NCBI GenBank assembly: GCA_030156225.1
Contig: JASGMW010000033.1
Location: 1 to 32,390 of the forward strand
DNA from: Methanofollis sp.
GTDB taxonomy: Archaea; Halobacteriota; Methanomicrobia; Methanomicrobiales; Methanofollaceae
DNA length: 32,390 nucleotides
Reading direction: 5' to 3'
Part shown: positions 1 to 32,390 of the stretch, in pieces
Layout: each line of letters opens with the position of its first letter
How positions within the stretch are numbered: position 1 is the first letter of the stretch
Translations under genes and position numbers: made by a program
The notes under the pieces: model-generated
Told to the model about the DNA's origin: nothing
Database searches by the model: none
What the model saw: only the letters and a program-made list of their open reading frames with translations

Positions 1-144
1 CGAATACGATGAACCGGCACATGCGTTCTTGTATCGATTGCCACCGGAGCGGGTTCCGGGATACGCACAGAGGTGGATGGATGCGGAAGATTGATAGGTC
101 TAAAATTAATTCGGGATACTACAGTGGAGAGGCACGGGACCATT

Positions 145-313
145 TCAGACGGATTCTTGTATCTTTTTGTAATATTTCAGTGCTTCTGCAGGTTCGAGGG
201 GGCTCTTCGTCGTCTGCTTCGTTGATGTCGTGCGCAAGGCCGCAGTCTTCGATGATGACGCCGACCGGTATGTTGTCTTCGGAGATCACGTGCCGGCGCT
301 TGATTTCAGACAT
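145..313 (-). pseudogene. RelB/Phd-like antitoxin relic, frameshifted
   Basis: Frame 1 reads MSEIKRRHVISEDNIPVGVIIEDCGLAHDINEADDEEP. Removing one C from the C5 run (G5 at 198-202 on +) continues as LEPAEALKYYKKIQESV*, the usual tail of such antitoxins. Confidence 0.6.
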
Positions 314-354
314 CGTTGTTCCCAGACATCGTTGTTCCCAGACATCGTTGTTCC
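307..354. repeat. Tandem direct repeat, 3 x 16 bp (cagacatcgttgttcc)
   Basis: Three identical consecutive units read directly at 307-322, 323-338 and 339-354. Confidence 0.95.
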
Positions 355-661
355 CGGCTGCACGCTGTCATGCCTGATGATAGAAACCATGATCCCCGGG
401 AAGGTGGAGGCGATCCGTGTCCGCACCGGGCAGAAAGGAGGTTGCGGAGGTATGGATGTCGCTCCAGCGGCCCGGTCCTGTCCCTTCACGCGCGCAGGAT
501 CCGCTCGCGCGGAGAGGTTTGCGAAGGCGACACGGTTCGCAACACACGTGCGCGGCGATCTCAGGGATGTGGAGGTTCCTTTCTACTGCACGCGACGATC
601 GATCCCCTCTCAGGTGCTGTTCCGGGTGGAACGGGATGCACGGTTTGAAGGCGGAATTCAC

Positions 662-1291
662 CTATTGTGATTGCCGGATGCATGCCTGTACCCCGGTATA
701 GAACGATTGAAAACTTGCCGATCGATTATTTTCCGGAATCATCATTCCCGATATGTTTGACGCGACTCGAATTTTCTGTTGTGGTCCGGAATAGCCTGCC
801 CGTTGAAGTACCCGTTCGAGCGTCTCCCATGTGTCGATGATTGCATCCGGATCTCGATATTTTACTTTGTTGCCCAGAGTTGCTGGTATTCCGGGATATG
901 CAGCGACAAGCGCGTCTATATCCCCAAAAAACCAGGCTTCGAGTTCATCTATTGCAATTCTATTCAGAACCTGAAATCGACCATCGTGCCGGGGTGAATT
1001 CTTTGTTGCAAGTCCTGCCCCTATCGCGATCTGTTCCAGTTTCTGTTTCAGTAACATACAGTCATCGCGATCTCTGTCAACCAGGACAATGATGGTGTAG
1101 TCTGGCGGGATCCATTTTTTATAGCCTCGCAGTCTGTCAGGCAATTTTTTTAAAATGTCTTTTTTTCCGTTATATGGGTGAATGTTGAACGAATCCTCGT
1201 TTCGTATCATTTTCGGGAAGATACTATTCAGCGCAGCGCGTGCCGATTCTTCTTCAAGGAGGATTTCAATGAGGTACCACCGGGATGTCAT
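662..1291 (-). CDS. DUF4276 family protein
   Basis: EILLEEESARAAL, GKKDILKKLPDRLRGYKKWIPPDYTIIVLVDRDRDDC and ELEAWFFGD motifs typical of DUF4276. Confidence 0.8.
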   Translation of the reverse strand: MTSRWYLIEILLEEESARAALNSIFPKMIRNEDSFNIHPYNGKKDILKKLPDRLRGYKKWIPPDYTIIVLVDRDRDDCMLLKQKLEQIAIGAGLATKNSPRHDGRFQVLNRIAIDELEAWFFGDIDALVAAYPGIPATLGNKVKYRDPDAIIDTWETLERVLQRAGYSGPQQKIRVASNISGMMIPENNRSASFQSFYTGVQACIRQSQ

Positions 1292-1563
1292 CCGGCTGGA
1301 GCCTGCTTGATTGTAAATCTATTATAGAGGTTCCGATAACAAAAGATAGTGGATTTCCTGTGCTAAATAATTTCTGAGTCGCCAGCTCCGCACCTGCTGG
1401 CCGGTGTTTTTTCGCTCTGCCTCTCCGGCGAGATAAGCTCGCCGTTTTCCGGGTCAGGTGCGACGGGGGCGTTGAAGATCATACGTCCGGGCAAAGCATC
1501 TATGGCAATGGTCTTTTCGGGGGGGATCTTCCTGTTTCCCTGACCTGCCCGGGTGGAATCACG

Positions 1564-1875
1564 TCATCCTTCTGCAGAGCAGACCTCGGCGGCGGCAACC
1601 ACGTCGTCCCTGAAATAGCGGCTCAGATCCTGCGGGGTGAGGAGATCGATCTCCTTTCCGCCGAAGGTGCGGGATAGTTCCTCCCGGATCGCAAAGAGCC
1701 GAAAAAATCCCGGGGTGTGGCCTTCTTCGAATTCCACGAGGATGTCTATGTCGCTCTCCGGCCCGAAATCGTCCCGGAGCACAGACCCGAAGAGGGAGAG
1801 TTTCCTGATGTGATATTTCCTGCAGATCTGCCTGATATCGTCATAAGGGACAGGGACATGCGGCGTGCCGGTCAT
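1564..1875 (-). CDS. MNT-type minimal nucleotidyltransferase (MntA-like antitoxin)
   Basis: LSLFGSVLRDDFGPESDIDILVEF = GSxxRxxxxxxSDIDxxV motif; KEIDLLTPQDL. Confidence 0.85.
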   Translation of the reverse strand: MTGTPHVPVPYDDIRQICRKYHIRKLSLFGSVLRDDFGPESDIDILVEFEEGHTPGFFRLFAIREELSRTFGGKEIDLLTPQDLSRYFRDDVVAAAEVCSAEG

Positions 1876-1993
1876 GGCGGATCACTGTAGGTACCTCTGG
1901 CGGTGTCTCCTGATTAAGTGTTCGCAGGGGTGGTGCCGGAAGGTGAGAGCGAGGTCGCCCCTGATCATGAAGGGGTGCTTCCCCCGGTATTGC

Positions 1994-2245
1994 CTACGAT
2001 ACGTCATCCAGGATCTGGAGGAACTGATCTTTTGTCAGGCCGGTTTCTCTGATTATCGTTCGAAGCAGTCCTCTACCTATCATCTCTCCTTCATGGACCG
2101 GGACAACGGTCATTCTTCCGTCGGGGTGTTTGAGGATGATGTGACTTCCTCGCTGCCTGATCGGTTCAAAACCAATGCGCTGGAGGGCCCGAACGATCGT
2201 TCTGCCATCAACAGCCCCCAACTTCGACAAATTGCACCCCGACAA
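1994..2245 (-). CDS. hicA: HicA family mRNA interferase toxin (start codon uncertain)
   Basis: [61 protein letters not shown], a classic HicA dsRBD-like fold with the GSH motif; overlaps upstream hicB. Confidence 0.85.
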
Positions 2246-2423
2246 ATTCCCGATGATCGCTACTGTCTATTCCGCTCACCTCGATATAGAGGGCAATCGC
2301 CTCTTTGATCCGTTCCATCAGTTCGTCGATGCTTTTCGCCTGTGTGTGACATCCCGGCAGAGAGGGAACGTTTCCGACATAGTAGCCGTCTTCGTCTTTT
2401 TCGATCACGACACCGAGTTTCAT
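2208..2423 (-). CDS. hicB: HicB family antitoxin
   Basis: [48 protein letters not shown]. Confidence 0.88.
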
Positions 2424-2514
2424 GGATTCTCAACGTATGATTCATCGATATTTTCTGATATAACAGTATGGTCAGGTCCATGTCGCCCGCAAAACGGTGA
2501 ATGCATGTCGCGCA

Positions 2515-2603
2515 GAGCCGTGGAAGGGGGCCGTAGTGCGCCACGCAGGATGCGAGGAGCGCCGCACCGACGGCGGCGATGCCGGAAGCGTGCAGGCGAT
2601 CCG
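2515..2603. repeat. Dispersed repeat copy A of a small membrane-protein gene fragment
   Basis: About 90 bp near-identical to 4762-4852; minus strand reads DRLHASGIAAVGAALLASCVAHYGPLP. Confidence 0.8.
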
Positions 2604-2651
2604 TTCTATTGGACGTAAAAGGGAGCACCGTTACAGCGAGAACCCGCCGGG

Positions 2652-3095
2652 TTATGATGCATCTGTAAGACGGTGCACCGTAAGAAATGGGCACCTCGTG
2701 AAATCATTGTCGAAAGTCGCAATATCGGTGATCGAGTGTTGAACACATGTTGCAGCGATAAGCGCGTCGTTTGGCAAAAGACCGCAATCGATCATGATTC
2801 GCCGTGCGGTTTCCTCTTCAGAGCGACTGAACGGAATCGTCCGGGCGAGATCGAGAAGTTTTTCGACTTTCAGAAGTTCGGTTTTGATCTCTGATAGAAT
2901 ATCCGGGTTTGCTTTTATTTCATGGGGTTTTCTGCCGGTGTATAATCGTATGAAGACATGGTATACCTCACTCCCGACAATTGCGTTACGGTATATGCGT
3001 TTCTTCTGGGTGAGGGCCAGAAAGTTCCTGTAGATCTCTTTGTCTCCCTCCAGGATTTTAAGGAAGACGTTCGAATCAATGAAGACTCCACTCAT
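2652..3095 (-). CDS. PIN-domain toxin (VapC-like)
   Basis: [48 protein letters not shown] acidic motifs. Confidence 0.85.
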
Positions 3096-3273
3096 CGTCC
3101 AGTTCTTCCAGTGCTTTTGCTGTGTCTTTCCCTCTCAGGAGGCCGAATGCATCTTTGATGATTGAGGATGGCTCTTCTATGGTAATCTGGATTCGCACCC
3201 CTTCTTTCAGATCGAGTTTCTGGAGTGGTCGAAGGACGCCGGATTCATAGACGGCATCGATCACTTTCGTCAT
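3076..3273 (-). CDS. DUF104 / AF2212-like antitoxin
   Basis: [34 protein letters not shown]; overlaps the PIN gene by 20 bp. Confidence 0.85.
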
Positions 3274-3337
3274 GTGTTTCTCCTATGGAGTTCATGGAAT
3301 TGAAGGTATCGCTTGCGCGATCACTTCGAGGTCCGCA

Positions 3338-3523
3338 TCAAAAGATCGTCGTTGTTCTGCCCCGTTCGTTAAGCACGGCCACACATCCGGCGATGGCGTC
3401 CTTGATGTTTTCCAGCGCCTCTTCAAGGGTTTCACCCTCCGAGTGGCAGCCGGGAAGTGCAGGGCAGCTGACGGTGAACCCGCCGTCTTTGTGGTCGGGC
3501 GTGACGACGACTTTGAAGATCAT
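3338..3523 (-). CDS. HicB family protein, orphan
   Basis: MIFKVVVTPDHKDGGFTVSCPALPGCHSEGETLEEALENIKDAIAGCVAVLNERGRTTTIF; ATG at 3521-3523. Confidence 0.8.
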   Translation of the reverse strand: MIFKVVVTPDHKDGGFTVSCPALPGCHSEGETLEEALENIKDAIAGCVAVLNERGRTTTIF

Positions 3524-3526
3524 GAT
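3438..3526. repeat. 89-bp perfect direct repeat, copy 1 (hicB 5' end)
   Basis: Identical base for base to 5670-5758. Confidence 0.92.
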
Positions 3527-3720
3527 CAGATGATGATTGCCGATGGAAGCGGATAATGGTCTGGGAGAAACGAGTCGGGAAACACTGCGCCAGAACCGGG
3601 AGGGCGGAGAAGCGACCGGTCCGGGGTTCATCTGGAGGGTGTGTTCGCGCCTGATGCCTCCGGGGAAAAACCGTGTAGGGCCGGGTCACCTTTATTATCC
3701 CGGACAGAAGAGTACCCGGA

Positions 3721-4197
3721 ATGATGACGATGGACAGCCATGGAGCAGATATGTTCGGGCCGGAAACCGGCCGCCTCCATGTCCTTGACCGGGAAGAGCA
3801 GTCCCGCGTTCTCCGGGCGGTGGGGGATGTCATGGGCCGGTTCCCCGCAGTCTCTCTCGGTTATGTCTTCGGTTCGTTTCTTCGGGGGCCGTTTCATGAT
3901 CTCGACTGTGCGGTCCTCCTCTCCGGGCTTCACTCGCCGTACGAGGCGATGAAGACTGCCCGGCGCATCGAAGGGGAGATCGAACGAGCGGTAGGCTACC
4001 TGTGCGTCGTCGAGTGCCGGGTTCTCAACGATGCCCCGGTCTCGTTTTCCTATGAGGTGATCCGGACGGGGCGTGCGGTGTACGTGCGGGAGCCTTCGGC
4101 AAGAGTCAGGTATGAAGCAGATCTGATCTCGGCCTGGCAGGACTATCAAGAGACACTGACCTGGTTCAACCGGCGATACCTGGAGCGATCGCCGTGA
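3721..4197 (+). CDS. MNT-type nucleotidyltransferase antitoxin (MntA-like)
   Basis: LGYVFGSFLRGPFHDLDCAVLLSG: GSFxRG-x3-DxD motif; overlaps the HepT-like gene. Confidence 0.85.
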   Translation: MMTMDSHGADMFGPETGRLHVLDREEQSRVLRAVGDVMGRFPAVSLGYVFGSFLRGPFHDLDCAVLLSGLHSPYEAMKTARRIEGEIERAVGYLCVVECRVLNDAPVSFSYEVIRTGRAVYVREPSARVRYEADLISAWQDYQETLTWFNRRYLERSP

Positions 4198-4622
4198 TGC
4201 TCCGGGATGAAGAGGGGATCATCGCTCATCTGCGAGAACTGGATGAGGCCCTTTCAGACTGGGAGCGATATCGGGCAGTTTCATATCAGGATTTCCAGAA
4301 GAACCGGGATACGAGAAATATGGTGCTCCACGCACTCCTGATCGGGATTCAGGCGACGATCGATATTGCCAATCACCTGATCGCCGGAGAGGATCTCAGG
4401 CGGCCTTCGACCTATCGTGAGAGTTTTGTCATCCTCTCGGAGCGGGGAGTTCTCACGCCCGAACTTGGAGAGGCAATGGGCGATCTGGCCGGGTTTCGGA
4501 ACGTGCTCGTTCATATCTACTGGCGTCTCAATCTGGAGGAGGTGTATCGGGTGTTGCAGAACGATCTCCCGGTGGTGAGAGAGTATGAGGCTGTGGTGAA
4601 GGGATGCCTGAAAGAAAGTTGA
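4194..4622 (+). CDS. HepT-like (DUF86) ribonuclease toxin
   Basis: LLIGIQATIDIANHLIA...LAGFRNVLVHIYWRLN, with the RxxxxH (RNVLVH) motif. Confidence 0.88.
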   Translation: MMLRDEEGIIAHLRELDEALSDWERYRAVSYQDFQKNRDTRNMVLHALLIGIQATIDIANHLIAGEDLRRPSTYRESFVILSERGVLTPELGEAMGDLAGFRNVLVHIYWRLNLEEVYRVLQNDLPVVREYEAVVKGCLKES

Positions 4623-4761
4623 AGCGGCTTTTTGTTCATGTGTCATCTGGCGTGGTGCCTGCCGCACCGTCCTCCAGTTCTTCACCCCCATCCCCCCCCG
4701 CCGCACGAACCATGCCGCGGCGAAGACGAGCGGCACCCCGATCGGGATGCAATAACCCGCG

Positions 4762-4852
4762 GGGCCGTGGAAAAGGGGGCCGTAGTGCGCCACGCAGGAG
4801 AGGAGGAGCGCCGCGGCGACTACGGCGATGCCAGAAGTGTGCAGGCGATCCG
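4762..4852. repeat. Dispersed repeat copy B of a small membrane-protein gene fragment
   Basis: Near-identical to 2515-2603; minus strand reads DRLHTSGIAVVAAALLLSCVAHYGPLFHGPAGYCIPIGVPLVFAAAWFVRR. Confidence 0.8.
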
Positions 4853-4907
4853 GTGGGGGCCATACTGCCAATGCTTATATCCGGTCGGTTCCATATAGCG
4901 CGCAGGT

Positions 4908-5159
4908 ATGAAGTTCACCATTATACTGGAACGAGATGAAGAGGAGCGGTATGTTGCGGAATGTACCGACCGGCCGGGATGCCTGTCCGGGGGCGACACC
5001 CCCGGGGAGGCGATCCGCAACATCAACGAGGCGATTCCGGGGTGCATCACGTCCCGCCTCAAGGTGGCGGCCGGTTCGGTTCATCTGCCGCCGGTGGATC
5101 GCACCGTCACAACTTCGCTCGATATTTCCGGGCCGACCGATGCCAAAAATGCCCCGTGA
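4908..5159 (+). CDS. HicB family antitoxin
   Basis: MKFTIILERDEEERYVAECTDRPGCLSGGDTPGEAIRNINEAIPG. Confidence 0.78.
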   Translation: MKFTIILERDEEERYVAECTDRPGCLSGGDTPGEAIRNINEAIPGCITSRLKVAAGSVHLPPVDRTVTTSLDISGPTDAKNAP

Positions 5160-5304
5160 ATCCGGGGATAAACATGTCGCCGCCCTGAAACGCGCCGGGT
5201 GGGAAATCAACCATATCGAAGGAAGCCATTCTATCCTTATCAAGAAAGGGATGCCGGTTCACCTGTCGGTTCCGGTCCATGCGGGCAGTCGCGTGGTGGG
5301 ATGA
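5140..5304 (+). pseudogene. HicA family toxin, C-terminally truncated
   Basis: MPKMPRESGDKHVAALKRAGWEINHIEGSHSILIKKGMPVHLSVPVHAGSRVVG*; lacks the usual GTLRxIIKxAGLTxxEF tail. Confidence 0.7.
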
Positions 5305-5328
5305 GCGTCTTTCTCCTCAGCCGACCGG

Positions 5329-5541
5329 TCAGAGCATCGCCGCAAATTCATCGACGGTGAGGCCTTGCGTCTTTGATGAGGTTTCGTAAAGTCCCTCTTT
5401 TCAATTCGTTATGGAGAGGGTGACATCCAGCCCGGCCTTTTCCATGATCATGTGGCTTCCCGTCTGCCTGGATGTGGTGAAACCGAATTTATGGAAGGTC
5501 TTGACTGCCGTCGAACCAGATATGACGGGGAGTTTCGCCAT
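5329..5541 (-). pseudogene. HicA toxin pseudogene with at least two frame disruptions
   Basis: MAKLPVISGSTAVKTFHKFGFTTSRQTGSHMIMEKAGLDVTLSI|NELKRGTLRNLIKDA|GLTVDEFAAML*, recovered only by switching frames. Confidence 0.8.
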
Positions 5542-5547
5542 GGTCTG

Positions 5548-5755
5548 TTACACGGACACGTCGATGACGCTGCTTCCCACGGCCTTGTGCGCACGCTCGT
5601 TGAGGACGGCGACACAACCCGGCGATGGCGTCCCTGATATTTTCCAGCGCCTCTTCGATGGTCTCTCCTTCCGAGTGGCAGCCGGGAAGTGCAGGGCAGC
5701 TGACGGTGAACCCGCCGTCTTTGTGGTCGGGCGTGACGACGACTTTGAAGATCAT
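5548..5755 (-). pseudogene. HicB pseudogene with 1-nt insertion
   Basis: MIFKVVVTPDHKDGGFTVSCPALPGCHSEGETIEEALENIRDAIAG, then removing one base gives CVAVLNERAHKAVGSSVIDVSV* ending just before hicA. Confidence 0.8.
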
Positions 5756-5758
5756 GAT
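5670..5758. repeat. 89-bp perfect direct repeat, copy 2 (hicB 5' end)
   Basis: Identical base for base to 3438-3526. Confidence 0.92.
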
Positions 5759-5977
5759 ATGATGATTTTTATCATCGCAGTATCGGATAATGGTTTGGAA
5801 GTACCTGTCCGGGAGATGTACGCCCGAACCCGGGGCGACGATGGAGATCCCGGTCGGGTGCCGGAAACGTGCCCGTCCCTGCAGGCGTCTCAATCAGGAA
5901 GGAGTGCGTGTCCGGTCACGCTTCGCCGACCGCCCCCCGCCACCACACGGGCGCTGGACCATCGGGAGTTCTCCCGG

Positions 5978-6193
5978 GTGAGCACGGACCCTGGCTGCTG
6001 CACCATCTGTGGTTGGGGGCGGGCGGTGTTTCTCTCGGTCGATGGGCGGGTCGTTTTGTGCGAGGGATGCTATGCCCGGCTGGTGCGGGCGTGGTGCGGG
6101 CGGAAGGGGATCGCGTTGACCCCTCTGGATCCATTGCAGACGCCGGCGGCGGTGCCCGGGATGGCAGGGGTGGGTTTTTGCGCCCCGGGGTGA
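5978..6193 (+). CDS. Small Cys-rich (possibly zinc-binding) hypothetical protein
   Basis: Putative GTG start: CCTICGWGRAVFLSVDGRVVLCEGCYARLVRAWCGRKG, two CxxC-like knuckles. Confidence 0.4.
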   Translation: MSTDPGCCTICGWGRAVFLSVDGRVVLCEGCYARLVRAWCGRKGIALTPLDPLQTPAAVPGMAGVGFCAPG

Positions 6194-6473
6194 TCGGGAA
6201 TTTGTTCTGGGTGGCGTTAAGGTGCGGTGACGGGGGACCCGTACGTGATGGTGATGTTCGGGTTTTACCGGGCGTGAGGCGGTGGTGGAGATGGTGAATG
6301 CGGGGGAAAGTCCCGAAATTGGATGAAATCAAACATTTCGTACGAGAATCATGGGAGTATGAAGAGATTTGCGGCACTAAGGTACAACCCGGAGAAGATA
6401 ATCTAAGTCATTCAGGAGCGCGAAAATCAAAAAATCTAATTCAGATGAAAACATCTGTCAAAAATAAGGTAGT

Positions 6474-7991
6474 ATGAGAGTTTTAATTGATACGAACATT
6501 CTGATCTACCGTGAAGACGATCGAGACGTCTCTCCAGAGATCAGTACCCTGATGAAGATCCTCAGCAAGACTCATACAGACGTACTGCTTCACCCGGCAT
6601 CATTAAAGGATATTCAGAGGGATAGAAACGAAGAGAGAAAACGGATTACTCTCTCCAAGGTAGAAGCCTATCAAATTCTGGAAAATGCTCCTGTACCCGA
6701 TGAAGACGAAGAATTTTTCGAAAATACTGGAGCGCCAAAGAGAGTCAATGATGAAACAGATAACCTGATTCTTTATTCTGTATATAAAAATGCAGTCGGG
6801 TTTTTAATCACAAACGATAACGGAATCCATTTAAATGCATCGAAACTCGGCATAGCAGACAGAGTATTTTATGTAGAGGACGCAATCGAATTTTTCGGAA
6901 AGGATCTGCCATCATCAGAGGCTGTATCCAAACCTTTCCCGCTGAAAAAAGGCTATGTAAGCGATCTCAATCCAGATGACCCCATTTTTGATACGTTAAA
7001 ACAGGTTTATCCAGAATTTGATGAATGGTTCACGGGTATTGCGAGAGAGGGACGTGAATGCTATTACAACAAACGGATCGACGGAACCCTGGGCGCAATA
7101 ATGATCTACAAATTTGAGGAAGAGCCTATCCCATCCAATCCCCCTCAACCGTCGATGAAACGCCTGAAAATTTCTACATTGAAAGTATCGCATGAGGGGA
7201 ATAAGATAGGTGAACTGCTGCTGAAAGTCGCATTTGGAATTGCAGCGGAAAATCATCTTTCTCAGGTGTATCTTACGCATTTCACCAAAGATGAGGACAG
7301 GCTTGTCTATCTGATTACTCAGTTTGGGTTTAAACAGGTGGGCATATTACCCGGCAATAGGGGCGAAAGAGTATTCGTTAAGAAATTATATCCTGCTGGC
7401 GAAGACTGTAAGGAACGTACTCCGCTACAGATCGCTGGAGAGTATTATCCATCATTTTATGACGGAAACAATGTCGATAAATTTGTCGTACCTATTCGGC
7501 CAGAATTTCATCGTCGTCTGTTCACTGACTTTTATGGTGACGGAAAAAGACAACTCACACTCGATGAAGCCATGGGGGATTTCATCGTAGAAGGTAACAC
7601 CATTAAAAAGGCGTACCTTACCCACAGCAAAATCAAGAAACTGAAAGAAGGAGATCTTGTATTGTTCTATAGATCTCGTGACATAAAAGCAATCACATCT
7701 CTGGGTGTTATCGAAAAAGTCCACTATGCACTGAGTAACCCTGAAGAGATAACAGAAATCATAGGTAAAAGGAGTGTTTATTCCAAATCTGAGATTGAAT
7801 TATTCCAAAAACCGCTTACTGTAATTCTATTTAAACACCATATGAATTTAAAGAATCCGGTCAAATTGTCAGTATTGATAGAATCCGGCATATTAAACGG
7901 TCAACCTCAAACCATACAGGAAATAGATGATGATGAATTCAGCAAGATCAAGAAACTTGGTGAAATAAATGAACGTTTTACTATCCATTAA
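6474..7991 (+). CDS. PIN - GNAT acetyltransferase - EVE/PUA-like fusion protein
   Basis: N-term MRVLIDTNILIYRED...DNLILYSVYK...FLITNDNGI (PIN); middle ISTLKVSHEGNKIGELLLKVAFGIAAENHLSQVYLTHF (GNAT motif A region); C-term AYLTHSKIKKLKEGDLVLFYRSRDIKAITSLGVIEKV (EVE/PUA-like). Confidence 0.82.
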   Translation: MRVLIDTNILIYREDDRDVSPEISTLMKILSKTHTDVLLHPASLKDIQRDRNEERKRITLSKVEAYQILENAPVPDEDEEFFENTGAPKRVNDETDNLILYSVYKNAVGFLITNDNGIHLNASKLGIADRVFYVEDAIEFFGKDLPSSEAVSKPFPLKKGYVSDLNPDDPIFDTLKQVYPEFDEWFTGIAREGRECYYNKRIDGTLGAIMIYKFEEEPIPSNPPQPSMKRLKISTLKVSHEGNKIGELLLKVAFGIAAENHLSQVYLTHFTKDEDRLVYLITQFGFKQVGILPGNRGERVFVKKLYPAGEDCKERTPLQIAGEYYPSFYDGNNVDKFVVPIRPEFHRRLFTDFYGDGKRQLTLDEAMGDFIVEGNTIKKAYLTHSKIKKLKEGDLVLFYRSRDIKAITSLGVIEKVHYALSNPEEITEIIGKRSVYSKSEIELFQKPLTVILFKHHMNLKNPVKLSVLIESGILNGQPQTIQEIDDDEFSKIKKLGEINERFTIH

Positions 7992-8370
7992 ACCGGTTTA
8001 CACCTCCAGAATAATTGCAGGAACGAAAAAATATGAGTTTCGGAGAGTTATCTTTAGAAGGAAGAACATCAATTCGGTTTATATTTATTCAAGTTATCCT
8101 GTTAAAAAAATCATCGGCAAATTCACAGCAGGTAAGATCCTGGAAGACAGGCCGGATCTGCTGTGGGAGACTGTAAAAGATAAATCAGGACTGAGCGAGT
8201 CAGAATTTTTCAAGTATTTCGCAGGAAAGTCAAAGGGTTTTGCAATAGAGATCGGTGAGTTTACGCTCTTCAAGGATCCCATTGATCCAAGAAAGTGCTA
8301 TAAAAATTTTATTCCTCCTCAATCTTTTTGCTATCTTGACCACGATCTATTAGAAAATCCCCCCAATTGA
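7969..8370 (+). CDS. ASCH-domain (PUA-like) protein
   Basis: MNVLLSIKPVYTSRIIAGTKKYEFRRVIFRRKNINSVYIYSSYPVKKIIGKF, ASCH pattern; overlaps the preceding gene by 23 bp. Confidence 0.82.
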   Translation: MNVLLSIKPVYTSRIIAGTKKYEFRRVIFRRKNINSVYIYSSYPVKKIIGKFTAGKILEDRPDLLWETVKDKSGLSESEFFKYFAGKSKGFAIEIGEFTLFKDPIDPRKCYKNFIPPQSFCYLDHDLLENPPN

Positions 8371-8380
8371 TGCCTCATGA

Positions 8381-8561
8381 CGGTGGTCCCCTGAGCACGG
8401 TGTTTCAGGGGCGCGGCTCCGTCGAGGGTGGGCCGCAGGGCGAAGGCGAGGTCTCCGACCCGTGCGTCTCGATAATTGAATATCCCGGGAAGGTGGGCGA
8501 TCTCGAAGAGGTCGCGGTCGCGGAAGAGCGTCTGATCCGCCATGAGGAGGGAATGTGTCAT
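8381..8561 (-). pseudogene. Orc1/Cdc6 N-terminal fragment truncated at Walker A
   Basis: MTHSLLMADQTLFRDRDLFEIAHLPGIFNYRDARVGDLAFALRPTLDGAAPL; removing one A gives NTVLRGPP, after which the expected GTGKT is missing. Confidence 0.72.
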
Positions 8562-8708
8562 GGGTGAGTTCATATGATAGGCGGGGCCGTGCGCGGTCTG
8601 GAAGTGAACGGGGGGGGTATCAGACAGGGAAGACCCGCCGGCGTCTCCCCCCTGCGGATGCGTCAGGAAGGGACGATCATGAGATCTGGACGAATAACGT
8701 CGGATACC

Positions 8709-8936
8709 TTAGAGAAGATCGTTCAACTCTTCGACCGTCATATTCGCCTGCTTTAAAATGTGCGACAGGGTGGAACGCTTAACCGGCGTGTGCATGGGCA
8801 CGGTCAGCTTCAGTGTCGTATCGGGCAGGTGTTTTTGCAGGCGGATATGGCTGCCCCGCTGACGGACCACAACCCATCCATCCCTCTGAAGGGCCGTGAC
8901 GATTTTGTCGTAGTTCAGAACGGGGACCTGATTCAT
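8709..8936 (-). CDS. hicA: HicA family toxin
   Basis: YDKIVTALQRDGWVVVRQRGSHIRLQKHLPDTTLKLTVPMHTPVKRSTLSHILKQANMTVEEL. Confidence 0.9.
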   Translation of the reverse strand: MNQVPVLNYDKIVTALQRDGWVVVRQRGSHIRLQKHLPDTTLKLTVPMHTPVKRSTLSHILKQANMTVEELNDLL

Positions 8937-9136
8937 ACAGCGATCTCAATCTGCTCGGATTTTTCGGTACGGACATAATCGTCCTCAACCGTTTCGAGAT
9001 ACAACTCGATCGCTTCCCTGATATTTTTCAATGCTTCTTCCTTTGTATCCCCTTCACTGATGCAGCCGGGAAGGCCAGGTACATAAATGGTATACCCCCC
9101 TTCTTCGCAGGGTTCAAGCACAACCCGCAGTTTCAT
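8933..9136 (-). CDS. hicB: HicB family antitoxin
   Basis: MKLRVVLEPCEEGGYTIYVPGLPGCISEGDTKEEALKNIREAIELYLE; ATGA overlap with hicA. Confidence 0.9.
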   Translation of the reverse strand: MKLRVVLEPCEEGGYTIYVPGLPGCISEGDTKEEALKNIREAIELYLETVEDDYVRTEKSEQIEIAV

Positions 9137-9264
9137 ACCACTACCTCTCACCCCGGGAATTTATACGTAATCGTCCGGCACCGCAAGGAGCACGGTACCA
9201 TCACCCTCACCCCTGGAATGACTGACAATTGGTTGAGATCATTCCCTGCAATATCTGACCCTCC

Positions 9265-10218
9265 TTAAGAAAAATCTGCAAGTGTGGTCATGCGCGAAAC
9301 AGGGTTCTGCTGTTTTGCGAAGTAGCGGAGGAAATCCTGTGGCGATTGGACGGAGGTCGCGGACATGGAGATCAATGCAGTGTGCCCGGCCGTTGCCCCG
9401 GTGTTTGCGGGGTCTGGTTTTATGGAGTAGAGCGGTTTTCCCTGTTTGCGTGCAATCTCTGCCTGCCGGATGGATCCGCCGGATTCGCCGGTTTCGATTA
9501 CGATCACGGCATCGGAGAGTCCACTCGTGATCCTGTTCCTCTCGACGTACCGGCCTTTATGCATTTTTGCGAGATTGGTTACTTCGCTTACGAGGGACCC
9601 CGAAGTGACGATTCTCTGCGAGAGTTCTTCGTTCTCTTTTGGTACGATGTTTGTGAGGTCTCCCGGAAGAACGGCGATCGTTTCGCCGCCGCAGTCCAGT
9701 GCGGCCTTATGAGCATGGGCGTCTGTGCCGCGGGCGAGGCCGCTCACGATCACGTAGCCAAGCGAGACGAACAATTCCACTATTTCACTGATTTTTTCGA
9801 TGCTTTCGGGGCTGATATTTCTTGTGCCGACGATGGCAACTGCGGGCTTCGAGAGGTTTTTTCCGTTCCCTTTCCAGTAGATCATGAAGGGGGGATCGTC
9901 GAGGTCGAGGAGTTTTTTCGGGTAATCAGGATCATATGCCGGCAAGAGTCGGATGCCTTTTTGCCGGTAGCCCCTGATGATGTCGATGTAGAAGTCGAGC
10001 AGGCCGCGGGCGCGAATGTCCGCTGCTTTTTCAAGGATCGGTACGGGGAGGTCCGGATCTGCCCCGATTGCGTGTGCGCCGGTCTCAAAAATATCGGTGT
10101 AGAAGGTATGGAGCGCGGTCGGGTCACTGAAGCGTTCGACATATTCCCTCTTTTTCAGGGAGTGCACGTCGTTGAGGCAGGCGAGAAGCGCCAGTTCCCT
10201 GACGGTGTTGTCACTCAT
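9265..10218 (-). CDS. DprA/Smf-like protein (ShosA-like candidate)
   Basis: AVAIVGTRNISPESIEKI...VIVSGLARGTDAHAHKAALDCGGETIAVLPGDL...ISGLSDAVIVIETGESGGSIRQAEIARKQGKPLY. Confidence 0.9.
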   Translation of the reverse strand: MSDNTVRELALLACLNDVHSLKKREYVERFSDPTALHTFYTDIFETGAHAIGADPDLPVPILEKAADIRARGLLDFYIDIIRGYRQKGIRLLPAYDPDYPKKLLDLDDPPFMIYWKGNGKNLSKPAVAIVGTRNISPESIEKISEIVELFVSLGYVIVSGLARGTDAHAHKAALDCGGETIAVLPGDLTNIVPKENEELSQRIVTSGSLVSEVTNLAKMHKGRYVERNRITSGLSDAVIVIETGESGGSIRQAEIARKQGKPLYSIKPDPANTGATAGHTALISMSATSVQSPQDFLRYFAKQQNPVSRMTTLADFS

Positions 10219-10824
10219 TACGTCTCCTTAATACCTCAAGATGTTCTTTGTTGACCATTCTGCCGAGGACGAGCGACCGGATTTCACCGGCGCCGTGGGC
10301 CCGGAGTACGCTCGCGCACTCCCGTTTTGTGACCATATTGATGCACGTGTCATCGATGAGAAGGATCGACTCACCATTAAAGGTATGGTTGCAGCCGATT
10401 TTTCCTGCGATCTCCCGTTCTTTCAAGCAATGCCTTCTGCAAGAAGGGCCGAGGGATTGTAGCGTCCATCGTTTGATCCCCGCATGACCGGTACAACAAC
10501 GTCGAGATCCTGCAGTTCCGGGTACTGGTGCTTCATGGCGTGGTACATGCATTCCTGAAGCCGGGGGAGTACGGCGGGTTCTGTTTTCAGGCTGCGGATC
10601 TCGTTGCTGAGTATGTCGTCGGGAAACTCGGTTTGATACAGGTATTTCCCGAATGCCCTGACCCTGACCGGCGGATCGTATTTGTCAGAAGTACGGTTGC
10701 ATGCGCCGCAATAGGGATGGGAACGGGCGAAACTGTCCGGGATCGGGTTGCCGCAGACTTCACAATAGGGAGGGTAGAGTATCTCCAGCTCTTTCCCGTC
10801 CGATCTTTTGAATATCTTCTCCAT
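10211..10824 (-). pseudogene. ComF-like phosphoribosyltransferase (ShosT-like candidate), single frameshift
   Basis: First frame MEKIFKRSDGKELEILYPPYCEVCGNPIPDSFARSHPYCGACN...LDVVVPVMRGSNDGRYNPSALLAEGIA*; second frame continues LKEREIAGKIGCNHTFNGESILLIDDTCINMVTKRECASVLRAHGAGEIRSLVLGRMV (PRTase loop). Confidence 0.8.
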
Positions 10825-11024
10825 ATCATCTACCTCTCAGTTCTTCCCGGAATCCCGGTCTGCTCCTCTTTCCTCATCGCCGCACCCCCGCCACAGGCAC
10901 CGGCTCAAGCAGCCGCAGAGAGATCAGATCGTGGGATGCGACCACCACATCCGCGGCACCGGCACGCCACGCCGCATCCGAACACACCGCCGCCAGCTGC
11001 TCCTTGCGCCCCTCCCTTCACCCA

Positions 11025-11702
11025 TCAGAACGTTTTTGCCGTTCCCGTGACTTTTTTGCCGTTGTCGTCCTCGTACCGGTACTTGATCGCCCCTTTGTAG
11101 TCGACATCCCGTCTCAGCTGGATATGCTCGACGATGTTCCTCTCGTCGCCCGGGTCGAACTGTCCGATCCTGATCTCTCTGGTGGCCTTGTACTCTTTGT
11201 CTGCCGAATCTTTGGGCGTCATCTCGACGATCAGCACCATGTTGTAGGCCGGCCTCTCTCCGGTATTGTAGAGTCGCCCGACGATCTCGAGGAGCGGGTC
11301 GCTGCCCTGGTAGATGTATTTGGTGCTGTTGATGACCATGTAGATGCTGGGTTTTCCGACGCTGAGGGATTTTTTGACCGAGGTGATCCCGTTCGCCTTC
11401 ACGGTGACGGTGGTGTTCGATATCTTGTAGCCCGTCATCGAGACCGTCAGGGCGTGTTTGCCCGCGCTGACGTTCTGGATCGTCATCGGGGCGGTCCCCC
11501 GGTAGGAGCCGTCCAGGTACACGTTCGCCCCCCATGGATCGGAGATGACCTCGATGGACCCGTATCCCGGCGCCGCGGTGGTCGCGGCCGTCCGCGGCGT
11601 GCCGGTGCTCCCGCCGTCGTTCTGGGACGACGGCGCGACGGTGCAGCCGGACGCGCAGAGGAGCGCGACGATCACGATGCCGATGACGATCTGATTTTTC
11701 AT
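11025..11702 (-). CDS. PEGA-domain lipoprotein
   Basis: Lipobox-like LLCASGC; YGSIEVISDPWGANVYLDGSYRGTAPMTIQNVSAGKHALTVSMTGY. Confidence 0.88.
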   Translation of the reverse strand: MKNQIVIGIVIVALLCASGCTVAPSSQNDGGSTGTPRTAATTAAPGYGSIEVISDPWGANVYLDGSYRGTAPMTIQNVSAGKHALTVSMTGYKISNTTVTVKANGITSVKKSLSVGKPSIYMVINSTKYIYQGSDPLLEIVGRLYNTGERPAYNMVLIVEMTPKDSADKEYKATREIRIGQFDPGDERNIVEHIQLRRDVDYKGAIKYRYEDDNGKKVTGTAKTF

Positions 11703-11785
11703 ACCATCAGTTTTTTCTCGGGTTATATAAGGAGTGTGCTGGTCGGGAGGGGGGCGTGGTCTCCGGACGCTGAAGGGATCGAAAT

Positions 11786-11793
11786 AAAAAAAA
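11786..11793 (-). terminator. Poly-T archaeal terminator candidate after the pilin gene
   Basis: Run of 8 A on + (8 T on -) just downstream of the stop at 11798. Confidence 0.5.
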
Positions 11794-11797
11794 GGGG

Positions 11798-12280
11798 TTA
11801 GACGAAGGTGTTCAGAATGACCTGGGAACTGCCGTCGGTGAAAATTGCCGTGACGACAACGTGGTTCTGGGTCCCTTCAAGTGCATCATATTTAACAGAC
11901 GTACCGACAGCGACGCCACCACTTGTAACGAAGTCTGTTTCACTTGTAGTGGTGGGATCCACTTCATTAATCAGGACTGTAATGCCATCAACGAGATCTG
12001 CGTCCTGCCCGCCCTGATAGGTGACGGTGATATAATTATTATCACTATCTGCTGTGTGAGATGCCGTTGCCGCAACAATTTTGCTGGTCGATATGTCTCC
12101 GGCCATCCCGAAGACGAACGCGGCGATGACCGCCGCGAGGATCACCGTGATGGCGACCATCAGGATGACGCCGATCACCGGCGACACCGCTTCTTCCTCA
12201 ATGCTAAAAGTTTCTTCTATATAATTGTGATCCCGTCCCGGCACCGAAAAGAAGGTGCATGCGCAGATTTCCCGGTCCAT
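11798..12280 (-). CDS. Archaeal type IV pilin-like protein (start uncertain)
   Basis: IEEEAVSPVIGVILMVAITVILAAVIAAFVFGMAG: class III signal/pilin N-terminal motif. Confidence 0.85.
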   Translation of the reverse strand: MDREICACTFFSVPGRDHNYIEETFSIEEEAVSPVIGVILMVAITVILAAVIAAFVFGMAGDISTSKIVAATASHTADSDNNYITVTYQGGQDADLVDGITVLINEVDPTTTSETDFVTSGGVAVGTSVKYDALEGTQNHVVVTAIFTDGSSQVILNTFV

Positions 12281-12540
12281 TGCGCGTGCGTCCCCCGGGT
12301 GTATCGGCACCGTACGCCCGTTGAAGAGGGTGATTTCACGATCCCCGGGACAGATCGGGCGGAATCTCATCCGGCGCTCATGGCGGCGCACCGCCCGCCC
12401 TCGCAGGGTTCGGGCGTCTCGCACCGCCCGGATGCAGATATTGCAGGTATAAATATTTCGAATCGATCGTGTATCTGAAATTATTTCGATTCGACAATCC
12501 GTTGAAAACAGATGACTTTTCGGGATCTCCCCCGCGCTGT

Positions 12541-13344
12541 TCACCCGGATTTTTCCGCCCACCCGCCGCAGTCGTGCAGCGGGTGGACCGACCGCCGGCC
12601 GGCCAGATCAGGAACGGCATGGAGGATCGCCGCCGCGGTGAAGGGCTTCGCCGCCGCGAACGCCGCGTGCAGGTCCATGCCGCTGGCCAGGCCGGCGGTC
12701 AGGGCCGCCGAGAAGCAGCAGCCCGAGCCGTGGACGGCATGGGGCGCTCTGGCGCCGGTCAGGATCATCTCGCCCTTGCGGTCCAGCAGCAGGTCGGTCG
12801 GCTCTCCGGGCAGGTGGCCGCCCTTCACGACCACCGCGGCGGCGCCCATCGCCAGGATCGCCGACGCCGCCGCCCGCATATCCGCAAGGGTGCGGATCTC
12901 CATCATGGCCAGCGCCTCCGCCTCAGGAATATTCGGGGTCACCACCGCCGCCCGCGGGAGCAGGTCGGCGATCAGCGCGTCGGCCGCCTCCTCGGTCAGC
13001 AGGCAGGCGCCCGAGGTCGCCGTCATCACCGGGTCCACCACCAGCGGCACGCCCGCGGGCAGGGTTTCCGCCACCGCACGGACGATCGCGGCGTCGGAAA
13101 GCATCCCGGTCTTCGCCGCCGCCACCGGGTAGGCCTCGAAGACCGCACGCATCTGCGCCGCCACCGCCGCCGGGGGCAGGGGCCACGCCCCGGCCACCCC
13201 GCCGGGATGCTGCGCCGTCACCGCCGTCACCGCCGCCGTCCCCCAGACCCCCAGGGCGGCGAAGGTCTTCAGGTCGGCCGCGACCCCGGCGCCGCCGCCC
13301 GGGTCAACGCCCGCGACCGTCAGGGCGCACGGATAGGAGTACAT
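12541..13344 (-). CDS. thiD: Hydroxymethylpyrimidine/phosphomethylpyrimidine kinase
   Basis: [40 protein letters not shown]...[15 protein letters not shown]...[11 protein letters not shown]...[17 protein letters not shown]. Confidence 0.93.
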
Positions 13345-13399
13345 GGTACCGGAGGTATTGCGCCCGGAGCAGAAGTAGGTGGCGGCATCGCCGCACCCG

Positions 13400-14017
13400 C
13401 AGCCCGGCCCCGCTCTCCTCGTTATCGTTGACGATGCAGACCGCACCGGCCCGGCGGCAGTACGCCGCGGCCCCGTCGATCCGCTCCCGCTTGAAGGCGG
13501 CCGTCACCGGAGAGATGCACGATCGGCGGTCCTGCAATGCGGCAAGGGCGTCGGTAATCCCCCCGGTGACGATCAGGGACTCGCCGTCGATCGCCGACCA
13601 GGCGCCGAAGATCGGCTCTCTCGGGCCGTCGGGGGTGACGATCTACGTCGTGTACTTCGGCGGCGTCCCGTCCCCATGCGTCGGCGTCTCGTCGGTCGCC
13701 CTGGCGATGAAGTAGAGGGGCGCCCTTTCACCGTCCAGGTACGGGAAGACGATCCGCCCGCGGAAGTGATCGGCAACGCCGGTCCGGCCGTCCCTCGCCC
13801 ATCGTTGCACCAGACCGGAGCCGACGATCTCGTCCCCGCCATATCCCGGGTCCATCAGGTGCAGAAGAAGGGCCGCGCCGTCCGCCGGCGCATACCCGAT
13901 CCGGCTGGCCTTCACGAACCGCGGGCGGAACCCATAGCGGGAGAGGAGAAAGGCGCGGTGCCCGTCGGTCAGGTGCCGCTCAAAAAACCGGCACGCCTCT
14001 TCAAGAAGATCGGTCAT
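13400..14017 (-). pseudogene. DnaG-like TOPRIM primase relic, in-frame amber plus 3' frameshift
   Basis: EACRFFERHLTDGHRAFLLSRYGFRPRFVKASRIGYAPADG...FRGRIVFPYLDGERAPLYFIARATDETP..KYTT[TAG]IVTPDGPREPIFGAWSAIDGESLIVTGGITDALAALQ...VCIVNDNEESGAGLR. Confidence 0.72.
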
Positions 14018-14337
14018 GCAACCGCCCCGTCGAGGATCGGGCATCTCGGCCCCTCGCCGTAGTCCAGAAAAAGAAGCGCATGGCTCGCCCTGGTCGCGCC
14101 GACGAAGTACACCCGCCGCTCCTCGGCGCGGCGGTCAGGATCGGTGAGATCGGAGAGGCGGCCCCTGAGACACCCGGTGTGCAGGAGCACCGCGGCCGCC
14201 TCCAGCCCCTTCGCCGCCTGGACCGTATCGACCCGCACCATCCCTGGCGCGATCTCATATCCCCTCGCGGCCGGCTGAAACTTCGAGTGCGATCCCTTCG
14301 AGGAGAGGGATCGGGCCGAGGGATGTTGCAGGGGCGC
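14014..14337 (-). pseudogene. SF1 (UvrD/Rep-like) helicase C-terminal relic
   Basis: GMVRVDTVQAAKGLEAAAVLLHTG (motif V) and DPDRRAEERRVYFVGATRASHALLFLDYGEGPRCPIL (motif VI); ATGA overlap with the primase relic; preceded by an in-frame TGA at 14338. Confidence 0.75.
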
Positions 14338-14859
14338 TCATTCGCCAGCCTCCGCTCTGAACCGCCGATCGTGCCGAAACACGCTGCCTGGCCGGGACCC
14401 CCGCATGCGGCATGCCCGTCGGCGCCGGACAGAACCCATCTGTTCCCGGAGGGCGACGCCATAGATGCCCCGGCGGAGAGCCTCCTGTTTCTCAGCCATC
14501 ACATCTGCTTCCGCCGCTTCGCCGCCGTCTGGGCCCGGTCGTGCTCTGCTCTCTACGCCGCGTCGAGGACCTCCCGGAGGGTGCCGCCGAGAGATATTTT
14601 CCGGCTGCAGACACACGCGCGCAGGCGTACCGGAAGCCGGATCGTCATGCACCATGCTGCGTGTTCCGGGTTTCGGGTTCTGCGTACAACCACTTCCTGC
14701 ACCTCCGCACGTACCCCATTGAACGGTGCCCTATAGGGTTCATTCTTATGGAGCGCGGGATATCTCCGGTCTCTCCGTCGTACGATTCGCCCGAACAGAT
14801 GCAATCCATCGTCCGACCCGGGCGAAAAATGATATTGCGTCACTCATAACACCCTGTCA

Positions 14860-15462
14860 ATGAAGGGAGCGGAGAGTCCGGACGAGGCGGTGTCTGCACT
14901 GCAGGCAGAACTGCTCCTCGTCGCCATTGTGATCATCCTCTCTGCAATGATCCTTGCGTATCTTCTCCTGACATCCGGTATGCTGTCCTTCGATCCCGGC
15001 ATGGCAGGAGCGCCCTGCATCTTCGAGATCGTCTCGATCAACCATCTCGATGAAGATGGACAGACCCTCAAATACGACAGCCGGGTCACGCTCCGGTACA
15101 ACCGCACGCCGACCTCCCCGGACATCAGAGACCCCGCCTATCTGATGCGGCAGTACCTGGGATATCAGGAAGAAAACGCCGACCGGACGGCCTGGTACGT
15201 CAAGGACGATCTCTCCGCGCAGTTTTTCAGGAACGGCGAGGCATTGCCCTCCAGAATCCCGACCATGGAAGCGCACGAATACATATCGACGCACCATTAC
15301 GGCGTCCAGTACATCACCGGCACCGGCAGCCAGTGGTGTCCCGGCGGCTCGATCACCATCGACTTCACCGACGGCACCTTCAGGCCGGGCGACAATGTGC
15401 GCGTCGAAATCTATTCGAACACCGACGGCCGGCTCATCTCGGCCGACACCCATACCGCATGA
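14860..15462 (+). CDS. Pilin-like secreted/membrane protein
   Basis: ESPDEAVSALQAELLLVAIVIILSAMILAYLLLTSG N-terminal hydrophobic segment plus beta-rich C-terminus. Confidence 0.7.
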   Translation: MKGAESPDEAVSALQAELLLVAIVIILSAMILAYLLLTSGMLSFDPGMAGAPCIFEIVSINHLDEDGQTLKYDSRVTLRYNRTPTSPDIRDPAYLMRQYLGYQEENADRTAWYVKDDLSAQFFRNGEALPSRIPTMEAHEYISTHHYGVQYITGTGSQWCPGGSITIDFTDGTFRPGDNVRVEIYSNTDGRLISADTHTA

Positions 15463-16003
15463 CAGCGCGTGCGGCCAGGCGCGCCACCCGCAGGGGCTCC
15501 GGAACCTTTCCTTCGAGGGTGAACGCATCGACGACCCGTCCCGCCGTATCCTGATCGATCCCGACCGCCCTGATATAGACAGTATAGCCGTTTTTCAGAC
15601 GAAGCGGCAGACGATTCCCCAGGCGGCGGTAGGCTGCAACCCTCAGATCGTCGCCAGGAAACAGGGCGGCAATCTTTTCCTCCAGCCCTTCGGAATCTTC
15701 GTACGTCGCCACGACGACCGGCACCCCGGTGGCCGCATGCACCTCCGCCGGGTCGATGACATTATACCAGGCGACAATACAGCCGGAGAGCATGATCAGG
15801 TTGACGTCCCGCCTCCTGAGACCCCGGTACAGCGCGATCACCGCCTCTGTCGCATCCATGCCGCCGACCGTCGCCTCCCCGACACCGACGCCGTCGATCA
15901 CGCGGTCCCTGCGCATCACCACGCCGGCAAGCACCGATCGATCCCGCCCCCTGAAACTCTCCGCGACCCCGAGCACGCGCAGCCCTTTTTTTGCGGCATG
16001 CAT
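15434..16003 (-). CDS. DUF99 (UPF0215, endonuclease V-like) family protein
   Basis: KKGLRVLGVAESFRGRDRSVLAGVVMRRDRVIDGVGVGEATVGGMDATEAVIALY...VNLIMLSGCIVAWYNVID. Confidence 0.85.
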   Translation of the reverse strand: MHAAKKGLRVLGVAESFRGRDRSVLAGVVMRRDRVIDGVGVGEATVGGMDATEAVIALYRGLRRRDVNLIMLSGCIVAWYNVIDPAEVHAATGVPVVVATYEDSEGLEEKIAALFPGDDLRVAAYRRLGNRLPLRLKNGYTVYIRAVGIDQDTAGRVVDAFTLEGKVPEPLRVARLAARAVMRYGCRPR

Positions 16004-16042
16004 GGAAGCACTTATGATTATGGATTTTTTAATAATACCTCA

Positions 16043-16966
16043 ATGGAGATCGAAAAAGATCAGGTGTGCATTCTCATTCCCACCCTGAACGAGGCCCCGA
16101 CAATCGGCGACCTTGTCCTGGCCTTTCGCGCGCGGGGCTACGGCCGCATTCTCGTAATGGACGGCAACAGCACCGACGGCACCGCAGGGCTCGCGGAAAC
16201 AGCCGGGGCCAGGGTCCGCCTCCAGAGCGGAAAGGGAAAAGGCAACGCCATCATCGAAGCCGCCGACATCATCGATCTCCCCTATGTGCTCATGCTCGAC
16301 GGCGACGGAACCTATCTTCCCGAAGATGCCGAAAAAATGCTCCTGCCCCTGTTTTCAGGCTACGACCATGTCATCGGCAACCGTCTGGCGTTCCCTGACC
16401 CGCACGCATTCACCCGCATGAACCTGACCGGAAACCACCTCATCAACTACTTCTTCAGACTCGCCCACGGGCGCGACCTCAACGACATCCTCTCAGGCTA
16501 CCGGGCGTTCACCCTGACATCCCTCAGGGGAATGAACCTCCGGGAAGCCGGGTTCGAAATCGAGACCGAAATGGCGGTGCAGGCAGTGAAGTTCAACCAG
16601 CAGATCGCCGTCGTCCCGGTAACCTATCGCGAACGGCCGGGTACGCAGACCAAACTCAATCCCCTTCAGGACGGCATGCGGATCCTTTCGGCGATCTATC
16701 GTTTCGCAAAGATGAACAATCCGCTCTTTTATTTCGGTCTGATCGGCGCCTCCCTCGCCCTTGCCGGCGGGGTGATGGGGGTGTACGTGCTCATCGAATG
16801 GCTCAACCACATCGAGCACATCCCCATGACCATCCTCACCGTCCTCCTGATCATGGTCGGGATCGAGGTCTTCATGTTCGGGGTGATCGGCGACATGCTC
16901 CTCGCGTATCACCGCGAGGTCATCAGGGAAATTCAGCAGTTGCAGCCGCCGAAAAAACCTGAATAA
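16043..16966 (+). CDS. AglJ-like family 2 glycosyltransferase with C-terminal TM helices
   Basis: VCILIPTLNEAPTIGDLV...ILVMDGNSTDGT...YVLMLDGDGTYLPEDAEKML...LNDILSGYRAF. Confidence 0.88.
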   Translation: MEIEKDQVCILIPTLNEAPTIGDLVLAFRARGYGRILVMDGNSTDGTAGLAETAGARVRLQSGKGKGNAIIEAADIIDLPYVLMLDGDGTYLPEDAEKMLLPLFSGYDHVIGNRLAFPDPHAFTRMNLTGNHLINYFFRLAHGRDLNDILSGYRAFTLTSLRGMNLREAGFEIETEMAVQAVKFNQQIAVVPVTYRERPGTQTKLNPLQDGMRILSAIYRFAKMNNPLFYFGLIGASLALAGGVMGVYVLIEWLNHIEHIPMTILTVLLIMVGIEVFMFGVIGDMLLAYHREVIREIQQLQPPKKPE

Positions 16967-17478
16967 GCAATCACACGGCAGGCATGCTCGGCGAGGGAAG
17001 TATAGAGATATGCCTCCTCCAGGTTTTTTCCTGCGGCAAAAGTGCCGTGGCCGCGCGCGATTGCAAGATGCCCTTCGCCGAGCGCCGCCGCCACGCTGTC
17101 TGCCAGCTCCTGCGTGCCAGGCGCCCCGCCGACCACCGGGATCGCGGGACAGAGCATCTCCCCTTCGGAGTCACGCGGGATCACCCGGTCGAGGACGAGA
17201 GAGGCCGCGACCGCATGGGGGGGGTGGGCATGAACGATCGCCCGGTGCGACGACAGACAATAGACTGCCTGATGCACGCGGTACTCGCTCGACGCGCCGG
17301 TCGGCGCCGGCCCCTCCAGGGCTGCAAATATCAGATCGCCCGGTTCGTCCAGGTACGCGCCCGTCCCGGTGATCACAAACCCGTCCCCTTCTCTCCGGCT
17401 CATATTCCCGAAATTTCCACCGACCAGGCCCTCCGTGAAGAGCCTCACGCCGATCCTTGCAAAATCCTGATCCTGCAT
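16933..17478 (-). CDS. Class II aldolase/adducin family protein
   Basis: GLVGGNFGNMSRREGDGFVITGTGAYLDE...SSHRAIVHAHPPHAVA...IARGHGTFAAGKNLEEAYLYTSLAEHACRV. Confidence 0.88.
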   Translation of the reverse strand: MQDQDFARIGVRLFTEGLVGGNFGNMSRREGDGFVITGTGAYLDEPGDLIFAALEGPAPTGASSEYRVHQAVYCLSSHRAIVHAHPPHAVAASLVLDRVIPRDSEGEMLCPAIPVVGGAPGTQELADSVAAALGEGHLAIARGHGTFAAGKNLEEAYLYTSLAEHACRVIAYSGFFGGCNC

Positions 17479-18089
17479 TCTTCGCACCTCTTTTTTCCGC
17501 AAAATTCCTTGGCGTACTCGACGATCCAGCCGTGCGCCCGGGCATGGGCGGCTGCGTCCCCGGACAGCACCCGTTCGAAGAGCTCCTTGAGTTCCCGGTA
17601 TGATCCCGAAATCCCCATGCACCCGCAGATGCGCCTGGTATACGCATCGATCACAAACGACGCCCTTCCGAATCCATAACAGAGAATGCTGTCCGCCGTC
17701 TCCTCTCCGACGCCATTGACCCCGAGGAGCATTGCCCGCAGATCCGCGGTCGGCATCTCTGCCAGGGCTCCGACACCGCCGGCATCCTGCACCTTCCGGC
17801 AGATCGCCTTCAGGCGCCGTGTTTTTACCCGGTAAAACCCTGTGGAGCGGATATGATCTTCGATTGCAGCGATCTCGGCAGCTGCGATCCCCTCAGGCGA
17901 ACAGATACCCTCCTTCCTGAGGTTATCGAGGGCCCGCTCCACGTTCTCCCAGCGGGTCTGCTGGGTGAGCACCGCGCCGATGATCACCTCATCTGTCGGG
18001 GCATCCCACCAGACGAACCTGCCGTACCGTCGTTCAAAGAGATCCAGCAGCGCCACTATGCGCTCTTCAGGGTTCATAAAAAGATACAC
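17445..18089 (-). CDS. Endonuclease III-like HhH-GPD DNA glycosylase with C-terminal Cys cluster
   Basis: DEVIIGAVLTQQTRWENVERAL...LLGVNGVGEETADSILCYGFGRASFVIDAYTRRI...FCGKKRCEECRI. Confidence 0.9.
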   Translation of the reverse strand: MYLFMNPEERIVALLDLFERRYGRFVWWDAPTDEVIIGAVLTQQTRWENVERALDNLRKEGICSPEGIAAAEIAAIEDHIRSTGFYRVKTRRLKAICRKVQDAGGVGALAEMPTADLRAMLLGVNGVGEETADSILCYGFGRASFVIDAYTRRICGCMGISGSYRELKELFERVLSGDAAAHARAHGWIVEYAKEFCGKKRCEECRIRILQGSA

Positions 18090-18119
18090 GGAATTCTGGC
18101 TCTCGCCATCCGGTTGTGA

Positions 18120-18392
18120 TCAGTCGATCAGGGGTCTGAGGATCTGCTCGAGGGTATCGGCACGGGTCACGCCCTCGAGTTTATGCATAACAATACCGTC
18201 TTTTTCGATAATAAGCGTCGGCACTACCCTGATACCGTACTTCGTCGCCGCCTCCATGTTCTCGTCGACGTCCACCTTTTTGATCTCGACGTCGTCGCCG
18301 AGTTTCTGTTTGAGTTCCTCGATGATCGGCGTCTGCATCTTGCACGGCCCGCACCAGGTCGCAAAAAAGTCTGTCAGTACTGGTTTGCTCAT
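18120..18392 (-). CDS. Thioredoxin
   Basis: PVLTDFFATWCGPCKMQTPIIEEL...VVPTLIIEKDG; canonical CGPC. Confidence 0.95.
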   Translation of the reverse strand: MSKPVLTDFFATWCGPCKMQTPIIEELKQKLGDDVEIKKVDVDENMEAATKYGIRVVPTLIIEKDGIVMHKLEGVTRADTLEQILRPLID

Positions 18393-18404
18393 ATTCTCCC
18401 TCGG

Positions 18405-18686
18405 TTATGCATGATCATCAATCAGAGAGGTTAAAATTGTTTCGAGGGTGTCGGTGTCGGCGAGGCGTTCAAAGCGTTTCACGACCTTTCCGTCCTTTTC
18501 GATGACAACCGTCGGAACGATCACCAGACGATATGCTGCAATGAGATCGCGTCTTTCACCGACGTCGATTTTCCTGAACTCCACCGCATCTCCGATGCGA
18601 GCCGCCAGTTCGTCGACGATCGCCGTCTGTTTCTTGCAGGGTTCGCACCATGCCGAAAAGAAGTCGATGAGCACCGGCCTTCCCAT
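18405..18686 (-). CDS. Thioredoxin-like protein with CEPC active site
   Basis: PVLIDFFSAWCEPCKKQTAIVDELAARIG...VIVPTVVIEKDGK. Confidence 0.93.
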   Translation of the reverse strand: MGRPVLIDFFSAWCEPCKKQTAIVDELAARIGDAVEFRKIDVGERRDLIAAYRLVIVPTVVIEKDGKVVKRFERLADTDTLETILTSLIDDHA

Positions 18687-18728
18687 GATCTGTCGAATGG
18701 GAAAAAAGAGAAGATAAAGGTATCCGGT

Positions 18729-20186
18729 CTATTTCGAGAGGATCGCCATGATGATCCGCCCGTATGCGGGCCGCGTCACCAGCACCCCGATGAGCACGCC
18801 GAGGATGTTGATGATCGCAAAGCCCCGCAGGGTCGAAAGGTCCATCAGCGCAAGCGGGAGCATCGCGATGAAGGTGGTCGATGCGGCCACGACGATGATG
18901 CCGAGGGCACGCGACAGCCTTTTCAGATAAACGCTCTTCGACGGCACCCGCCCCTCGTACAGCACCTCGTCGGTGATGACGACCAGTTGATCGATGCCCG
19001 TACCCATCACGGCGATGATGCCGGCGATCGAGGCGAGGTCCAGCTGCTGGACGAACCGGGCAATACCGAGAAGGATGATGATCTCGGAGAGATTGACCAG
19101 GATCATCGGGAGCACGATGCTCGGCTCGCGGTATCTGAAGTAGATCACGACACCGACGGTGATCAGGGCAAAGAGCGCCGCAACAAAGGCGACGACCTTG
19201 AAGTAGTCCCCGAGCGTGGCCGAAACCGAACCCGAACCCGCCACTGTCACGCCTACCGGCAGTGCGCCGGCGCGCAGGTGGATCTCGAGATTCTGCGCGT
19301 CCTGCATGCCCGCGTCGCCGGTGCCGGTGGAGGCGCGGAGTTCACGGGTCGACTCGACCTTCAACTTTGCCGCAAGGTCGGACGAGAGCGGCGCCGAGTA
19401 GACCGTCTTGTTGTCCAGGAGCATGATCAACTCATGGTGTTCAGGGTCGTTGACGGCATTGGAGGAGATCGCCGCCTCTCTGAACGCGTCTGCACCCGCC
19501 TCGCTGAGGGTGAACCCGACACCCCAGTCGTTCGATCCCGGCGGATAGACGGTCGGGACAGAGACACTGGTGACGGCTTCGCCGAACAGCACGTGCTCGC
19601 TCTCGTTGTCTGCCGTCTGGACCCTGATCTCGAACTTGCCCTGCTGGCCGACCACCTCGTTCGCCGTCTTCATGTCGACGCCCGCAAGTTCGACGCGCAC
19701 ATAGCGGGTGACGCCGTTCAGGCCGGTCAGAACGTTCACCCGTGCGTCCTTGGTGCCGAGGCTGTTGACCTTGTTTTCAAGGATCCTTTTTACATCCTCG
19801 GCAGTATCTCTGGAAACTCCGGGGTTGTAGGTAACGATCGCCGCACCCTCTTTGAGGAGGACCGGCTGGAGTTCATCCTGCGAGACTTTCTTCCTGATCT
19901 CGATCTGATCGGCTGAAATCGCGACGACCTCGGCATCCAGATCCCGGCTGAGGTTCTCCGCGAGCCGGTCGATGGGCACATCTGTCTGAACGGTGACCAC
20001 CTCCGCCTGGAACTCCATCTGAAGCCAGGATCCTTCCTGGAGATCCAGACCGTACTGGAGATTGGTCGTGAATGCTCCGTCTTCGAAATGTGGTCCGATA
20101 GAGATGACGGAGCCGACGACGAAGACGAGGAGGAGGAGGACGCGCCAGTCGCCAAGCAGTTTTCTGAGGAGACTATCGTTGCTCAT
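18729..20186 (-). CDS. secD: Preprotein translocase subunit SecD
   Basis: LQYGLDLQEGSWLQMEF; VMGTGIDQLVVITDEVLYE; six-TM C-terminal region. Confidence 0.93.
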   Translation of the reverse strand: MSNDSLLRKLLGDWRVLLLLVFVVGSVISIGPHFEDGAFTTNLQYGLDLQEGSWLQMEFQAEVVTVQTDVPIDRLAENLSRDLDAEVVAISADQIEIRKKVSQDELQPVLLKEGAAIVTYNPGVSRDTAEDVKRILENKVNSLGTKDARVNVLTGLNGVTRYVRVELAGVDMKTANEVVGQQGKFEIRVQTADNESEHVLFGEAVTSVSVPTVYPPGSNDWGVGFTLSEAGADAFREAAISSNAVNDPEHHELIMLLDNKTVYSAPLSSDLAAKLKVESTRELRASTGTGDAGMQDAQNLEIHLRAGALPVGVTVAGSGSVSATLGDYFKVVAFVAALFALITVGVVIYFRYREPSIVLPMILVNLSEIIILLGIARFVQQLDLASIAGIIAVMGTGIDQLVVITDEVLYEGRVPSKSVYLKRLSRALGIIVVAASTTFIAMLPLALMDLSTLRGFAIINILGVLIGVLVTRPAYGRIIMAILSK

Positions 20187-21040
20187 ACGTGTTTCCCCTG
20201 TTTCATCACATAACCTTTGAGTATGCCGGCGTTGAGCATCCAGGTGTTCATCAGGTCAACACAGAGACCGATCAGGAGGACCGACGCGATCTGGGAGAGC
20301 ACCTCGACCTGGCCCAGGGTGGTGACGACAAACATCGCACCGACGGCGGCGATGGTCGTGGTCGTCATGATGATCCCGGTCCTGTAGGCGCCTGCAAGTT
20401 TTTCTTCGGTCTTTCCCTGCCGTTTGAGGAGTCGGCTCGTGAGGAGAATGTCGCTGTCCACCGAATACCCGATGAGCATCAGGAGCGCAGCAGTGGTCGA
20501 GAGGGTCAGCGGGATGCCGATGATATCCATGATCGCCGCCGTGATGACGATATCTGAAAATGCCGAGAGCACGACTGCGGTGGAGGGCACCAGGGTCCTG
20601 AAGGCGATGAAGACGACCAGCGCCATCCCGATAAACGAGAATACGAGTGCAATGAGCGCCTGGTACTGCAGCGCGGCGCCGAACGCCTCGCCGATCTGGT
20701 CGATCTTCGCCTCAGGGTAGCGATCCGTTACCTTTCCGGTGAGTTCCCTGTACTGATCGTCGGACATCGGACCGAATTTAATGTACTTTCCGCCGTTCAG
20801 TCCTTCACCGATACTTTCCAGGGGGAATCCGGAAAAATAACTTTCGATCTCTGCGACGCTCTCGTCCGTTATGATCGTCACCGCCGTACCGCCGGCAAAA
20901 TCTATGCCCGGCGTCACCGGCATCCCGGTGCCCGCCCAGTTTATGGCGAGCATGCCGAGGGCCAGCAGAAGCACAATGAGAGGCACCGTCATCATCTGCT
21001 TCGGAGGGTATTTATTGACATCATAGGTGGCAAAACCCAT
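20183..21040 (-). CDS. secF: Protein translocase subunit SecF
   Basis: GIDFAGGTAVTIITDESVAE; GYSVDSDILLTSRLLK; ATGA overlap with secD. Confidence 0.93.
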   Translation of the reverse strand: MGFATYDVNKYPPKQMMTVPLIVLLLALGMLAINWAGTGMPVTPGIDFAGGTAVTIITDESVAEIESYFSGFPLESIGEGLNGGKYIKFGPMSDDQYRELTGKVTDRYPEAKIDQIGEAFGAALQYQALIALVFSFIGMALVVFIAFRTLVPSTAVVLSAFSDIVITAAIMDIIGIPLTLSTTAALLMLIGYSVDSDILLTSRLLKRQGKTEEKLAGAYRTGIIMTTTTIAAVGAMFVVTTLGQVEVLSQIASVLLIGLCVDLMNTWMLNAGILKGYVMKQGKHV

Positions 21041-21208
21041 ATTTACTTACTCTGCCGCATAGGGGATTAAATATTTGGATAACGTCCGTTGCACTCGTGT
21101 TCTCTGAAATACCCGGAGGATCCGATCGGCATCATTCGGGTCCGGGTTGTTTAATGTTCAGGGGCACAGAGAAATGGAACCAGAATAGAAATTTATTTAT
21201 AATGTACA

Positions 21209-21538
21209 ATGCCACACTCCGTTATGTGGTCCCCGGCCGATTTCAAGAAGGAGATTGAGGCCCGCCTCACGAAATATCTCTCCCGGGACAGCACGGGTAT
21301 TCGCCACGAGGTGCTTGCGTTCTTCGTCAGGATAAAGTCAACGACGATACCTGAACTCTACACCCGGCTTTCCAGGACCTTTACGACAACGTATCACTCT
21401 GTGGCCTCAATGGTTGGTATCATCGCTTCACGGATGGGCATCCTGCATGTGAAGCGGGATCAGGACGGACCGAATGCCGTCTATCAGATCAAAGAAGAAT
21501 ACGTGTGCATGGTCGCCCGTCTGCTCGAATGCGGCTGA
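21209..21538 (+). CDS. DUF2551 (HTH-like) archaeal protein
   Basis: LSRDSTGIRHEVLAFFVRIKSTTIPELYTRLSRTFTTTYHSVASMVGIIASRMGIL. Confidence 0.8.
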   Translation: MPHSVMWSPADFKKEIEARLTKYLSRDSTGIRHEVLAFFVRIKSTTIPELYTRLSRTFTTTYHSVASMVGIIASRMGILHVKRDQDGPNAVYQIKEEYVCMVARLLECG

Positions 21539-21586
21539 CCCGGCGATCAGAACAATTTTACCTTTTCCAATGTCCACATATAAAGG

Positions 21587-21850
21587 ATGATAAGGATCCG
21601 GAGAGATTTCTCTTCTGAGAGGATCACGGTTTCGGACGATGTGATCGCGTATATCGAAAAAAAGGGCACGGATTTCAGGGTGTCCACGTCATGCGGCGGC
21701 CCGATTCTCCTGCCGGTCTCGGTGAAACCACCGAAAAACACCGATGTTCAGGTCGGGGCCGGCCGCCGCAGGATCTATGTATCGATGTATCAGGCGCCGT
21801 ATATCGATACGATCGACATGGCACTGATTCCTTTCTCTGAACATGACTGA
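21587..21850 (+). CDS. Small conserved hypothetical protein upstream of archease
   Basis: ORF with good coding character, tightly spaced before the archease gene. Confidence 0.65.
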   Translation: MIRIRRDFSSERITVSDDVIAYIEKKGTDFRVSTSCGGPILLPVSVKPPKNTDVQVGAGRRRIYVSMYQAPYIDTIDMALIPFSEHD

Positions 21851-21852
21851 TC

Positions 21853-22260
21853 ATGCCGTTTGAAGAACTGCCCCATCAGGCCGACGTGCGCGTGCGCGTC
21901 ACAGCCGGTTCCTGCGACGGCCTCTTTGCAGAAGCGGCCAGGGCGATGTTCGCCGTCATGTACGTCACCTGCGGGAGGGGAGAGCTCGAACGCTCTCTCT
22001 CGGTGAACGCTCCCGACATGCCCGGGCTTCTGGTCGACTTCCTTTCGGAACTGCTCTTTATATCTGAGGTCGAGCGTGTGGTCTTCTCGTCGTTCCGGGT
22101 CGAGGTGACCGGGACGAGCCTCGAGGCCGTGGCCTGCGGCGAGCCTTTCAGTCCGGAAAAGCACCGGGGGGGCATGGAAATCAAGGGAGTCTCCTATTCC
22201 GGGCTCAGGATCTTCCGTGACGGGGAACTATTTTGTAGTGAGATACTCTTTGATGTGTGA
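21853..22260 (+). CDS. Archease
   Basis: MPFEELPHQADVRVRVTAGSCDGLFAEAARAMFAVM...LLVDFLSELLFISEVERVVF...GVSYSGLRI. Confidence 0.92.
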   Translation: MPFEELPHQADVRVRVTAGSCDGLFAEAARAMFAVMYVTCGRGELERSLSVNAPDMPGLLVDFLSELLFISEVERVVFSSFRVEVTGTSLEAVACGEPFSPEKHRGGMEIKGVSYSGLRIFRDGELFCSEILFDV

Positions 22261-22269
22261 GGTGTGCTG

Positions 22270-23703
22270 ATGCTTGCGGGGATCGAGAGGATCGATGAGG
22301 TTGAGTGGGAAGTACCGATCGGGTATGTTCCCGGCATGCGGGTTCCCGGCCGTTTTTATCTCTCCGGGGACCTTGCCGGAACCCTTGAAACAGAGGCCGT
22401 CCAGCAGCTTGCGAATGTGGCGGTTCTTCCCGGGATCGTGCGATACGCCCTCGCCATGCCGGACATCCATTCGGGGTACGGTTTTCCTATCGGGGGGGTT
22501 GCGGCATTCGAGCAGGATACCGGGATCATCTCGCCGGGGGGAGTCGGCTATGATATCAATTGCGGCGTGCGCCTGATCGCAACGCCGCTGACGCCTGCCG
22601 ACATCACAAATCCCCGCGCCCTGATCGAAGCCCTCTTCACCACCGTGCCGACGGGTGTGGGTGCGGAAAGCGAGATGCGTATATCCCGGCACGATCTTGA
22701 GGAGATCATGATCGAAGGGGTCGACTGGGCGGTTGCCGCAGGTTACGGCACCGAACAGGACACCGTCCACTGCGAAGAGGGGGGAAAGATGCCTGGCGCG
22801 GACGTTGTGCCGGTATCGAAAAAAGCACGGCAGCGAGGGATGCCCCAGGCCGGGACGCTCGGTTCGGGCAATCACTTCCTTGAAATCCAGGCGGTAGACG
22901 CGGTCTTCGACGACGACGCGGCGCGGACCTTCGGTCTGCATCCCGGTCAGGTCTGTTTCATGGTCCACTGCGGCTCACGCGGTCTCGGGCACCAGATCTG
23001 TACCGATCACCTGCGGACGCTCGAATCGGCCACACGGCGATACGGCCTGGAGATCCCGGACCGGCAGCTTGCCTGCGCCCCGGTGCACTCGCCTGAAGGG
23101 GAGGCGTACTTCGGGGCCATGGCGGCGGCCGCAAACTATGCGTGGGTAAACAGGCAGGTGATCACTCATCAGGTCAGGACGGTGCTGAACCGGATGTACG
23201 GGATCGCCCACGAGGAGATGCCGCTGGTGTACGACGTCGCCCACAACGTGGCCAAAATGGAGACGCACGTTGTCGAAAAGGGGCGCCGGACACTCTGTGT
23301 CCATAGAAAAGGCGCGACGCGGGCGTTCGGCCCGGGCTGCCCTGAAGTGCCGCAGGATTACCGGTCTGTCGGGCAGCCGGTCATCATCCCCGGGAGCATG
23401 GGGAGTGCGTCCTATGTCCTCCGCGGGACGAAGACCGCCATGGAAAAAACCTTCGGGAGCACCTGCCACGGGGCCGGCAGGGTGATGAGCCGGACGAAGG
23501 CGAAGAACGCAACGGCCGGCAGCGACGTCAGGAAGGATCTCCTGAAACGCGGGATTGTCGTCAGGGCGACAAGCGACGCATCGATCGCGGAAGAAGCGCC
23601 GGATGCGTACAAGGAAAGCGACAAAGTGGTGGACGTGGTGCGGCGTGCGGGTCTCTCCCTGCCGGTGGTACGCCTCCGCCCGATCGGGGTGATCAAGGGA
23701 TGA
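22270..23703 (+). CDS. rtcB: tRNA-splicing ligase RtcB
   Basis: AMPDIHSGYGFPIGGVAAF...GGVGYDINCGVRL...LGSGNHFLEIQ...FMVHCGSRGLGHQ...YDVAHNVAK...HRKGATRAFG. Confidence 0.95.
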   Translation: MLAGIERIDEVEWEVPIGYVPGMRVPGRFYLSGDLAGTLETEAVQQLANVAVLPGIVRYALAMPDIHSGYGFPIGGVAAFEQDTGIISPGGVGYDINCGVRLIATPLTPADITNPRALIEALFTTVPTGVGAESEMRISRHDLEEIMIEGVDWAVAAGYGTEQDTVHCEEGGKMPGADVVPVSKKARQRGMPQAGTLGSGNHFLEIQAVDAVFDDDAARTFGLHPGQVCFMVHCGSRGLGHQICTDHLRTLESATRRYGLEIPDRQLACAPVHSPEGEAYFGAMAAAANYAWVNRQVITHQVRTVLNRMYGIAHEEMPLVYDVAHNVAKMETHVVEKGRRTLCVHRKGATRAFGPGCPEVPQDYRSVGQPVIIPGSMGSASYVLRGTKTAMEKTFGSTCHGAGRVMSRTKAKNATAGSDVRKDLLKRGIVVRATSDASIAEEAPDAYKESDKVVDVVRRAGLSLPVVRLRPIGVIKG

Positions 23704-24281
23704 TCGCAAAGGCCGCGATCCTCTGGGACGAACCCGGAACCTTCAACCGGTTTGTGAACGAGTGCTGCGGGGTCTGCTGCGATAACATCAATCAGCACCT
23801 GATCGCCTCCCCGTTTTACCGGGGGAACTATGTGGCTCTGATCGTGCCGACGGGTTTTGCGAACCCGCGCTACTCCCAGCTTCTCCCGGGCCTGCGGGCG
23901 GCGGCCCCGCGGATCAAAAAATTCGTCCGGAACGGCGGGCGACTCCTGGTCTTCGGCGCCGCAGACGCCCGGCCCGGCGCGTATGACTGGTTGCCGTTCC
24001 CGGTGGAGTACAGGCATGAATACATGGTCAGGGCGCTTCGTTTTCCCGGCGACAGTCCGTATGCATCTCTCATCGACGGCTACGATGCCGAAGCCATCGA
24101 GACCGACGGCGTCTTTCCCGTGCATGGCGGCGAGACAGTTGCCGAGACCGTCGACGGCGAAGCGGTCATCGTCGCCAGGGAGATCGGCGACGGCGTGGTG
24201 GTCGTCGCCACAACCCACGAATACCCTTCGGCAAAATTTATGGACGCGTTCTGCACTGCGGAAAGAGAAACCTTATTTTAG
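23700..24281 (+). CDS. Conserved hypothetical protein (GATase-like fold suspected)
   Basis: ATGA overlap with rtcB; FVRNGGRLLVFGAADARPGAYDWLPF. Confidence 0.7.
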   Translation: MIAKAAILWDEPGTFNRFVNECCGVCCDNINQHLIASPFYRGNYVALIVPTGFANPRYSQLLPGLRAAAPRIKKFVRNGGRLLVFGAADARPGAYDWLPFPVEYRHEYMVRALRFPGDSPYASLIDGYDAEAIETDGVFPVHGGETVAETVDGEAVIVAREIGDGVVVVATTHEYPSAKFMDAFCTAERETLF

Positions 24282-24290
24282 AGAAGAGAG

Positions 24291-24734
24291 ATGGAGTGTA
24301 CAGGTGTGATCATGGATCAGTATATCGTCGCTGCCTCTTCCTCCTCTGCGGATCTTGCGCCGATCGTCATGACGGTTCACCTTCTTCTCAACCGCCTGCC
24401 GATCACGGCCCGCTCCCGGGACCGACCCGGCATCCGGGTAGAGGAGGGGCGTGTGGTCGACGATCGCTATTCCGGTCCGGTGCTCGAGGCTGCAATCGCC
24501 GAGAACGCCGTTAAAAAGGAAGTCCCGGTCTCAGGACCGTACCGCGGCGTGCCGGTGGTCGTCGCCCCGGTCAGGGACGGGTCAGGCGCGGCGATCGGCG
24601 CCATCGGTGTCGTGGATATCACCGGCATCTTCGATCTTGCCACACTCATGGAGCACCAGTCAGCGATCCTCAAGCAGGTCTGCGGGAAGGATCCCTGTCC
24701 TCTTCCGACAGAATCTATCTCTGCCAAAAGGTAA
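24291..24734 (+). CDS. DUF2111 family protein (true ATG probably 24312)
   Basis: APIVMTVHLLLNRLPITARSRDRPGIRVEEGRVVD...GAAIGAIGVVDITGIFDLATLMEHQ. Confidence 0.75.
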   Translation: MECTGVIMDQYIVAASSSSADLAPIVMTVHLLLNRLPITARSRDRPGIRVEEGRVVDDRYSGPVLEAAIAENAVKKEVPVSGPYRGVPVVVAPVRDGSGAAIGAIGVVDITGIFDLATLMEHQSAILKQVCGKDPCPLPTESISAKR

Positions 24735-24739
24735 TACCC

Positions 24740-25720
24740 ATGAACGACGCGATACAGCAGGTCTTCAGAACACTTGAATCCTCCGAAGGCCCGATCACGG
24801 CCGATGAGATCAGCAAGAAACTCGGAATCCCCAGATCGGCGGTCTCTCGTCATATCAAGGAACTCAGGGAGAGGGGCTATGATATCGAGTCCTCCCTCGA
24901 TGCAGGCTACCTTCTCGTCAGGAGTAACGGCCCGATCACGGCGGAGGCGATCAAAAAAGTGCTCAGAACCTCATTTATCGGGATCGACACGCGGTATTAC
25001 GAGAGCGTGGGGTCCACGAACTGGGCTGCGAAAAAACTCTGCATGGAAAACGATCCCGCACATCTCAACGGGACGGTGGTGATCGCCGAAGAGCAGACCG
25101 GCGGGTTCGGAAGGCTCGGGCGGGCATGGGCCTCACCGAAAGGCGGCATCTGGGCAAGCATCATCCTGACGCCGAAGATCCCGGTGGATTCGCTCTTCAT
25201 GATCATGATGGCGGCCTCGATTTCGGTTGCCAGAGCGATCCGGCGGAAATACGATCTCGGCGCCCTGATCAAGTGGCCGAACGACGTATATATCGGGGAT
25301 AAAAAAGTGGCCGGTCTGCTGCTCGAACTCTCTGCAGACGGCGAAAATATTCACTACTGTCTCCTCGGGCTGGGCATCGACGCAAACGTGGACATCCAGG
25401 ATCTGTCTCCAGAACTCCAGAAGAGCGTCACGTCGATCAGGGCGGAACTCGGTCACGAGGTCGATCGCACGTCCCTGCTTGCTCTGGTCCTGAGAGAGTT
25501 CGAGAGCAGGTATATGATCGTCCAGAGCGGGGAGTACGAACCGATTATCAGGGAGTGGAAGAGCCTGTCCCTGACGCTGGACAACCGCGTCTCGATCAGG
25601 ACGGCCCGCAAGTCCTTCGAAGGCGTGGCGATCGATATCGACCGGCACGGCGCGCTGATCATCCGCAGGGACAACGGCCGCGTCGAGAAAGTGATTGCAG
25701 GGGACTGTATGCACCTCTAG
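24740..25720 (+). CDS. birA: Biotin-protein ligase BirA with N-terminal HTH
   Basis: N-terminal HTH (ITADEISKKLGIPRSAVSRHIKEL); VGSTNWAAK; AEEQTGGFGRLGRAWASPKGGIWASIIL; IKWPNDVYIGDKKVAGLLLE. Confidence 0.95.
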   Translation: MNDAIQQVFRTLESSEGPITADEISKKLGIPRSAVSRHIKELRERGYDIESSLDAGYLLVRSNGPITAEAIKKVLRTSFIGIDTRYYESVGSTNWAAKKLCMENDPAHLNGTVVIAEEQTGGFGRLGRAWASPKGGIWASIILTPKIPVDSLFMIMMAASISVARAIRRKYDLGALIKWPNDVYIGDKKVAGLLLELSADGENIHYCLLGLGIDANVDIQDLSPELQKSVTSIRAELGHEVDRTSLLALVLREFESRYMIVQSGEYEPIIREWKSLSLTLDNRVSIRTARKSFEGVAIDIDRHGALIIRRDNGRVEKVIAGDCMHL

Positions 25721-25729
25721 GGGCTGCCG

Positions 25730-26239
25730 ATGTACGGAGACGAGCGGCGTTCCCGGATTATCGCAGAGTCCGCAGGCTTTATCGCCCTGATTGCAGCGGG
25801 ATCGTGGATCTCCATCCCGTTTTTCCCGGTCCCTCTCACCCTTCAAACCTTTTTCGTCCTTCTCTCCGGTGCGGTCATGAAACGCTGGGCGGTCGTGCCG
25901 GCAGGGCTGTATATTCTGGTGGGGGCCATGGGCCTTCCACTCTTCCACAACGGGACGGCAGGCGTCGGCGTCCTGCTCGGGCCGACCGGAGGATTTATCA
26001 TCGGTTTTATCGCGGCCGGCCTTGCAGCCGGACTCGCCTACGAGCATGAGTCGGACAGCGTCAGGATCGCGGGGCTCGCCGCTGCATCCCTTCTGATCTA
26101 TCTTTTCGGGGTCTCGTGGCTCGCCGCCTCGACAGGGATGAGCATAACGGCGGCACTGATGGTAGGCATGCTTCCCTTCCTGCCGGGCGACGCAGTCAAG
26201 ACGGCAGCGGTGTTCTTCGTCGCCAGACGGTTGCAATGA
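25730..26239 (+). CDS. bioY: Biotin ECF transporter S component BioY
   Basis: FFPVPLTLQTFFVLLSGAVM...GLYILVGAMGLPLFHNGTAGVGVLLGPTGGFIIGF. Confidence 0.95.
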   Translation: MYGDERRSRIIAESAGFIALIAAGSWISIPFFPVPLTLQTFFVLLSGAVMKRWAVVPAGLYILVGAMGLPLFHNGTAGVGVLLGPTGGFIIGFIAAGLAAGLAYEHESDSVRIAGLAAASLLIYLFGVSWLAASTGMSITAALMVGMLPFLPGDAVKTAAVFFVARRLQ

Positions 26240-26919
26240 TCGAACTCACAGGCATCCGCCACCTGATCCTCGCCATTCCGTCTCTCGTCATTCCCCCGGG
26301 GACGACCGCACTCATCGGCCCGAACGGCAGCGGGAAGTCGACGCTGCTTTCGCTGCTTGCAGGGCTGCATCTCCCGCAGGAGGGGAGCGTCCGCATCGAC
26401 GGCCGTCCGCCCAGGGAGATCGAGATCGGATGGATCGGCGAGTTTCCTGATCAGAGCATGCTGTTCACCTGCGTATTCGACGAGATCGCCGGGCCTTCGA
26501 GGTTCGCCCACCTCCCCTGCGGAGAGACCGGGAGGCGTGTCCGCGAGGCCGCCGCACTGGTCGGGATCGAGGGGCTGCTCACGCGGACGGTCCGCGCTCT
26601 CTCAGGCGGCGAACGCGCCCTTACGGCCCTTGCAACCGCCATGTCCTCCCGCCCGGCCGTACTGGTCCTCGACGAGTTCGACTCGCATCTTGATGAAGAG
26701 ACGGCGCTGGAGGCGGAGAGGGCGCTTGACGCATGCCGGTGCCTTCATGTGATCAGGTGCACCCAGGACATGGCGGCGGCGGCCCGTGCCGACACGGTCG
26801 TATTCCTCAGGGAAGGCTCGGTCATCCACGCCGGACCGCCCGGCGAGGTGTTCCCGGCACTCGAAGGTACCTGTTTTTATCCTGACCTCCGGAGGTACGG
26901 CCGTGCGAGTCGCACTTGA
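26236..26919 (+). CDS. ECF/energy-coupling ABC ATPase 1
   Basis: LIGPNGSGKSTLLSLLAGL; RALSGGERALTALATAM; VLVLDEFDSHLD. Confidence 0.92.
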   Translation: MIELTGIRHLILAIPSLVIPPGTTALIGPNGSGKSTLLSLLAGLHLPQEGSVRIDGRPPREIEIGWIGEFPDQSMLFTCVFDEIAGPSRFAHLPCGETGRRVREAAALVGIEGLLTRTVRALSGGERALTALATAMSSRPAVLVLDEFDSHLDEETALEAERALDACRCLHVIRCTQDMAAAARADTVVFLREGSVIHAGPPGEVFPALEGTCFYPDLRRYGRASRT

Positions 26920-27586
26920 AGACGTCGCAGTCTCCCGCGGCGCATGTGCTCTCTCCTGCTCGGGCGTCTTTGAAGAGGGCATTCATCTGGTCACCGGCAG
27001 GGTGGGGAGCGGAAAGACGACGCTCGCCCTCCTCCTCGCCGGTCTGTTGAAGCCGACTGCCGGGAGCGTACGGCGCGAGGGGATCGGGACCCTGACGCTC
27101 TCCCTCCAGAACCCGGAGTACCATGTCACCGAGGCGACGGTCCGGGCGGAGATCGCCTCCTACGGCGCGGACCCCGACGGCATTGCCGACCGGTGCGGGC
27201 TTGCCGGCCGTATCGACGACGATCCGTTTCATCTGTCCCGCGGCGAACTGAAGAGGCTTCACCTGGCCTGCCTCTTCGCCGCCGAATGGGATCTTCTGGT
27301 CCTCGACGAGCCCTTCAGTTCGCTCGACTGCGTCCAGAAACGGCTTCTTTGCAGACGGCTGGAAGAACGTGATGCCGGCATCACCGTGGTCTTCACCCAT
27401 GAACGGCAGGTGCTTCCGGGAGTCGACTACCTCTGGGAGGTCGGAGACGGCAGGGCGTCGTGCCTCGGCCCGGTCAGGGAGGCGATCGGCCGCTGGCGCT
27501 ACGCGCCGCCGTACCTGAAACTGGCGATTGAAGAGGGGCGCGTACCGGAGAACATCAGGTTCGAGGACGCGAGGAAAGAGCCATGA
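26903..27586 (+). CDS. ECF/energy-coupling ABC ATPase 2 (GTG start)
   Basis: VTGRVGSGKTTLALLLAGLL; LQNPEYH; HLSRGELKRLHLACLF; LLVLDEPFSSLD. Confidence 0.9.
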   Translation: MRVALEDVAVSRGACALSCSGVFEEGIHLVTGRVGSGKTTLALLLAGLLKPTAGSVRREGIGTLTLSLQNPEYHVTEATVRAEIASYGADPDGIADRCGLAGRIDDDPFHLSRGELKRLHLACLFAAEWDLLVLDEPFSSLDCVQKRLLCRRLEERDAGITVVFTHERQVLPGVDYLWEVGDGRASCLGPVREAIGRWRYAPPYLKLAIEEGRVPENIRFEDARKEP

Positions 27587-28227
27587 AAGATGCACGGCTG
27601 AGGATATGCTGTACGTTCGCCCTCTCGCTCGCCGCCTTTTGCTCGGTGGCCGGGGCGGCTCTCGTCTATCTCTGGTGGCTTCTCTTCAGCCGGCGCCGGC
27701 GCTCTCTGCCTGCACTGAACACCCTGGCCCTCGTCGCCGTTCCCCTCGCGATCGCCGCACTTGCTGCAGAGATCGCCTCCGGGGGAGGGCTGTCCTATTT
27801 TTTCCGTCTTTCGGCCGTATTTCTCGTGGCGTTCTGGGCATATGGCGAGCGGGTGCCCGGAGAGCTGCTGGGTGCGGGCGTGTCCCTCTTCGGCAGCCGG
27901 ATCGGTTTTGATCTCGGTCTTGCCGGGGAGATGGGAATGGAGGCTCTTTCCTCGCTTGAAGACGACATCGTCCAGATACGCATGGCCCTCGGGCTCAAGG
28001 GAAAAAAATGGGGTTCCGGCATGATCATCCCTTTTGGACTTGCGACATTGCACGCACAGATGCGGCGATCCGTGGAGCGCGCCGCTCTTCTGGCCGTACG
28101 GGGATACCGGGGCGGGGGCTCGATCTGCCCGTGTTTCACCCGTACAAAAACCGACTGTGCTGCGTTTTTTTTCGCCGTAATCGTCTTATTTCTCTCTATT
28201 GCATCTCTTAGTGATGTATTTATATGA
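27583..28227 (+). CDS. ECF transporter T component (CbiQ/EcfT-like)
   Basis: Multi-TM; SLEDDIVQIRMALGLKGKKW...MRRSVERAALLAVRGYRGG (coupling motif-like ARG region). Confidence 0.82.
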   Translation: MKDARLRICCTFALSLAAFCSVAGAALVYLWWLLFSRRRRSLPALNTLALVAVPLAIAALAAEIASGGGLSYFFRLSAVFLVAFWAYGERVPGELLGAGVSLFGSRIGFDLGLAGEMGMEALSSLEDDIVQIRMALGLKGKKWGSGMIIPFGLATLHAQMRRSVERAALLAVRGYRGGGSICPCFTRTKTDCAAFFFAVIVLFLSIASLSDVFI

Positions 28228-28281
28228 TCAGAATGAAAAATTGAGAGGCTTGAGGATATTTGAGAGCCCCGAGGTATTCAG

Positions 28282-30027
28282 ATGAGTGCTGCCAGTCCTA
28301 AAAGAGTTCAGATTACCGATACGACGCTCAGGGATGCCCATCAGTCGCTCATCGCCACCCGAATGAGAACGGAGGACATGCTTCCTCTGGCTCGTAAGAT
28401 GGATGATGTGGGCTTCTTTTCTCTTGAAGCATGGGGCGGTGCGACCTTTGATACGTGCATACGCTTTCTCAACGACGATCCCTGGGATCGTCTGCGCGAT
28501 CTGAAGGCCGAACTCAACAAAACACCGATCCAGATGCTTCTGCGGGGCCAGAACCTTGTCGGCTACCGCCACTATCCCGACGATGTCGTGGAGCGCTTCG
28601 TGGACGCCGCATATAAAAACGGCGTGGATATTTTCAGGGTTTTTGATGCACTCAACGACGTTCGAAACATGGAAAAATCATTTTCCAGCGTGAACGCGGC
28701 GGGCGCCCATCTGCAGGGCACGATCTGCTACACGACAAGTCCGGTGCACACCACGACGAAGTTCATCGAGATGGCCGAGGATCTGGCTGTACATGGGTGC
28801 GACTCGATCTGCATCAAGGATATGGCCGGGCTCATCATGCCGGAGGCGACGCGCGACCTGATCGCCGGCATCAAGGAGCGGATCGATCTGCCGATCTGTC
28901 TCCACTCCCACTCGACGAGCGGCGTGGCCCCGATGAGTTATCAGGCGGCAATAGAGGCAGGCGTGGACATCCTGGATACGGCGATGTCCCCCTTCGCCCT
29001 CGGCACCTCGCAGCCGCCGACCGAAAGCGTGATCGCGTCGCTGCAGGGGACCGCCCGCGATACCGGCATAGACCTGCACGCTCTTCACAAGGTCAGAGAT
29101 CTCTGCATGCGGCTGCGGGAGAAATACGAGGGGCTTCTGGACCCGATCTCCGAGCGCGTCGATTCTGACGTGCTCGTCTACCAGCTGCCCGGCGGCATGA
29201 TCTCGAACCTTGTGTCGCAGCTGAAGGAGCAGGACGCCCTTGAACGTCTCGAAGAGGTTTATGCGGAGATTCCCCGGGTGCGGGAAGATCTCGGCTACCC
29301 CCCGCTGGTGACGCCGACCTCCCAGATCGTCGGGACGCAGGCCGTGCTCAACGTGCTGATGGGCGGGAAACGCTATGCCAACGTCACAAAGGAGGTCAAA
29401 GACTATGCGCGGGGGCTGTACGGGCGGTCTCCGGCACCGATCTCCGATGAGATCAGACGGATCATCATCGGCAACGAGGAGGTGATCACGGTCCGCCCTG
29501 CCGACCTGCTCGAACCCGCCTACGAGAAGATGCGCGAGCAGGCTGAGAAGGACGGGCTTGTCCGCAAAGAGGAGGATGTCCTCACCTACATCCTGTACCC
29601 GGCCATCGCGCCCTCCTTCCTGAAAGGTGAGCGCAAGATCGAGAGCATCCCGGAGAGGAGATCGGCCGTTGCCGCTGCCGGTGCGGATATCCCTGGCTTC
29701 ATGGAGGTGGAGGTCGACGGCGAGATCTTCTCGGTCAGGATCGTCTCGGTGGAGGGGAGCGCCGTCGAATCGGGTGCGTCCGCCGCCGGCACCGAACTGC
29801 CCAGAGGGGAGATCGCAGGCGGCATCAAGTCCAACATGCAGGGCATGGTTCTCGAGGTCAGGGTGGGCGTCGGTGCGCAGGTAAAGAAAGGCGATGTCCT
29901 CCTCGTCCTGGAGGCGATGAAGATGGAGAACCCGATCTACGCTCCTGCGGACGGGAAGGTCAAGGAGATCTTCGTGGATTCCGGAGATGTCGTCCAGAAC
30001 GGCGATGTCCTGATAGTGGTCGAATGA
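28282..30027 (+). CDS. pycB: Pyruvate carboxylase subunit B
   Basis: [43 protein letters not shown]; biotinyl motif [15 protein letters not shown]. Confidence 0.96.
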
Positions 30028-30049
30028 TGTTTCCTCTTTCCGTGGTGTT

Positions 30050-31525
30050 ATGAGATATTTCGAGAAGGTGCTCATCGCAAATCGTGGCGAGATCGCGATC
30101 AGAGCGATGCGCGGGTGCCGCGAACTCGGCATCGAGACAGTCGCGATCTACTCGACGCCGGACAAGAACGCTCTTCACGTGAAGTATGCGGACGAGGCGT
30201 TTTTTGTGGGCGAGGCTCCCCCGCAGAAGAGTTATCTCAATATGGAGCGGATCGTTGAGATCGCCGGGAAGTCGGGCGCCGAGGCGATCCATCCGGGCTA
30301 CGGGTTTCTTGCCGAGAACGCGAAGTTTGCGAAACTGGTCGAGGACGAAGGGCTCACGTTCATCGGGCCGTCATGGAAGACCATCGAGATGATGGGCTCG
30401 AAGATCGAGAGCAAGCGGAGGATGCGGGAGGCCGGCGTGCCGGTGCTGCCCGGCACGCCCGGCGGGATCACGAGCATCGACGAGGCGGCCCGGGTGGCCG
30501 GAGAGATCGGGTACCCGGTGATCGTGAAGGCAAGCGCCGGCGGCGGCGGGATCGGGATGCACATCGTCAACACCCCCGAAGAGCTCGAGGAGGCGATCAA
30601 CGGGAGCATGCGGATCGCCGGGTCGGCGTTCGGGGATGCGACGGTATTTATCGAAAAATATCTCGTCAAGCCCAGGCATATCGAGTTTCAGGTGCTTGCC
30701 GATAATTACGGTTCTACTCTCCATCTGTACGACCGCGAGTGCTCGATCCAGCGCCGCCACCAGAAACTTGTGGAGGAGGCGCCCTGCCCGATCATGACCG
30801 ACGGGCTGCGGGAGCGGATGGCGGCCTCCGCGGTGACGGTCGCAAAGGTCTCGGGGTATCGGAATGCGGGCACGGTGGAGTTTCTCTACTCCGACGGGGA
30901 CTACTATTTCATGGAGATGAACACCCGTCTGCAGGTGGAGCACACCATCACCGAGATGATTACCGGGATCGATATCGTCAAGCAGCAGATCGCGATTGCA
31001 GCGGGGCAGGATCTCTCCTTCGGGCAGGAGGATGTCTCGATCCGCGGGCATGCGATCGAGTGCCGGATCAACGCCGAAGATCCGACGAACAATTTCCAGG
31101 CAGATCCCGGCAAGATCGTCAGGTACCGCTCGCCCGGCGGGCCCGGGATCAGGGTGGATTCCGGGATCCATATGGGCTATACCATTCCACCGAACTACGA
31201 TTCGATGATCTCGAAACTCTGTGCCGGGGGCCAGACGCGGATGGAGGCGATCGAGCGGATGCGCAGGGCGATCTATGAATATGTCATTCTCGGAGTGAAG
31301 ACGACCCTGCCCCTTCACCATGCCCTGATGCACAACCGCGAGTTCGTGCAGGGCAGGACGCACACCCATTTCCTGCAGGAGGAGCACATCGCCCAGAGTC
31401 TCCGCCGCTCCCTGCGCGAGGAGGAGACGCGCATGCAGACGCTCGCCGACTCTCTCAGGCAGGGCAAGGAGGTGGCGGCGATATCTGCCGCGGTGAACGT
31501 CTATATCAAAAGCCAGAACCGGTAA
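30050..31525 (+). CDS. pycA: Pyruvate carboxylase subunit A (biotin carboxylase)
   Basis: [73 protein letters not shown]. Confidence 0.96.
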
Positions 31526-31597
31526 ACGCATCCGGCCATAATAACCTTTATCTGTAAATCTGTCATTGTTATACTGCACTCAGGTGCAAACACCTGC

Positions 31598-31709
31598 GCT
31601 GCGGTGGCCTAGCTGGTTAGGGCGCCAGACTCATAGGGTTTTGAGCAAAAAACGACGCGCCCGGATCTGAGACATCTGGAGGTCGGGGGTTCGGATCCCC
31701 CTCGCAGCA
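31598..31709 (+). tRNA. tRNA-Met(CAT), probably elongator, with 38-nt intron at 37/38
   Basis: Acceptor GCTGCGG/TCGCAGC, D-arm GCCT..GGGC, anticodon stem CCAGA/TCTGG, T-arm GGGGG-TTCGGAT-CCCCC. Intron 31636-31673 bounded by a BHB (CTCA/TGAG helix, 3-nt bulges TA^G and AC^A). Confidence 0.88.
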
Positions 31710-31825
31710 TATTTTACAGGATGTTTGTGCTCCAATTTTGAATTGCGATTTTTAAAAGGCTCCACTTGATATTTTGATCTTCGAGAGAGTTATAGACCCC
31801 AAACACCGCATGACCTGGTGCCATG

Positions 31826-32310
31826 TCACATCTCACATGTCGGATAAAGACGTGATAACTTTATCCTGGCATCTTCTGTTGTGAACTGCCAATTAACACG
31901 AGCGGTTTTATTATTTCTGGCCTCCTCCCCCGCTTTTACCTCATTCCGGACAACTTCAATATCCCCTGTTCTCCGGTCGAGACATTGTCCACAGAGTACG
32001 CTTAATTCGATTTCCGCCATATTTAGCCAGCTCCCATGTTTTGGCGTATAAACGAATTCAAACCTGTCCCGGAGGGCCTTCCTCCTTCCGGGGGATAGGT
32101 TTCATAAAGCGATCCTGGCATATGTGTATTCAGGTTATCCATCACCAGGGTGATTCTCTCAGCGGCGCTATACTTTTCGGCAATATCCTGGAGAAACAAT
32201 GCCCAATCCTGTTTTGTCCTTCGCTCAGTAATCTTCAATTCGTTTCCCGGCAAGTAGTTCACCCGCGAGAAAGATATTGCACGTACCACAACGGCGATAT
32301 TCATAATCAT
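31826..32310 (-). pseudogene. IS630-like transposase (DDE) relic, frameshifted, continuing off the window
   Basis: RRTKQDWALFLQDIAEKYSAAERITLVMDNLNTHMPGSLYETYPPE, then in another frame FEFVYTPKHGSWLNMAEIELSVLCGQCLDRR...WQFTTEDARIKLSRLYP. Confidence 0.85.
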
Positions 32311-32390
32311 GTCTGGCCGTTTGACCTGGGGAACAGGGGATAGGATTTCGAGTCTCAGCGATGAGTTGTTTTGGAGATTCGTCCATGCAG

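What the first reader, a model, noticed from the sequence alone, without database searches (positions are those of the whole stretch)
6474..8370. PIN-GNAT-EVE-like fusion overlapping an ASCH gene: candidate two-gene RNA-targeting conflict module
Seen: one intact 505-aa ORF joins a PIN nuclease with conserved acidic residues, a GNAT domain and an EVE/PUA-like C-terminal domain. An intact ASCH ORF starts 23 bp before its stop, implying translational coupling. The segment is visibly more AT-rich than its flanks, as expected for a horizontally acquired cassette, and lies among toxin-antitoxin genes. Established: PIN and some GNAT toxins act on RNA or charged tRNA, and EVE/ASCH belong to the PUA-like fold, which binds nucleic acids and in some members modified bases. 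Inference: the fusion is a dual effector whose PUA-like domain recognises target RNA or a modification, and the ASCH protein acts as antitoxin or sensor.
Basis: partly seen in the sequence, partly recalled or inferred. Interest (0 to 1): 0.85.

Follow-up and report, generated by a model that had tools for sequence, protein, structure and literature searches.

The report
Archaeal PIN-GNAT-EVE/ASCH toxin-antitoxin-like pair
This is a real, intact two-gene module in a methane-making archaeon, very probably a toxin (an RNA-cutting and acetyltransferase-like protein) with its partner, but it belongs to a family already described and catalogued as a candidate virus-defence or toxin-antitoxin system (PADLOC PDC-M11; the E. 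coli phage relative is labelled GevT/GevA), so it is a new member and not a new kind.

Summary
The window holds an intact 505-aa PIN-GNAT-EVE fusion (6474-7991) and an intact 133-aa ASCH gene (7969-8370) overlapping it by 23 nt, at 40% GC in a 58% GC window. Both match PADLOC candidate defence system PDC-M11 over essentially their full length (531.9 and 180.6 bits). The fusion plus ASCH arrangement was described by Bell et al. 2020 (who cite Iyer et al. 2013) as a predicted toxin-antitoxin system, and an E. coli phage record names the GNAT-EVE relative 'GevT toxin / GevA antitoxin'. It is therefore a new member of a known kind.

What I add: (i) the 23-nt overlap is kept from archaea to Pseudomonadota, Bacillota, Bacteroidota and a Helicobacter prophage, often with a Shine-Dalgarno-like GG-rich stretch inside the toxin gene. 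(ii) Four PIN acidic positions are kept in all 28 PIN-bearing homologues; the GNAT is atypical. (iii) The partner is most like ZmASCH, a shown single-stranded RNase, keeps two of its three tested residues family-wide, and lacks the YqfB nucleophile. (iv) Toxin and partner distances mirror each other. Toxicity, neutralisation, substrate and trigger are not shown here.

The parts
6474..7991 (+). PIN-GNAT-EVE fusion, predicted toxin/effector (PADLOC PDC-M11A)
   Evidence: 505-aa intact ORF; PDC-M11A 531.9 bits over residues 1-505
6474..6896 (+). PIN-like domain (about residues 1-141); D6, D46 (D/E), D96, D115
   Evidence: PIN_3 hit residues 2-116; D6, D96 and D115 invariant and D/E at 46 in 28 of 28 PIN-bearing homologues. 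The predicted model is poor in this part
6942..7382 (+). GNAT-like domain (about residues 157-303); invariant K232, G246, L277, G285; atypical cofactor loop G-x-K-x-G-E
   Evidence: family profile to NAA50 E 5e-5; model to NatD/PaiA; column counts
7467..7988 (+). EVE/PUA-like C-terminal domain (about residues 332-505)
   Evidence: Pfam EVE above cut-off at 385-493; model top hit ZmASCH, TMt 0.79; homologous in profile comparison to the partner, probability 93.4%
7969..7991 (+). 23-nt overlap, ATGAACGTTTTACTATCCATTAA; the toxin stop TAA lies in the Ile-Lys codons of the ASCH gene
7958..7964 (+). Shine-Dalgarno-like GG-rich stretch inside the toxin gene, just before the ASCH ATG (approximate place)
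   Evidence: sequence and aligned junctions, by eye; not tested experimentally
7969..8370 (+). ASCH partner, predicted antitoxin (PADLOC PDC-M11B)
   Evidence: 180.6 bits; model TM 0.84 to ZmASCH

Best explanation
It is a (PIN)-GNAT-EVE plus ASCH module of the PDC-M11/GevTA family, working as a toxin-antitoxin-like defence unit. Steps: (1) seen in the sequence: the ASCH start codon, with a Shine-Dalgarno-like stretch before it, lies inside the toxin gene; inferred from this: both are read from one transcript and ASCH is made by coupled translation in a fixed ratio to the toxin. (2) Inferred: ASCH holds the fusion inactive, by binding it directly or by occupying the same RNA or modified-base ligand that the toxin's own PUA-like EVE domain uses. 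(3) Inferred: on infection or loss of the module the balance fails, the EVE domain places the enzyme on its target RNA, most likely tRNA or another modified RNA, and the PIN nuclease cuts it, with the GNAT domain acetylating the same target or a linked group; translation stops and the infection or the cell is arrested. GNAT-EVE forms in phages and plasmids lack PIN, so the GNAT-EVE part is the core and PIN an addition. My estimates: TA/defence module 0.75; PIN as an active RNase 0.7; ASCH as the antitoxin 0.6; the GNAT acetylating RNA or charged tRNA 0.35.
For: Full-length PDC-M11A and M11B matches. Published prediction for the same architecture and operon. Phage record PV340567.1 calls the relatives 'GevT toxin' and 'GevA antitoxin', between cI and kil of a lambdoid phage; both are PDC-M11A/B. 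Pairing: of 30 archaeal genome loci with both ends at hand, 29 have an ASCH gene overlapping the toxin gene (28 by exactly 23 nt, one by 26 in the same register); L004 is the exception. Viral contigs: 55 of 55 hits to the junction pattern are this junction. Toxin and ASCH distances mirror each other (Spearman 0.71, 0 of 2000 permutations; archaeal subset 0.66, 0 of 2000). PIN acids kept. Mobile settings: archaeal provirus psiM100, prophages, plasmids. A PF02384 methylase lies within 10 kb in 15 of 31 archaeal loci (about 0.05 expected per locus, a rough estimate). The partner is closest to ZmASCH, a shown Mg-dependent single-stranded RNase.
Against: No toxicity or neutralisation data were available to me; the GevT/GevA names in the phage record are a submitter's label, and I found no paper behind them. 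The GNAT cofactor loop departs from R/Q-x-x-G-x-G/A and the usual tyrosine position is Ile, Leu, Phe, Val or Met. ASCH proteins can themselves be RNases or other enzymes, so the partner may not be a simple antitoxin. In four alphaproteobacterial plasmids an ASCH gene (in one tested case fused to an HTH) lies upstream instead, and some bacterial forms have no 23-nt overlap. The window copy's draft genome has no PF02384 hit at all.
Confidence: 0.7

Rival explanations
1. Modification writer/reader module: the GNAT acetylates a base in DNA or RNA, EVE and ASCH read modified bases, and PIN is a targeted nuclease, so the pair tags self or attacks modified viral nucleic acid directly, like an accessory to type I restriction, without a toxin-antitoxin cycle.
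For: Iyer 2013 proposal as cited by Bell 2020; PF02384 methylase within 10 kb in 15 of 31 archaeal loci; EVE and ASCH domains are PUA-like; ASCH fused to HsdS in Methanohalophilus (reported).
Against: The window copy lies among TA genes and its draft genome has no PF02384 hit. GNAT-EVE forms without PIN are found in prophages and on plasmids; the nearest solved ASCH is an RNase, and a PIN domain points to RNA.
Confidence: 0.2
2. Writer and eraser: the GNAT makes an N-acetyl mark (such as ac4C or acetyl-aminoacyl-tRNA) and the ASCH protein removes it, as E. coli YqfB removes acyl groups from N4-acylcytidines.
For: YqfB is an ASCH amidohydrolase; the ASCH model matches YqfB distantly (TMq 0.53-0.56).
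Against: The YqfB nucleophile Thr24 aligns by motif with an invariant Glu (E23) in all 36 partners, while Lys21 and Arg26 are kept as K20 and R25. The closest structure is ZmASCH (TM 0.84), not YqfB.
Confidence: 0.06
3. The ASCH protein is a second RNase acting with the fusion (two-enzyme effector), not an antitoxin; control is transcriptional or by the ATPase gene linked to some relatives.
For: ZmASCH cuts single-stranded RNA; its Tyr47 (Y40) and Ser128 (S119) are conserved family-wide; the ZmASCH stretch itself matches PDC-M11B (98.7 bits).
Against: ZmASCH Lys53 (K46) is replaced by Gly or other residues in about half of the family; a phage record names the partner an antitoxin; no ATPase gene is adjacent in the window.
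Confidence: 0.12

Closest known systems
(PIN)-GNAT-EVE + ASCH operons (Bell, Wolf and Koonin 2020, PMC7641849; Iyer et al. 2013 as cited there) = PADLOC PDC-M11
   Same: Same three-domain fusion, same second gene, archaeal members, defence-island setting, PDC-M11A/B full-length HMM matches
   Different: This copy sits in a toxin-antitoxin island and its draft genome has no PF02384 methylase hit; no AAA_17 ATPase gene is adjacent. The 23-nt overlap is not mentioned in the passages of that paper that I searched
GevT/GevA of E. coli phage PhiR47_2 (PV340567.1)
   Same: GNAT-EVE core and ASCH partner, same order, same 23-nt overlap, same PADLOC families
   Different: No PIN domain; about 28% identity over the shared part; lies in a lambdoid phage
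psiM100 ORFD/ORF5 (archaeal provirus of Methanothermobacter)
   Same: PIN-GNAT-EVE (38.5% identity over the full length) and ASCH with the same 23-nt overlap
   Different: Carried by a provirus; the toxin gene lies mostly in the annotated 'inserted fragment IFa'
ZmASCH (PDB 5guq/5gus)
   Same: Closest solved structure of the partner; Tyr47, Trp73, Tyr90 and the PPQS stretch are kept
   Different: About 30% identity; gene neighbourhood of ZMO0922 not examined; antitoxin role not tested
GNAT toxins TacT/AtaT/ItaT
   Same: GNAT domain in a toxin-antitoxin-like pair
   Different: Different partner fold, extra PIN and EVE domains, atypical cofactor loop, no tyrosine at the usual place (comparison from my own knowledge of these toxins)

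Membership tests
PDC-M11 / (PIN)-GNAT-EVE + ASCH | Toxin-side protein matches PDC-M11A over its length | tested here: met
   531.9 bits, residues 1-505 of 505
PDC-M11 / (PIN)-GNAT-EVE + ASCH | Adjacent ASCH protein matches PDC-M11B | tested here: met
   180.6 bits; 23-nt overlap
PDC-M11 / (PIN)-GNAT-EVE + ASCH | Domains PIN, GNAT and EVE in that order | tested here: met
   PIN in the model is low confidence
PDC-M11 / (PIN)-GNAT-EVE + ASCH | Association with type I restriction systems (frequent, not a defining requirement) | tested here: not met
   no PF02384 hit in G000, an 88% complete draft; met within 10 kb in 15 of 31 archaeal loci
Toxin-antitoxin system | Toxin inhibits growth; antitoxin relieves it | not testable with these tools
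   no experiment; only the record label GevT/GevA for a relative
PIN RNase | Conserved acidic active-site set | tested here: met
   D6, D/E46, D96, D115 in 28 of 28 PIN-bearing rows
GNAT aminoacyl-tRNA toxin (TacT/AtaT type) | Cofactor loop R/Q-x-x-G-x-G/A and catalytic tyrosine | tested here: not met
   mostly G-x-K-x-G-E loop; position G285 minus 4 is I/L/F/V/M in all 38 rows. By motif register only; the tyrosine's place is from my own knowledge
GNAT aminoacyl-tRNA toxin (TacT/AtaT type) | Ribbon-helix-helix antitoxin | tested here: not met
   partner is ASCH/PUA-like
YqfB-type ac4C amidohydrolase (partner) | Thr-Lys-Glu triad | tested here: not met
   Thr24 position is invariant Glu E23, by motif register
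ZmASCH-type single-stranded RNase (partner) | Tyr47, Lys53, Ser128 of the cleft | tested here: inconclusive
   Y40 in 36/36, S119 in 35/36, K46 in 19/36 rows; all three present in the window protein; activity not testable here

The most novel reading that the evidence does not exclude
The antitoxin is a PUA-like twin of the toxin's own reader domain: the fusion's EVE domain and the ASCH partner are homologous along nearly their whole length (probability 93.4%, E 2.5e-7), so the partner may neutralise by competing for the same modified RNA or by taking the EVE domain's place, with a 23-nt overlapping-gene junction held across Archaea and several bacterial phyla to fix their ratio. That would be an antitoxin acting at the level of target recognition.
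Probability: 0.15. Interest if true: 0.6.

Novelty: new member of a known kind. Interest (0 to 1): 0.32.

Why it matters
The family is widespread: 42 of 397 genomes searched in the window's archaeal phylum have a match to the fusion, and 275 of 5,426 complete E. coli genomes carry a near-identical (99% or more) copy of the PhiR47_2 pair, all on chromosomes. In the literature I could read it has no worked-out mechanism. The conserved overlap, the kept PIN acids, the atypical GNAT loop and the ZmASCH link turn a general prediction into named residues and a junction that can be tested in a laboratory E. coli strain.

Tried and rejected
Family-alignment scans of viral contigs could not be run (no conserved stretch long enough), and a single-protein scan found no relative there; the junction pattern was used instead. 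The genome-contig scan gave one partial relative. The Iyer 2013 paper and the Brenes and Laub 2025 paper on E. coli prophage defence are not held; whether the latter describes GevT/GevA is not known to me. Papers found by EVE/PUA or defence words were checked and did not mention this system. IbfA considered and dropped (ATPase-TOPRIM). A YqfB-like eraser role was given a low weight because of the missing threonine. The PF02384 chance estimate uses a rounded genome size and a hit list that was cut, so it is rough. The 23-nt counts come from related sequences and are not independent events. The search for PF02384 finds N6-methylases in general (some hits lie in long frames that need not be type I HsdM).

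Full report
Observation. The window carries an intact 505-aa ORF at 6474-7991 (+) and an intact 133-aa ORF at 7969-8370 (+), overlapping by 23 nt. The pair has 39.8% GC in a window of 57.9%; a scan of equal-length stretches has its minimum (39.7%) at a start of 6351, practically the cassette itself; third-position GC is 0.39-0.40 against 0.66-0.83 in five other genes.

Domains. Pfam finds EVE above its cut-off at 385-493 and PIN_3 below cut-off at 2-116; scanning 15 close family members, 13 hit EVE, 12 PIN_3 and 6 Acetyltransf_1 at E up to 0.1. A profile of 38 family members hits solved N-acetyltransferases (NAA50, E 5e-5, positions 225-289). The predicted model of the fusion is moderate (mean pLDDT 67, PIN part low) and matches NatD/PaiA; its best match overall is ZmASCH (TMt 0.79), which I assign to the C-terminal EVE/PUA-like domain. 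The ASCH model is good (pLDDT 90.8) and superposes on ZmASCH at 1.6 A, TM 0.84, but only 0.53-0.56 on YqfB.

What it is. Both proteins match PADLOC candidate system PDC-M11 (A: 531.9 bits over the full length; B: 180.6 bits). Bell et al. 2020 describe this very architecture, its near-universal ASCH partner, its tie to type I restriction systems and a predicted TA role, and say that none of the modules in these systems had been experimentally characterised. Phage record PV340567.1 names the GNAT-EVE relatives 'GevT toxin' and 'GevA antitoxin'; both are PDC-M11A/B. Other relatives lie in provirus psiM100 of Methanothermobacter, in prophages and on plasmids of archaea and bacteria.

Survey. 42 of 397 genomes of the phylum hit the fusion at E up to 0.001. 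A 2689-base contig of a Methanofollis MAG holds an 83% identical fragment and has the same length and match as a contig of a genome of the window's genus (G008:C66), so the host is probably Methanofollis (inference). In G003, same genus, an 81% identical copy lies beside the same left-hand sequence. A PF02384 methylase lies within 10 kb of 15 of 31 archaeal copies (about 0.05 expected per locus, rough), but the window's draft genome has no PF02384 hit.

Junction. Of 30 archaeal genome loci with both ends at hand (the window's own copy not counted), 28 overlap by exactly 23 nt, L016 by 26 in the same register, and L004 has no adjacent ASCH gene. The same 23 nt is found in psiM100, on a Natronococcus plasmid and, by its annotation, on a Halalkaliarchaeum plasmid where the toxin is annotated as two pieces, and in nine bacterial or phage GNAT-EVE loci: E. 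coli phage, Rhizobium, Pseudomonas, Lacticaseibacillus, Roseomonas, Phocaeicola, Lactobacillus prophage, a Helicobacter prophage and Vibrio. Exceptions: Burkholderia, Paenarthrobacter and Rhodococcus (gap or other overlap), L054 (76-nt gap), L051 (ASCH hit on the opposite strand), and four alphaproteobacterial plasmids with an ASCH gene upstream. Over 39 aligned junctions the overlap is more conserved (mean share of the commonest base 0.89) than the 18 nt upstream (0.60) or downstream (0.69); a GG-rich stretch shortly before the ASCH ATG is common (by eye). In the non-overlapping loci L037, L041, L043, L044 and L045 the toxin lacks the usual C-terminal tail, so the tail is probably a by-product of the overlap. 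A 26-base junction pattern scanned over viral contigs gave 55 hits, and in 55 of 55 the ASCH reading frame starts there and the upstream frame ends in the toxin-type C-terminus, though some ORFs are short or broken (the pattern itself contains the overlap, so this tests specificity only).

Residues. PIN: D6, D96, D115 in 28 of 28 and D or E at 46. GNAT: K232, G246, L277, G285 invariant in 38; loop mostly G-x-K-x-G-E; no tyrosine at G285 minus 4. EVE part: P326, H346, N375 invariant. ASCH: P9, K20, E23, R25, Y40, P44, W66, Y83, P117, Y122 invariant in 36. By the alignment to 5gus, Y40 = ZmASCH Tyr47, K46 = Lys53, S119 = Ser128. In ZmASCH, K53E, S128A and Y47F reduce nucleic-acid binding and Y47F also reduces RNA cleavage. 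YqfB Thr24, its proposed nucleophile, falls on E23. The ZmASCH stretch itself matches PDC-M11B (98.7 bits). The partner and the toxin's EVE domain are homologous in profile comparison (93.4%, E 2.5e-7, 131 columns), as expected for PUA-like folds. Toxin and partner distances mirror each other.

Mechanism. Shown by sequence: architecture, pairing, overlap, conserved acids, presence on mobile elements, association with defence genes. Inferred: coupled translation, ASCH as neutraliser, PIN as RNase on an RNA picked by the EVE domain, GNAT acetylation of the same or a linked target. The rivals are weighed in their own section.

Verdict. The finding is real and correctly read at the sequence level, but the system is known as a predicted, catalogued one. 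It is a new archaeal member with a well-kept junction that makes the TA hypothesis easy to test.

Noticed in passing
window 9265-10824 (-): DprA-like gene matching PADLOC ShosA (228.7 bits) next to two overlapping ORFs (10423-10824 and 10211-10552, different frames); the first has a weak zinc-ribbon hit, the second reads ILLIDDTC, which looks phosphoribosyltransferase-like by eye. Perhaps a ShosTA pair with a broken partner gene.
   Followed up: partly
window 662-1291 (-): Protein matching PADLOC HEC-01B (278.7 bits), another candidate defence component; the rest of its system was not looked for.
   Followed up: no
window 1564-5893 and 8709-9151: Dense run of toxin-antitoxin genes: by Pfam a Polbeta nucleotidyltransferase with HepT at 3721-4622, three further HicB-like ORFs, and a HicA/HicB pair at 8709-9151; by eye also a nucleotidyltransferase, a HicA/HicB-like pair and a PIN-like ORF at 1564-3273.
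   Followed up: partly
window 5997-6473: Left flank, mostly GC-rich, with a small Cys-rich ORF reading CCTICGWGR; a similar sequence lies beside the G003 copy, so the module may share an insertion place in this genus.
   Followed up: partly
L036 6001-7502: On Halalkaliarchaeum plasmid pAArc-CO the fusion is annotated as two CDS with a break between them, while the ASCH gene is annotated whole; the tblastn match covers both.
   Followed up: no
L004 1501-3012: Same-genus genome G001 has a diverged PIN-GNAT-EVE homologue (about 30% identity) without an adjacent ASCH gene; a weak ASCH-like hit lies about 1 kb downstream.
   Followed up: no
L034 2222-5095: In a lambdoid E. coli phage the GNAT-EVE/ASCH pair lies between cI and kil, a spot that in phage lambda, from my own knowledge, holds genes such as rexAB.
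   Followed up: no

Follow-up and report, generated by a model that had tools for sequence, protein, structure and literature searches.

We asked whether two overlapping genes of a Methanofollis species, one encoding a ComF-like phosphoribosyltransferase (PRTase) in two reading frames and the other a DprA-like protein, represent an archaeal relative of the ShosTA anti-phage system, and what has become of the toxin gene. The window, by which we mean the whole stretch of 32,390 nucleotides that was analysed, is contig C4 of a draft MAG of 100 contigs that is 88% complete. Our analysis indicates that it quite likely carries an archaeal toxin-antitoxin (anti-virus) module of the ShosTA type that has decayed: an 82-bp deletion lies within the toxin gene, and the DprA-like gene has stayed open. 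The original prediction of an intact dprA-like gene, overlapped by 8 bp by a zinc-ribbon PRTase gene that is spread over two frames, was confirmed in each of these particulars (Table 1).

Table 1. Features of the PRTase-DprA locus, in window coordinates
Feature	Position	Strand	Remarks
DprA/ShosA-like gene, intact, 317 aa	9265..10218	minus	Pfam DNA_processg_A match
Broken ShosT-like PRTase gene, N-terminal part, 133 aa	10423..10824	minus	C4 zinc ribbon and first half of PRTase domain; TGA end made at the deletion junction
82-bp deletion junction, relative to all intact relatives compared	10424..10425	minus	Out of frame; about 27 codons gone
PRTase C-terminal remnant with the LLIDDTCINMVT (PRPP-loop) stretch	about 10211..10422	minus	Different frame from the N-terminal half
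Overlap of PRTase stop and dprA start, 8 bp (ATGAGTGA)	10211..10218	minus	Same in 10/10 intact methanogen pairs measured
Shine-Dalgarno-like AAGGAG directly 5' of the dprA ATG	10224..10229	minus	Read from the sequence; presumed function

The two halves of the PRTase gene matched a PRTase profile with E=6e-66 and 7e-32 in a search of the window's genome, and the gene is present at full length in other genomes of the order Methanomicrobiales, which indicates that the split gene is not a chance match. The C-terminal half retains LLIDDT. Intact methanogen PRTases are 230-232 aa long and carry no more than a zinc ribbon N-terminal to the PRTase domain. DNA alignment with relatives also displayed a Shine-Dalgarno-like purine stretch 5' of the dprA ATG; given the position of AAGGAG in the window, dprA could be translated there independently of the upstream frame. 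In the intact relatives the overlapping genes are probably co-translated.

Across 232 genomes of the order, the DprA clade and the PRTase clade, each used as query, picked out the same 14 genomes, and the two genes are adjacent in all 14; the count takes in two genomes (G122 and G187) whose DprA is truncated where a contig ends. Within the genus the pair is accessory, being found in one of 11 other genomes (G095), whose DprA is 80% identical to that of the window. The pair of G095 lies at about 725 kb, and the orthologue of the window's neighbouring gene thiD, together with a matching toxin-antitoxin cluster, lies without the pair at about 2.07 Mb. This distance of ~1.35 Mb from the site orthologous to the window locus indicates that the pair has moved. 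A related pair on a Halopiger plasmid is found beside an integrase gene. In a sample of the phylum, a PRTase gene adjoins most DprA homologues of the window's kind, and a second PRTase subfamily is DprA-adjacent in 6/6 cases. No relative came up when viral contigs were scanned with the PRTase alignment to look for carriage by viruses, and a single-sequence DprA scan of genome contigs gave none.

The surroundings of the pair point to defence islands. In G095 and G064 the pair is preceded by a DrmD-like helicase gene and then a DrmMI-like methylase gene, the latter encoding a Schlafen AlbA_2 domain; the methylase gene has the same orientation as the pair and lies no more than about 15 bp from it. 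On the far side of the pair are genes of the TPR, viperin (pVip) and CARF types. These names were assigned by PADLOC and Pfam on G095. The neighbours in the window are PDC-M11A/B, HEC-01B, HicA/HicB-, MNT/HepT- and PIN-type genes. Judged from such gene content, the company kept by the pair is that of a defence island.

The nature of the break differs from what had been predicted. Alignment of the window DNA with four intact relatives (G095 of the same genus, G064, G081 and G122) revealed not a single frameshift but a single clean gap of 82 bp at 10425/10424, flanked by GGCATTGCTT on one side and GAAAGAACGG on the other, and 82 was also the best-fitting deletion length against G095. The deleted stretch corresponds to about 27 codons, roughly SRRYNKPYLDVLYKTEPYRPLHEIHDLH in G095, and its loss shifts the frame and creates a TGA at the junction. 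We mapped the lost piece on an AlphaFold model of the intact Methanoculleus sp. FWC-SCC1 orthologue (L032; mean pLDDT 69, with the core at 83-215 mostly confident), where it takes in the last part of helix 124-136, strand 144-146 and the loop leading to helix 159-166. This is where we would place the catalytic hood loop of type I PRTases. A shift of frame alone would not restore the PRTase protein, and from the out-of-frame loss of part of the PRTase core we predict that no functional toxin is made from this copy. Phase variation by slippage, one of three explanations originally offered, can be dismissed since slippage cannot bring back 82 missing base pairs. Mis-sequencing fails as an explanation if a simple one-base error is meant, larger assembly errors being considered below; mutational silencing, by an 82-bp out-of-frame deletion, is the best of the three. 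No second PRTase copy or stray PRTase piece was found in the window's genome assembly, which speaks against a second ShosT copy that works in trans. Deletion between direct repeats was also rejected, because the nearest repeat in G095 (ATCTCCA) has a spacing of 79 bp rather than 82, and we claim no mechanism for the event.

The break looks recent, because private amino-acid changes in the two PRTase halves are no more numerous in the window than in G095 (1 versus 3 and 2 versus 2), leaving no excess on the window lineage. The dN/dS values to G095 are 0.14 for DprA and, for the two parts of the PRTase gene, 0.27 and 0.40; they do not serve to date the break, as synonymous distances approach saturation in every comparison except that with G095 and the window lineage shows no excess.

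Loss of the PRTase with retention of an open DprA frame is recurrent, with four clear cases and one possible case. In addition to the window, the PRTase gene of G120 is split by an IS200/IS605-type TnpA-TnpB element and its dprA is open (L026:3094-5360), the PRTase core of G315 is absent in frame beside an open DprA, and G282 combines a PRTase frameshift and core loss with an open DprA; the possible case is the draft genome G473, with a perhaps broken PRTase carrying two frameshifts. The reverse state, in which DprA would be broken and the PRTase intact, was not seen among the pairs examined. With four or five cases on one side and none on the other, the tally is suggestive at most, and its direction fits a toxin-antitoxin pair. 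The same tally is compatible with a DprA-like protein that, rather than awaiting decay, is kept after toxin loss for a function of its own, either in DNA repair or in protection against an incoming intact ShosTA. The low dN/dS of DprA agrees with such retention, as does the summary in a review (PMC12593503) by which ShosA is reported to bind DNA and to promote recombination, and not just to block ShosT. We nevertheless consider it unlikely, because an identical asymmetry is expected if loss of the antitoxin first would kill the cell; moreover, the numbers are small, and the apparent recency of the window's break means that selection after the break is not measurable. The broader proposal that orphan ShosA-like proteins, left by repeated and independent losses of ShosT in archaea, are kept by selection, whether for a stand-alone role in DNA repair or because they neutralize incoming ShosTA elements, is in our estimation a long shot.

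A potential concern with the deletion itself is whether it arose in assembly, so that the organism would possess an intact and working ShosTA-like pair. The fragmented and incomplete state of the MAG lends this some plausibility, and the PRTase halves, with their lack of excess changes, look as they would in an intact gene as well as in one very recently broken. An artefact is nonetheless distinctly unlikely: no repeat with the right spacing is present at the junction, the missing piece is absent from the rest of the assembly, and an independent break of the PRTase is found in G120, a single-contig genome. We thus favor a real deletion over an assembly error.

The assignment of the decayed pair to the ShosTA type cannot be read from profile matches. 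The DprA of the window scored 229 bits with the PADLOC ShosA model, and housekeeping DprA controls from Bacillus velezensis, Enterococcus gallinarum and Klebsiella aerogenes scored 223, 232 and 200 bits, respectively. Ordinary bacterial ComF proteins matched PsyrT at 8e-14 to 4e-21 and ShosT at 2e-8 to 4e-16, better than the methanogen PRTases, for which the values were 4e-12 against PsyrT (G095) and about 2e-3 against the ShosT model. Because the housekeeping controls score as well or higher, we discarded PADLOC hits as proof of identity. Structure prediction supports a PRTase fold for the intact orthologues, based on the confident AlphaFold core at 83-215 and on Foldseek matches to PurF, ShosT and ComF. 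The proposed structural comparison with ShosT was borne out insofar as the modelled orthologue matches ShosT (PDB 8zvd and 8zvc), but these matches are no better than those to PurF or H. pylori ComF, all being at about equal E-values. As ordinary DprA, ComF and PurF match equally well, profiles and predicted fold identify a PRTase and a DprA, not ShosTA as such.

Other evidence separates the pair from competence genes. In the DprA tree the window protein falls in a nine-member archaeal clade of PRTase-coupled proteins (100/98), apart from the DprA of Bacillus, Enterococcus and Klebsiella, the deep branches of this tree being long and unsure. Grouping with ordinary ComF/DprA and a lack of pairing, named beforehand as the outcome contrary to the original prediction, was checked for, and the separate clade and the 14/14 pairing were found instead. 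Obligatory pairing, accessory distribution, defence islands, a low ComF score and the DprA tree together support a ShosTA-type module rather than competence ComF/DprA. The claim of a diverged archaeal ShosTA-like pair with a dead toxin and an open antitoxin therefore stands on adjacency, distribution, context and phylogeny, but not on its ShosA and ShosT profile matches, which are non-specific. That the two are ordinary competence or housekeeping genes, adjacent by chance, is highly improbable: the window DprA narrowly exceeds the NCBIfam DprA cut-off (191.5 versus 191.15 bits) and the PRTase shares a zinc ribbon and a GYNxxxLLA-like motif with ComF, but both genes are missing from 218 of the 232 genomes and always co-occur, the PRTase reaches 28-40 bits on the ComF model versus 115 for real ComF (against a cut-off of 233 that real ComF controls also fall below), DprA lies outside the housekeeping group, and the neighbours are those of defence islands.

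The PRPP loop provides a further distinction. The window, G095, G064 and G158 have DDTCI(N/D)MVT in place of the usual DDxxxTGxT, and the Methanoculleus copies have kept TGAT. Its sharing among these copies marks the (N/D)MVT loop as a conserved divergence of the predicted catalytic loop, not decay. Given this substitution, canonical catalysis is uncertain even in the intact copies of the window's subclade, and substrate handling may differ.

For the bacterial system, our literature searches gave a review summary of the primary mechanism paper (PMC12593503, citing Pu et al. 2025). As summarized there, ShosT, both a phosphoribosyltransferase and a pyrophosphatase, alters nucleotide pools; the DNA-binding ShosA counteracts it, probably through recombination; and T7 Gp0.7 is the trigger. 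By analogy, an intact archaeal pair would consist of a zinc-ribbon ComF-like PRTase as toxin followed by a DprA-like protein as antitoxin. Once unleashed, the PRTase would disturb PRPP/purine nucleotide pools, leading to cell death or arrest, and the presumed DNA-binding partner would counteract it; toxicity, neutralization and an antiviral role would then be expected of the archaeal pair as well. With part of the PRTase core taken by the deletion, the toxin arm would be dead in the window's genome, and the DprA-like gene is left as an open frame.

The pair was compared with known systems. It shares with ShosTA the two-gene PRTase/DprA-like arrangement, the accessory distribution, the proximity to defence genes and the fold matches; it differs in that the methanogen PRTase is a zinc-ribbon ComF-like protein of 231 aa (PDB ShosT chains have 412-424 residues) with an altered PRPP loop and a very low profile score, and in that the toxin is broken in the window. 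Protection against T7 and lambda has been shown for a DprA+PRTase pair carried by P2-like phages (Rousset et al. 2022, PMC9122126). A relative in Salmonella phage SopEPhi (L132) has a short PRTase and then an overlapping DprA in the same order, although that PRTase is clearly closer to the ShosT model (6e-17 versus about 2e-3 here) and its DprA is on another branch of the tree. PsyrTA/RqlHI (RecQ-PRTase with a DprA-like partner) resembles the pair in its domains and in the PsyrT match of the G095 PRTase, but the window's PRTase family has no RecQ helicase domain; RecQ-type versions appear to be present in other archaea (G388, G474). Housekeeping ComF/DprA share the domain families, but not the separate DprA clade, the accessory distribution or the obligatory adjacency. 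ShosTA in archaea has already been reported by DefenseFinder, notably in Asgard lineages (PMC11291487), so that the points of interest here are the diverged toxin branch and the recurrent decay. The former, present in Methanomicrobiales and haloarchaea, comprises ShosTA-type modules with a ComF-like zinc-ribbon PRTase, too distant for current profiles to tell them from ordinary ComF/DprA; the latter is one-sided, as would be expected if the two genes are toxin and antitoxin. A practical warning follows, in that PADLOC matches to ShosA or to ShosT/PsyrT alone do not identify ShosTA.

Several additional observations were made on the gene neighbourhoods. The DrmD-like, DrmMI-like (AlbA_2), ShosT-like and ShosA-like genes form a same-strand four-gene run in two genera (L027:1011-10078 in G095 and L029:341-9496 in G064), adjoining the TPR/viperin/CARF cluster; the four genes may constitute a composite system. 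A search for DrmMI in the genome to which the window belongs found none. On the plus strand of the window, 6474-8370 contains the complete PADLOC candidate system PDC-M11A/PDC-M11B (PIN-EVE and ASCH-like proteins; best match 4e-160). Positions 1-5300 hold a dense toxin-antitoxin/defence cluster with HEC-01B (DUF4276), two MNT nucleotidyltransferases, HepT, HicA, HicB-like proteins and a PIN protein, which is partly syntenic with G095 at 2.068-2.074 Mb. A short minus-strand frame at 13643-14044 encodes a fragment of the N-terminal domain of a DnaG-type primase catalytic core (PF08275, 6e-8), probably from a broken or truncated gene. Finally, on the Priestia megaterium plasmid pNCT2_2 (L133:86-2804), a DprA-like gene overlaps a gene for a 576-aa HAD-IA hydrolase, which may together form a ShosA-like pair whose effector is of another kind.
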